From Holophagaceae bacterium (GTDB taxonomy: Bacteria > Acidobacteriota > Holophagae > Holophagales > Holophagaceae): DNA of 51,299 nucleotides. The stretch lies in the NCBI GenBank assembly GCA_003165415.1, contig PLUC01000164.1, positions 5,250-56,548 of the forward strand. Reading direction: 5' to 3'. Positions within the stretch are counted from its first letter, which is position 1. Each line of letters starts with the position of its first letter. The notes below the pieces were generated by a model. That model did not search any database and was not told the DNA's origin. It was given only the letters and a program-made list of their open reading frames with translations. The translations under genes and the position numbers were made by a program. Positions 1 through 51,299 of this stretch are shown in pieces.

Positions 1-302
1 TGGAGGGCTTCCCCCGCTGCGCGGATTCCCTGCTCGCCTTCGGGGTCAGCGACCTCACCAAGTTCAACGTCAAGGACCCGCGCAGCCTGAGGATCCTGCT
101 GGAACACCTGCGCAAGACCATCGAGCGCTTCGAGCCGCGCCTGGGCAACGTCCGGGTCAGCCTCGAACAGGGCCGGGAAGCCGGCAAGGCCCTGCGCTTC
201 CGCGTGGATGCCCTGCTCCGGCAACAGCCCGGCAAGCCCCCCGTCGCCTATGACGGCACGGTGCTGCTGGGAACCCAGTCCTGCCTGATCCAGCAACGCT
301 GA
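1..302 (+). CDS. tssE: T6SS baseplate protein TssE, C-terminal part (5' end outside window)
   Basis: An open frame enters at base 3 and runs to the TGA at 300-302. It encodes about 99 residues ending in a gp25-like sequence: a LLAFGVSDLT segment, then RSLRILLEHLRKTIERFEPR, then strands typical of the gp25/TssE wedge fold. TssE is a baseplate wedge component of the T6SS and resembles phage T4 gp25. The TGA overlaps the ATG of tssF by one base (TGATG), so the two are translationally coupled. The beginning of the gene is cut by the window edge. The family call rests on the pattern and on tssF and tssG following directly. Confidence 0.85.
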   Translation, partial: EGFPRCADSLLAFGVSDLTKFNVKDPRSLRILLEHLRKTIERFEPRLGNVRVSLEQGREAGKALRFRVDALLRQQPGKPPVAYDGTVLLGTQSCLIQQR

Positions 303-2152
303 TGCTCGACGAACTGCTTCCCTACTATGAACGGGAACTGGGGTTCCTCAGGGACCTGTCCGGGGAGTTCGCCTCCCGCTATCCCAAGATCGCCCGCAGG
401 CTCCTCCTGGAAGGTGAGCAGAGCGAGGACCCGCATGTGGAGCGACTCCTGGAGGGCTTCGCCTTCCTGGCCGCCCGGATCCACCGCAAGCTGGATGACG
501 AATTCCCCGAGATCACCCAGGCCTTCATGGATGTCTTGTTCCCGCAGTATCTGCGTCCGTCTCCCTCGGCCAGCATCCTGCAGCTTGAACTGGATCCGAC
601 CCGCCCGGAGGTCCAGGGGGCGTATATCGTTCCGCGTCACTGCCAAGTGCTGTCCGGCGAAGTCCAGGGGGTCCGCTGCCGCTTCCAGACCTCCCTGGAG
701 ACCAGCCTCTGGCCGGTCTCGGTCCAGAGCGCGAAGGTGGAGTTCGGCTCCAACTCCGAGGCGCTCCGGTGGGCGGGGGCGCCGGCGGCCATCACCGTCG
801 AACTGCGCACCCACGGGCAGATCCCCTGGGGGTCGCTCAAGCTGGACCGGCTCCGCTTCTTCCTTGACGGGGATGCGCCGATCACCGCCCTGCTGTACGA
901 ACTGCTCTGCCACCGCCTGAAGGGAATCCGGGTTTCCGACGGCAGAGGCGACCCCCACACCACGGTCATGCTGCCCGCCAGCGTCCTGCGCCCCGTCGGG
1001 TTCGAGGCTTCCGAGGCCCTCCTGGGCGGGGATTCCCGGGTCTTCGACGGATTCCGGCTTTTGCATGAATATTTCCTTTACCCGGACAAGTTCATGTTCG
1101 TTGAACTCGGCGGGCTGGACGCCGCCCCCCTCCAGCATGGCCGGGACGGTCTGGTCGTGCAGTTCCTGCTGGAACGCTTCGGCGAGGGCGAAGTGCACAG
1201 CCGGATGGTGGATCGCCTGGGGCCCGATAATCTGCGCCTGGGCTGCGTTCCCATCGTGAACCTGTTCCCCCATGCCGCCGAGCCCATCCGGATCACCCAC
1301 CAGGAGGAACGCTACCCCATCCTGCCGGACACCCGGAGGCCCCAGGCCTTCGAGGTCTACAGCGTAGACCGGGTGGCGCGCGTGGAGAAGCGCGAAGGGC
1401 CGGAAGAGATCCGCGAGGTGCCTGAGTTCTATTCCGCCGGCCGCAGGGAGGCGGGCGACCAGCGGTTCTTCTGGGTTTCGCACCGGCAGCAGTCCACCCG
1501 GGCCAACGACAAGGGAACGGACATGTTCCTGAGCCTGGTGGATCTGGCCTTCGAACCCGTGGCTCCGGAGCAGGAAGTCCTGAGCATCGACCTCACCTGC
1601 ACCAACCGGGATCTTCCCGAATTCCTCCCGTTCGGCGGCAACGCCTCCCAGCAGGGCGACTTCCTGGTCCCGCAACTGGCGTCCGTGAAGCGGGCGAGCC
1701 TGCTGCGCAAGCCTTCCCGCTCCCATCGCTCGCCCCTGCGCAAGGGGCTTCAATGGAGGCTGATATCCCACCTCACGCTCAACCATCTCTCCCTGCTCGC
1801 CCGCGACATGAAGGCGCTCAAGGAGGCGCTCAATCTCTACAACTTCACTGATTCCCAGGCGCTCCGGCGCCAGGTCAACGGCGTCCAGTCCCTGACGACG
1901 AAAGTCATCACCGCCCGGCTGAAGGACGGCAGCGGCCTGCCGGTGTTCGTGCGTGGCCTGGAAGCCACGGTCACCCTGGACGAGACCGCCTTCGTGGGCG
2001 CCAACCTGCTCCTGTTCGCCGGCATCCTGAACCGTTTCCTCGCCAGCTTCGCCCCCCCCAATGGCTTCCTGGCCTTCAAGATGAAGACCCTGCAGCATCC
2101 GGACGAGGTGGAAGCCTGGCCTCCCCAGGCAGGCGACCGGCCATGGATCTGA
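302..2152 (+). CDS. tssF: T6SS baseplate protein TssF (VasA/ImpG)
   Basis: 616 residues, the usual TssF length. The N-terminus has the family pattern LLPYYERELGFLRDLSGEFA, followed by FASRYPKIARRL and DPHVERLLEGFAFLAARIHR; a PQYLRPSPSASILQ stretch follows. TssF forms the baseplate wedge with TssE, TssG and TssK and is the counterpart of phage gp6. The start ATG at 302 overlaps the tssE stop, and the 3' end overlaps tssG by 10 bp, so this is a tightly coupled baseplate operon. No frameshift or missing region was seen. A very long antisense frame covers almost the whole gene but is a G+C-driven shadow. Confidence 0.95.
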   Translation: MLDELLPYYERELGFLRDLSGEFASRYPKIARRLLLEGEQSEDPHVERLLEGFAFLAARIHRKLDDEFPEITQAFMDVLFPQYLRPSPSASILQLELDPTRPEVQGAYIVPRHCQVLSGEVQGVRCRFQTSLETSLWPVSVQSAKVEFGSNSEALRWAGAPAAITVELRTHGQIPWGSLKLDRLRFFLDGDAPITALLYELLCHRLKGIRVSDGRGDPHTTVMLPASVLRPVGFEASEALLGGDSRVFDGFRLLHEYFLYPDKFMFVELGGLDAAPLQHGRDGLVVQFLLERFGEGEVHSRMVDRLGPDNLRLGCVPIVNLFPHAAEPIRITHQEERYPILPDTRRPQAFEVYSVDRVARVEKREGPEEIREVPEFYSAGRREAGDQRFFWVSHRQQSTRANDKGTDMFLSLVDLAFEPVAPEQEVLSIDLTCTNRDLPEFLPFGGNASQQGDFLVPQLASVKRASLLRKPSRSHRSPLRKGLQWRLISHLTLNHLSLLARDMKALKEALNLYNFTDSQALRRQVNGVQSLTTKVITARLKDGSGLPVFVRGLEATVTLDETAFVGANLLLFAGILNRFLASFAPPNGFLAFKMKTLQHPDEVEAWPPQAGDRPWI

Positions 2153-3183
2153 AGGCGGCCCTGCGCAAGCGCCCGGGCGTGTTCGGCTTCTTCCAGGCCG
2201 TGAGGATGCTCTCGCTCTGGGATGGGACCGGGCCGCTGCCGCGGAACCTGCGCTTCCGCACGCCCGCCTCCCTCGCCTTTCCCCGCACCGAGGTCCTGCA
2301 GGTCCGCGAGGCGCCGGCGCCAGGCTCCGAGGAACACCCGGGCCTGGAGATGGAGGTGGGGTTCATGGGGCTGACGGGCCCCTCCGGAGTGCTCCCGTCC
2401 CTCTATACCGAACTCGTCGAAAGCCGGCGCTACCACCATCAGGACGGCGCCCTGCATGCCTTCCTGGACTTGTTCAGCCACCGGGCAATCTCCCTGTTCT
2501 ACCTGGCGTGGCTCAAGTACCGGTTCTACCGCGGCGCCGAACTGGGCCTCCAGGACGGGTTCAGCCGGGACCTCATGGCCCTCATGGGCCTGGGACTGGA
2601 GGCCAAGACCACCCAGCAAGGGCTCGGCGGGCTGAACGGCACCTGCCTCCATTTCGGCGGCATCCTGGGGCGCCGGCCCATTCCCTCCGGTTCGCTGCGG
2701 GCCGTGGTGGAAGGCCACCTGGGTGTGCCGGTGGCCCTGGAGCAGTTCGTCTTCCACTGGGTGCAGGTCGCCGAAGCCGACCAGAGCCGGCTGGGCGCTT
2801 GCGCGCGGGACGGCCTGGGCAGCGGCACCTTCCTGGGGGTGCGCCAGCGCGACGCGCAGACCAGCATCCGCCTCCTGCTGGGGCCGCTGGACGCCCGGCA
2901 GTTCCGGGACTTCCTGCCGGACGGCAAAGGCGGGTCGGATCTCGGCGCCCTCATGTTCGACCTGCTCGGGCCGACCATGCGGGTGGAGGTCCGCCTCATC
3001 CTGCGCTGGTCGGAAGTGCCCCCGCCCCGCATGGGACAGCCCGGAGGCCTTTCCCTCGGCCGAAATCTCTGGATGTTCTCCACGCCGCCAGGAAGCGACC
3101 AGAGCGATGCAGTTTATGAGCTAAACATTGATTCCGCAGGACCATCCCGCGGCCCGGAAAAACAAGGCATTCTCCCTAGTTGA
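2143..3183 (+). CDS. tssG: T6SS baseplate protein TssG (VasB/ImpH)
   Basis: 346 residues, typical for TssG. It opens with PGVFGFFQAVRMLSLW and continues with LRFRTPASLAFPRTEV and MEVGFMGLTGPSGVLPSLYT, both hallmarks of the family, and has FLDLFSHRAISLFYLAWLKY further on. TssG dimers bridge TssF in each baseplate wedge (phage gp53-like role). The start lies inside tssF (10-bp overlap). The gene ends at 3183, and a 111-bp gap separates it from tssA, the first real break in the operon. Confidence 0.95.
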   Translation: MDLKAALRKRPGVFGFFQAVRMLSLWDGTGPLPRNLRFRTPASLAFPRTEVLQVREAPAPGSEEHPGLEMEVGFMGLTGPSGVLPSLYTELVESRRYHHQDGALHAFLDLFSHRAISLFYLAWLKYRFYRGAELGLQDGFSRDLMALMGLGLEAKTTQQGLGGLNGTCLHFGGILGRRPIPSGSLRAVVEGHLGVPVALEQFVFHWVQVAEADQSRLGACARDGLGSGTFLGVRQRDAQTSIRLLLGPLDARQFRDFLPDGKGGSDLGALMFDLLGPTMRVEVRLILRWSEVPPPRMGQPGGLSLGRNLWMFSTPPGSDQSDAVYELNIDSAGPSRGPEKQGILPS

Positions 3184-3228
3184 CCTCGGGTTGGTATGGC
3201 CCAATGATATGAAACCATCCAATCATTG
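3180..3228 (+). promoter_or_regulatory. Possible internal promoter and inverted repeat ahead of tssA
   Basis: TTGACC at 3180-3185 is followed after 17 bp by AATGAT at 3203-3208, a partial sigma-70-like match. CAATGAT at 3202-3208 is repeated inverted as ATCATTG at 3222-3228 with a 13-bp spacer, so the arm covers the presumed -10. This gap is clearly richer in A+T than the flanking genes. Arms of seven bases could arise by chance, and nothing independent supports promoter activity. Confidence 0.25.
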
Positions 3229-3294
3229 AACATCAGCCAAACTTGGCCATGTCCCAATAGCACCCGCGGCCACCTGACGCTCCCAGAGGCCCCC

Positions 3295-4407
3295 ATGAAC
3301 GCTCAAGCAGCACTGTCCTTCCTGGAACCCATTTCTGACGCGAGTCCGGCGGGAGAGGACCTGAGTTTCGACCCCGTGCTGGATGAGATCAAGGAGGCGC
3401 GCCGGAGCGATGACCCGACCCTGGCCCAGGGCGACTGGGTGCGCGACCTGAAGACCGCCAACTGGAACGCCGTCATCAGTATCTGCGAGAACCTGCTGCA
3501 AAAGCGCACCAAGGACCTCCAGATCATCGCCTTCTACGCCGAAGCCTCGGCCAGGAAGAACGGGTTCAGCGGGCTCGCCACGGGCCTCCAGGTTCTGGAA
3601 GGCAGCCTGGACCGGTTCTGGGAATCCCTCTTCCCCACCCTGGAAGATGGGCCTGAGGAGCGGATCAGCCGGCTGGAATGGCTGGATGCCACCGTGGGGG
3701 ATGCGGTGCGCGACCTGCCCATGCTGCCGGCCTCCGCCGGCGGCCATTCCTGGTCCAAATGGCAGGAATCCAGGGAGGTGGAGAACCTGGGCCTCAAGAA
3801 CCCCGAACTGAAGGCGGAGGCGATCCAGGCAGGCAAGCTGTCCGGGGAGGCCTTCGACAAGGCGGTGAAGCAGGCCGGCAGCTCATGGTTCAAGCAGATC
3901 CACCCGGAGATCCTGGCCGCGCAGCAGGCCTGCACGGCCATCATCGCCCGCCTGGACCAGTGTCTGGGCGCGGATGCCCCGTCCATGGAGCGCCTGAAGG
4001 CCGCCATCGAGGGCTGTGATGCCCTGGCCCGGAACCTTCGGGGCAAGTTCGAGGCCCTGCCCCCCCAGGGGGCGGACCCCGCCCCGGCCGCGCCGGCGCC
4101 CCGTGCGAAGGAGGCGGCAGCCGCCACCGCCGCGCCTCAGCCCTTCCCGCAGCAGGGTCCGCCCGCATCGCCTTACCCGGACCCGGAAGCGGCCCTGAGG
4201 GCCCGCGTCCAGGCCATCGACCAGCTGCGGCAGGTTGCGACCTACTTCCGCACCTACGAACCGCACAGTCCGGTGGCGCCGCTGGTGGAGCGCGCGGCGC
4301 GCTGGGGGGAAATGAACCTGGAATCCTGGCTCACCGAGGTCGTGCCCGATGAGACCGTCCTCACCACCTTGAAGACCCTCCTGGATTTCCGGGAGGAGAC
4401 CCGATAG
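3295..4407 (+). CDS. tssA: T6SS cap/assembly protein TssA (ImpA-like)
   Basis: 370 residues from the ATG at 3295. A TTG 23 codons upstream keeps the frame open, but conserved sequence begins at MNAQAALSFLEPIS and an AGAGG lies just before this ATG. The N-terminal ImpA domain shows SPAGEDLSFDPVLDEI, then DWVRDLKTANWNAVI and LQVLEGSLDRFWESLFP. An Ala/Pro-rich linker (about residues 250-300) leads to a C-terminal helical region with LRARVQAIDQLRQVATYFR and a closing WLTEVVPDETVLTTLKTLL. TssA proteins prime tube and sheath polymerisation at the baseplate or distal end. Which TssA subclass this is cannot be settled by eye. Confidence 0.9.
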   Translation: MNAQAALSFLEPISDASPAGEDLSFDPVLDEIKEARRSDDPTLAQGDWVRDLKTANWNAVISICENLLQKRTKDLQIIAFYAEASARKNGFSGLATGLQVLEGSLDRFWESLFPTLEDGPEERISRLEWLDATVGDAVRDLPMLPASAGGHSWSKWQESREVENLGLKNPELKAEAIQAGKLSGEAFDKAVKQAGSSWFKQIHPEILAAQQACTAIIARLDQCLGADAPSMERLKAAIEGCDALARNLRGKFEALPPQGADPAPAAPAPRAKEAAAATAAPQPFPQQGPPASPYPDPEAALRARVQAIDQLRQVATYFRTYEPHSPVAPLVERAARWGEMNLESWLTEVVPDETVLTTLKTLLDFREETR

Positions 4408-4463
4408 TCCCCGCCCAGGCGGGAACCATCATTTTCCACGGGGTGCCTTGATCGGGGGGTGCA

Positions 4464-7118
4464 TTGAAAACGAACCTGAAATCCCTTATCGGCAAGCTGG
4501 ATCCCTTGTGCCGGAGAGTGCTGGACTCCTCGGCCAATGTGGCCCTGTCCCGGACCCACTACGAGGTGGACCTGGAGCATGTCCTGACCGAGCTCATCGC
4601 CCGGCCCGAATCGGAGGCGGTGGCCTTCCTGCGCCTGAACGGCGTGGACATCCCCAGCCTGGAGAAGGCGCTCCGGGCCGGGCTGGCATCCCTCAAGACC
4701 GGCAACAACCGGAACCCGGTCCTGTCGACCATGATCGTCCGCTGGATCGAGGCCGCCTGGATGCTGGCCACCGTGGACTATGGCGCCAGCCAGCTGCGGA
4801 GCGCCTTCCTGATGCTCGCCCTGGTGCTGGAGGATGAACTCCTCGCCCATCTGGGCAAAGCCGGGGAGATCCTCGGAGCCATCCCCAAGGAGCAGGCGAA
4901 GGCGGGCCTGCTGGAACTCCTGCGCCGAAGCCCCGAGGGCCGCGAGGGCGCCAAGGGCGCCCCCGGGGAGACGCCTTCGCCCGCCGAGATTCCCGGCGCC
5001 GCGCCGGAAGGCGCCTTGGCGAGATTCACCTCCGACCTCACGGCCCTGGCGCGGGCCGGCAAGCTGGACCCGGTCCTGGGGCGGGACCTCGAGATCCGCC
5101 AGATGATGGACATCCTGCTGCGGCGCCGGCAGAACAACCCGATCCTCACCGGCGAGCCGGGTGTGGGCAAGACCGCGGTGGTGGAGGGGCTGGCCCTCAG
5201 AATAGTGGAAGGGGACGTGCCCGAGCCGCTCAAGCCCATCGAGCTCAGGGTGCTGGATCTCGGGCTCCTCCAGGCCGGGGCCAGCGTCAAGGGAGAGTTC
5301 GAGGCGAGGCTGCGAGGGGTCATCGACGAAGTGAAGGCGTCCCTGAAGCCCATCATCCTTTTCATCGACGAGGCCCACACCCTGATCGGCGCGGGCGGCG
5401 CGGCCGGCCAGGGCGACGCCGCCAACCTGCTCAAACCGGCCCTGGCGCGGGGTGAACTGCGCACCATCGCCGCCACCACCTGGTCCGAATACAAGAAGTA
5501 TTTCGAAAAGGACGCCGCGCTCGCCCGGAGATTCCAGGTGGTCAAGGTGGAGGAACCCACCGAGGACCTGGCGGTCCAGATGCTGCGGGGGGTTGTGCCG
5601 CACCTGGAGCGCCACCACAAAGTGCGCATCCAGGCCGCCGGCGTCAAGGCGGCCGTGCACCTCTCAAGCCGGTACATCGCCGGCCGGCAACTCCCCGACA
5701 AGGCCGTGAGCCTGATGGACACGGCCTGCGCCCGGGTGGCCCTGAGCCGGGCCGCCATCCCGGAATCCGTGGAAGCGATCCGCCGGGACCTGGAAGATGT
5801 GGTCCGGGAAAAGCAGGCCCTGGGCCGCGAGGAGGACCCGCGGCCGCATGTCGGCCGGCTGGCGGAGCTCACCGAACGGGAGCGCCAGCTCGAGGGGGAA
5901 CTGAAGGAGATGGAGGAATGCGCCCGGGCTCAGCATGCCCTCATCGACACGGTGGAAGCGGCGGCCAGGGAACTCGCCCAGGCCAGGCTCCAGGGCGGCG
6001 ACCCGGATCGCGCCAAGGCGCTGGAAGAAGCCTGGACGCAGGCCTACGACGCCTATCGCGGGCACTTCTCCGCGCATCCCATGGTGCACCTGGACGTCGA
6101 CGACAAGGTCATCGCTGAAGTGGTGGCCAGCTGGACCGGGATCCCGCTGGGGCGCATGGCCCAGGATGAAATCGCCACCGTGCAGCAGCTCGGGACCGCC
6201 CTGCAGCAACGCGTGGTGGGCCAGGACCACGCCATGGACCGCATCGCCAGGCAGCTCCAGATCGCCTGGGCCGGCATGGAGGATCCCACCAGGCCTCGGG
6301 GCGTGTTCCTGCTCACCGGCCCATCCGGCGTGGGCAAGACCGAGACGGCCCTCGCCCTGGCCGACCTCCTCTACGGCGGAGAGCGCAACCTCGTCACCAT
6401 CAACATGAGCGAATACCAGGAAGCCCACAGCGTCTCGGGCCTCAAAGGCTCTCCGCCGGGCTACGTGGGCTACGGGGAAGGAGGCGTCCTTACCGAAGGA
6501 GTGCGCCGGAAACCCTATTGCGTCGTCCTGCTCGACGAGGTGGAGAAAGCGCATCCGGATGTGCTCGAACTGTTCTACCAGGTGTTCGACAAAGGCATGC
6601 TGGAGGATTCCGAAGGCCGGGCGGTGGATTTCCGCAACACGGTCATCCTGCTCACCTCCAACGTCGGCTCGGAACTCATCCAGAGGGCCATGGAACTCGG
6701 CGTCACCGTCGACGGGGAATCGCGCAAACCCACCGCCGAGGACTTGGCCGAACTGCTGCGCCCGGACCTGGTCAAGGTCTTCAAGCCCGCCTTCCTGGGG
6801 CGCTGCCAGGTGGTCCCCTTCTTCGCCCTGGAGGACGCCGCCCTCAAGCGGGTCATCGGCCTGAAACTGCGGAAGATCCAGCAGCGCTACCGGGCCAATT
6901 TCGGGGCCGAGCTCAGCTATGACGAGGACCTGCTCGAACTGATCCGGGCGCGCTGCACCGAGGCCGAGAGCGGCGCCCGGAACGCCGAGAGCATTCTCGG
7001 CCAGGCCATCCTCGCCCCGCTGTCGGCGGAGGTGCTCGCCCGCATGGCCGAAGGGAAGGCCATCGGGCGCGTGCATATCGCCTTGCGGGATGGGGAAGTG
7101 GATCTCCAGATCACCTGA
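4464..7118 (+). CDS. tssH: T6SS sheath-disassembly AAA+ ATPase TssH (ClpV)
   Basis: 884 residues, the ClpV size. The start is a TTG at 4464 preceded by a GGGGGGT-type ribosome site; no ATG fits the conserved N-terminus (KSLIGKLDPLCRRVLDSSAN). An N-terminal Clp repeat domain is followed by a Pro/Ala-rich linker (about 155-180). Two AAA+ modules follow, with Walker A GEPGVGKT at about residue 230 (Walker B ILFIDEAHT) and GPSGVGKT at about residue 619 (Walker B VVLLDEVEKAHP), separated by a coiled-coil middle domain. ClpV extracts TssB/TssC from contracted sheaths so that subunits are recycled. The T6SS neighbourhood separates it from the chaperone ClpB. Confidence 0.95.
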   Translation: MKTNLKSLIGKLDPLCRRVLDSSANVALSRTHYEVDLEHVLTELIARPESEAVAFLRLNGVDIPSLEKALRAGLASLKTGNNRNPVLSTMIVRWIEAAWMLATVDYGASQLRSAFLMLALVLEDELLAHLGKAGEILGAIPKEQAKAGLLELLRRSPEGREGAKGAPGETPSPAEIPGAAPEGALARFTSDLTALARAGKLDPVLGRDLEIRQMMDILLRRRQNNPILTGEPGVGKTAVVEGLALRIVEGDVPEPLKPIELRVLDLGLLQAGASVKGEFEARLRGVIDEVKASLKPIILFIDEAHTLIGAGGAAGQGDAANLLKPALARGELRTIAATTWSEYKKYFEKDAALARRFQVVKVEEPTEDLAVQMLRGVVPHLERHHKVRIQAAGVKAAVHLSSRYIAGRQLPDKAVSLMDTACARVALSRAAIPESVEAIRRDLEDVVREKQALGREEDPRPHVGRLAELTERERQLEGELKEMEECARAQHALIDTVEAAARELAQARLQGGDPDRAKALEEAWTQAYDAYRGHFSAHPMVHLDVDDKVIAEVVASWTGIPLGRMAQDEIATVQQLGTALQQRVVGQDHAMDRIARQLQIAWAGMEDPTRPRGVFLLTGPSGVGKTETALALADLLYGGERNLVTINMSEYQEAHSVSGLKGSPPGYVGYGEGGVLTEGVRRKPYCVVLLDEVEKAHPDVLELFYQVFDKGMLEDSEGRAVDFRNTVILLTSNVGSELIQRAMELGVTVDGESRKPTAEDLAELLRPDLVKVFKPAFLGRCQVVPFFALEDAALKRVIGLKLRKIQQRYRANFGAELSYDEDLLELIRARCTEAESGARNAESILGQAILAPLSAEVLARMAEGKAIGRVHIALRDGEVDLQIT

Positions 7119-7131
7119 GCTAGGAGCCTTC

Positions 7132-8088
7132 ATGCCCAAGAGTGGTGGGATCGATTGGGTTCTTCTGTTGATCGTGGCGGGCATCCTGGTTTTCATCGGG
7201 ATCTCCATATGGGCGCTGCTGCGGTTCCGCAAATCCAGGAAGGAGACGCCCTCCGCAACCTTTCATGGGACCGTCATGTGGCCCCGGGGGCGCGCCGGCG
7301 GGATGGCCGCCCCGAAGCCCGGCACGCCCCCGCAGGCGCCCGAGCAGCATGAAGGGACCGTGATGTGGCCCAAAGGCCAGGCGGCGCGGGCCGCGTCCAG
7401 GCCTCCGGCCCCGCTCGCCCCGCCGCCACCGGCGCCCGAGCAGCCCGAAGGCACCGTGATGTGGCCCAAGGGCCAGGCGGCGCGGGCCGCGTCCAGGCCT
7501 CCGGCCCCGTTCACCCCGTCCGCCCCGTCCGCCCCGCCCGCCTCGCAGCCACCGGCGCCCGAGGAGGCCGAAGGCACCGTGATGTGGCCCAAAGGCCGGG
7601 CGGCGCGCGCCGCGTCCGGGCCTCCGGCCGCGCCCGTTCCGCCGGCTCCGCTGGCGGAGCCCGAGCGGCAGGGATCCTTTTTCGGCGCCCTCATCCGGAA
7701 ATGCCTCCCCGCCAAGAAGCCCGCCCCGCAGACCTTCTCCGAAACGGTGATGTACCCGCGGGAGCGGGGGGGCCGCACCGCTCCCGAGTCCCGGGCACCT
7801 TCCTTCCAGCCCCCCGCCACCCCGCCCCGGGTGGACCCGGGCGGTCCCGGGACGTTCTCGGCTCCCGCGCCGAAGGAGGATCCCGGCTGGGCCATGCGCC
7901 TCCCTCCCGCCCCGCCGAGGGCGGCCGAGGCGAGCGAGGCCGCGCCCCAGGCGCCGGGCATGACCATCCAGGAGGAGGTCGAGTTCCTGCGCAGGCAGCT
8001 GCGGGAAATGCAGGCCCGGCAGGACGGCTCGACTTCCCAGCCGGCGCCGCCCCAGACTCCCCCCGAGGATCCTCGACGCTTCCCGTGA
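7132..8088 (+). CDS. Single-pass membrane protein with five repeated TVMWP/TVMYP motifs, unknown function
   Basis: 318 residues from the ATG at 7132, which is preceded by TAGGAG; an upstream in-frame start inside tssH is less likely. Residues 9-31 form one transmembrane helix with a basic RFRKSRK stop-transfer, so the long remainder is probably cytoplasmic. The tail is rich in Pro and Ala and carries the motif GTVMWP four times and ETVMYP once, with the threonine at about residues 47, 76, 108, 149 and 205. Most copies are followed by a basic (K/R)G(Q/R) step. A short coiled coil (EEVEFLRRQLREMQARQ) lies near the C-terminus. I do not recognise the family. Its place between tssH and tssM argues for a T6SS role; docking or phospho-threonine signalling is only a hypothesis. 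Confidence 0.75.
   Translation: MPKSGGIDWVLLLIVAGILVFIGISIWALLRFRKSRKETPSATFHGTVMWPRGRAGGMAAPKPGTPPQAPEQHEGTVMWPKGQAARAASRPPAPLAPPPPAPEQPEGTVMWPKGQAARAASRPPAPFTPSAPSAPPASQPPAPEEAEGTVMWPKGRAARAASGPPAAPVPPAPLAEPERQGSFFGALIRKCLPAKKPAPQTFSETVMYPRERGGRTAPESRAPSFQPPATPPRVDPGGPGTFSAPAPKEDPGWAMRLPPAPPRAAEASEAAPQAPGMTIQEEVEFLRRQLREMQARQDGSTSQPAPPQTPPEDPRRFP
7267..7758 (+). repeat. Degenerate in-frame repeats encoding the TVMWP motif
   Basis: Five copies of a unit centred on ACCGTGATGTGGCCC-like DNA lie at roughly 7267, 7354, 7450, 7573 and 7741. The second and third copies continue with nearly identical DNA for about 60 bases; the fourth is slightly diverged and the first and fifth more so. Distances are irregular (29, 32, 41 and 56 codons), so this is not a simple tandem array. 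The motif is conserved while the Pro/Ala linkers vary, which suggests selection on the motif. Confidence 0.75.
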
Positions 8089-8165
8089 CGCCGCCCACGC
8101 CAGGTCCGCCCCGGAGCGGAATGAGCGCGGCATGGAGGAGACCCGGGCGGCCATTGGGAAAGACC

Positions 8166-8193
8166 TTGTATGGCCATGGAATCAGCCTAAAAT
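8166..8193 (+). promoter_or_regulatory. Candidate sigma-70-like promoter for tssM onward
   Basis: The 181-bp gap between the TVMWP-protein gene and tssM holds no convincing gene. It contains TTGTAT at 8166-8171 and TAAAAT at 8188-8193, spaced 16 bp, followed by an A+T-rich stretch and about 80 bases to the tssM ATG. This would let tssM-tagF-tssB-tssC-hcp-vgrG be transcribed independently of the baseplate genes. It is a consensus match only. Confidence 0.35.
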
Positions 8194-8269
8194 GCGAATC
8201 CAAAGACCCATTCTGTTCAATATATCGGTACCTCTGATCGGGCAGCAGGCCAACTTCAAGGACTGAACC

Positions 8270-11200
8270 ATGTCAAAGCCTTGGTACAAGAGTTCCCTGA
8301 TCTACTTCATCCTGGTCTGGATCATCGCCCTGGCCGTGATCTGGCTCCTGGGGCCGTGGCTGGGAATGACGGGCCTGTTCGCGAGGATCGCCTGGACCGC
8401 CATGCTGACGGTGGTCCTCGGGCTGATCATCTTCATCTTCCGGATGATGGCCGCCCGGAACGCCACGGGCTTCGAGGAAAGCATCCGCAAGGACGCAGAC
8501 AAGGCCATGGTGTCGGCGTCCCCCGACCTGCGGGCCGAGGTGGCCATCCTGCGCCAAGGGTTCCTGACCGCCCTCGACACCCTCAAGCAGTCCAGGGTCG
8601 GGAAGGCCAGCGGCCGGGAGGCTCTGTATGAACTCCCGTGGTACCTGGTGATCGGGGCTCCTTCGGCCGGGAAGACGACCGCCATCCTGCGTTCGGGCCT
8701 GTCCTTTCCCCTCGCCGCCAGGGGCAAGCCCATGGTCCAGGGGGTGGGCGGGACCAAGAACTGCGACTGGTTCTTCACCACCGAAGGGGTGCTGCTGGAC
8801 ACGGCCGGACGCTACGCCACGGAAACCGACGACCTGCCGGAGTGGCGGGAATTCATCAAGCTGCTGTACAAGTTCCGGCCCCAGGCCCCGCTCAACGGCC
8901 TGATCGTCACCGTCAGTGTCACCGAACTGCTGAATTACAATACCCCCGCCTTCGAAACCTACGCCAGGCAGATCCGTCAGCGGCTGAACCAGCTCGAGGC
9001 GGAGTTCAAGGTGAAGGTGCCGGTCTTCCTGATGGTCACCAAGATGGACCTGGTGCCCGGATTCTCGGACTTCTTCGAGCCCATGACGGATGAAGAGCGC
9101 AACCAGACCTGGGGCGCCATCATGAACCACCGGCAGTTCGCCGAAGGGTTCCAGCTTCCGGAAGTGCTCGGACAACACCTGGACCTCCTCTGGGAAGGCC
9201 TGGTGCAGATTGGCCAGGACCGGATGCTGACCCATCCCAACCGGAGCGACCGTGCCGCCTTCCAGCTGTTCCCCGCCGAATTCCGGGCCCTGAAGACCGC
9301 CATCTGCGCCTTCGTCGAAGTGCTGGTGGAGAAGGATCCCTATCATTACCGCCCCCTCATCCGCGGGCTGCACTTCAGCAGCGCCCTGCGGGAAGGCGGC
9401 CCGGCCTGGATGCTGGGGCAGGAGGTCGCGACGGCGTTCGCGCTGAACGGCAAGGGGGTGCCGCCGCAGGCCCCTCCGGGCCAGCGCAGCCATTTCATCC
9501 AGGGCTTCTTCCGCTCCAGCCTGTTCCCGGACCAGTCCCTGATCGTCCGGCAGGTCTCGGGAACCCACAGCCCCGCCCGCACGCTCCAGTTGGCCGCCGG
9601 CCTGGCGGTCGTGCTGGTCTTCATGTCCCTCTTCACATACTCCTGCGCCCGCAACCGGGGCCTGATCAACGGGGCCCTGGACGGCAGCGCCACGGCCGCG
9701 TCCTTCGCCCAGCGCGAGGGGCTGGAGAACCAGCTCCGCTCGGCGCTTGCGCTCCAGCTGAGCCTGGCGCCGCTCACGGCCAACCGGCTCGGCCACCCGC
9801 CGCTTTCCCACCGCTGGGGGCTGTACGTGGGCAACGACCTGGAAGCCGCCCTTCGCGCCGCCTATTACCGGAAGATGAGCACCCTGCTGCTCGCCCCGGT
9901 CAAGGCCAGCCTTGAGAGCACCCTGCGGGCCGGCTTGAATACGGCCGCGGCGGCCCCTCCCGCGCCGTCACCCGCACCGGCGCGTCTCCCCCAGGCCAAG
10001 AAGCGGGGCGCGAAGCAGGTGGTCACGGCCGCCCCGCCGCCACCGCCTCCCTCCGCGCCGCCGCCGGGCCTGTACAATGCCCTGAAGCTCTACAAAATGC
10101 TGGCGGACCGGAGCCACATGGACGCCGACGAGCTCGCGCACCAGCTCCCGGTCTATTGGAAGCCGTCGCTGGCCACCGACTCCAATGCCATCCCGCCGGC
10201 GATCCAGCAATTGTCCGGCGAGCTGGTGGCCGGGTTCGCGGAACGCTGCAAGGATCCCGACTACCCGACCATCACCATCGATGAAACGCTCGCCCAGTCC
10301 GTCTGCGTCAAGCTGGCGGGAGAAAGGCAGGCCCTGGACCCCCTCCAGCGGGCCTATGCCGACCTCAAGGCGGCCGCGTCCGCGAAGTCCCCCGATCTGA
10401 CCGCGAAGAGCATCCTGGCCGACGATCCGTCCGACCTGGTGAAGGGCGCCAGCCAGCTGCCCGGCTGCTTCACGCTGGAGGGCTGGAGCACCTTCCAGGA
10501 GAACCTGGAGAAAGCGCTGGACGGCACCCTGGTGAGCCAGGACTGGGTGCTCTCCTGCGGTTCGGGGAGCACGGCCACCATGGAAGGCGGCCGCGACGCC
10601 AACCGGGAGCGCCTGACCACGCTCTACAAGGCCGAATTCGACCAGCAGTGGCAGAAATTCCTGGGCGGGATGCAGATCGCCGAATCCCGGGACGTCAAGG
10701 GCGCGGCCGATGCCCTGGGGCGCCTTTCCGACACCCGGCATTCCCCCATCCGGCTGATCCTGCTGCGGGCCGTGAAGGAGACCTACATCGACAAGCCGAG
10801 CCTGGTGAAATCCTGGCTGAACAAGGGGATCGACAAGGGCAAGAAGCTCGTGAACGCCAACAGTGAGGCCGAGGACAAGAACGAGGATCCGAACCGTCCC
10901 GGCCACCGGTTCCCGGGATTGGCCAAGCTCATGGCTTCGTCGGGGGGTGCCCCCTCGCTCCTGGACGGCTACTTCAGCGCGCTCAAGAAGGCCAAGGAAC
11001 GGCTTGATGCCAGCCAGGGGGACAGCCAGCAGAAATCCCTGGTCCAGAGCACCATGTCCGGTTCCGGCTCCCCGCTCGCCGAGGCCAGGGAGTATGTGGA
11101 CGGGACGCTGCTGCCCCAGCTCGAGGAGCCGTCCCGGAGCATGGTGCGGCCCATGCTGGTCGGCCCGCTGGAAAAGAGCATGGCCACTGCCCTGCAGGGC

Positions 11201-11944
11201 GCCGCCCGGGACCTGAATTCGCTCTGGGGCAGCAAGGTCATGCCGCCCTGGAAGGACCTCGCGAGCAAATACCCGTTCTCGGATAGCACCAATGACGCGA
11301 CCTTCGCGGACATCCAGCGGTTCCTGAGGCCGGACGGCCCCCTGGCCGATTTCATGGACAAGGATCTGGCCGGCCTGGTAGAGAAACAGAACGGCCACTA
11401 CGCGCCCCTCCCGGGAGCGCAGAACGTGCACTTCAGCGGCCGGTTCCTGGCCACCGTCAACCAGCTGATGGTGGCCGCCGAGGCGGCCTTGCGCGGAGGC
11501 GAGGGCTCCATCTTCGAACTGCGGCCGAACCCGATCCCCGGGATCTCGGAAACCGACTTCGTCCTGGATGGGCAGAAGCTCGTCTACCGGAACCAGCAGG
11601 AGGAATGGAAACAGTTCACCTGGCCGGGCCCGGGGAGTCCGGAGGCCACGGTGCAGGTGGTTTCCAACAGCGGGGTCGCGCCCCAGATCCTCAAGTTCCC
11701 GGGACGGATGGGCCTGCTCCGGATGCTGGAGAAGCGCGAAGAGAAGCCGTCGTCCTTCGGGACCGAACTCGCCTGGAAGTTCTCCGTGCCCCGGAATTTC
11801 AAGGGAGCCCCCCTGAAGGAGACCGGAGACCTCACGGAATATCCCTTTCCTTTCCGCCTCAACTTCCGGAGCGTATCGGGCAGCGACCCGAGACTGCTGC
11901 TTAAGCTGAGGAGGCTGCAGCTTCCGGACCGCATCACCCAGTAG
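8270..11944 (+). CDS. tssM: T6SS inner-membrane complex protein TssM (IcmF/VasK)
   Basis: 1224 residues, normal for TssM. Two N-terminal transmembrane helices (about residues 10-28 and 36-60) are followed by a cytoplasmic NTPase-like domain with Walker A GAPSAGKTT at about residue 129 and a DTAGRYA motif, then a third transmembrane segment near residues 440-460. The rest is the periplasmic IcmF-related and VasK regions, interrupted by Pro-rich low-complexity sequence around residues 560-600. TssM is the trans-envelope pillar contacting TssL in the inner membrane and TssJ at the outer membrane. The intact P-loop suggests nucleotide binding, which not all TssM proteins keep. The start ATG is clear. 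Confidence 0.95.
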   Translation: MSKPWYKSSLIYFILVWIIALAVIWLLGPWLGMTGLFARIAWTAMLTVVLGLIIFIFRMMAARNATGFEESIRKDADKAMVSASPDLRAEVAILRQGFLTALDTLKQSRVGKASGREALYELPWYLVIGAPSAGKTTAILRSGLSFPLAARGKPMVQGVGGTKNCDWFFTTEGVLLDTAGRYATETDDLPEWREFIKLLYKFRPQAPLNGLIVTVSVTELLNYNTPAFETYARQIRQRLNQLEAEFKVKVPVFLMVTKMDLVPGFSDFFEPMTDEERNQTWGAIMNHRQFAEGFQLPEVLGQHLDLLWEGLVQIGQDRMLTHPNRSDRAAFQLFPAEFRALKTAICAFVEVLVEKDPYHYRPLIRGLHFSSALREGGPAWMLGQEVATAFALNGKGVPPQAPPGQRSHFIQGFFRSSLFPDQSLIVRQVSGTHSPARTLQLAAGLAVVLVFMSLFTYSCARNRGLINGALDGSATAASFAQREGLENQLRSALALQLSLAPLTANRLGHPPLSHRWGLYVGNDLEAALRAAYYRKMSTLLLAPVKASLESTLRAGLNTAAAAPPAPSPAPARLPQAKKRGAKQVVTAAPPPPPPSAPPPGLYNALKLYKMLADRSHMDADELAHQLPVYWKPSLATDSNAIPPAIQQLSGELVAGFAERCKDPDYPTITIDETLAQSVCVKLAGERQALDPLQRAYADLKAAASAKSPDLTAKSILADDPSDLVKGASQLPGCFTLEGWSTFQENLEKALDGTLVSQDWVLSCGSGSTATMEGGRDANRERLTTLYKAEFDQQWQKFLGGMQIAESRDVKGAADALGRLSDTRHSPIRLILLRAVKETYIDKPSLVKSWLNKGIDKGKKLVNANSEAEDKNEDPNRPGHRFPGLAKLMASSGGAPSLLDGYFSALKKAKERLDASQGDSQQKSLVQSTMSGSGSPLAEAREYVDGTLLPQLEEPSRSMVRPMLVGPLEKSMATALQGAARDLNSLWGSKVMPPWKDLASKYPFSDSTNDATFADIQRFLRPDGPLADFMDKDLAGLVEKQNGHYAPLPGAQNVHFSGRFLATVNQLMVAAEAALRGGEGSIFELRPNPIPGISETDFVLDGQKLVYRNQQEEWKQFTWPGPGSPEATVQVVSNSGVAPQILKFPGRMGLLRMLEKREEKPSSFGTELAWKFSVPRNFKGAPLKETGDLTEYPFPFRLNFRSVSGSDPRLLLKLRRLQLPDRITQ

Positions 11945-11951
11945 GCGAGCC

Positions 11952-12986
11952 ATGCTGTTCTCCCGCTCCGCAGGCAAGTCCAAGCGAGCTTTCACCATCT
12001 TCGGGAAGGTGCCGAGCATGACGGATTTCTTGGCCGTCCAGGCATCCCACCCGACGGTGAAGGACCTGGACCGCCTGATCCAGGGCGTGATGACGGTCAT
12101 GGCCGGAAACCATGAATGGAAGCAACATTTTGATGCCATCCCAGCCATCGATCTCCTGTGGCAGTCTCCCACCGGCCCGGAAGTCTTCGTCGGCGTGCTC
12201 CTGCCCAGCCATGACGCCGCGGGCCGGCGCTACCCCCTCCTGGGCGGCCTGGTGCTGCCGGGGGGCGAGGCCGCCCGGTATGGCCCCCTCCTGCTGCTGG
12301 GGGCCGAACTGCTCTGCTCCCGTCTGCGGAACCTGCTCCTCCGGGCCCGGGAGGATCCGGCAGGACTGCCCGAACTGCGGGACTACCTGGCGGACCAGGC
12401 GTCGGACAAGGGAATGGACCTGCTCGAACCGGATCTGCTGGGAGAGATTTACAATAAATTTATAAATGAAGAAGCAGTGCTCGAACTGGGTCGGGCCGTC
12501 AGCGAGACCTCTCCCGCCACCGCCTTGAGGAGGACGGTCCTGCACCTGCTCTTTTCCCGCGGGCAGGGCCCGGAGGGAAGGGAGGAGGAGAAGAAATTCC
12601 TCGTCCTCCCCCTCAGCCTGGAGCCGGGCAGATCCATGCTCCATGCCAGTGTTTGGATGGACCTCCTGGCCCTCCTGGTGGACTCCTCCTCCCAGTGCCC
12701 CTGGGGGCAGAATGCCCTGCTCCACCCGATGGATGGCGCCCCCTGCCTGTTCATGCACCCGGGCCGTCCCTCCGCCCTGGCCGGCGCCGCCATGCTGGGC
12801 GGCAAACGGCTGCAATGGAATAACTTAAATCTGCAGTCGGGGACCGGCGCGCTGCACCTCCACCCCCTTTATCCCGAGATTTCCATCCAGCTCGATAGAT
12901 TTCTCACCAGTCCAACGTATAAGATGGTGGACTTGAAGCGATATGTTGGTGAAACTGTCCGTCAGCTGCTCCTCTCTAGTTCCTGA
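11952..12986 (+). CDS. tagF: TagF/ImpM family T6SS accessory protein
   Basis: 344 residues, beginning seven bases after tssM. Residues 12-160 match the TagF (DUF2094/ImpM) domain: FTIFGKVPSMTDFLAV, then DAIPAIDLLWQSP, EVFVGVLLPSHDAAGRRYPL. The C-terminal half is less conserved. In Pseudomonas, TagF is a post-translational brake on T6SS assembly acting with the Thr kinase PpkA, phosphatase PppA and FHA protein Fha. None of those three is in this window, so whether that route exists here is open. A short A+T-rich patch near 12450-12475 stands out but does not break the frame. Confidence 0.88.
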   Translation: MLFSRSAGKSKRAFTIFGKVPSMTDFLAVQASHPTVKDLDRLIQGVMTVMAGNHEWKQHFDAIPAIDLLWQSPTGPEVFVGVLLPSHDAAGRRYPLLGGLVLPGGEAARYGPLLLLGAELLCSRLRNLLLRAREDPAGLPELRDYLADQASDKGMDLLEPDLLGEIYNKFINEEAVLELGRAVSETSPATALRRTVLHLLFSRGQGPEGREEEKKFLVLPLSLEPGRSMLHASVWMDLLALLVDSSSQCPWGQNALLHPMDGAPCLFMHPGRPSALAGAAMLGGKRLQWNNLNLQSGTGALHLHPLYPEISIQLDRFLTSPTYKMVDLKRYVGETVRQLLLSSS

Positions 12987-13015
12987 GCGTCCGTCCGCCC
13001 ATCCCAGGAGGTCGT

Positions 13016-13531
13016 ATGGTGAGAGAAAGTACTCAACAGAAACTGTCACGGAACCGTCCTCCACGCGTTCAGATCACCTATGACGTGGAAGTGGGCGGGG
13101 CCATCGAGACCAAGGAGCTCCCCTTCGTGATGGGGGTGCTCGGCGATTTCAGCGGCCAGCCGAAGGATCCGCTCCCCAAGGTGAAGGAACGCAAGTTCAT
13201 CAACATCGACCGGGACAACTTCAACGAAGTCCTCAAGGGGATGAGCCCCCGGGTGCAGATGCAGGTGGACAACCGGCTCAAGGACGACGGCACCCAGCTG
13301 GGCGTGGAGTTGCAGTTCAAGAAGCTGGAGGATTTCGAGCCCGAAAACGTCGTCGAGCAGGTCGCCCCGCTGAAGACCCTGCTGGACGCGCGCAAGCGCC
13401 TGTCCGATCTGCGCAACAAGCTGGCCGGCAACGACAAGCTGGAGGCGCTGCTGGACGACGTGGTCAGGGATACGGAAAAGCTCCGGAGCATCGCCCAGGG
13501 CCGTAAAGCCCAAGATGAAGGAGGCAAGTGA
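13016..13531 (+). CDS. tssB: T6SS contractile sheath small subunit TssB (VipA)
   Basis: 171 residues, the standard size. The ATG at 13016 follows a near-perfect AGGAGGT. Conserved TssB sequence includes RVQITYDVEVGG, ELPFVMGVLGDFSG, RKFINIDRDNFNEVLKGM and a C-terminal helical part with LLDARKRLSDLRNKLAGND. TssB pairs with TssC to build the contractile sheath around the Hcp tube. It is translationally coupled to tssC: its TGA overlaps the tssC ATG by one base. Confidence 0.97.
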   Translation: MVRESTQQKLSRNRPPRVQITYDVEVGGAIETKELPFVMGVLGDFSGQPKDPLPKVKERKFINIDRDNFNEVLKGMSPRVQMQVDNRLKDDGTQLGVELQFKKLEDFEPENVVEQVAPLKTLLDARKRLSDLRNKLAGNDKLEALLDDVVRDTEKLRSIAQGRKAQDEGGK

Positions 13532-15024
13532 TGGCCGAACTCAATCCATCCGCCCTGCCTGCCGCCGCGGCCGCATCGGCCGCCGCCGAGGGGACCAGCC
13601 TGCTGGATTCCATCATCGACGCGAGCAAGGTCGCCACTTCTGACCAGGAGCGCGCCGGCGCCCGCGATCTCATCCGGGAGCTGGTGGACCAGATCCTGGA
13701 CGGGACCGTCACCATCTCCAAGGACCTGGCGGCCAGCCTGGATGCGCGCATCGCCCAGCTGGACGCGCTGATGTCCGCCCAGCTCAGCTCCATCCTGCAT
13801 GCCCCCGAGTTCCAGCAGCTCGAGGCCAGCTGGAGGGGGCTCAAGTACCTGACCGACCAGTCCGAGACCTCGCCCTCCCTCAAGATCAAGGTTTTCAATG
13901 CCAGCAAGAAGGACCTGGTGAAGGACTTCCGGACGTCCTCCGACTTCGACCAGAGCGCCCTGTTCAAGCAGATCTACGAGGAGGAGTACGGGACCTTCGG
14001 CGGCTCCCCCTTCGCGGGGATGGTGGGCGACTTCGAGTTCACCCGGCATCCCGAGGACATGTACCTGCTGGACCAGGTGAGCCACGTGGCCGCGGCCGCC
14101 CACGCCCCCTTCATCAGCGCGGCCGGCGCCGGCATGTTCGGGCTGGAGAGCTTCACCGACATCGGCAAGCCGAGGAACCTGGCCAAGATCTTCGATACGG
14201 TGGAATACGCGAAATGGAAGTCCTTCCGGGATTCCGAGGACTCCCGCTACGTGGGCCTCTGCCTGCCGCATGTGCTCGGGCGGCTGCCCTACGGTCCGGA
14301 TTCCCAGCCCATCGAGGTGTTCAACTTCCAGGAGGAAGTGGACGGCACGGACCACGGCAAGTATTTGTGGACCAACGCCGCCTATGCTTTCGCCGCCCGC
14401 CTCACCGACGCCTTCGCCAACTACGGGTGGCTGGCCGCCATCCGCGGCGTGGAGGGCGGCGGGCTGGTGGAGAACCTGCCCACCCACACCTTCACCACGG
14501 ACGACGGGGAGGTCGCCCTGAAGTGCCCCACCGAGGTGGCCGTCACCGACCGCAACGAAAAGCTCCTGGCGGACCTGGGCTTCATCCCCTTGGTTCACTG
14601 CAAGAACACGGACTATGCGGCCTTCTTCAGCGCCCAGGCGGTGCAGAAGCCCAAGTCCTACGCCAATGACGCCGCCAACGCCAACGCCCGGCTCTCCTCG
14701 CAGCTGCCCTACATCTTCGCCGTTTCCCGCATCGCCCACTACCTCAAGAGCATCATGCGGGACAAGGTCGGCAGCTTCGCCTCCCGGGGCACCATCGAGG
14801 AATTCCTCAATACCTGGGTGGCCCAGTACGTGGTCCTGGACGACACCGCCGACCAGCAGACCAAGGCCCGCTATCCCCTGCGGGAGGCCACCATCGAGGT
14901 TCAGGAGGTCCCAGGCAAGCCCGGCGTCTACCGCTCCATCGCCTTCCTCCGGCCCCACTTCCAGCTGGACGAGCTGACCGTCTCGCTCCGCCTGGTGGCC
15001 GAACTGCCCAAGGGCGCACGCTGA
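13531..15024 (+). CDS. tssC: T6SS contractile sheath large subunit TssC (VipB)
   Basis: 497 residues from the ATG at 13531. A GTG one codon earlier is possible, but GAAGGAGG at 13516-13523 is better spaced for the ATG. Family signatures include LEASWRGLKYLTDQSETS, GMVGDFEFTRHPEDM, FNFQEEVDGTDHGKYLWTN and a C-terminal PGVYRSIAFLRPHFQLDELT. TssC forms the main sheath wall with TssB, and its N-terminal helix is the ClpV recognition site after contraction. The gene is intact. A 42-bp gap separates it from hcp. Confidence 0.97.
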   Translation: MAELNPSALPAAAAASAAAEGTSLLDSIIDASKVATSDQERAGARDLIRELVDQILDGTVTISKDLAASLDARIAQLDALMSAQLSSILHAPEFQQLEASWRGLKYLTDQSETSPSLKIKVFNASKKDLVKDFRTSSDFDQSALFKQIYEEEYGTFGGSPFAGMVGDFEFTRHPEDMYLLDQVSHVAAAAHAPFISAAGAGMFGLESFTDIGKPRNLAKIFDTVEYAKWKSFRDSEDSRYVGLCLPHVLGRLPYGPDSQPIEVFNFQEEVDGTDHGKYLWTNAAYAFAARLTDAFANYGWLAAIRGVEGGGLVENLPTHTFTTDDGEVALKCPTEVAVTDRNEKLLADLGFIPLVHCKNTDYAAFFSAQAVQKPKSYANDAANANARLSSQLPYIFAVSRIAHYLKSIMRDKVGSFASRGTIEEFLNTWVAQYVVLDDTADQQTKARYPLREATIEVQEVPGKPGVYRSIAFLRPHFQLDELTVSLRLVAELPKGAR

Positions 15025-15066
15025 CCTTCGCAACCGTTCCCCAGTTTCCTCGCATAGGAGGGTTCC

Positions 15067-15561
15067 ATGGCTTTTGAAGGCTATCTGAAAGTGGACGGCA
15101 TTCCCGGCGAATGCACGGACGACAAGCACAAGGATTGGATCGAGATCCTTTCCTACCAGATGGGGCTGGGCCAGGCCAGTTCGGCCTCGCACAGCACCGC
15201 GGGCGGCTCCGCCGCCGGCAAGGTGAGCTTCCAGGACATAACCGTCACCCACCTCATCGACAAGGCCACGGCAAAGCTCTTCGAGGCCTGCGCCAAAGGC
15301 ACCCACATCAAGGACGCCACCCTCGAACTGTGCCGGGCCGGCGGGGACAAGTTCAAGTACCTGGAGATCAAGCTGGAGAATGTCCTGATCTCAAATTTGA
15401 GTTCGGGCGCCGACCCCAATGCCGGCAACGAATTCCCAACCGAGACCATCGTCCTCAACTTCGGCAAGTTGAAGACGACCTACTTCAAGCAGGGAGATAA
15501 GGGCGGCGGCTCCGGCCAGGTCTCCTTCGGCTGGGACCAGACGGCCAACAAGAGCATGTAG
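15067..15561 (+). CDS. hcp: T6SS inner tube protein Hcp (TssD)
   Basis: 164 residues with the Hcp opening MAFEGYLKVDGIPGEC, HKDWIEILSYQMGL, a KVSFQDITVTHLIDKAT stretch and a closing SFGWDQTANKSM. GGAGGGTT precedes the ATG. Hcp hexamers stack into the tube pushed out by sheath contraction and can carry small effectors. No C-terminal effector extension is present, so this is a structural Hcp. The 42-bp gap before it and its own strong ribosome site fit the high expression expected of Hcp. Confidence 0.97.
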   Translation: MAFEGYLKVDGIPGECTDDKHKDWIEILSYQMGLGQASSASHSTAGGSAAGKVSFQDITVTHLIDKATAKLFEACAKGTHIKDATLELCRAGGDKFKYLEIKLENVLISNLSSGADPNAGNEFPTETIVLNFGKLKTTYFKQGDKGGGSGQVSFGWDQTANKSM

Positions 15562-15597
15562 GCCGGCATCCCCCGGATCCCGCCCGCATGAGGCAGC

Positions 15598-17739
15598 ATG
15601 GCCCAGCTTCGCACCATCCATAGCCAGGAAAACCGCCTCTTCCAGGTCGACACCCCCCTGGGCAAGGACATCCTGTTCGTGGACACCTTCACCGGCCAGG
15701 AGTCCCTCTCCGCGCCCTTCTGCTTCGACCTGCGCCTCTTCTCTCCCAAGGCCGACCTGGAGCTCAAGTCACTCATGGGCCAGCCGGTCACTGTGACCCT
15801 CAAGGCCCAGGGCGGCGACCGCTACTTCCACGGCCACGTCACCTCCTTCGCCCATACCGGGGTGGTGGAGGGCGTCGCCTACTACCAGATGCGGCTAGGC
15901 CCGTGGACGGAATTCCTGCGCAGACGGCTCAACTGCCGGGTGTTCCAGGAGAAGAAGGTGGAGGACATCCTCAGGATGGTCTTCGACGACTACAAGCACC
16001 TGGCCAACTATGAACTGCAGGCCAGCAGCAGGAAGGCCCTCACCCTCTGCATGCAGTACCACGAGTCGGACTTCGCCTTCGTCAGCCGGCTCATGGAAGA
16101 GATCGGCTGGCTCTACCACTTCGCCTTCCATCAAGACCGCCACGTCCTGGTGGTGAGCGAGGATTCCCGCAACCTCCACCCGGACCCCCTCCAGCCCGAC
16201 GTCGAGTTCAACGACAGCCCCGGCTCCGAGGCCGAGGACGCCATCCACCGCATGGAGGCCGTGCGGACCCTGGTGGCGAACAAGGTGAGGTTGAAGACCT
16301 TCGATTTCAAGAACCCCACGCTCCCCCTAGAGGCGTACGTCAATACCCAGCGGCAGATGGGCTCCCTGCCGGAAATGGAGGTTTATGAATACCCGGGGGC
16401 CTATGCCTTCCCGGACCACTCCGCCGGCGATGACCAGGCCCAGGTTCAGATGGAAGCCCTGGATGCAGAGTCCATGAATTTCCAGGGGAACGGAACCGTG
16501 CGCAGCCTCGCCTGCGGCCAGTCCTTCACGCTGGAGAACCACTATGCCTACCAGGGCGACAACGCCCATTTCATCGCCACTTGGATCCAGCACAAGGGCG
16601 CCAACAACTATTTCGACGAGCAGGCCAGGGAGATCTACGGCAACGAATTCACCTGCATGCGCAAGTCGGTCCGGTTCCGGCCGCCGCGCTCGACCCCCCG
16701 GCCCATCATGCCCGGTCCGCAGACCGCCATCGTGGTGGGCCCGCAGGGGGAGGAGATCTACTGCGACAAATATGGCCGTGTCCGGGCCAAATTCCACTGG
16801 GACCGGTCGGCCGGGGCGAGCGACCAGAGCATGTGCTGGCTCCGCGTGGCCATGCCCTGGGCCGGCAGCAACTTCGGCTTCATCACCCTGCCTCGGGTCG
16901 GCCAGGAAGTCCTGGTGGAATTCCTGGAAGGGGATCCCGACCGCCCCATCATCACCGGCTCGGTCTACAACGAACACCAGATGCCCCCCTGGGAACTGCC
17001 CAACCAGAAGACCCAGAGCGGCATCCTCACCCGCTCCAGCCCCCAGGGCACCCACGCCAACGCCAACGCCCTGCGCTTCGAGGACCGGAAGGGGGCCGAG
17101 GAAGTCTGGCTGCATGCCGAGAAGGACCAGCGCCTCGAGGTGGAGCAGGACGAGAGCCATTCGGTGGGCCACGACCGCAGGAAGAAGGTGGGGAATGACG
17201 AGACCAGCGCCATCGGCCATGACCGGACGGAATCGGTCGGCCAGAACGAGACCATCAGTATCGGCAAGGACCGTACGGAAACCGTCGGCCAGGACCAGGC
17301 CGAGACCGTCGGGCGCGACCTCAAGGAGACCGTCCAGCACAACCTGAGCCTCTCGGTGGGCATGGACCAGACCTTGCAGGTGGGCGGGAAAAGCCAGGTC
17401 ACCGTGGGCGGCGACAGCAGCGAGAGCGTGTCGGGCGGCCGCACCGAGTCCACCGGCAAGGACGTCACCCTGGCCATCTCGGGCTCTTCCTCCCTCAGGG
17501 TCGGCAGCAACGTCACCGAGAGCATCGGGAGCGACCAGTCCGTGCAGGTCAGCAAGACCTACACCATCTCGGCCGGGGACGAACTTTCCATCACCGTCGG
17601 GGCGGCCAGCTTCGTGATGAAGAGTGACGGCACCATCACCCTGAACGGGAACGATCTCACGCTCAAGGCCAGTGGCCAGATCGGAATCCAGGCCGCTTCC
17701 GCCGTCGCGGTCAAGGGCGGCACCATCAACCTCAACTGA
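15598..17739 (+). CDS. vgrG: T6SS spike protein VgrG (TssI)
   Basis: 713 residues. The gp27-like head starts with TPLGKDILFVDTFTGQESLS and continues with EEIGWLYHFAFHQDRHVL. The gp5-like OB domain holds IYCDKYGRVRAKFHWDRSA and VGQEVLVEFLEGDPDRP. From about residue 515 a long run of short repeats (ESVGQNETISIGKDRTETVG and similar) forms the triple beta-helix needle, and the protein ends soon after at VKGGTINLN. There is no C-terminal enzymatic domain, so this is a structural spike that must take cargo through PAAR or an adaptor. The DUF2169 and PAAR genes directly downstream fit that. Confidence 0.96.
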   Translation: MAQLRTIHSQENRLFQVDTPLGKDILFVDTFTGQESLSAPFCFDLRLFSPKADLELKSLMGQPVTVTLKAQGGDRYFHGHVTSFAHTGVVEGVAYYQMRLGPWTEFLRRRLNCRVFQEKKVEDILRMVFDDYKHLANYELQASSRKALTLCMQYHESDFAFVSRLMEEIGWLYHFAFHQDRHVLVVSEDSRNLHPDPLQPDVEFNDSPGSEAEDAIHRMEAVRTLVANKVRLKTFDFKNPTLPLEAYVNTQRQMGSLPEMEVYEYPGAYAFPDHSAGDDQAQVQMEALDAESMNFQGNGTVRSLACGQSFTLENHYAYQGDNAHFIATWIQHKGANNYFDEQAREIYGNEFTCMRKSVRFRPPRSTPRPIMPGPQTAIVVGPQGEEIYCDKYGRVRAKFHWDRSAGASDQSMCWLRVAMPWAGSNFGFITLPRVGQEVLVEFLEGDPDRPIITGSVYNEHQMPPWELPNQKTQSGILTRSSPQGTHANANALRFEDRKGAEEVWLHAEKDQRLEVEQDESHSVGHDRRKKVGNDETSAIGHDRTESVGQNETISIGKDRTETVGQDQAETVGRDLKETVQHNLSLSVGMDQTLQVGGKSQVTVGGDSSESVSGGRTESTGKDVTLAISGSSSLRVGSNVTESIGSDQSVQVSKTYTISAGDELSITVGAASFVMKSDGTITLNGNDLTLKASGQIGIQAASAVAVKGGTINLN

Positions 17740-17750
17740 GGCCGCATCCG

Positions 17751-19046
17751 GTGGACGTCATCAACCGCACCGCCTTTCCCGCCCTGGCCTTCGAAGGGCT
17801 CGACACCCAGGATCAGCCCTTCCATGTGCTGGTGATGCGCATCACCTACGTCCTGCGTCCGGGAGCAGGCGCCGGACAATGCACCCACCACCTCGACTTC
17901 GCCGACGACCAGGCGCCCCTTGCCGCCACCGACAGTTTCCTGGGCGACCCGGCCTTGACCAGTCCCCGTGGCGAAAGCGACTACGCACCCTTCAAGCCCA
18001 GATGCGACGTGCTCGTCCTGGGCCATGCCCATGCTCCCCGCGGCAGGCCCTGCCGGCGCTTCACCGCCTCCCTGAAGCTCCTGCGTCCAGGCCCGGCCGG
18101 GCAGGCGCTGCTGGATGCCAGCCTGGGCATCGTCGGGCCTCGCTGGTTCCGGAAGAAACGCTGGCCCCTGCGCTGGATCTACGGCCTGCTCCGGTTCGGG
18201 AGCCTCGGCCTGGTCCGCGTCAACCCCTGGACCCTGACCGCGCCCGCCGCCATCGGCTCCGTGCCGCTGACCTACGAATTCGCTTTTGGGGGCACGCTGA
18301 CCATTCCCGTGGAGGCGATGTCGAGGGTGCCCAAGAAGTTCCGGCTCCCGCCCGAGCGGCAGCAGGACCTGGGGCAACCCGCAGCCGCCTATGCCCGCAA
18401 CGAAGCCAACCCCATCGGCATGGGCCACGCCACCCTGTGGGCCCTCCAGGCCGGCCGGGTCAAGCGCCTGCCCGCGCCCCAGATCGAAGCTCCCGGCCGG
18501 CCCGTCACTTCCGCCTATTTCTGGCAGAACGCCCGCGGCAAGATCAAGCCCGGCAAGGAACTCACGCCGGCGGGCTGCGGCCCCCTCGGCCGGGGATGGT
18601 CTCCGCGCCGGCTGCTGGCGGGCACTCCGGACGCCGCCTGGGTGCGGGAGCGCCATCCCCTCCTGCCCAGGGACTTCGACTTCGGCTACTGGAACTGCGC
18701 CCATCCCCAGTGGCAGACGGAGCACCTGCGGGGCGACGAGGTGCTGACCCTCACCAACCTGCTGCCCGCCGATGCGCGTTCGGCCGTCCAGGATGCCCAG
18801 GGGAACACCCTGGCCCGGTTCGCCCTGCCCGGGCACCAGCCTTTCGCCCTGGTCCGCTACCCGGATGGACGCACGGCCTCCGTGGCCTTGATGACGGACA
18901 CGCTGATCCTGGATCTCGAATCCGGATCCGTGACCCAGGTGGCGCGGGCGCGCCTCCCTAAGGCGGAGCCCATCCAGGGACTGGAGTTCCGCATGGAAGT
19001 GAACCCGTCCGCCCTGGCCGCCGCCCGGGAGGCCGGCCGCCCATGA
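17751..19046 (+). CDS. DUF2169 T6SS adaptor/chaperone-like protein
   Basis: 431 residues from a GTG at 17751, 11 bp after vgrG; no suitable ATG lies nearby. The N-terminus has NRTAFPALAFEGLDTQDQPF and VLVMRITYVL, matching DUF2169, followed by SDYAPFKPRCDVLVLGHAHA and LTYEFAFGGTL. A further DFDFGYWNCAHPQWQ segment is typical. DUF2169 proteins are commonly found between vgrG and PAAR/effector genes and are thought to help load effectors onto the spike. The gene overlaps the next by four bases (ATGA). No effector gene follows, which is unusual for such an adaptor. Confidence 0.85.
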   Translation: MDVINRTAFPALAFEGLDTQDQPFHVLVMRITYVLRPGAGAGQCTHHLDFADDQAPLAATDSFLGDPALTSPRGESDYAPFKPRCDVLVLGHAHAPRGRPCRRFTASLKLLRPGPAGQALLDASLGIVGPRWFRKKRWPLRWIYGLLRFGSLGLVRVNPWTLTAPAAIGSVPLTYEFAFGGTLTIPVEAMSRVPKKFRLPPERQQDLGQPAAAYARNEANPIGMGHATLWALQAGRVKRLPAPQIEAPGRPVTSAYFWQNARGKIKPGKELTPAGCGPLGRGWSPRRLLAGTPDAAWVRERHPLLPRDFDFGYWNCAHPQWQTEHLRGDEVLTLTNLLPADARSAVQDAQGNTLARFALPGHQPFALVRYPDGRTASVALMTDTLILDLESGSVTQVARARLPKAEPIQGLEFRMEVNPSALAAAREAGRP

Positions 19047-19480
19047 GCCCCAACTTCGTCAACGTCATGGGTGTGGACGGCATGCAGGCCGTGTCCACCG
19101 TTCCCAGTTTCAACAAGACCCCGGGTCCCGGCACCCCGCCGCTGCCCTATCCCGTGACCAACAGCCTGGAAAGCCGCCAGGGGACGGTCGCCACCGTCGT
19201 CTTCTCCGGTGCCCAGGCTTTCGTATTGGGCCAGAGCAACGTGCCCACCTGCATGGGCGACATGGCGGGCGCCCTGGGGGGCGTGGTGTCGGGCACGGTG
19301 GGCGGCAAGATCGAAGCCATTCAAGGCAGTCCCAACGTGCTCGCCGGGGGGAACCCCATGGTGCGTTCCGGGGACCCCTGCACCCTCCAGGGCGGCAACA
19401 CCATCGGCATCTTCGTTCCCATACCCGGGACGCCCGTCATCATCCAGGGCGGGGTGCCGAGCGGCTCGATGAATCCCTGA
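19043..19480 (+). CDS. DUF4150 PAAR-like spike tip protein
   Basis: 145 residues. It opens SPNFVNVMGVDGMQAVSTVP and includes FNKTPGPGTPPLPYPVTNS, CMGDMAGALGGVVSG and an IPGTPVIIQGGVPSGSMNP end. This is the DUF4150 variant of the PAAR fold, in which short beta hairpins form a pointed tip on VgrG. It ends without any toxin domain. It is the last gene of the T6SS plus-strand run, with the palindromic terminator five bases beyond its stop codon. Confidence 0.9.
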   Translation: MSPNFVNVMGVDGMQAVSTVPSFNKTPGPGTPPLPYPVTNSLESRQGTVATVVFSGAQAFVLGQSNVPTCMGDMAGALGGVVSGTVGGKIEAIQGSPNVLAGGNPMVRSGDPCTLQGGNTIGIFVPIPGTPVIIQGGVPSGSMNP

Positions 19481-19485
19481 CATGA

Positions 19486-19521
19486 CTGGGGGGAGGCCAC
19501 GCATGCGTGGCCTCCCCCCAG
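19486..19521. terminator. Perfect 36-bp palindromic (bidirectional) terminator
   Basis: CTGGGGGGAGGCCACGCA at 19486-19503 is followed by its exact reverse complement at 19504-19521. As RNA it folds into a very stable hairpin closed by a small CATG loop on either strand. It sits between the convergent PAAR and tssJ genes, so it can end both transcripts. There is no clear U-run, so termination may be atypical. The ACGCATGCGT core reappears in the hairpin after trpA at 51248. Confidence 0.8.
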
Positions 19522-19544
19522 CCCGGACCTGGAGTCAAGCTCAG

Positions 19545-20063
19545 CTACTTTCCGGGGTCGGGCTGGCCGGGAAGCAGCTGCAAGGTCGCGCCCGTCACCG
19601 TCAGCTTGTTCGCGGTGACGTGGACCACCACTGCATTGCCCTTGCTCTTGCGCAGGCTGTCCGCGGGCAGGACGACGCGCCAGAACTGGGCGTCCGGCTT
19701 GCGATAAAGGGCGAGGACGGCCAGGAACTTGGTATCGGGCTGCAGAACCACCGTGCGCGGCGCAGTGGCGCCCGGGACAGCCGTGAATTCCGAGAAGGAC
19801 ACCAGGGCCGGGCCGATCAGCTCCGACGGCGTCTTCTCGCTGTTGGCCGCCTCCAGCGTCAGCTTGCTGAACTCGGTGAGGTCCTTCAACTCGAAGAGCC
19901 GGATGCCCACGGACAGGGAATTGCCCATGGAATCCGGATTGATGCGCGCATCCGCGCTCACCTGGAACTGCGCGCTCACGGGAGCGGTCACCGGCTTGGA
20001 ACAACCTAGGCCTATGAGACCCGCAACCACAGCCGTCGTAAGGGATCTCCATCCGCTTGCCAT
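19545..20063 (-). CDS. tssJ: T6SS outer-membrane lipoprotein TssJ (SciN)
   Basis: 172 residues from the ATG at 20063, chosen because AGGAG lies eight bases upstream and a lipoprotein signal follows at once (hydrophobic AVVAGLIGLG then Cys). The mature part is a compact beta domain with LSVGIRLFELKDLTEFSKL, FWRVVLPADSLRKSKGNAVV and a C-terminal LQLLPG, as in TssJ. TssJ anchors TssM to the outer membrane. It lies convergent to the main cluster, across a shared terminator, so it has its own promoter. In many T6SS clusters tssJ sits in the main operon next to tssK and tssL. Confidence 0.88.
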   Translation of the reverse strand: MASGWRSLTTAVVAGLIGLGCSKPVTAPVSAQFQVSADARINPDSMGNSLSVGIRLFELKDLTEFSKLTLEAANSEKTPSELIGPALVSFSEFTAVPGATAPRTVVLQPDTKFLAVLALYRKPDAQFWRVVLPADSLRKSKGNAVVVHVTANKLTVTGATLQLLPGQPDPGK

Positions 20064-20530
20064 ACTGTCACTCCTAGAAGATCTGAAAATTGTGGGCCTT
20101 ATCCGGATGTCAGTTCGAACGGAATGGGCCTTCACCTGGGCCACCCGGTGCCTATTTTTGCACAGGTTTTAACCTCCATCATCACAATCTTCACGAAATC
20201 GATTGCCCTCGCGGGACCCGTCCGGCTCCCGGCAGAACAGGCGTGGTTTCGGGGTCGGCCGAGAACGCCTCTCAAAAACTCCGGTCCCCTCCATTCAGTG
20301 CGCCGGCCGACCATGATCCCGCCTTTCCACTCTCCGGTCGGCGATACTTGAGACAGGTTCCTGCCAGCATCCAGCTCCATCCGCCTGGTCATGCTATCCA
20401 GGTTTGCGCTCCGTCTGGTCCGTGGCAGGTCACCCTCTCTTGCTCAAACGTACTCAGATGCACCAGATAATATTCAGTAAAGCGTGGTGATTCCTCACGA
20501 CAATGATGTTTGATTTTATTGGAGTTATTC
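20064..20530. other. Divergent intergenic region between tssJ and truB
   Basis: 467 bp with lower G+C than its surroundings and no convincing gene. Short frames here lack ribosome sites and family-like sequence. It must hold the promoters of tssJ (leftward) and truB (rightward). A+T-rich stretches at about 20460-20480 (GATAATATT) and 20505-20520 are the best places for a truB promoter, but no properly spaced -35/-10 pair was found. A GTGCC-TATTT-TTGCA string near 20140 resembles a sigma-54 site but is one base too wide. I saw no structured RNA. Confidence 0.5.
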
Positions 20531-21442
20531 ATGACGTCAGATATCACCTGGGCCCTGGAACCCGGAATCCACCTCGTCCACAAGGAGGTGGGCGGCAGCA
20601 GCTTCGACGTGGTGCGCGGCTTCAAGCACGAAGCCTGGGAGGCCGGGCAGAAGAAGCTGGCCCTGGGCCACGGCGGCACCCTCGACCCGTTCGCCGACGG
20701 GCTGCTGCTGGTGCTGGTGGGCCAGGCCACCCGGCTGATGGACCTCATGCACCCGCTGCCCAAGACCTACCTGGCCCGGCTGGCCTGGGGCACCGAGACC
20801 GACACCTGCGACCACGGGGGCTTGGTGGTGGCCGAAGGCCCGGCGCCCTCCGCCCAGGCCCTGGAGGGCGCTCTGGCGGCCTTCCTGGGCTGGCGCGACC
20901 AGGTGCCGCCCGACACTTGCGCCAAGAAGATCGACGGCGAGGCCGCATACAAGAAGGCCCACCGGGGCGAGGTGGTGGACCTGCCGCCGTCCCGGGTCTT
21001 CCTGCACGAGGCCGGGTGGGTCAGCCACGATCTGCCCCGGGCATCCGTCCTGCGCCTCACCTGCCGGGGCGGCTACTATGTGCGCGCCCTGGCCCGGGAC
21101 CTGGGCCGCGCCCTGGGCTGTCCCACCCACCTCTCGGCCCTGACCCGCACCGCCATCGGCCCCTGGAGCGATCCCGGCCCCGGGGCGCGCACCCTGGTCC
21201 AGGGCGAGGACCTGGTGCCCTGGTGCCCCTCCCGGGTCCTGGACGACACCGAGGCGGACCACCTGCTCCACGGCCGGCCAGTGCCCCTGGGGGCGATCCG
21301 GGGCCCGTCCTGGGCCCTGCCCGAAGGCTTCCCCGATCCGGACCCGCCGGTGCGTGGCCTGCACCAGGGCCGGCTGGTGGCGCTGCTGCGGGAGAAGGAA
21401 GGGGCGCTGTGGACCTGCGCCAACCTGCGGGGCGGGCTATAG
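20531..21442 (+). CDS. truB: tRNA pseudouridine(55) synthase TruB
   Basis: 303 residues from the ATG at 20531 (GGAG seven bases upstream). TruB makes pseudouridine 55 in the T-arm of tRNAs. The catalytic motif GHGGTLDPFADGLLLV places the nucleophile Asp at about residue 52. Further TruB features are KTYLARLAWGTETDTCDHGG, KKIDGEAAYKKAHRGE and RLTCRGGYYVRALARDLG. The usual truB neighbours (infB, rbfA, rpsO) are absent, so the gene stands alone between the T6SS and phosphonate loci. Confidence 0.92.
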   Translation: MTSDITWALEPGIHLVHKEVGGSSFDVVRGFKHEAWEAGQKKLALGHGGTLDPFADGLLLVLVGQATRLMDLMHPLPKTYLARLAWGTETDTCDHGGLVVAEGPAPSAQALEGALAAFLGWRDQVPPDTCAKKIDGEAAYKKAHRGEVVDLPPSRVFLHEAGWVSHDLPRASVLRLTCRGGYYVRALARDLGRALGCPTHLSALTRTAIGPWSDPGPGARTLVQGEDLVPWCPSRVLDDTEADHLLHGRPVPLGAIRGPSWALPEGFPDPDPPVRGLHQGRLVALLREKEGALWTCANLRGGL

Positions 21443-21532
21443 TTTACAGCGATGAAACGGCATTGTAGCTGGGACATCACAGGCGCTGCGCAGAGTGGGG
21501 GAAGCAACCACCCCTAGCCCAAGGAGCGCCCC

Positions 21533-22558
21533 GTGAATGTACGCCGACTGATCGTTTCGTTCGCCACCAAGCTGGCCCTGGTCACCGCAGGTGCCACCTG
21601 CTTCGCCCAGACCCCCATCACCGTCTACACCGCCCTGGAAGCCGACCAGATCCAGGCCTACGAGACGTCCTTCAACAAGGCCTACCCCGACGTGAAGGTC
21701 AAGTGGGTGCGCGATTCCACCGGCATCATCACCGCCAAGCTGCTGGCCGAGAAGGCCGCGCCCCAGGCGGACGTGGTGATGGGCCTGGCGGCCTCCTCGC
21801 TGCTCCTGCTGGAGAAGGAGAATATGCTGCTGCCCTACGCGCCCAAGGGCGTGGACCAGCTCAGCAAGAAGTACGTCAGCTCCACCAAGCCCCCCATGTG
21901 GGTGGGCATGGACGTGTGGGGCGCCACCATCTGCTTCAACACGGTGGAAGCGGCCAAGCAGGGCCTCACGAAGCCCGTGTCCTGGCAGGACCTGCTCAAG
22001 CCCGAGTACAAGGGCAAGATCGTCATGCCCAACCCCGCCTCCAGCGGCACCGGCTATTTCGACGTGAGCGCCTGGCTGACCATGTTCGGCGAGAAGAAGG
22101 GCTGGGAGTACATGGACAAGCTGCACCAGAACATTGGCCTCTACGTCCACTCCGGCTCCAAGCCCGGCAAGATGGCCGCCTCGGGCGAGTTCCCCATCGG
22201 CATCACCTTCGAATACCGGGCCAACAAGCTCAAGGCCGAAGGCGCCCCCATCGACCTGGTGTTCCCCAAGGAGGGCCTGGGCTGGGACCTGGAAGCCACC
22301 GGCATCATGAAGGGCACCAAGCATCTGGACGCCGCCAAGAAGCTTTGCGACTGGTGCGCCTCCAAGGACGCCAACGAACTCTACAAGGATAATTTCGCCG
22401 TCGTCGCCTATCCCGGCGTGGCCAAGCCCCTGGCCTTCCTGCCTGCCACCTTCGAAAGCATGCTGGTCAAGCAGGACCTCAAGTGGTCCGCCAGCAACCG
22501 CGACCGCATCCTGGCCGAGTGGACCAGGCGCTACGACGGCAAGTCCGAGAAGAAATAG
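21533..22558 (+). CDS. phnS: 2-aminoethylphosphonate ABC transporter, periplasmic binding protein
   Basis: 341 residues from a GTG at 21533 with AAGGAG six bases upstream. The N-terminus is a Sec signal peptide (hydrophobic to AGATCFA, cleavage before QTP). The mature protein is a type II periplasmic binding protein of the iron/AEP group: ITVYTALEADQIQAYETSFN, then YPDVKVKWVRDSTGIITAKL and WVGMDVWGATICFN. Sequence alone would also allow a ferric-iron or spermidine-type ligand. The fused permease and the phnW gene immediately downstream make 2-aminoethylphosphonate the best guess. First gene of the operon. Confidence 0.75.
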   Translation: MNVRRLIVSFATKLALVTAGATCFAQTPITVYTALEADQIQAYETSFNKAYPDVKVKWVRDSTGIITAKLLAEKAAPQADVVMGLAASSLLLLEKENMLLPYAPKGVDQLSKKYVSSTKPPMWVGMDVWGATICFNTVEAAKQGLTKPVSWQDLLKPEYKGKIVMPNPASSGTGYFDVSAWLTMFGEKKGWEYMDKLHQNIGLYVHSGSKPGKMAASGEFPIGITFEYRANKLKAEGAPIDLVFPKEGLGWDLEATGIMKGTKHLDAAKKLCDWCASKDANELYKDNFAVVAYPGVAKPLAFLPATFESMLVKQDLKWSASNRDRILAEWTRRYDGKSEKK

Positions 22559-22582
22559 GTTCACATGGGCGGGGGTGAGCGA

Positions 22583-23622
<1,040 letters not shown>

Positions 23623-23626
<4 letters not shown>

Positions 23627-25311
23627 GGCTCGGGCGGGGACCCATCTTATCTGCCGACGAGCGCCTGGCCCAGGTCATGGCCTGCGCCATGGCCGGCCTG
23701 CTGCTGCTGTTCCTGGCCTGGCCCCTGGGGGAGATCCTGGTGAAGGCCCTGCAGGGGCCCGAAGGCCAGTTCCTCGGCCTGCGCAACCTGCGCGAGCTGC
23801 TCACCGAGCCCAGGCTCCTCGCCGCAGCCTGGAACAGCTTCTACCTGGCAGTGATCGCCACCGCGCTGGTGGTGCCCCTGGCGCTGGTGTTCGCCTTCGC
23901 CCTGGCCCAGTCGCGGATCCCCGCCAGGCCGGTGTTCAAGGTCATCGCCCTCAGCCCGCTGCTGACCCCGTCGCTGATGCCCGCCATCTCCCTGGTGTAC
24001 CTGTTCGGCAACCAGGGCCTGCTCAAGGCCTGGATGCACGGGGTGCCCATCTACGGGCCGGTGGGCATCGTCCTGGGGGAATGCTTCTACACCTTCCCCT
24101 ACGCCCTGCTGGTGCTGCTGACCGCGCTGAGCATCTCCGACGGGAGGTTGTACGAGGCCGCCGAGGTGCTGGGCGCCAACCGCTTCCGGCGCTTCATGAC
24201 GGTGACGGTGCCCACCATCCGCTACGGCCTGACCTCGGCCTGCCTCATCGTCTTCACCCTGGTGGTGACCGATTTCGGGGTGCCCATCGTGGTGGGCGGG
24301 CAGACCAACGTCCTGGCCATGGAAGCCTACAAGCAGGTGCTGGGCCAGCAGAATTTCCAGAAGGGCGCCGCGGTGGGCCTGGTGCTGCTGCTGCCGGCCG
24401 TCTTCAGCTTCGCGGCGGAGCGCTGGCTGGCCCGGGGCCGGGGCGGCACCTTCAGCGGCAGCTCCGTGGCCTATGCCGCCAAGCCCGGCGTGCTGCGGGA
24501 CGGCATGCTCTGGTGCCTGTGCGCGGCGGTGTCGGTGTTCCTGCTGGCCCTGATCGGCACCGCCGTGGCGGCCTCCTTCATCAAGCTCTGGCCCTACCAC
24601 ATGGACCTGACGCTGAGCCATTACGATTTCGCCAACGTGGACGGCGGCGGCTGGCTGGCCTTCCGCAACAGCCTCAAGCTGGGGGCGCTCACCGCGGTGG
24701 TGGGCTGCGCCGTGATCTTCGCCGGCGCCTACCTGGCGGAGAAGACCCCGGCGCCCCGGCCGGTGGCGGCCCTGATCCAGTCCCTGGCCCTGATGCCCAT
24801 GGCGGTGCCGGGGCTGGTGCTGGGCCTGGGCTACGTGTTCTGCTTCAACCGGCCCGGCAACCCGCTGCACAAGCTCTACGGGACCATGGCGATCCTGGTC
24901 ATCTCCACGGTGGTGCACTTCTACACCACCGGCCACATGGCCATCATGACCTCCCTGCGCCAGATCGACGGGGAGGTGGAGGCCGTGGCCCGCAGCCTCC
25001 AGCGCCCCTGGTGGACCACCTGCCGGCGGGTCACCCTCCCCATCACCCTGCCGGCCCTGTTGGACGTGGTCAGGTTCCTGTTCGTTTCGGCGACGACCAC
25101 CGTGAGCTGCGTGATCTTCCTCTACACCCCCGACACCGTGCTGGCCTCGGTGGCCGTGCTCAACATGGACGACGCCGGCGACACCGCTTCGGCCGCGGCC
25201 ATGGCCACCCTCATCGTGGCCACCTCCCTGGCCGTGACCCTGGCGCTCAACGGCCTGGGCTGGCTGCTGAACCTCAGGGCCCAGGCCTGGCGCCGGCCGG
25301 CCGCGGCCTGA
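23623..25311 (+). CDS. phnV: 2-aminoethylphosphonate ABC transporter, fused permease
   Basis: 562 residues with two permease halves in tandem, each of about six transmembrane helices. Coupling (EAA-like) motifs read [20 protein letters not shown] in the first half and [20 protein letters not shown] in the second. This double permease is characteristic of the putative AEP transporter family and of iron FbpB-type permeases. Start ATG overlaps phnT by four bases. The channel would pair with the single ATPase encoded upstream, acting as a dimer. Confidence 0.8.
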
Positions 25312-25333
25312 ATCCTTTCCCCCGGAGCTTCCC

Positions 25334-26443
25334 ATGCGCGACCCGATCCTGCTCACCCCCGGTCCCCTGACCACCTCCCTGGCCACCAAGGTGGCCATGC
25401 TCAACGACTGGGGTTCCTGGGACGCGGAGTTCAACGCCCTGACCGCGGCCGTGTGCCGTCGGCTGGTGGCCATCGTGGACGGAGGCGAAGCCTTCGTCTG
25501 CGTGCCCATGCAGGGCTCCGGCACCTACGCGGTGGAGGCGGCCGTGGGCACCCTGGTGCCCCGGGACGGCAAGCTCCTGGTGCTGGTGAACGGCGCCTAC
25601 GGGGCGCGCATGGCCAAGCTCACCGGGACCATGGGCCGGGAGCTCGCGGTGCTGGATTTCGGCGAGACCCGCCCGGTGGACCCGGCCCGGGTGGCGGCGG
25701 CCCTGGCCCTGGATCCGGCCATCACCCACGTGGGGATCATCCACTGCGAAACCAGCACCGGCATGCTCAATCCCCTGGAGGAGGTGGCCCGGGTGGTGCA
25801 AGGGGCCGGGCGGCGCCTGATCGTGGACGCCATGAGCTCCTTCGCGGTGCTGCCGCTGTCCGCCAGGTCGATCGCCTTCGACGCGGTCATCGCCTCCAGC
25901 AACAAGGCGCTGGAGGGGGTGCCCGGCATGGGCTTCGTGCTGGCCCGCAAGGAGGCCCTGCTGGCGGCCAAGGGCCGGTCCCATTCCCTTTCCCTGGACC
26001 TGCACGACCAGTTCGCCTACCTGCAGAGCACCGGCCGCTGGCGCTACACCCCGCCCACCCACGTGGTGGCCGCCCTGGCGGCGGCCCTGGACCAGTACGA
26101 CGCCGAAGGCGGCCGCGAGGGCAGGCTGGCCCGGTACCAGGACAACTGCGAGCGCCTGCTGGCGGGCCTGGCGGAACTCGGGCTGGAGCCCTTCCTGCCC
26201 CGGGAGCTGCAGGCCCCCATCATCGTCACGGTGCGCGCCCCCGGCCACCCCAACTACGCCTTCCAGGAACTCTACGACCGGGCCAAGGCTTCCGGCTTCA
26301 TCCTCTATCCCGGCAAGCTCACCGAGCTGGAGACCTTCCGGGTGGGCTGCATCGGCGCCATCGGCAGAGCCGAGATCGACGCCGCCCTGGCCGCCATCGG
26401 CCAGGCCCTGCGCGCCATGGCCATTGAAACCACCCACGCATAG
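25334..26443 (+). CDS. phnW: 2-aminoethylphosphonate-pyruvate transaminase PhnW
   Basis: 369 residues. PhnW transfers the amino group of 2-aminoethylphosphonate to pyruvate, giving phosphonoacetaldehyde and alanine. It opens [13 protein letters not shown] as in this family, has [18 protein letters not shown] (PLP phosphate loop), [22 protein letters not shown] and the PLP lysine in [14 protein letters not shown] at about residue 191. It lies 22 bp after the transporter genes, so uptake and first catabolic step are co-transcribed. No phnX, phnY or phnA follows: the next gene is convergent nadK. Confidence 0.9.
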
Positions 26444-26462
26444 GGGAAAACCAGGTCGGCGC

Positions 26463-27344
26463 CTACCTGTCCGACCAGTGCAGCTTCTCCTGGAGCAGCC
26501 GGAAGAACGAGAAGTTCGCGTCCTGGAGCAGGGTGATGGTCTGCTCTGATTTGCGCAGCTCCACCCGGTCCCCGGACAGCAGGCCGTGGTCCACCTGGCC
26601 GTCCAGGGTCAGGTGGGCGTCCTCGGCGTGCACCAGGGTGATGGCCACCGGCAGGTGGCCGGGCACCACGATCGGGCGCAGGGTGAGGGAGTGGGGGCAG
26701 ATGGCCGAGATCACCAGGGCGTCCAGGGCGGGGTGCAGGATCGGCCCGCCGGCGGACAGGGAGTAGGCGGTGGAGCCGGTGGGGGTGGCCACGATCAGGC
26801 CGTCGGCCCTCAGGTGGGCCGCGTCGCCGCCGTCGATCTGCACCCGGAACTCCATCATCCGCGCCGCCAGGCCCTTGACCAGCACGGCGTCGTTGAGCAC
26901 CGGCCGCCCGGGCAGGACCTCGCCGCCCCGCACCACCTGGGCGCTGATCATGGTGCGGGTCTCGGCGCTGAAGCTGCCCTTGAAGTAGGCCGCGATCACC
27001 TCGGCGGCCTGCTCGGAGGGGTGGGAGGTGAGGAAGCCCAGGGAGCCCAGGTTGATGCCCAGGAGCGGCGTGCCCCTGACCCCGGCGTGGCGGGCCGCCG
27101 TGAGCAGGGTCCCGTCCCCGCCCAGGGCCAGGCAGAGTTCCGGCACCGCCCCTTCGTCCCCGTAGCGGGGATCCCCGTTGAACGCCTCCGGGGGCAGACC
27201 CGCGCCCAGCCATGCATTGCGGATCTTGGGGTGGGCCACCACCCGCCAGCCCCGGTCCAGGAACGGAGGCACCGTTTCCCGAAGCGCGTTCGAGAGCCAG
27301 GTCGATCTTGATTTCGCCACAATTAGGAGGGTGGGTCGGGCCAT
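26463..27344 (-). CDS. nadK: NAD kinase
   Basis: 293 residues. NadK phosphorylates NAD to NADP. The catalytic GGDGTLL motif is present in LCLALGGDGTLLTAARHAG, followed by LGINLGSLGFLTSHP, and the nucleotide-binding region has DGLIVATPTGSTAYSLSAGG and LTLRPIVVP. A TAAGG ribosome site precedes its ATG. It ends 19 bp from phnW without an obvious terminator between the convergent genes, and it is divergent from the penicillin-binding protein gene across only 22 bp. Confidence 0.95.
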   Translation of the reverse strand: MARPTLLIVAKSRSTWLSNALRETVPPFLDRGWRVVAHPKIRNAWLGAGLPPEAFNGDPRYGDEGAVPELCLALGGDGTLLTAARHAGVRGTPLLGINLGSLGFLTSHPSEQAAEVIAAYFKGSFSAETRTMISAQVVRGGEVLPGRPVLNDAVLVKGLAARMMEFRVQIDGGDAAHLRADGLIVATPTGSTAYSLSAGGPILHPALDALVISAICPHSLTLRPIVVPGHLPVAITLVHAEDAHLTLDGQVDHGLLSGDRVELRKSEQTITLLQDANFSFFRLLQEKLHWSDR

Positions 27345-27366
27345 GTCCTTAGGTTAACCTGGGAGC
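27345..27366. promoter_or_regulatory. 22-bp divergent gap with palindrome AGGTTAACCT
   Basis: Between the nadK and penicillin-binding protein start codons there are only 22 bases. They hold both ribosome binding sites (AAGG for nadK, GGGAG for the PBP) and a 10-bp palindrome at 27351-27360. There is no room for promoters, so each gene's promoter must lie in the other's coding region or upstream of it. The palindrome could be an operator or chance. Confidence 0.35.
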
Positions 27367-29829
27367 ATGGCAATCCAGGCGCAGAACCCGAGGAAATCCG
27401 TCCACCCCCGCAAGACTTCTCTCAGCCGGGTGCTCTGGACCTTCCTGGGCCTGGTGGGCGCGGGGATCCTGGCCCTGGGCGTGGCCTGGTCGGTGATGTC
27501 CCGGGACGTGGACAGCTTCCTCACCTATTTCGCCCTGCGCGTGCCCAAGACCATCACCAAGGTGCTGGACCGCAACGGCGACGTCATCGGGGCGTTCGCC
27601 GAAGAGAACCGGGTGGTCATCCCGTTCGGGGACATCCCGCGGGCCTTCGTGGGCGCGGTGATCGCCACCGAGGACTCGGACTTCATGAACCACGGCGGCA
27701 TTTCCGCCCGGGGCATCCTGCGCGCGGGCTTCAACTTCGTCACCAGCTTCGGCCAGCGCCGGGAGGGCGCCTCCACCCTCACCATGCAGCTGGTGCGCAC
27801 GGTCACCGCCAAGCGCCAGCGGCGCCTGGACCGCAAGCTCAAGGAGATCATCCTGGCCCGAAAGCTGGAGCAGGCCTACACCAAGAAGCAGATCTTCGAG
27901 CAGTATGCCAACGAGGTCTATTTCGGCGGCGGCCGCTACGGCATCGAGGCGGCCGCCGAGTACTACTTCGGCAAGACCGCCCCCCAGCTGGCGGTGGAGG
28001 AATGCGCCCTGCTCGCGGGCCTGGTCCAGAACCCGAACTGGTACAACCCCTACAATCCCGATCCCAAGGCGCGCGTGGCCGCCAAGCTGCGGCGCAACCA
28101 CGTGCTGCGGCGCATGGTCGCCGAGGGCTACCTGAAGGACAGCGACGCCCAGAGCCTGCTGGACCGCCCCATCCGCCTGGCCCGGGAGAACGCCCAGGAG
28201 GAGGCGGTCGCCCCCTATGCGGTGGAGGAAGTCCGCAAGTACCTCTACGAAAAGTACGGCCGGGACCGGGTGCTGGAAGGCGGCCTGGAAGTGACCACCA
28301 CCATCGACTCGGTATGGCAGGCCGCCGCCGATGAGGCGGTGCGCGCGGGGCTGCGCGCCGTGGACCGGCGCCGGGGCTTCCGCAAGGAAGCCGTCCAGGT
28401 CATCCCCAGTCCCGACACCGCCGCGCTGCCCGGCTGGAACCGGTACTTCGAGGAGGGGGATTCGGTGCGCGGCATCATCCAGGGCTGGAAGCCCGGGGCG
28501 GCCGAGGTGCGCATCGGGAAGACGGTGCTGGCCGTGCCCGACAACGCCTTTTCCTGGGCCGGCAAGAACATCCGTTCGATCCTGCCGCGCGGGGCCGCGC
28601 CGCTGTTCCTGGTGAAGGCCGCCGGCGAGGACGGCGTCCCCACCCGGCTGGAACTGGACCAGGAGCCGGAAGTGGAAGGGGCCCTGATGGCGGTGGAGCC
28701 CCAGACCGGGGAGATCCGGGCCATGGTCGGCGGCTATGACTTCAAGCGCTCCAAGTTCAACCGCTCGTTCCAGGCCGAGCGCCAGGTGGGCTCCACCATG
28801 AAGGCGTTCGTATACGGCGCCGCCTTCACCGAAGGCAAGACGCCCGCCACCATGGTCAGCGACGTGCCCACCCGGTTCCACATGGACAACACCGTCTACG
28901 AGCCCAAGAACTACGAGAAGGACTTCTGGGGCCCCATCCCCATATGGGAGGCCATCCGCGATTCCCGCAACGTTCCGGCCGTGCGCACCCTGGAGGCCAC
29001 CGGCATCGACAACGTCATCGCCTTCGCCCGCAACGCCGGGGTGGGCGGCAAGATGAACCCCTATCCCAGCCTCGCCCTGGGCAGTGCCGACCTCACCCTC
29101 AAGGACATGGTGCGGGGCTACGCCACCTTCGCCAACGGCGGCAAGCAGGCACCGCCCCCCTTCCTCATCCTCAAGATCGTCGATCGTTCCGGCAAGGTGC
29201 TGGAGACCCACGACGGCACCCCGGGAGAGCAGGTGGTGGATCCCATGAGCAACTACCAGCTCATCCAGTGCCTGCAGGGGGTGGCCCAGCGCGGCACCGG
29301 CGCCCGGGCCAACGAGCTCAACTGGCCCGTGGCCGGCAAGACCGGCACCACCGACGACCACACCGACGCCTGGTTCGTGGGCTTCTCCACCCACATCACC
29401 TGCGGCGTATGGGTCGGCCTGGACGCCAAGAAGACCATCTTCAAGGGCGCCGACGGGGCCAAGGTGGCCCTGCCCATATGGGTGGACTTCATGAAGGCCG
29501 CCCTGCCCGGCACCCCCAAGGAGGAGTTCCCGGTGCCCGATGGCATGGAGTGGGCCGAGGTGGACCGCTACACCGGCCTGGTCGCCACCAGCGCCACCCA
29601 GCCCACCGACATGCTCCGCCTGGCCTTCAAGCCCGGCACCGGGCCCAAGGCCCCCAGCAGCCAGGAAGCCATCGACACCGTGCGCGAGGCCCGGGAGAAG
29701 GCCCGCGCCCAGCCGGTGGAAGTGCGCGTCTGGGGCACCAATCTGCCCGCCCCGCCACCGCCCCCGGCGGCGGTCCCGGGGCAGCCGGAAGGAGACCCCC
29801 TGCAGGTGAAGGATCCAAAGCAGCCATAG
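27367..29829 (+). CDS. mrcA: Class A penicillin-binding protein 1A (transglycosylase/transpeptidase)
   Basis: 820 residues. An N-terminal signal-anchor helix (about 20-45) is followed by the glycosyltransferase 51 domain with the catalytic Glu at about residue 102 in VIATEDSDFMNHGGIS, then EGASTLTMQLVRTV and KKQIFEQYANEVYFGGGRYG. An OB-like insert separates it from the transpeptidase domain, which has SXXK in VGSTMKAFVYG (Ser about 476), SRN in AIRDSRNVPAV and KTGTTDDHTDAWF (Lys about 658). The C-terminus is a Pro-rich tail. It polymerises and cross-links peptidoglycan at the inner membrane's outer face. All catalytic motifs are intact. Confidence 0.95.
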   Translation: MAIQAQNPRKSVHPRKTSLSRVLWTFLGLVGAGILALGVAWSVMSRDVDSFLTYFALRVPKTITKVLDRNGDVIGAFAEENRVVIPFGDIPRAFVGAVIATEDSDFMNHGGISARGILRAGFNFVTSFGQRREGASTLTMQLVRTVTAKRQRRLDRKLKEIILARKLEQAYTKKQIFEQYANEVYFGGGRYGIEAAAEYYFGKTAPQLAVEECALLAGLVQNPNWYNPYNPDPKARVAAKLRRNHVLRRMVAEGYLKDSDAQSLLDRPIRLARENAQEEAVAPYAVEEVRKYLYEKYGRDRVLEGGLEVTTTIDSVWQAAADEAVRAGLRAVDRRRGFRKEAVQVIPSPDTAALPGWNRYFEEGDSVRGIIQGWKPGAAEVRIGKTVLAVPDNAFSWAGKNIRSILPRGAAPLFLVKAAGEDGVPTRLELDQEPEVEGALMAVEPQTGEIRAMVGGYDFKRSKFNRSFQAERQVGSTMKAFVYGAAFTEGKTPATMVSDVPTRFHMDNTVYEPKNYEKDFWGPIPIWEAIRDSRNVPAVRTLEATGIDNVIAFARNAGVGGKMNPYPSLALGSADLTLKDMVRGYATFANGGKQAPPPFLILKIVDRSGKVLETHDGTPGEQVVDPMSNYQLIQCLQGVAQRGTGARANELNWPVAGKTGTTDDHTDAWFVGFSTHITCGVWVGLDAKKTIFKGADGAKVALPIWVDFMKAALPGTPKEEFPVPDGMEWAEVDRYTGLVATSATQPTDMLRLAFKPGTGPKAPSSQEAIDTVREAREKARAQPVEVRVWGTNLPAPPPPPAAVPGQPEGDPLQVKDPKQP

Positions 29830-30768
<939 letters not shown>

Positions 30769-30776
30769 CATGGCCA

Positions 30777-30920
30777 TTCCAAGCCCAGCCGTGGGTGAGG
30801 GACCTGAGGGAGATCGTCCAGTCCAGGGAGTTCGCCGCCGCCATCGACGACCCGAAGTCGCCCTTCAGGTCCTTCCAGAAGCCCCAGTGGCTGCTGGATA
30901 AGCTCAAGGCTGGCAAGTGA
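30777..30920 (+). pseudogene. metQ: Remnant: C-terminal end of a MetQ-like methionine-binding protein
   Basis: This frame encodes 47 residues ending at TGA 30918-30920, with sequence PWVRDLREIVQSREFAAAI then DDPKSPFRSFQKPQWLLDKL. It reads like the last helices of an NLPA/MetQ binding lipoprotein. There is no start codon, signal peptide or ribosome site, and the MTase stop lies a few bases before it. It is followed, with a GTGA overlap, by a MetN start, so the ancestral coupling of a metQ-metN-metI operon is still visible. The MetQ assignment leans on that neighbour; the frame itself is short. Confidence 0.55.
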
Positions 30921-31201
30921 TCGAGCTGCAGGACATCTCGGTAGCCTTCAAGGCCGACAACAGGTTGGGGACAAACATCCTGGCCGTGCGGGACGCCACG
31001 CTGACGGTGGACCGGGGCGAAGTGTTCGGCATCGTCGGCGGCGGCGGGGTCGGCGATCTGGCGATCCGGTTCGGCTACTACCGCTACCAGACCGGCGTCA
31101 TGGTCGTCACCGTGATCACCCTGGTGATCCTGGTCCAGGCCATCCAGATGCTGGGCGACTACCTGGCGAGGCGGGCCGACATTCAGAGCCTATCGAGATA
31201 G
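30917..31201 (+). pseudogene. metN: In-frame MetN-MetI chimera left by deletion of a methionine ABC importer
   Basis: 94 residues from GTG 30917. Residues 1 to about 41 are the start of a MetN ATPase (MIELQDISVAF, ILAVRDATLTVDRGEVFGIVG) and stop exactly where the Walker A should begin. The sequence then passes into the end of a MetI permease: GGGGVGDLAIRFGYYRYQTG and VVTVITLVILVQAIQMLGDY. The junction (about 31036-31050) lies in a GGC-rich repeat, which fits slippage or recombination between short G+C-rich repeats. With no P-loop and one transmembrane helix it cannot act as a transporter. It could still be translated as a small membrane peptide. Confidence 0.8.
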
Positions 31202-31204
31202 ACT

Positions 31205-32380
31205 CTAAGGCCAAGTGAGGCCGCTCGCCTTCTCCCGGAGGGAAAGCAGCCGCTCCCCGGCGTCCCGCAGGGTCTCCAGGCGCTTGGCGAAATGGAACCG
31301 GATCAGGTGGTTCACCGGCTCCCGGAAGAAGCTGGAGCCGGGCACCCCGGCCACGCCCACGGTCCGGGCCAGCCATTCGGCAAAGGCGACGTCGTCGGCG
31401 CAGTGGAACTCGGACATGTCCACCATCACATAGTAGGCGCCGTCGGGGCGGGTGTAGCTGAGGCCCGCGGCGTCCAGGAAGCCCAGGAAGGCGTCGCGTT
31501 TTTCCGCGTAGACAGCCTGCAGCTCCCCGTAGTAGCAGTCGGGCAGTTCCAGGGCGGTGACGGCCGCCTCCTGCAGCGGGGCGGCGGCGCCCACGGTGAG
31601 GAAGTCGTGGACCTTGCGGGCAGCAAGGATGACCTCGGGGGCCGCGATCAGGTGGCCCAGGCGCCAGCCGGTGATGGAGTAGGTCTTGGACAGGGAACTG
31701 CAGGTGAGGGTCCGCTGGAACATCCCCGGCAGCGCCGCGAAGTGCACATGCTCGCCCGGCGCGTAGAGGATGTGCTCGTAGACCTCGTCGGTGATGACGA
31801 AGGCATCAGAAGCCTCGGCCAGTTCCGCGATGCACAGCAGCTCCTCGCGGGTGAAGACCTTGCCGGACGGATTGGAGGGGTTGCACAGGATCAGGGCCTT
31901 GGCCCCCTGGGCGAAGGCCCGCTTCAGCTCGGCGGGATCGAAGGCGAAATCCGGGGGGCGCAGGGCGACGTAGATAGGCTCCGCCCCGGACAGGATCGCG
32001 TCGGCCACGTAGTTCTCGTAGAACGGCGAGAACACGATGACCTTGTCGCCCGGGTCGCAGACCGTCATCATCGCCACCATCATCGCCTCCGTGCTGCCGC
32101 AGGTGACGACGATGTGCTCGTCGGGGTCGATGGGCAGCCCGCTGAAGCGGCTCTGCTTCCTGGCCAGGGCGGCCCTGAAGTTGGCGGCCCCCCAGGTGAC
32201 GGCGTACTGGTGCGGGCCCTGGCGGGCCGCCTTCTCCGCGGCCTGGAGCAGGGCTTCCGGGGGATCGAAATCGGGGAAGCCCTGGGACAGGTTCACCGCC
32301 CCGTGGGCATTGGCCACCCGGGTCATCCGGCGGATGACGGATTCAGTGAAATGGTTGAGGCGTAGACTGGTGCGAGGCAT
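31205..32380 (-). CDS. PLP-dependent class I aminotransferase, methionine/kynurenine-type
   Basis: 391 residues. Fold-type I signatures are present: NLSQGFPDFDPPEALLQA near the N-terminus, ILCNPSNPSGKVF, ITDEVYEHILY and the PLP lysine at about residue 232 in SSLSKTYSITGWRLG. C-terminal IRFHFAKRLETL carries the carboxylate-binding Arg. The GFPDFDPP opening is typical of methionine aminotransferase (YbdL/MtnE-like) and kynurenine aminotransferase relatives. The adjacent methionine-importer remnant makes a methionine or keto-methiobutyrate role plausible but unproven. It is convergent with the chimera, three bases away. Confidence 0.85.
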   Translation of the reverse strand: MPRTSLRLNHFTESVIRRMTRVANAHGAVNLSQGFPDFDPPEALLQAAEKAARQGPHQYAVTWGAANFRAALARKQSRFSGLPIDPDEHIVVTCGSTEAMMVAMMTVCDPGDKVIVFSPFYENYVADAILSGAEPIYVALRPPDFAFDPAELKRAFAQGAKALILCNPSNPSGKVFTREELLCIAELAEASDAFVITDEVYEHILYAPGEHVHFAALPGMFQRTLTCSSLSKTYSITGWRLGHLIAAPEVILAARKVHDFLTVGAAAPLQEAAVTALELPDCYYGELQAVYAEKRDAFLGFLDAAGLSYTRPDGAYYVMVDMSEFHCADDVAFAEWLARTVGVAGVPGSSFFREPVNHLIRFHFAKRLETLRDAGERLLSLREKASGLTWP

Positions 32381-32483
32381 CGGTGTCCATTTATGACTAA
32401 AACAGGTTGAAAAGTAAGAATCATTCTAGCCCCGGGTTCAGGGCGGATCAAGGCCTGTTTCCCGGGACCTGGAACCACGTTAA

Positions 32484-32603
32484 TTGTCGAAACCCAGGCG
32501 CCATTAGTCTTTTTTGTCGAATTTACCGTAAATATTGAAAATATGTTTTGTTGGCATTGGGTTTAGGACCTGGATTGAGTTGTTATCGTCATTATTGTCG
32601 AAA
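32484..32603 (+). promoter_or_regulatory. Three direct repeats of TTGTCGAA: candidate enhancer sites
   Basis: TTGTCGAAA at 32484-32492, TTGTCGAAT at 32514-32522 and TTGTCGAAA at 32595-32603 stand in an A+T-rich stretch of the otherwise gene-free 326 bp between the aminotransferase and the MoaE-like gene. They lie about 60-190 bp upstream of the sigma-54 promoter at 32658, the usual range for enhancer-binding proteins. First and second copies are 30 bp apart, close to three helical turns. The protein that would bind is unknown. Confidence 0.5.
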
Positions 32604-32657
32604 TTATCAACGGGCCGGGCGGGCCCGGGACCGGCCCCCGGCTTGCTTTGGAGAATG

Positions 32658-32673
32658 TGGCACAACCCATGCA
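32658..32673 (+). promoter_or_regulatory. Sigma-54 promoter (TGGCAC-N5-ATGCA)
   Basis: TGGCACAACCCATGCA has GG at 32659-32660 and GC at 32671-32672, the exact 10-base interval between the invariant pairs of -24/-12 promoters. Only the T before TGC differs from the best consensus. Transcription would begin near 32684, giving a leader of about 23 bases carrying GGAG before the ATG at 32707. Such promoters require an AAA+ activator bound upstream; the TTGTCGAA repeats are candidates for its sites. Confidence 0.75.
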
Positions 32674-32706
32674 AGTCCTGTTGGCCGACGACCTATGGAG
32701 TTGAAC

Positions 32707-33093
32707 ATGGAAATATGCACATCCCTCTCGATCGATCCTGGTGAAGTCTACGACATGCTGTCCAAGCAGGGCGTGGGTTCGGTGATCCTCCATTTCGCCA
32801 TCGTGAAACCTCTGGAAAGCCCCGATGGGACCACCGGCTACATTGACTATGCGGCCAACGAGGAAACCAAGTTCGAGCTGCGCACCATCGCCGCGGCCCT
32901 GTCCAATGAATACAACCTGGAGGATGTGATCCTCATCCGGCGCACCGGCAGGGTCGAGCCGGGTGAAATCATTTCACTTGTCGCAGCAAGTTCGCCCAAC
33001 AGCCAGGACGCGTTCGCAGCCTGCAAGCAAGGCCTGGCGCGCCTGAAAAAAATGCGGACCATCGTCAAGGATGAAGTGTTCGCCTACATGTGA
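32707..33093 (+). CDS. Divergent MoaE-family protein (molybdopterin synthase large-subunit-like)
   Basis: 128 residues from the ATG at 32707 (GGAG six bases upstream; inside the sigma-54 transcript). The core GVGSVILHFAIVKP, VILIRRTGRVEPGEIISLV and DAFAACKQGLARLKKMRTIV follows MoaE from start to end. MoaE transfers sulfur from MoaD thiocarboxylate to precursor Z. Lysines at about 114 and 121 keep the seven-residue spacing of the E. coli active-site pair. The conserved His-Arg of the SxHR segment is replaced (SPNSQ), and no moaD or other moa gene is nearby. So this may be a specialised paralogue. Its last ten bases overlap a convergent receiver gene. Confidence 0.7.
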   Translation: MEICTSLSIDPGEVYDMLSKQGVGSVILHFAIVKPLESPDGTTGYIDYAANEETKFELRTIAAALSNEYNLEDVILIRRTGRVEPGEIISLVAASSPNSQDAFAACKQGLARLKKMRTIVKDEVFAYM

Positions 33094-33476
33094 AGTTTCA
33101 CCAGCTCCCGGCAGTGGGTCACCAGGTCCTCCGAGCTGAACGGCTTGCGCAGGGCCGGGACGCCCAGGTCGCGCAGTTCCCGGTCCTGGGCCTGGCTGCC
33201 GCTGTCGCCGGTGATCACCAGCACCCTGGGCAGCAGCGCCGGACGGAAGTCCCGGATCCAGCCAAGCAAGGCGAATCCGTCCAGGCCCGGCATGCGCAGG
33301 TCGGTGATCACCAGGTCGAAGTGGGCGCTTTCCAGGCGCTGGATGGCCTCCCGGCCGTCATGGACCTGCTCCACCCGCCAGCCCAGCCGGTTCCGGAGCA
33401 GTTCGTGCACCAGGCTGGTGACGCAGGCTTCGTCATCGATCACCAGCACCTCCAGGCGTGGACGGCTCCGTAACAT
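33084..33476 (-). CDS. Stand-alone response-regulator receiver protein
   Basis: 130 residues forming one REC domain and nothing else. Acidic pair DD at about residues 14-15 (VLVIDDEACVTSLV), phospho-acceptor Asp near 59 in DLVITDLRMPGLDGF, the switch Thr in VLVITGDSG and Lys in LRKPFSSEDL are all present. With no output domain it probably acts by protein contact, as CheY or Spo0F-like relays do. No histidine kinase is adjacent. It overlaps the convergent MoaE-like gene by ten bases at the 3' ends. Confidence 0.9.
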   Translation of the reverse strand: MLRSRPRLEVLVIDDEACVTSLVHELLRNRLGWRVEQVHDGREAIQRLESAHFDLVITDLRMPGLDGFALLGWIRDFRPALLPRVLVITGDSGSQAQDRELRDLGVPALRKPFSSEDLVTHCRELVKLHM

Positions 33477-33485
33477 TTCTGTAAC
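33470..33485. promoter_or_regulatory. GTAAC direct repeat with 11-bp period at the receiver gene start
   Basis: GTAAC at 33470-33474 recurs at 33481-33485. The 11-bp period puts both on one DNA face, the layout of OmpR/PhoB-type operators. The repeat covers the receiver gene's start codon. Two five-base words are weak evidence. Confidence 0.25.
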
Positions 33486-33576
33486 GTTTTCCGCCTGGCC
33501 CGGAAAGCGAGGACAGGACTGGGCCGCGGCGCCCGCGCTGGTTCAGGGCCGGCGGCCTGGCCACTGCCGGCCGGGG

Positions 33577-33582
33577 TATAAT
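33577..33582 (+). promoter_or_regulatory. Consensus -10 box TATAAT for the 33609 gene
   Basis: A perfect TATAAT lies in an otherwise very G+C-rich gap, 26 bases before the ATG at 33609, with GGAGGG in between. No -35 match is seen 16-18 bp upstream, so it would need an activator or an atypical -35. Position and isolation favour a real promoter. Confidence 0.5.
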
Positions 33583-33608
33583 CAGCGTGCAGCAAGCCGG
33601 AGGGCACC

Positions 33609-33830
33609 ATGGCACAGTATGGCAGCGCAACGTGCGACTTCGACGTGGGCGAAACCCAGGATGGCAAGCACCGGCTGATCTCGATCAGGCCGAAGACGGA
33701 ACTCGCGCTCCAGCCCCACGGGAAGGTCACTCTGGAACTCAATCAAGGTTTCGAACTGGACGACGCCAAGGCCCTGGCGAAGATGCTCCACGACTGGATC
33801 ACCCAGATCCACTTCGAGCCGGTGGAATAG
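33609..33830 (+). CDS. Small hypothetical protein (73 aa)
   Basis: 73 residues with a good GGAGGG site and a TATAAT box upstream. The sequence reads as two or three beta strands (GSATCDFDVGE, HRLISIRPKTELAL, GKVTLELNQGF) followed by an amphipathic helix (LDDAKALAKMLHDWITQIHF). There is no signal peptide or membrane segment. The strand-then-helix layout resembles small single-domain cytosolic proteins, but I do not recognise the family. It heads a same-strand row of small genes extending to the Nudix gene. Confidence 0.7.
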   Translation: MAQYGSATCDFDVGETQDGKHRLISIRPKTELALQPHGKVTLELNQGFELDDAKALAKMLHDWITQIHFEPVE

Positions 33831-33874
33831 TCAGGCCGAGGCGCCGGCCCGCTCCGCCAGTCCCAGGTCCATTA

Positions 33875-33926
33875 TTTTGCAATCAATGCAAAAAATAGTT
33901 GCAAAACAGACATGATCCAGTTGCAA
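33875..33926. promoter_or_regulatory. Three TTGCAA palindromes at exact 22-bp spacing: candidate operator
   Basis: TTGCAA occurs at 33877-33882, 33899-33904 and 33921-33926, each 22 bp after the last, so all face the same side of the helix. The first is part of a larger inverted repeat, TTTTGCA-ATCAA-TGCAAAA (33875-33893). The array ends 28 bp before an RHH-like small gene at 33955. A TTGCAA-17-TGCAAT pair (33899 and 33922) could be the promoter embedded in it. Binding by the downstream RHH-like proteins is an inference. Confidence 0.5.
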
Positions 33927-33954
33927 TGCTTGCCATGGTGCGCGGAGGATACCC

Positions 33955-34149
33955 ATGGTGAAGGCCCTGAAAAACCCCAAACCGAAACCGACCAAGCTGC
34001 ATGTGGAGATTCCCCGGGCGAACTGGGAGCGGATCGAGGCCTACCTCAAGGCCTACAACGAAGACGAGGGCCGGATGACGCCGAAGATCAAGTTGGCCCA
34101 TGTGGTCAACATGGCGCTGGTGCAGTACCTGACCGGAAGGGAGCTGTGA
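33955..34149 (+). CDS. Small RHH-like (ribbon-helix-helix) candidate DNA-binding protein
   Basis: 64 residues, basic at the N-terminus (KALKNPKPKPTK). It then has a predicted beta strand (KLHVEIP) and two helices (ANWERIEAYLKAYNEDEG and KIKLAHVVNMALVQYL). That strand-helix-helix order and length suit the Arc/MetJ-type fold. A weak GGAGG lies upstream. Its TGA overlaps the ATG of the next gene, which is a diverged copy of it. The fold call is by eye, without any database match. Confidence 0.6.
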   Translation: MVKALKNPKPKPTKLHVEIPRANWERIEAYLKAYNEDEGRMTPKIKLAHVVNMALVQYLTGREL

Positions 34150-34376
34150 TGGCCACCAAACACAAAGCCGGCAGCAAGAAGACCAAGCGGGTGGTCACGG
34201 AGATCGCCCCGGCGGTGCGGGTGATGCTGGACGCTTACATGAAGGCCTACAACGAGGGACCCGAGCGGGTCTCCTCCCCCTTGAAGTACACCGACGTCAT
34301 CAACCAGGCCCTGGACGCGTTCCTTCCGAGCAAAGCCCAGCCCAGCGAGGAGGCGGCCCATGTCGAAGGAGACTAA
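34149..34376 (+). CDS. Second RHH-like small protein, paralogue of the 33955 product
   Basis: 75 residues from the ATG at 34149, overlapping the previous stop by one base. After a basic tail (HKAGSKKTKRVV) it repeats the neighbour's pattern: EIAPAVRVMLDAYMKAYNEG, then LKYTDVINQALDAFL. The shared AY(L/M)KAYNE and V(V/I)NxAL words mark the two as tandem duplicates. A C-terminal acidic tail is added. The next gene starts 17 bp before this one ends. The pair could form a heterodimeric regulator. Confidence 0.6.
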   Translation: MATKHKAGSKKTKRVVTEIAPAVRVMLDAYMKAYNEGPERVSSPLKYTDVINQALDAFLPSKAQPSEEAAHVEGD

Positions 34377-34755
34377 GGTCAAGGCGGAAAAGGTGAAGAA
34401 GGCGCCCGGGGAGAAAAAGCACAAGCACGCCAAGTCGGCTCCGTTGCCCGGGATCACCGCGGTCGAGCTGATGACCGGTTTCCCAGACGAGCCCGCGTCC
34501 TGCGCCTTCGAAGCCTCCATTGGGCGGCTCACCTTGCGGATCCCGCCGCCGCTGGACGGCATGACCGGGCCGCAGGGCCCCAGGGGAGAAGCGGGGAAGG
34601 GGATCGACTACGCCAAAGCACCGGCCGGTGATGGTGATTTCTTCCTCTTCGTGGATGAGATCGGCCGCCTGTGCTATTCCGCCCGGGGCACAGTGTCCCT
34701 GGTCAGCCTGGCCCCCGGACACAAGGAAGCCTTTGGGGACGATGAGGTGGACTGA
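34360..34755 (+). CDS. Hypothetical protein with a short collagen-like segment
   Basis: 131 residues. The first 26 are strongly basic (Lys/His-rich). A middle beta-rich part (ASIGRLTLRIPPP) leads into a GXY run, GMTGPQGPRGEAGKG, at about residues 67-81. The end (FFLFVDEIGRLCYSARG) looks like a small globular domain. Collagen-like triplets of this kind occur in phage tail fibres and trimeric surface proteins, but there is no signal peptide here. The gene overlaps its upstream neighbour by 17 bp and leads directly to the Nudix gene. Function unknown. Confidence 0.6.
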   Translation: MSKETKVKAEKVKKAPGEKKHKHAKSAPLPGITAVELMTGFPDEPASCAFEASIGRLTLRIPPPLDGMTGPQGPRGEAGKGIDYAKAPAGDGDFFLFVDEIGRLCYSARGTVSLVSLAPGHKEAFGDDEVD

Positions 34756-34759
34756 ACCG

Positions 34760-35245
34760 ATGGAGGTCAAGTTCTGTCCCCGGTGCGGCACCCCGGTGCA
34801 GTCGCTGCTCCGCTTCGGCACCCTGCGCCCCGCCTGCCCCGCCTGCGGTTTCATCCATTTCGCCAACCCCCGGGTGGCCGTGGTGCTGTTCGTGGCGGAC
34901 GGTGAGCGGGTGCTCCTGGTGAAGCGGAAGGTCGCCCCGGAAAAGGGGGGATGGGCCCTGGCCGCTGGTTTCGTGGAGTACGGCGAAGCCCCCGAAGCCG
35001 CCGCCGTCCGGGAGATGAAGGAAGAGACCGGGCTGGACGTGGTCGTCGAGCGGATGCTGGGCCTCAGCTTCAACGAGGCCGACAAGGTCATCGTCCTCCT
35101 CTACCAGGCCCGGGCCACGGGCGGGGTGCTGGGGGCCAACGACGATGTGGAGGAGGCCTGCTGGTTCACGGGGGCTGAACTCCCGGAACTCGCCTTCGAC
35201 AGCACCCGGCGCACCGTGAAGGCCTGGCTGGAGGGAGAACTCTGA
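34760..35245 (+). CDS. Nudix hydrolase with N-terminal zinc ribbon
   Basis: 161 residues from the ATG at 34760 (GAGGTGG nine bases upstream). Residues 4-30 hold two CxxC pairs (CPRCG and CPACG) forming a zinc ribbon as in NudC-like and related Nudix proteins. The Nudix box GFVEYGEAPEAAAVREMKEE followed by TG fits GX5EX7REUXEEXGU with all metal-binding glutamates. The enzyme should hydrolyse a nucleoside diphosphate linked to another moiety; NADH or ADP-ribose type substrates are possible. It ends the row of small plus-strand genes. Confidence 0.88.
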   Translation: MEVKFCPRCGTPVQSLLRFGTLRPACPACGFIHFANPRVAVVLFVADGERVLLVKRKVAPEKGGWALAAGFVEYGEAPEAAAVREMKEETGLDVVVERMLGLSFNEADKVIVLLYQARATGGVLGANDDVEEACWFTGAELPELAFDSTRRTVKAWLEGEL

Positions 35246-35276
35246 GGTGGGTGACGGCGGGAGGTTATTAGTCGTT

Positions 35277-35704
35277 CTAGCCTTGCTTGCCCAATACTTC
35301 AACCGAGAGGCGCTCAAGGTTCTGATCATTGGCTGGCACGACGATGTGTTCAATGCGACTGGCAACTTCTGAACTCTCGAATTCCTGGGACCAGGATACG
35401 TGGGTTCCAGTGGGTGACGATGCCAAGGTAATGGTTAAACAATACTTTGGCTCCGAGTCGTGCCGAACTACGACCTTCCTCGGTGATTCGATCTCTGCGA
35501 AAATATTCTCGTTTGGATAATTGCTGCCATCTGGTCCATGCATGATCAAAGACCAGCGACCGCCATTCCTGAACTCGCAAACGCTGAAAGTATTGGTGAA
35601 CCCGGCAGGCCCCACCACCGGGACAATCGCAACGGATCGCTTATCGCTGCAAAAACTTGATCTATTGTGGCCGGGATGTCGCGGGATGTAGTGAATGTCT
35701 TCAT
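35277..35704 (-). pseudogene. AHSA1/SRPBCC-domain protein with a single-base frameshift
   Basis: The gene starts at ATG 35704 with GGAGG nine to five bases upstream and reads MKTFTTSRDIPATIDQVFAA then ISDPLRLSRWW. At the G-run on the minus strand (35610-35613, four Gs) the frame breaks. Adding one G would give WWGPAGFTN and continue into FSVCEFRNGGRWSLIMHGPD and the rest of an AHSA1 (START-like) domain to 35277. WWGPxGFT is a family hallmark that spans the break. Repaired length is about 142 residues, which is normal. Base composition is visibly lower in G+C than the neighbours, which hints at transfer. Either a true pseudogene or a homopolymer sequencing error. Confidence 0.75.
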
Positions 35705-35717
35705 GGGGTCCTCCATT

Positions 35718-36575
35718 TCAGGTTATCAGCAGGGCTTCCTGCTCCAGCGGGCCATGGATGGCGATCAGCTCCAGCACCCGGTCCATGGCCGGGCTCAGAC
35801 CCCGCGGCAGTCCGGCCAGCACGGCCCGGTTGTTGCCAGCCTCCATCAGGGCGCGGTTGGAGAAACGCCGGAAGCATTCATCGAGGCCGGGGGGGAGATG
35901 CAGGGTGACCCGGCCAGGCAGCCTGGCCAGGAGCCGGGTGTACTCCTGCAGCCCCACGGGGTCGTAATCGCCGAAGTGGATCACCTGGATGCCCTCCTGC
36001 CCGGCGAGCCAATGGATGAACGCCTCGCGCATCCGCCCCCCGGTGCCGGCCAGCAGGAACAGGTCCGCTTCGGCCCGAAGCCGTTCGGAGTGGTAGAAGG
36101 TCTCGGGATTCTCGATGGTCATCACCCGGATCCCGGGGGGCAGGGCGGGGCCGCCAACGCGGCTTTCCAGGGGGTCGGTCTCCAGGAGCAGGGCGGCCGC
36201 GCCCCAGCGGGCGGAGGTGGCGGCGATGTCCGCCAGGTCCGGGTGGGCCTGGGGAGCGTGGCCCCGGGCCAGAACGGGGAAATGGTCCAGGCCCTGCCGG
36301 CCCCGCTTGGAATCGCGGTTGAGGGCGATGTTGCCGGCCCTCGGGCTGGCGGCGGCCGCGGCGCCGAAAATGCCGGGGAAGCGGGACACCACCCAGTCCC
36401 GGAATCCGTCCGGGCTGGTGACGGCGAACACCTCGCCGGCGCCCTGGCGGCGCTTTTCCAGGAGGCCGGCGGCGAGGGGGGTATGCAGGTCCAGGCGGGC
36501 GTTGGCGGAGAACCGGCTGGCCGGGAGGCGGCCCGCGGCCAGGAGCTCAATCAGCAGCTTGGACTGAATCGGCAT
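35718..36575 (-). CDS. jetD: Wadjet nuclease subunit JetD-like (DUF2220 Toprim domain)
   Basis: 285 residues, shorter than the roughly 380-400 usual for JetD. The C-terminal DUF2220/Toprim half has the acidic residues expected for catalysis: Glu at about 155 in MTIENPETFYHS and the DxD at 203-205 in IHFGDYDPVGLQEY. The N-terminal 100 residues look like a winged-helix (LLIELLAAGRLPASRF) but the long arm of DUF3322 seems reduced. JetD/MksG is the topoisomerase VI-like nuclease that cleaves plasmid DNA handled by the JetABC SMC motor. Its ATG follows GGAGGAGG and lies 29 bp inside jetC. Confidence 0.82.
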   Translation of the reverse strand: MPIQSKLLIELLAAGRLPASRFSANARLDLHTPLAAGLLEKRRQGAGEVFAVTSPDGFRDWVVSRFPGIFGAAAAASPRAGNIALNRDSKRGRQGLDHFPVLARGHAPQAHPDLADIAATSARWGAAALLLETDPLESRVGGPALPPGIRVMTIENPETFYHSERLRAEADLFLLAGTGGRMREAFIHWLAGQEGIQVIHFGDYDPVGLQEYTRLLARLPGRVTLHLPPGLDECFRRFSNRALMEAGNNRAVLAGLPRGLSPAMDRVLELIAIHGPLEQEALLIT

Positions 36576-39375
36576 CTTCCTCCTCCAGCACCGGCTCGTC
36601 CCGGAACACCACCTCCAGGGACTCCTCGGGATAGATGTAGGTGACCTTGCCTTCGGGCCGCAGGAAATAGAGCCGCCTGGCGTTGGCCGGGTTGGGCGAG
36701 GCCATGATGAGGGTGAAGCCCAGCTCCTGGGCGCATTCGCGGATGGTCTCCTGGTTCTGGTCGTCCAGGGTGTCCACTTCGTCCACGAAGATCAGCAGCC
36801 GCACCTCAGTGCGGCTGCGGTAGAGGTCGCGCAGCAGGTGGGCCAGGAACACCACCTTCAGGGTGATGGCGGTGCCGGTGCTCTCGGCGTCCAGGGAGGC
36901 GTACACTTCCTTTTCGCCGTCCTTGTTCACTTCCAGCTCCACCCGGAACAGGTCGAACAGGCGGAACACCTCGCCCTGGCGGATCCAGTCGCCCACCTGG
37001 CTCTTGGCCTTTTCGGCCAGGAACCGGTCGGCGAACAGGCCCTCCTCCTGGGTGAACTGCTTGAGCACGGTGGTGCGGGAGGTGTTTTCCACCAGCCGCA
37101 GCTGGATGCCGGAGAGGTTGGAGACCGAGAACTTGGCCATGGCCCGGTTGAGCCGGGCCACCCGGGCGCAGAGGGTGTCGTAGTCGCGCAGCAGGTTGGA
37201 GAAGGAGGTCTTGGCGGTGACGGCGATGTGCTGCCAGGCGGCGTCCAGCTGGGCCTTCTGGTCGGGCAGGGCCTCGATGAGGTCCCGGATCTGCTGGATA
37301 CGGGTGTCCCGGTCGCCGGCGATCATGCCGTCCAGCTGCAGGTCCAGTTCCTCCATGCGCCGGGCCACGGACTGGTCCAGGCGCACGGATTCGGTCCATT
37401 CCTCGGCGAGCTGGCCAAGGGCGGCGTTGAAGGCCGCATCGGTCATGGCCGGGGCGCCCAGGTCCAGATCCACCGGGGAGAGGTCCAGGCCCAGGGGCAG
37501 GGCCCGCTGTTCCAGGTCGGCCAGGGTGGTCTCGCGCAGCTGCTGGGCTTCTTTGGATAGCGCGGCGGCGCGGCCGGCTTCGATCCGGGCCCGGGTGCGG
37601 TTGCGCTCATGCTGGTCCAGGGCCTCTTCCCGGGCCTCGTCCAGGCGGGCCGATGCCGCTTCCAACTCGGCCAGCCTTTCCGCCAGGGCGGGGATCTTCT
37701 CAACCTCCTCCTCCCAGGTGGCGATCTTGGAAAGGACCAGGCTGAGGGCGCGCTCCTGGGCCTCCAGGCCGGCCAGGGCCTCCACCAGCTTTTCCCGGCC
37801 GCGGCTGTTCTCCGCCAGCTCCTCCAGGCGCTTGATCTCCCGTTCCAGGTGCCCGGCCTGGGTCTCGTAGTTCTCCACCTCCCGGGCCCGCACCAGGGGG
37901 TCCTCCAGGGACAGCCCCGGTGCGGGCAGGGCCTCCAGGTTCACCCGGACCCCGGAACCCTTGAACACCCCGTCCGCGGAGGCGGCGGCCACCACCGAGA
38001 GCAGCCGGCCGAAGCTCCTGGCATCGGTCAGCTCCAGGCCGTCCGGCCCCTCGGGCAGCATGAGGATGGCCGGGTTCACCAGCCGCAGCAGCGGGCCGCG
38101 CTCCTCGTCGGGGTACTCTTCCAGCAGCTCCATCCAGGAGGGGCGCGCGCCGGGCTGGTCCAGGGCGCGCAGGCGGTCGATGGTGATCAGGCAGTTCTGC
38201 CGGTCGTGGCGGTGCCTGGAGATCCGGGCGCGCAGGGCCGCGCTGCCGTCCCCGGCGCCCTGGAAGGCCGACAGGTCCATGCGGGTCTGGGCGGCTTCCT
38301 GGCGCAGGTCCTGCAGGCGGGCCTCCTGCAGCTCCTTGGGCTCGGCGTTCAGGCGCTCCTCCACGGCGCGGGCGTCTTCCAGGCGGCCTTTGGTGCGGCC
38401 CAGTTCCTGGACCTGGGCCTTGAGTTCCTGGTCCAGGTCGCGCCGGGTCTGGTTCCACTGGCTCTCGGCCGCCGAAGCCTCATCGGCGGCCTCCTGGGCC
38501 GCCGCGGCCCGGGCGGTGCGGTCGGCCAGCCTGGCCGCGGTCTCCCGGTAGATCCGCCGGAGGGTCTCGGGCAGCAGGGCCTGCAGCGCCCGCAGGCGGT
38601 CGTAGTCGCCGAACAGGTTCAGGCAGATCTTTTCGGCGGCGCGGATCTTCTCGTAGCGCAGGTTGCCGGCGTGGGCCTTGGCGTAGTCCTCGCCCACCAC
38701 CGAGCTGAGGGCGACCGTGCCGCGGCTGCGTTCGTCGCCGGAGACCAGTTCCAGTTCCACCACGGAGATGAGCAGGTTCTTCAGGTCGTCGGGCTTGCTC
38801 TTGCGCAGGGTGAGCAGCTGCCGGAACACCTCGATGAAGGTGTCGTAGCTGCCGCCGCCGGGCACCAACTCCAGCCGGAAGCCGCCGCGGTCGCCGCCGG
38901 AGCCCCGGAGCGCCGCCCTCAGCTGGGCCTGGCTCAGTTCCACGTAGTTCCGGGTGGCCAGCCGGGCCCGCGCCTCGTCCCAGGGCCGGGGCTGGCCGGT
39001 GCCCGGGTCGATGAAGTCGTCCTTGCGGTACGGGCCGTCGAAGCCGAAGCGCTGCCAGTCGCAGCCGGAAATGGCGCCCAGGCCGTGGAAGCCGACGCAG
39101 CGGATGCCCCACTTGGTGTCGGCCTCCACCAGGATGGTGCTCAGGCCGCCGGGCTTGAAGTAGAACGGCTTGGTCTTGCCCTGGAAATTGCTGGTGGGGA
39201 AGTGCATCAGCTTGATGTCGTCGATGTAGAGGAACTGCAGGGCGTTCAGCAGGCTGGACTTGCCGGCGTTGTTGCGGCCGGAGAGGTGGACGCTCTCCTC
39301 CAGATCGATCTCGGCGTACGGGTAGACGCCGGAGTCGATGAGCACGAGCTTGCGCGGACCGGGGATCGATGCCAT
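36547..39375 (-). CDS. jetC: Wadjet SMC-like ATPase JetC (MksB-like)
   Basis: 942 residues from the ATG at 39375 (GGAG eight bases upstream; a GTG one codon earlier also fits). Walker A is GRNNAGKSS at about residues 33-41. Walker B is LLIFVDEVDTLDDQNQ near residue 865, followed by a MASPNPANA segment. Between them long Glu/Arg/Ala/Leu-rich coiled coils (about 265-400 and 505-640) flank a hinge-like region. This is the SMC/MukB layout, compact for JetC, which is often about 1100 residues. In Wadjet it is the ATP-driven loop extruder that senses circular plasmids. It is coupled to jetB by a TGATG overlap. Confidence 0.85.
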   Translation of the reverse strand: MASIPGPRKLVLIDSGVYPYAEIDLEESVHLSGRNNAGKSSLLNALQFLYIDDIKLMHFPTSNFQGKTKPFYFKPGGLSTILVEADTKWGIRCVGFHGLGAISGCDWQRFGFDGPYRKDDFIDPGTGQPRPWDEARARLATRNYVELSQAQLRAALRGSGGDRGGFRLELVPGGGSYDTFIEVFRQLLTLRKSKPDDLKNLLISVVELELVSGDERSRGTVALSSVVGEDYAKAHAGNLRYEKIRAAEKICLNLFGDYDRLRALQALLPETLRRIYRETAARLADRTARAAAAQEAADEASAAESQWNQTRRDLDQELKAQVQELGRTKGRLEDARAVEERLNAEPKELQEARLQDLRQEAAQTRMDLSAFQGAGDGSAALRARISRHRHDRQNCLITIDRLRALDQPGARPSWMELLEEYPDEERGPLLRLVNPAILMLPEGPDGLELTDARSFGRLLSVVAAASADGVFKGSGVRVNLEALPAPGLSLEDPLVRAREVENYETQAGHLEREIKRLEELAENSRGREKLVEALAGLEAQERALSLVLSKIATWEEEVEKIPALAERLAELEAASARLDEAREEALDQHERNRTRARIEAGRAAALSKEAQQLRETTLADLEQRALPLGLDLSPVDLDLGAPAMTDAAFNAALGQLAEEWTESVRLDQSVARRMEELDLQLDGMIAGDRDTRIQQIRDLIEALPDQKAQLDAAWQHIAVTAKTSFSNLLRDYDTLCARVARLNRAMAKFSVSNLSGIQLRLVENTSRTTVLKQFTQEEGLFADRFLAEKAKSQVGDWIRQGEVFRLFDLFRVELEVNKDGEKEVYASLDAESTGTAITLKVVFLAHLLRDLYRSRTEVRLLIFVDEVDTLDDQNQETIRECAQELGFTLIMASPNPANARRLYFLRPEGKVTYIYPEESLEVVFRDEPVLEEEDADSVQAAD

Positions 39376-39944
39376 CACTTGGTCTCCATGGGCACGCTCA
39401 GTTCCTCGTCAGGCTTCAGCGACCTCCCGGCCATGTTGAGGATGTCCAGCAGCCGGTAGGCGGAGGTGCGGAAGCGCCAGCTCCCGTCCTTCACCGGCTC
39501 GGCCAGGCCGTAGCGCTTCATGGCGTCCAGCACCTTCAGCAGCGCCTCCTCGCTGGTCACATCCACTTCGGCCATGACCCGGGAGTACTTCTCGTGCTGC
39601 AGGTGGGGCAACTGGGCCGGGAGGATGGGAATCCGGGTGAGGTCCAGGTCCAGGTTCACCCCCTGGTCGTCCAGGGCCTCCACCAGGATGGCCGTGAACA
39701 GGATCATCCGCTGGGCGGTGCGGGGCGCGGACTCGTCGTCCAGGTAGAAGAAGCCGCGGCCGTGGCAGATCAGGTTCAGGCCCAGGGCGGCGAACAGGGT
39801 CTGGTAGCGCTCCGGGTCGGCGGCCAGGGCCTCGTAGACCGGACCGTCCTCCAGGCAGATGTGCCGCCCCTTGCGCAGATCCGTGAAGATCGTCTGCAGC
39901 ATCGGAAGTTCATGATATTCCACGGGCGCTCCCTTGGATTTCAT
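39375..39944 (-). CDS. jetB: Wadjet subunit JetB (MksE-like, DUF4194)
   Basis: 189 residues from ATG 39944, which lies inside jetA (35-bp overlap); no ribosome site is evident, so coupling is likely. An alternative ATG is 14 codons on. The sequence has IFTDLRKGRHICLEDGPVYE, LGLNLICHGRGFFYLDDE, AQRMILFTAILVEALDDQG and a C-terminal AMKRYGLAEPVKDGSWRFRT. That two-winged-helix KITE pattern is the MukE/MksE/DUF4194 type. JetB binds the JetA kleisin and controls the SMC motor. The in-frame sequence further upstream is jetA shadow. Confidence 0.8.
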   Translation of the reverse strand: MKSKGAPVEYHELPMLQTIFTDLRKGRHICLEDGPVYEALAADPERYQTLFAALGLNLICHGRGFFYLDDESAPRTAQRMILFTAILVEALDDQGVNLDLDLTRIPILPAQLPHLQHEKYSRVMAEVDVTSEEALLKVLDAMKRYGLAEPVKDGSWRFRTSAYRLLDILNMAGRSLKPDEELSVPMETK

Positions 39945-41133
39945 TGGAGGTGATGTCGGCCTCGGGATGCCAGAGGGTCCGCCGGGGCCCGCCGCGGTCC
40001 ACCTCGGTGTGCTTGAGCAGGCAATGATAGGCCCGGAGCAGTTCCCGCAGGCTGGCCTCGGGGAACTCGGTCCTGAGCCAGCGGAGCAGGTCCGGGGCTG
40101 AGCCGCCCCGGGCCAGGAAATGGTGACCGACCACCTTGTCCGAAAGGGGGATGCGGAAAGCCCGGGGAGGCGGCACCAGCACCAGCTCCTGGACATTGGG
40201 CCGGCGGTAGTAGGCCTGGGCCAGCCAGGAGGCGATGTTGGTGCCGAACGGCTTTCGCACTCGGCCTTCGTCCCAGGGGTCCATGAGCCCGAACCAGCGG
40301 TCCCAGAGGCTTTCCTCCGGCACCCGGCCCTGCTTGAGGGCCTGCCTATGGTAGGCGGAGATCAGGCTGCTCGCGGCCAGGGCCACCTGGGCGTTGCGCT
40401 TGGCTTGTTCGTAGAGGGGCTGCACCTCGTGGGCGGCCTCCTGGTACGCCCGGAAGGCATAGCTGCCGAGCCGGCGCAGACGAAAGCGGGCCATCTGGAA
40501 GTCCTCGATCACCCTTTGGGGCGCGCTTTCCTCGGCCCGGTCCAGGGCCTGGCGCAACTGCATGGAGGCCTCGTCGAAGGGCCCGTCCGGAACGAAGATG
40601 TCCTGCATGGGCAGGACGTAGTTCTCCCACAGTTCCCGGATCCGGCCCCAGCGCAGCTTGGAACTGAGGGGCGGGCTCTTCCGGTAGTCCTCGGTGGCCC
40701 GGTGGATGGCTTCCAGGTTGCCTTCGATGGAGCTTCGCAGTTCGTCCACCCGCTCCTGGATGTTGAGGGTCAGGTCCGTGACCCGGGTGAAGGACCGGGC
40801 CCTCAGGCTGGTTTCCAGGCCCTCCCTCAGGCTGACCAGGTCCTGGACCGCCCCTTCGATCAGCTTGGCGTCCACCAGGTGCCGCCGCTGCAGGAGCCGG
40901 TCCACGAAAGCCTTGAGGAAGCCGACGACGGCATAGCGGCCATGCGCTTCGTCCAGGTCGAGCAGCCCCGCCTGGACCAGGTCGAGCGGGGTCAATCCCT
41001 TGTCCCTGGCGAATTGGGCGAGCAGTTCTTCCACGTCGCCCTGGCTGTGGGTGGTGAAGCGGCACAAGCCCTCCACCAGATCGAAGTTCTCGGTCAGGAA
41101 CCGGAGGAAGGTTTTGGGACTGGGGGAGGCCAA
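39910..41133 (-). CDS. jetA: Wadjet kleisin subunit JetA (MksF-like)
   Basis: 407 residues from a TTG, the only start available after the upstream stop; ribosome site weak. The N-terminal part (FLRFLTENFDLVEGLCRFTT, GRYAVVGFLKAFVDRLLQRR) looks like a winged helix plus helical bundle. It is followed by long helices (LTLNIQERVDELRSSIEGNL) and a C-terminal domain with FRIPLSDKVVGHHFLARG. This is the MukF/MksF kleisin layout, shorter than many JetA proteins. First gene of jetABCD; all junctions overlap, so the four subunits are made together. Assignment rests on layout and on the clear jetC and jetD. Confidence 0.78.
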   Translation of the reverse strand: MASPSPKTFLRFLTENFDLVEGLCRFTTHSQGDVEELLAQFARDKGLTPLDLVQAGLLDLDEAHGRYAVVGFLKAFVDRLLQRRHLVDAKLIEGAVQDLVSLREGLETSLRARSFTRVTDLTLNIQERVDELRSSIEGNLEAIHRATEDYRKSPPLSSKLRWGRIRELWENYVLPMQDIFVPDGPFDEASMQLRQALDRAEESAPQRVIEDFQMARFRLRRLGSYAFRAYQEAAHEVQPLYEQAKRNAQVALAASSLISAYHRQALKQGRVPEESLWDRWFGLMDPWDEGRVRKPFGTNIASWLAQAYYRRPNVQELVLVPPPRAFRIPLSDKVVGHHFLARGGSAPDLLRWLRTEFPEASLRELLRAYHCLLKHTEVDRGGPRRTLWHPEADITSNEIQGSARGIS

Positions 41134-41262
41134 GGGGGGTTCCCGGTTGAGGATGTTGGAAAGACGCGGCGATACTAGGTTCCAGGATACCCGAACCGGC
41201 CCTGGTCACCCTCCTCCGCAGGCACCGGCCTCCGCGCATTGAACTGACCCGCGGGGTCTGTC

Positions 41263-41445
41263 TCAACCACTGTCTTCGCGTGCATTTTGGGATTGGATCA
41301 GGCGGTCCTCCATCCTCCTGGTCCCTGAGTCCTGGGCCCGGCCTCGGCCCGCCGCCCAGCCCAACCCACCGGTGATGACCATCAGCAGGACCTTCTCGAA
41401 GGCTCCGGCGGCATCCGGTTGTTTCCACTTCCAGAACAAGAACAT
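41263..41445 (-). CDS. Doubtful small protein (60 aa) with one hydrophobic helix
   Basis: 60 residues: a basic aromatic start (FLFWKWKQPDAAGAF), one hydrophobic stretch (VLLMVITGGLGWAAG) and a charged tail (RRMEDRLIQSQNARED). It would be a small membrane protein encoded 130 bp upstream of and in the same direction as jetA. No strong ribosome site or family match supports it, so it may be chance. Confidence 0.3.
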   Translation of the reverse strand: MFLFWKWKQPDAAGAFEKVLLMVITGGLGWAAGRGRAQDSGTRRMEDRLIQSQNAREDSG

Positions 41446-41472
41446 GCTTTGTGTCGTTGGAGGTTTCCCTGG

Positions 41473-41682
41473 TTATTTTTTCGAGGACCTGGAGCCGGAA
41501 GTGTACATCGTCCTCCCACGCACCCGGTACCTGGGGACCATCAGTCTGGGTGGGATGGGCAGTCCAGTCGAGGTCGCCAGGGAAAGCTCCTGGTGCATCA
41601 CGCTCTGGGCCCGTGCCTTGATCCGCAGTTCCACTTCCCGTTTCGAGCGCTCCATGTCCTGAATCGCTTCGGCCAGACTCAT
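41473..41682 (-). CDS. Doubtful small basic protein (about 69 aa)
   Basis: From an ATG at about 41682 the frame reads MSLAEAIQDMERSKREVELR, then a basic region with PPRLMVPRYRVRGRTMYTSG and a Ser/Lys end. The first half is a plausible amphipathic helix. No ribosome site is visible and the start is uncertain (the frame stays open to 41781). It precedes the 41263 frame on the same strand. Confidence 0.25.
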   Translation of the reverse strand: MSLAEAIQDMERSKREVELRIKARAQSVMHQELSLATSTGLPIPPRLMVPRYRVRGRTMYTSGSRSSKK

Positions 41683-41773
41683 GAACATCACGGCGGGAGC
41701 AAGCTTGGCCGGACAAAAAACCCTGGAACCAAGACCCGGTATTGAACATTGCAATACGAGGAGGTCGAATGCC

Positions 41774-42178
41774 ATGTCCACGCGAAGTCAAGGCAGCCGG
41801 TCCAGGTTCCGCTCCACAGTTAAATGTTTGGGTCTTCTTTCCCTCCTTGCCGCCGGAACGGCGGCGCGGGCGGTCTATGGGGAGATCCGGACCATCGGCC
41901 CCGATGATCCCATTCCAGGCACCTGGGTGGTCCTCGGCCTCACCGGTCTGTTCCAGCCCCTGGGGCCGGTGGAGGAGAACCGCATGAAGGTCGTCATGGA
42001 CACTTGTGGAGCGCCCTTTGGCACCCAGCTCCAGGTCCACTGGCTTTCCCCCGTTCCCGACGGGTGGGTGGTCCTGCGCCGGGTGAAGGCCCGTGTGCCG
42101 GATGGCTACATGATGGTGATCAAGAACTTCAACGACGTTCCGCCCGAGGGGCGGGATCTGGAAGATCCCATCATCTGA
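41774..42178 (+). CDS. Secreted hypothetical protein
   Basis: 134 residues from the ATG at 41774, placed by AGGAGGT eight bases upstream. The first 38 residues are an Arg-rich n-region (RSQGSRSRFRSTVK) and a hydrophobic core (CLGLLSLLAAGTAARA), a Sec-type signal with likely cleavage after ARA. A lipobox is not present. The mature part (PGTWVVLGLTGLFQPLGPVE, MKVVMDTCGAPFGTQLQVHW) looks beta-rich with one Cys. I do not recognise the family. It ends 12 bp from the convergent HemY-like gene. Confidence 0.7.
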   Translation: MSTRSQGSRSRFRSTVKCLGLLSLLAAGTAARAVYGEIRTIGPDDPIPGTWVVLGLTGLFQPLGPVEENRMKVVMDTCGAPFGTQLQVHWLSPVPDGWVVLRRVKARVPDGYMMVIKNFNDVPPEGRDLEDPII

Positions 42179-42190
42179 TGCCACGCCCCG

Positions 42191-43405
42191 CTATGCGCGG
42201 AACACCCGCTCGACTTCGTGCAGGGCGCGCCCGACGCAGTCTTCGATGGAGAGCCCGGACAGGTAGTTGCCCGCCAGCATCAGGTCGCCGCCGGCGAGGC
42301 TCCGGTCCAGGGCCTGCAGCCAGGCTTCATGGCCCAGGGTGATGGCCGGCATGGTGTGGTCCCGGCGGAAGCTGGCCGCCACCGCGGCCGGGGCCGCGCC
42401 CAGCACCCGGCAGGCGTGGTCGAGCATCTGCCCGGCATCCCCGGCCCGCCCGTCGAAGTGGAAGGTCCAGGCGCGCATGCCGGGGACCGGGAAGGTGTCG
42501 GCGGACACGGCGGAGTAGCAGGGGCCCCCGGGCAGGATCAGGCCGGTGAGCCGGGGCAGGTGGGGCAGGGGGTCGCGGAACACCAGGCCCAGGGATTTCA
42601 CGGTGCGGGTCTCGATCCGTCCCAGCAGCCCGGCGGTTTCCGGGAAGGCCTGGGCCAGCAGGGCGGCGGCGGCGTCGGCGGGCACCGCCACCGCCACCCG
42701 GCGCGCCTGGACCGTCTCGCCGCGGCTGGTGCGCACCTGGAAGCCTTCGGGGGTCCTGAGCAGCTCCACCGCCGCCCGCTCCAGGGCGCAATGGATGCCC
42801 GGGAGGCGGCCCAGGGCCTGGACCGCGGGGCCGAGCCCGCCGCGCACGGCGAAGCTCCTGGCCACGTCCTTGCGCCGACCGGGCCTGGCCTGGAACAGGG
42901 CATCCGCCGGGAACGCCTGGGTCTCCTGGGAGGCCACGGCGTTGAGGGCGGGATGCAGCACCCGGGCCCAGTTCTTCGGGCCCAGGATCCGGGAGTAGTA
43001 GGCGGCGGCAGTGGACCCGGCTCGGGCGGCCCGGAACATCCGGGGCAGGTGCAGGGCGGCTTCCCAGAAATCCAGGCAGGACGGGATGGAACGCAGGGCG
43101 CCCTGCTCGACCATCCGGAAGCCCATGCTCTTGCGGGGCGTGGCCCGGGCCAGGAAATCGGTGCCGGCCATGACGTCCAGGAACCGGCGGTAGGAGTTGT
43201 AGCAGGTGTGGGCGCCCAGCTCCAGCCAGCCCGAGGGCTCCGGGGCGCCCACCGGGGCGGAGCACAGGCAGCCTCCGGCCTCAACGCGCTGCTCCAGGAC
43301 CAGAGTGCGCTGCCCCCGGGAGGCGGCCATCTGCGCCAGGGAGAGGCCGCTGATGCCCGCGCCGATGACGCAGAGGTCGTAGCTGAGGCTGGGAAGATCG
43401 TTCAT
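42191..43405 (-). CDS. hemY: FAD-dependent oxidoreductase, protoporphyrinogen oxidase (HemY)-like
   Basis: 404 residues. An N-terminal Rossmann FAD motif is clear (YDLCVIGAGISGLSLAQMAA, then LVLEQRVEAGG), as is the C-terminal FAD-binding end LMLAGNYLSGLSIEDCVGRA typical of protoporphyrinogen oxidases and amine oxidases. The central region (LELGAHTCYNSYRRFLDVM, FAVRGGLGPAVQALG) fits HemY. HemY oxidises protoporphyrinogen IX to protoporphyrin IX in heme synthesis. No other hem gene is near, and at 404 residues it is somewhat short, so a related flavoprotein is possible. Divergent from the trp operon. Confidence 0.75.
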   Translation of the reverse strand: MNDLPSLSYDLCVIGAGISGLSLAQMAASRGQRTLVLEQRVEAGGCLCSAPVGAPEPSGWLELGAHTCYNSYRRFLDVMAGTDFLARATPRKSMGFRMVEQGALRSIPSCLDFWEAALHLPRMFRAARAGSTAAAYYSRILGPKNWARVLHPALNAVASQETQAFPADALFQARPGRRKDVARSFAVRGGLGPAVQALGRLPGIHCALERAAVELLRTPEGFQVRTSRGETVQARRVAVAVPADAAAALLAQAFPETAGLLGRIETRTVKSLGLVFRDPLPHLPRLTGLILPGGPCYSAVSADTFPVPGMRAWTFHFDGRAGDAGQMLDHACRVLGAAPAAVAASFRRDHTMPAITLGHEAWLQALDRSLAGGDLMLAGNYLSGLSIEDCVGRALHEVERVFRA

Positions 43406-43437
43406 CTGAATACCTTATCATATTGAATAAATCACCC

Positions 43438-43466
43438 TTGCGGCCGGCGGGAAAACCAAGTATATT
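43438..43466 (+). promoter_or_regulatory. trp operon promoter (TTGCGG-17-TATATT)
   Basis: TTGCGG at 43438-43443 and TATATT at 43461-43466 have the ideal 17-bp spacing. The initiation point would be near 43473, so the leader transcript starts just before the ribosome site (GTGGAG, 43477-43482) of the trp leader peptide. The region lies between divergent hemY-like and trpL, and its A+T-rich left part (43413-43437) may serve both directions. Confidence 0.65.
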
Positions 43467-43487
43467 CTGAAGCCAAGTGGAGTATCC

Positions 43488-43574
43488 GTGTCGCGCATGA
43501 TCAACACGTTGGCCTGGTTCTGGTGCTATTGGCCCCAGCGGTCGGGCAATTGCGTGCGGAGCGTCCACACCTAG
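43488..43574 (+). CDS. trpL: trp leader peptide (attenuation sensor)
   Basis: 28 residues from GTG 43488, five bases after GTGGAG; an in-frame ATG at 43497 would give 25 residues. The peptide begins MSRMINTLAWFWCYW, with three Trp codons within six (43515, 43521 and 43530), then PQRSGNCVRSVHT and TAG. Clustered Trp codons followed 25 bases after the stop by a strong intrinsic terminator ahead of trpE is the layout of ribosome-mediated attenuation. Low charged tRNA-Trp would stall the ribosome here and relieve termination. Confidence 0.88.
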   Translation: MSRMINTLAWFWCYWPQRSGNCVRSVHT

Positions 43575-43599
43575 GCGAATCTCCCAAGGCAAGTTTCCC

Positions 43600-43629
43600 G
43601 GCCCACCTCCCTGGTGGGCCTTCTTGTTT
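43600..43629 (+). terminator. trp attenuator
   Basis: GGCCCACC (43600-43607), loop TCCCT and GGTGGGCC (43613-43620) form a perfect eight-base-pair G+C stem, followed at once by TTCTTGTTT. It lies between the trpL stop (43574) and the trpE ATG (43651). The competing antiterminator pairing was not resolved by eye: GGTG and GGCC at 43522-43534 can pair with the left arm around a bulge, but they overlap the Trp codons themselves. Confidence 0.85.
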
Positions 43630-43650
43630 CTACCCCTCCCCGAGGCCGGC

Positions 43651-45099
43651 ATGACATCCAAGCAACCCAACCCCATCCGGGAAGCACCCCCAGCGGCGGC
43701 GCCCCTGGTCCTCTCCTTCCCGGCGGATCTCACCACCCCGGTGCGGGCCTTCCTGGCCCTCACCGAGCCGGGGCAGGACGCCTACCTGCTGGAATCGGTC
43801 ACCGGCGGCGAATCCCAGGCCCGGTTCTCCTTCATCGGCCTGGACGTCACCGAGACCTTCGAGGTGGGCACCCGGGCCGCCATCCACCGGGCCGACGGGG
43901 TCGAGCAGCTGCCCGGGGATCCGCTGCAGGCCCTGGCCGCCTGGGCCGCGGAGCTCACGGCGGTCAGCGCCGGGGTTCCGGTGCCCTTCCTGGGCGGCGC
44001 GGTGGGCTGGGCCGACTTCAGCGCCTTCGCCCTGTCCGAGCCGGTGCTGGCGGGCTGCTTTCCCGCCGCCCGCGCGCCCCGGCTGCGCTTCGGCCGGTTC
44101 GCCACCGGCCTGGTGCTGGACCACCTCAAACAGCTCGGCTACCTGTACCATTTCCCGGCCCCCGGGGAACCGGAGACGGCCGGGGCCGAACGCCTGGGCC
44201 GGCTGCGCCAGCGGCTGGAAGGCGCCCTGCCGCGGCGGGACAAGGCCTCCCTGTTCCTGCTGACCCGGGGCCCGGACCGGACCGCCTTCCGCCGCAACTT
44301 CGCGGCGGTGCAGGAGGCCATCCTGGCCGGGGAGGCCTACCAGATCGTCATCTCGGAGCCGTTCGAAGGCACCATGGAGGGCGACCCGTTCGAGGTCTAC
44401 CGTCGGCTGCGGCGCCTGAACCCATCGCCCTACCACTTCTTCGTGTCCCTGGGCGGGCGGCAGCTGGTGGGCGCCTCGCCGGAGATGCTGGTGCGGGTGG
44501 AGGGACCGGAGGTGGTCACCGTGCCCATCGCCGGCACCCGCCCCCGGGGCGGCTCCCAGGCGGAGGACGCGCGGCTGGCGGCGGAGCTCCAGGCCGATCC
44601 CAAGGAACTGGCCGAGCACGCCATGCTGGTGGACCTGGCCCGCAACGACCTGGGCCGGGTCTGCGAGCACGGCTCGGTGACGGTGCCGGTGCGGGGCCAG
44701 GTGGAGATGTTCTCCCACGTGATGCACATGACCTCCGAGGTGCACGGCCGGCTGCAGGACGGGCTGCGCCCCCTGGACGCCCTCTGGAGCACGTTCCCGG
44801 CCGGCACCCTCTCCGGCGCCCCCAAGATCCGCGCCACCCAGATCCTGTCGGCCCTGGAGGGCGAGGACCGGGGCGCCTACGGCGGCGGGGTCGGCATCCT
44901 GGACCGCTCGGGCAACCTGGAGCTGGCCATCACCATCCGCACCATGGAATTCGAGAGCGGACGGGTGCGGTTCCGGGCCGGCTGCGGGCTGGTGTCCGAC
45001 TCGGTGGAGGCCTCGGAATGGGCCGAGATCCACGCCAAGGCCGGCGTGCTGCTGGCCGCCCTGGAAGGCCGGGAACCGCTCTGCAGCGAGGTGGAATGA
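43651..45099 (+). CDS. trpE: Anthranilate synthase component I
   Basis: 482 residues from ATG 43651 (GAGG upstream). An in-frame TTG at 43624 lies inside the attenuator U-run and is rejected as the start. TrpE converts chorismate and ammonia to anthranilate. The Trp feedback motif is visible in AYLLESVTGGESQARFSFIG. The catalytic domain has QIVISEPFEG, FFVSLGGRQLVGASPEMLVR, PIAGTRPRGG, DLARNDLGRVCEHGSVTV and TLSGAPKIRA. It works with TrpG, encoded with a one-base TGATG overlap. First structural gene of the operon. Confidence 0.95.
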   Translation: MTSKQPNPIREAPPAAAPLVLSFPADLTTPVRAFLALTEPGQDAYLLESVTGGESQARFSFIGLDVTETFEVGTRAAIHRADGVEQLPGDPLQALAAWAAELTAVSAGVPVPFLGGAVGWADFSAFALSEPVLAGCFPAARAPRLRFGRFATGLVLDHLKQLGYLYHFPAPGEPETAGAERLGRLRQRLEGALPRRDKASLFLLTRGPDRTAFRRNFAAVQEAILAGEAYQIVISEPFEGTMEGDPFEVYRRLRRLNPSPYHFFVSLGGRQLVGASPEMLVRVEGPEVVTVPIAGTRPRGGSQAEDARLAAELQADPKELAEHAMLVDLARNDLGRVCEHGSVTVPVRGQVEMFSHVMHMTSEVHGRLQDGLRPLDALWSTFPAGTLSGAPKIRATQILSALEGEDRGAYGGGVGILDRSGNLELAITIRTMEFESGRVRFRAGCGLVSDSVEASEWAEIHAKAGVLLAALEGREPLCSEVE

Positions 45100-45701
45100 T
45101 GCTCCTGTTCGTGGACAACTACGACTCCTTCACCTACAACCTGGTGTCCATGATGGGCGTGCTGGAGCCCAGCCTGCGGGTGGCGCGCAACGACGCCATC
45201 ACCGTGGCCGAGGCCCTGGCCATGGACCTGGACGGCCTGGTGCTCTCCCCGGGACCCGGGCATCCCCGGGACGCGGGCGTCTGCCCCGCGCTGGTGGCGG
45301 CCCTGGCCCCGTCCGTGCCGATCCTGGGGGTCTGCCTGGGGCACCAGGTGATCGTGGAGGCCTTCGGCGGCCGGGTGGACCGGGCCCTGCGGCCCATGCA
45401 CGGCAAGACCTCGGCCATGGCCCACGACGGCACCGGCCTGCTGGCGGGGCTGCCCAGCCCGTTCCCGGTGGGCCGCTACCACTCCCTCACCGCCGTGGCC
45501 GAGTCCGTTCCGGACTGCCTGGCGGTGCAGGGCACCACCCCCGACGGCGAGATCATGGCGGTCCGCCACCGGCAGCACGACTGTCACGGGGTGCAGTTCC
45601 ACCCCGAGTCCATCCTCACCCCCGGGGGCATGGACCTGCTGCGCAACTTCGTGGACCTGTGCCGCTCCCGGCGCGGGGAAGCGGTCGGAAAGCGAGGATG
45701 A
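45099..45701 (+). CDS. trpG: Anthranilate synthase component II (glutamine amidotransferase)
   Basis: 200 residues from ATG 45099; an ATG one codon earlier overlaps the GAGGTGG ribosome site too closely. It is a class I glutamine amidotransferase supplying ammonia to Trp[25 protein letters not shown], the nucleophile Cys in GVCLGHQVI and the His/Glu pair in [11 protein letters not shown]. In some bacteria the same protein serves PabB. Overlap with trpE and the five-base gap to the DAHP synthase gene show one transcript. Confidence 0.95.
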
Positions 45702-45705
45702 GACC

Positions 45706-46791
45706 ATGATCGTCAAACTGTCCCGGAACGACGCGGAAACCCGGCAGGCGGTCTCCGCCGCGCTGGAAGCCATGGGCGCCGAAGTGCGCTGTCTGGAGTT
45801 CCCCTTCGGCTGCTTCCTGGCGGGCCTGGGCCTGGAGAACCCGCCGCTCAAGAAGATCCAGGCCATGGCCGGGGTGGCCTGGGCCAGGGCCGCGGGCTCC
45901 AAGCCGATCCTCGCCGCCCGGGAGCAGAATCCCCACGGCAGCCTGGTGCAGCTCGGCCGGATGGAGATCGGCGGCGAGGCCCTGGCCCTGGTGGCGGGGC
46001 CCTGCTCGGTGGAGGACCGGGAGCAGATCTTCTCCACGGCGCGGTTCGTGGCGGCCTACGGGGCCACCGCCCTGCGCGGCGGGGCCTACAAGCCGCGCAC
46101 CTCGCCATACGCCTTCCAGGGTCTGGGCCAGGAAGGGGTGGAACTGCTCAAGGAGGCCGGCCTCGAGGCCGGGCTGCCGGTGGTGACCGAGGTGATGGAC
46201 CCCGCCGACGTGGCCACCATGGCGCCCTTCGTGGACTGCTTCCAGATCGGTGCCCGCAACATGTCCAACGGGCCCCTGCTCAAGGCGGTGGGCCGGGCCG
46301 GCAAGCCGGTGCTGCTCAAGCGCGGCCCCTCGGCCACCCTGGCCGAGTTCGTCCTGGCCGCCGAGTACATCCTGCTGGAGGGCAACGCCCAGGTCATCCT
46401 GTGCGAGCGGGGCATCCGCACCTTCGAGACCGCCACCCGCAACACCCTGGACCTCAACGCCGTGCCCGTGCTCAAGAGCATGACCCACCTGCCGGTGGTG
46501 GTGGACCCCTCCCACGGCACCGGCCGCCGGGACGCGGTGTCACCCATGGCCCGGGCCGCGGTGGCCGCCGGGGCCGACGGGATCGTGGTGGAAGTGCACC
46601 CGGACCCGGCCCGGGCCCGGTCCGACGGCGAGCAGTCCCTGCACCTGCCGGAATTCCGCCGCCTGGCCGAGGAACTGCGCCCGGTGGCGGAGGCGGTGGG
46701 CCGCCGCCTGGACCTGCCCGAAACCCTTCCGTTCGCCCCCAACCAGGTCCCGCTGCTGCGCCGGGCCCCGGGCTGGGGCGGGTCGCGATAG
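45706..46791 (+). CDS. aroF: 3-deoxy-7-phosphoheptulonate (DAHP) synthase, type I-beta
   Basis: 361 residues. It condenses phosphoenolpyruvate and erythrose 4-phosphate in the first shikimate step. Residues 1-75 form a ferredoxin-like regulatory domain ([20 protein letters not shown]) as in the Thermotoga/I-beta group. The barrel then shows [55 protein letters not shown] and [13 protein letters not shown]. Its place inside the trp operon, between trpG and trpD, couples entry of carbon into the aromatic pathway to tryptophan supply. Confidence 0.95.
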
Positions 46792-46800
46792 GAGATCACC

Positions 46801-47829
46801 ATGACTTCCCCCTTCGATCTTTCCCCGTCGCTCTCCCTGGCCGAGGCCCGCGCCTTCATGGAGGCCTGCCTGGATCCGGCCTCGAATCCCCAGGCGGTGG
46901 GCCAGGCCCTGCTGGCCTTCAACCTGCGTCCGCTCCAGGGCACGGAACTGACCGCCTTCGCCCAGGTGCTGGGCGAGCGAGCGCGCCCGTTCCACCCCGG
47001 GGTCCACCCCACCCTGGACACCTGCGGCACCGGCGGGGATGCCCGCCAGGGCGTGCACACCGCCAACCTCTCCACCCTGTCGGCCCTGGCCCTGGCGCAG
47101 ATGGGGGTGGACATCGTCAAGCACGGCAGCCGCGCGGCCTCCTCCCTGTGCGGCTCCGCCGACCTGCTGGAGGCCATGGGCATGGACCTGGACCGGCCCC
47201 AGGAGCTGGTGGAGGCGGACCTGGCCCGCACCCACTTCGCCTTCCTGTTCGCCCAGCGCTTCCACCCGGTGCTGGGCCGCTTGGCGCCCATCCGCCGGGG
47301 CCTGGGGGTGCCCACCGTGTTCAACATGCTCGGGCCCCTGCTGAACCCGGCCCGGCCGGAGTTCCAGGTGCTGGGCGTGGCTCGGGAAGAGTGGATCCAG
47401 CCGGTGGCCGAAGCCCTCGCCGCCGGGGGCCTGGAAGGGGCCCTGGTGGTGCACGGCCTCACCCGGGACGGCCTGGGCATGGACGAAGCGTCCCTGGAAG
47501 GTCCCACCTGCGTCCAGCCGGTGCGGGCGGGACGGCTGCTGCCCCGGGTGCGTATCCTGCCCCGGGAGGCCGGGCTGAACCCGACCCTGCCGGCCCGGGC
47601 CGCCAGTTCCAAGGCGGAATGCGTGGCCCTGGCCGAAGGGCTGGCCGGGGGCCGGGAACACCCTGACTTCAGTCCCCGGGTGGCGGAGGAGGTGGCGCTC
47701 CAGGCGGCCTTCGGCCTGCTGCTGGTGCGGGATCTGCCGTTCGCCGCCCTGCCCGCGCTGGTGGCGGAAGCGCGCGCCACCCTGCTCGGGGGCCTGCACC
47801 TGCCGTCCCTGCTGGCGCTGGCGGCCTGA
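46801..47829 (+). CDS. trpD: Anthranilate phosphoribosyltransferase
   Basis: 342 residues. TrpD joins anthranilate to PRPP. Motifs seen are the glycine-rich PRPP loop in LDTCGTGGDARQGVHTANLS, the KHGSRAASSLCGSADLLEA anthranilate/PRPP site, and PTVFNMLGPLLNPARPEFQV. An N-terminal helical domain (ARAFMEACLDPASNPQAVGQ) precedes. The ATG sits nine bases after aroF with GGAG upstream. Confidence 0.95.
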   Translation: MTSPFDLSPSLSLAEARAFMEACLDPASNPQAVGQALLAFNLRPLQGTELTAFAQVLGERARPFHPGVHPTLDTCGTGGDARQGVHTANLSTLSALALAQMGVDIVKHGSRAASSLCGSADLLEAMGMDLDRPQELVEADLARTHFAFLFAQRFHPVLGRLAPIRRGLGVPTVFNMLGPLLNPARPEFQVLGVAREEWIQPVAEALAAGGLEGALVVHGLTRDGLGMDEASLEGPTCVQPVRAGRLLPRVRILPREAGLNPTLPARAASSKAECVALAEGLAGGREHPDFSPRVAEEVALQAAFGLLLVRDLPFAALPALVAEARATLLGGLHLPSLLALAA

Positions 47830-47833
47830 TCCG

Positions 47834-48646
47834 ATGGCGTTCCCGCCGACCCCCGAAATCCTGCTCCGGAGCGCCAGCTCCCTGGGCATCCTCAGGGACC
47901 TGCTGGCCTCGGAGCTGGAGCGAGCCCGCTCCCTTCCGCGCCGGGCCCCGTTCCAGCCCCGGGCCCAGGACGGGCCGGGACCGTTCGAGGCGGCCCTGCG
48001 CCGCGGGCCGCTGCCGGTCATCGCCGAGTTCAAGCGGGGCTCGCCTTCGCTGGGGCCGTTCGCCGCCGGGGCCGACCTCCGCGAACGGCTGGCCGCCTAT
48101 GCCCGGGGCGGGGCCGCGGCCTGCTCCATCCTGGCGGAGCCGGCCCGGTTCCTGGGCCGCCCCGGGGATTTCGGCGAGGCCAAGGCCTGCGGCCTGCCCC
48201 TGCTCTACAAGGGCTTTGTCTGCACCGAGGCGCACCTGGACGAGGCCGCCGCCCTGGGCGCCCAGGCGGTGCTGCTCATCACCCGGCTGCTGGGGGATTT
48301 CCTGCCGGGCTTCGCCGCCGCGGCCCGGGCCCGGGGGCTGGAGCCGCTGGTGGAGGTGCACGAGCCCGGCGAGCTCCCCGCGGCCCAGGCTGCCGGGGCG
48401 CGCCTGGTGGGGTGGAACGCCCGGGACCTGGCCGACTTCTCGGTGCGCGCGGCCCCGGCGGCCCTGCTGCGGACCGCCTTTCCCGAAGCCCTGCTGATCC
48501 GCGAGTCGGGCATCCGCACGGCCGCGGACGCCGAAGCGGCCCTGGGCGAGGGCTTCGATGCCCTGCTCATCGGCGAGGCGCTCATGCGCGACCCCGACCC
48601 GGCCGGCTTCCTGGCCCGGATCCCCAGGCCGGGGGCAAAGCCATGA
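47834..48646 (+). CDS. trpC: Indole-3-glycerol-phosphate synthase
   Basis: 270 residues. The barrel enzyme closes the indole ring from carboxyphenylaminodeoxyribulose phosphate. The diagnostic PVIAEFKRGSPSLG has the catalytic Lys, followed by LLYKGFVCTEAHLDEAAALG, EPLVEVHEPGELPAA, VGWNARDLADFSV and LIRESGIRTAADAEA. The four-base ATGA overlap with trpF couples the two isomerase/synthase genes, which are fused in some bacteria. Confidence 0.94.
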   Translation: MAFPPTPEILLRSASSLGILRDLLASELERARSLPRRAPFQPRAQDGPGPFEAALRRGPLPVIAEFKRGSPSLGPFAAGADLRERLAAYARGGAAACSILAEPARFLGRPGDFGEAKACGLPLLYKGFVCTEAHLDEAAALGAQAVLLITRLLGDFLPGFAAAARARGLEPLVEVHEPGELPAAQAAGARLVGWNARDLADFSVRAAPAALLRTAFPEALLIRESGIRTAADAEAALGEGFDALLIGEALMRDPDPAGFLARIPRPGAKP

Positions 48647-49251
48647 TGGCCAAGGTCTGCGGGCTCACCTCCGCCGCCGACGTGGCCGCGGCCCTGGACG
48701 CGGGCGCGGACCTGCTGGGCTTTCTCCAGCACCCCGCCAGCCCGCGGCACTGCCTGGACCTCGGCCTGGTCCGGCTGGCCGGGGACCGGGCCGTGCTGGT
48801 GCTCGTGGCGGACGCGGCCGAGCCGGTGCTGGCCCTGGCCCGGCGCGCCGGGGCCGCCTGGGTCCAGCCGTACCTGCCGGCTTCCGAACGGGCCCGGGCC
48901 GTGGCTCTGCTGCGCGCCGAGGGCCGGCGGGTGCTGCTGCCATGGCCCGACGAGCCGGACCAGGCGGCAACCGGGGCCGACCTCTACCTTTGGGAGACTA
49001 GCCCCCGGGCCACCGGGCTGCTGGGGGGCTCGGGACAGGGCCACCCCATGGCCTTCGCCCCGCCCGGGCCCTTCCTGCTGGGCGGCGGCCTGGACGGCGC
49101 CGTCCTGGGGGCGCGCCTGGCGCAGATGCCGCCGGGACCGCGCGGCCGCTGCCGGGGGTTCGACGCGGCCAGCCGCCTGGAGAGCGCCCCCGGCCGCAAG
49201 GACCCCGCGCTGGTAACCACCTTTGTCCGCCACGCCCACGACCTGGAGTAG
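48643..49251 (+). CDS. trpF: Phosphoribosylanthranilate isomerase, with an unusual Glu at the general-acid position
   Basis: 202 residues from ATG 48643 (48646 is an alternative). The general-base Cys is in AKVCGLTSAADV, and the phosphate/substrate Arg in HPASPRHC. The strand that normally ends in LLxD with the general-acid Asp reads DLYLWETS, so Glu (about residue 118) stands where Asp is expected; GGSGQGHP after it confirms the alignment. The C-terminal phosphate-binding part is FLLGGGLDGAV and GFDAASRLESAPGRKDP. Very Ala/Arg/Gly-rich but complete. It converts PRA to CdRP, TrpC's substrate. Confidence 0.87.
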   Translation: MMAKVCGLTSAADVAAALDAGADLLGFLQHPASPRHCLDLGLVRLAGDRAVLVLVADAAEPVLALARRAGAAWVQPYLPASERARAVALLRAEGRRVLLPWPDEPDQAATGADLYLWETSPRATGLLGGSGQGHPMAFAPPGPFLLGGGLDGAVLGARLAQMPPGPRGRCRGFDAASRLESAPGRKDPALVTTFVRHAHDLE

Positions 49252-49254
49252 ACC

Positions 49255-50499
<1,245 letters not shown>

Positions 50500-50500
50500 C

Positions 50501-51244
50501 ATGGAACCGATCCTGCCCTTCATCACCGCCGGTGATCCGGACCTGGCGGCGCTTCCGGCGCTGTTGGCGGCCTTCACCGCCCTGGGCGTGCGCACCCTGG
50601 AACTGGGCCTGCCCCATTCCGACCCGGTGGCGGACGGCCCGGTGCTGCAGGCGGCCGCCCAGCGGGCCCTGGCCGGCGGCGCCTCCCCCCGGCGGGTGCT
50701 GCTGGTGCTGGCCCAGGGCGGCCCCAGCCCCGACCTGGTGCTGTTCACCTATTTCAATCCGCTGCTGCAGCTGGGCGGGGAGCTGATCCCTCTGCTGCGC
50801 CCCACCCCGGTGAAGGCGCTGCTGGTGGTGGACCTGCCCCCCGGCGAGGAACCGGAGTGGGAGGCCGGCCTGCGCGCCGCCGGCTACCCCATCGTCCCGC
50901 TCCTGAGCCCCACCACGCCGCCGGAACGGGCGCGTCAGCTCATGGCGGCGCGCCCCGATCCGGGGCCCGGCCATCCCTTCGCCCAGCGCTTCGCCTACGT
51001 GGTGGCCCGCATGGGCGTCACCGGCGACGGCCAGGCCACCGACCTGGGCCCGGTCCAGGCCCGCATCCAGGCCCTGCGGACCCTGTCGGACCGGCCCCTG
51101 GCGGTGGGCTTCGGGCTGGACCATCCGGACCTGCTGGCGCGGGTGCGGGCCATGGGCGCCACCCCGGTGGTCGGTTCGGCCCTGGTGCAGGCGCTGCACC
51201 AGGGCCAGTCCCTGGAAGCGTTCCTGGGGCCGAGGCTGATATGA
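50501..51244 (+). CDS. trpA: Tryptophan synthase alpha subunit
   Basis: 247 residues, about 20 shorter than usual because it begins directly at PILPFITAGDPD and lacks the first helix. TrpA cleaves indole-3-glycerol phosphate. The catalytic Glu is in LELGLPHSDPVADGPVLQ and the Asp in the SDPxADGP motif just after it. Phosphate-binding GFGLDHPDL and VGSALVQAL are present near the end. The ATG is one base after the trpB stop. Last gene of the operon. Confidence 0.93.
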   Translation: MEPILPFITAGDPDLAALPALLAAFTALGVRTLELGLPHSDPVADGPVLQAAAQRALAGGASPRRVLLVLAQGGPSPDLVLFTYFNPLLQLGGELIPLLRPTPVKALLVVDLPPGEEPEWEAGLRAAGYPIVPLLSPTTPPERARQLMAARPDPGPGHPFAQRFAYVVARMGVTGDGQATDLGPVQARIQALRTLSDRPLAVGFGLDHPDLLARVRAMGATPVVGSALVQALHQGQSLEAFLGPRLI

Positions 51245-51247
51245 CTG

Positions 51248-51277
51248 AGGGGATGCAACGCATGCGTTGCATCCCCT
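51248..51277. terminator. Perfect 30-bp palindromic terminator after trpA
   Basis: AGGGGATGCAACGCA (51248-51262) is followed by its exact reverse complement (51263-51277), three bases after the trpA stop. The RNA hairpin has a CATG loop and is followed by GCAGTTTGGACTTTT, giving a modest T-rich tail. The central ACGCATGCGT and the outer GGGG/CCCC match the hairpin at 19486, while the arm between them differs with compensating changes on both sides. Confidence 0.82.
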
Positions 51278-51299
51278 GCAGTTTGGACTTTTCGTCCGG

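Follow-up and report, generated by a model that had tools for sequence, protein, structure and literature searches.

A predicted membrane-anchored protein with five TVM[WY]P motifs encoded between tssH and tssM in a Holophagaceae T6SS cluster

What does the gene wedged between tssH and tssM in the T6SS cluster of a Holophagaceae bacterium encode, and are the threonines of its repeated motif likely to be phosphorylated docking sites? T6SS assembly is known to be controlled after translation by TagF and by phosphorylation of Fha or TssL. The gene, here called X, comes from a 4.84-Mb draft genome (273 contigs, 94% complete); the window, by which we mean the whole stretch of 51,299 nucleotides that was analysed, is contig C149:5250-56548 (PLUC01000164.1), and the coordinates of X are counted within it. 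A sequence-only reading had described a 318-residue ORF with a single N-terminal transmembrane helix, four copies of GTVMWP and one of ETVMYP at uneven spacing, placed between tssH and tssM with tagF downstream; the translation agrees with this description and Pfam identifies the neighbours as named (Table 1). The products that Pfam names around X are TssF, TssG, TssA, TssH, TssM, TagF, TssB, a DUF2169 protein and TssJ, and TssK, TssL and TssE are encoded just upstream of the window. X itself has no match in Pfam, NCBIfam or the PDB.

Table 1. Coordinates of gene X, its parts and its neighbours (window positions, except where the contig is given)
Feature	Position	Strand	Remarks
tssL, true TssL of the cluster	C149:4494-5213		Upstream of the window
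tssH (ClpV ATPase)	4464..7118	+	Pfam
Gene X	7132..8088	+	318 aa, translated ORF; N-terminal transmembrane helix, disordered five-motif tail, C-terminal helix (predicted)
Transmembrane helix, residues 7-31	7150..7224	+	Sequence; AlphaFold helix 6-36, pLDDT about 95
Motif 1, TVMWP	7270..7284	+	Thr = T47
Tandem duplication of motif units 2-4	7335..7629	+	96-bp and 123-bp periods, 90-92% DNA matches
Motif 2, TVMWP	7357..7371	+	Thr = T76
Motif 3, TVMWP	7453..7467	+	Thr = T108
Motif 4, TVMWP	7576..7590	+	Thr = T149
Short helix FFGALIRKC, between motifs 4 and 5	7678..7704	+	AlphaFold helix 183-191, low confidence
Motif 5, TVMYP	7744..7758	+	Thr = T205, ETVMYP context
C-terminal helix IQEEVEFLRRQLREMQARQD	7966..8025	+	AlphaFold helix 279-298, pLDDT about 93
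tssM (IcmF)	8270..11944	+	Pfam
tagF	11952..12986	+	Pfam

X reads as a real gene, since its GC content by codon position is 72/66/87%, with a third-position value that matches those of tssH and tssM, since a ribosome site (AGGAG, 7122-7126) lies 5 nt ahead of the ATG, and since the start codon is 13 nt past the tssH stop. Antisense and out-of-frame ORFs across the same stretch were considered and set aside, their codon-position GC being less gene-like than that of X.

The AlphaFold model of X contains the transmembrane helix, a weak short helix and the C-terminal helix, and no other structure; it was computed without an alignment, and the disorder that it predicts may partly come from missing information. 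The end of the transmembrane helix together with the next residues reads RFRKSRKE, so that by the positive-inside rule the tail should be cytoplasmic. Pro and Ala make up 20% and 16% of the whole protein, respectively. Within the tail (residues 37-278), the 25 motif residues hold 15 of the 34 hydrophobic residues and five of the six Trp/Tyr. The short helix is hydrophobic plus basic, and may possibly contact the membrane. In the C-terminal helix, I279, V283, L286, L290 and M293 follow one another at 4-3-4-3 spacing as read from the sequence, and for this reason the helix is likely to be a short coiled coil. All of this anatomy fits the membrane-anchored, multivalent tail that the sequence-only reading had proposed, on what is presumably the cytoplasmic side.

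The number of motifs in X is far above chance. The DNA pattern ACNGTNATGTRBCC has six matches in the 4.84-Mb genome, five of which lie inside gene X, while its reversed control has none in the same genome; 20,000 composition shuffles of X gave at most one motif each. Motifs 1-4 share the context GTVMWP, and successive motifs are spaced 29, 32, 41 and 56 residues apart. The likeness of units 2-4 is due to recent tandem duplication of the DNA: within these direct repeats, conservation is no lower behind the core than in it, and therefore only three units (1, 3 and 5) are independent. Among these three, nonsynonymous codon differences number 2/15 in the core vs 26/36 in the next 12 codons, for which Fisher's test gives p=1.5e-4, a value biased by the core having been chosen for being conserved. 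With this selection in mind, the comparison supports constraint on the motif core across units 1, 3 and 5. Within the motif, the Thr is conserved no better than the Val, Met and Pro. The earlier description of a conserved motif set against drifting linkers thus holds for the independent units, but not for the duplicated ones.

We found no homologue of X in 77 genomes of the family or in genome_contigs, and nothing above chance-level matches in plasmids, viral contigs, PHROGs and the PDB. A profile of the motif unit, run over 396 genomes of the phylum, returned no second protein with several strong matches. On present data X thus appears to be an orphan, found in one genome only. It might accordingly be a lineage-specific, fast-evolving protein of low complexity, whose repeats arose mainly from DNA duplication and which has either no essential role or one unrelated to T6SS. 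Its single occurrence, its richness in Pro and Ala and the recent origin of units 2-4 are in keeping with this, but units 1 and 5 have undergone synonymous change and yet keep the core, the gene sits between tssH and tssM with a ribosome site of its own, and a transmembrane helix and a C-terminal helix are both predicted; we consider this explanation rather unlikely.

The cluster as a whole occupies about 22.8 kb between rbfA and truB (contig C149:2946-25758, in the window to about 20500). Five congeners were searched, and in every one of them rbfA lies next to truB, at a distance of a few to about 36 nt; TssM has no match in four of the five, and a distant one only in the fifth (G067). TruB of the contig bearing X is 74-78% identical to its counterparts in congeners, and therefore the contig belongs to the genus and does not come from a foreign contaminant. 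Together with X, the cluster is either an acquired island or one that was lost from the congeners. A run of N, an assembly gap, lies at about 5150-5250 of the contig (L009), immediately ahead of the window and close to where tssE begins, and because of it tssE is not readable whole. Downstream of vgrG, the DUF2169 gene is followed by a Tox-PAAR-like gene (window 19043-19480), in whose short product no separate effector domain was identified.

From these observations, we hypothesize that X is a T6SS-linked, membrane-tethered, probably oligomeric, disordered scaffold carrying multiple short motifs, a proposal that we find as easy to accept as to doubt. X has a tail that is predicted to be disordered and in which one conserved short motif recurs several times, as it should in a scaffold of this kind. 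Each TVM[WY]P core would dock one cytoplasmic partner weakly, the C-terminal helix would form oligomers and so multiply the motifs per complex, and the motifs would jointly hold or concentrate the partner at the TssJLM membrane complex. Among the T6SS components encoded nearby, TssH, TssA, the baseplate or TagF would be the most likely putative partner. A useful copy number would account for cores that were kept while their flanks changed, and for the recent duplication that added further units. The tight spacing to tssH, the ribosome site and the presence of accessory genes in the corresponding slot of related clusters support the scaffold reading; that no homologue of X was found in the searches above, and that only three motif units are independent, speak against it.

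A narrower proposal names the partner: X would be a membrane tether for TssH/ClpV, whose N-domain would bind the cores, so that this ATPase, which recycles the sheath, stays close to the base of the machine. The 13-nt gap between tssH and X, the separate ribosome site of X and the nature of the motif, a short hydrophobic/aromatic peptide, would suit such a tether; however, the cluster of a sister genus has tssH elsewhere, on the opposite strand, and has no X, and we regard the proposal as very doubtful.

The slot directly before tssM is variable among relatives. TssM proteins about 35-40% identical to that of the present cluster occur in two Holophagaceae genomes and in Betaproteobacteria, for example Chromobacterium, Iodobacter, Andreprevotia and Azoarcus. 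In most of the related clusters, the gene directly ahead of tssM encodes an M15_4-type peptidase (Pfam was run on one of these proteins) with an N-terminal transmembrane helix and a linker. In five loci of Azoarcus/betaproteobacterial MAGs (L112, L115, L116, L118 and L120) the gene at this position reads as one for a Ser/Thr kinase, assigned by Pfam (PF00069) in two of them, some of the genes being truncated or at a contig end; a pattern scan of the fetched stretches revealed no FHA gene near these kinases. In the present cluster the slot holds X. An M15_4 peptidase, a Ser/Thr kinase or X is encoded here depending on the cluster, so that accessory genes appear to be swapped in and out at this slot. 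We also considered X as a decayed TagX-like M15_4 peptidase and rejected this, its N-terminal profile score being no better than those of shuffles. X has no Pfam peptidase domain and one transmembrane helix where two would be expected, and its genome has no M15_4 match.

The sequence-only reading had further proposed that a Ser/Thr kinase phosphorylates each motif Thr and that an FHA protein reads it, making a multivalent switch for T6SS assembly. The Thr is kept in all five motifs of X. A genome without any Thr kinase or FHA gene would have told against the proposal, but 17 Ser/Thr kinases above cut-off and 8 FHA proteins are encoded; all of these matches are on other contigs, and the T6SS cluster itself has neither a kinase nor an FHA gene, nor a PppA-type phosphatase among its genes named by Pfam. 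The Ser/Thr kinases that Azoarcus MAGs of this TssM clade encode ahead of tssM speak for a link to phosphorylation, and so does A. tumefaciens TssL, whose phosphorylated site DLP-pT-VVEI is bound by Fha (PMC3953482) and shares T-V-hydrophobic with the motif of X. Against this, the genome has no T6SS-type Fha (TIGR03354) above cut-off, the best score being 46.7 bits vs a cut-off of 120 in an assembly in which, at 94% completeness, a gap is possible, and the Val, Met and Pro of the motif are as invariant as its Thr. We found nothing relevant in the literature on multivalent FHA docking in T6SS. The presence of tagF had been read as a marker of the Thr-phosphorylation pathway. This argument fails because in Chromobacterium and Aquitalea, close relatives whose clusters share the TssM clade of the present one, tagF lies beside tssM in genomes in which no FHA match was found; likewise, C. 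violaceum has TagF while the Thr-phosphorylation pathway is seemingly absent (PMC9430734). We find no positive support for the motif Thr as kinase targets that recruit FHA proteins, and we judge this version of X to be possible and unlikely.

A second place at which phosphorylated threonines may matter is a locus (L011:6541-9968; L186-L215) in which two FHA-GGDEF genes are followed by a Ser/Thr kinase gene, an order conserved across the family. The upstream FHA-GGDEF protein keeps one Thr, in a PTV/PTL context, in an otherwise variable N-terminal tail, and this conserved Thr is likely to be a kinase site. That FHA-GGDEF proteins of the family retain such an N-terminal Thr lends some weight to phosphorylation in X as well, but their motif is PTV/PTL, which differs from TVM[WY]P, and in relatives the neighbouring kinase does not keep the TVLLP with which it starts here. 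We considered a phospho-motif common to X and this locus (TVIIP, TVLLP), and rejected it on the family consensus and the unconserved Thr of the kinase.

X is not TssL/DotU, as it has no DotU domain and no Pfam match. A TVxxP motif at the TssL N-terminus was another candidate, discarded as it is absent from the TssL of relatives. In the TssL of the cluster itself, DTGTVLQQEG stands close to the N-terminus, with GTV in common with the motif of X; the TssL proteins of relatives are without it, and we note it as a weak lead.

Taking the scaffold reading further, X might be a new T6SS control element, in which a dedicated, membrane-anchored tail gathers many copies of a cytoplasmic partner at the site of injection through five TVM[WY]P sites, or more if it oligomerises, perhaps under the control of the cell's general Ser/Thr kinases and FHA proteins instead of a PpkA/Fha pair of its own; we think it quite improbable that all of this is right. 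A multivalent tail whose gene lies within the cluster would determine, in another way than the known controls, how many partners gather per machine, and the gene is small and easily mutated. X also marks the slot directly before tssM as an apparent place of exchange for accessory or control genes.

One of the closest known systems is the N-terminal phospho-Thr site of TssL in the PpkA-TssL-Fha pathway of A. tumefaciens (PMC3953482), in which TssL, like X, is a single-transmembrane T6SS membrane protein with a cytoplasmic Thr-Val-hydrophobic sequence. Unlike X, that TssL is a DotU-domain protein with one site, and PpkA and Fha belong to its pathway; X is not a DotU protein, has five sites in which W/Y and P follow, and lies in a cluster without PpkA or Fha genes. 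By position, the counterparts of X are the TagX-like M15_4 (VanY-like) peptidase, which shares the slot before tssM and the N-terminal transmembrane helix followed by a linker but adds a second transmembrane helix and a peptidase domain that X lacks, and the Azoarcus MAG Ser/Thr kinase, which occupies the same slot in the same TssM clade but is a PF00069 enzyme with no domain in common with X.
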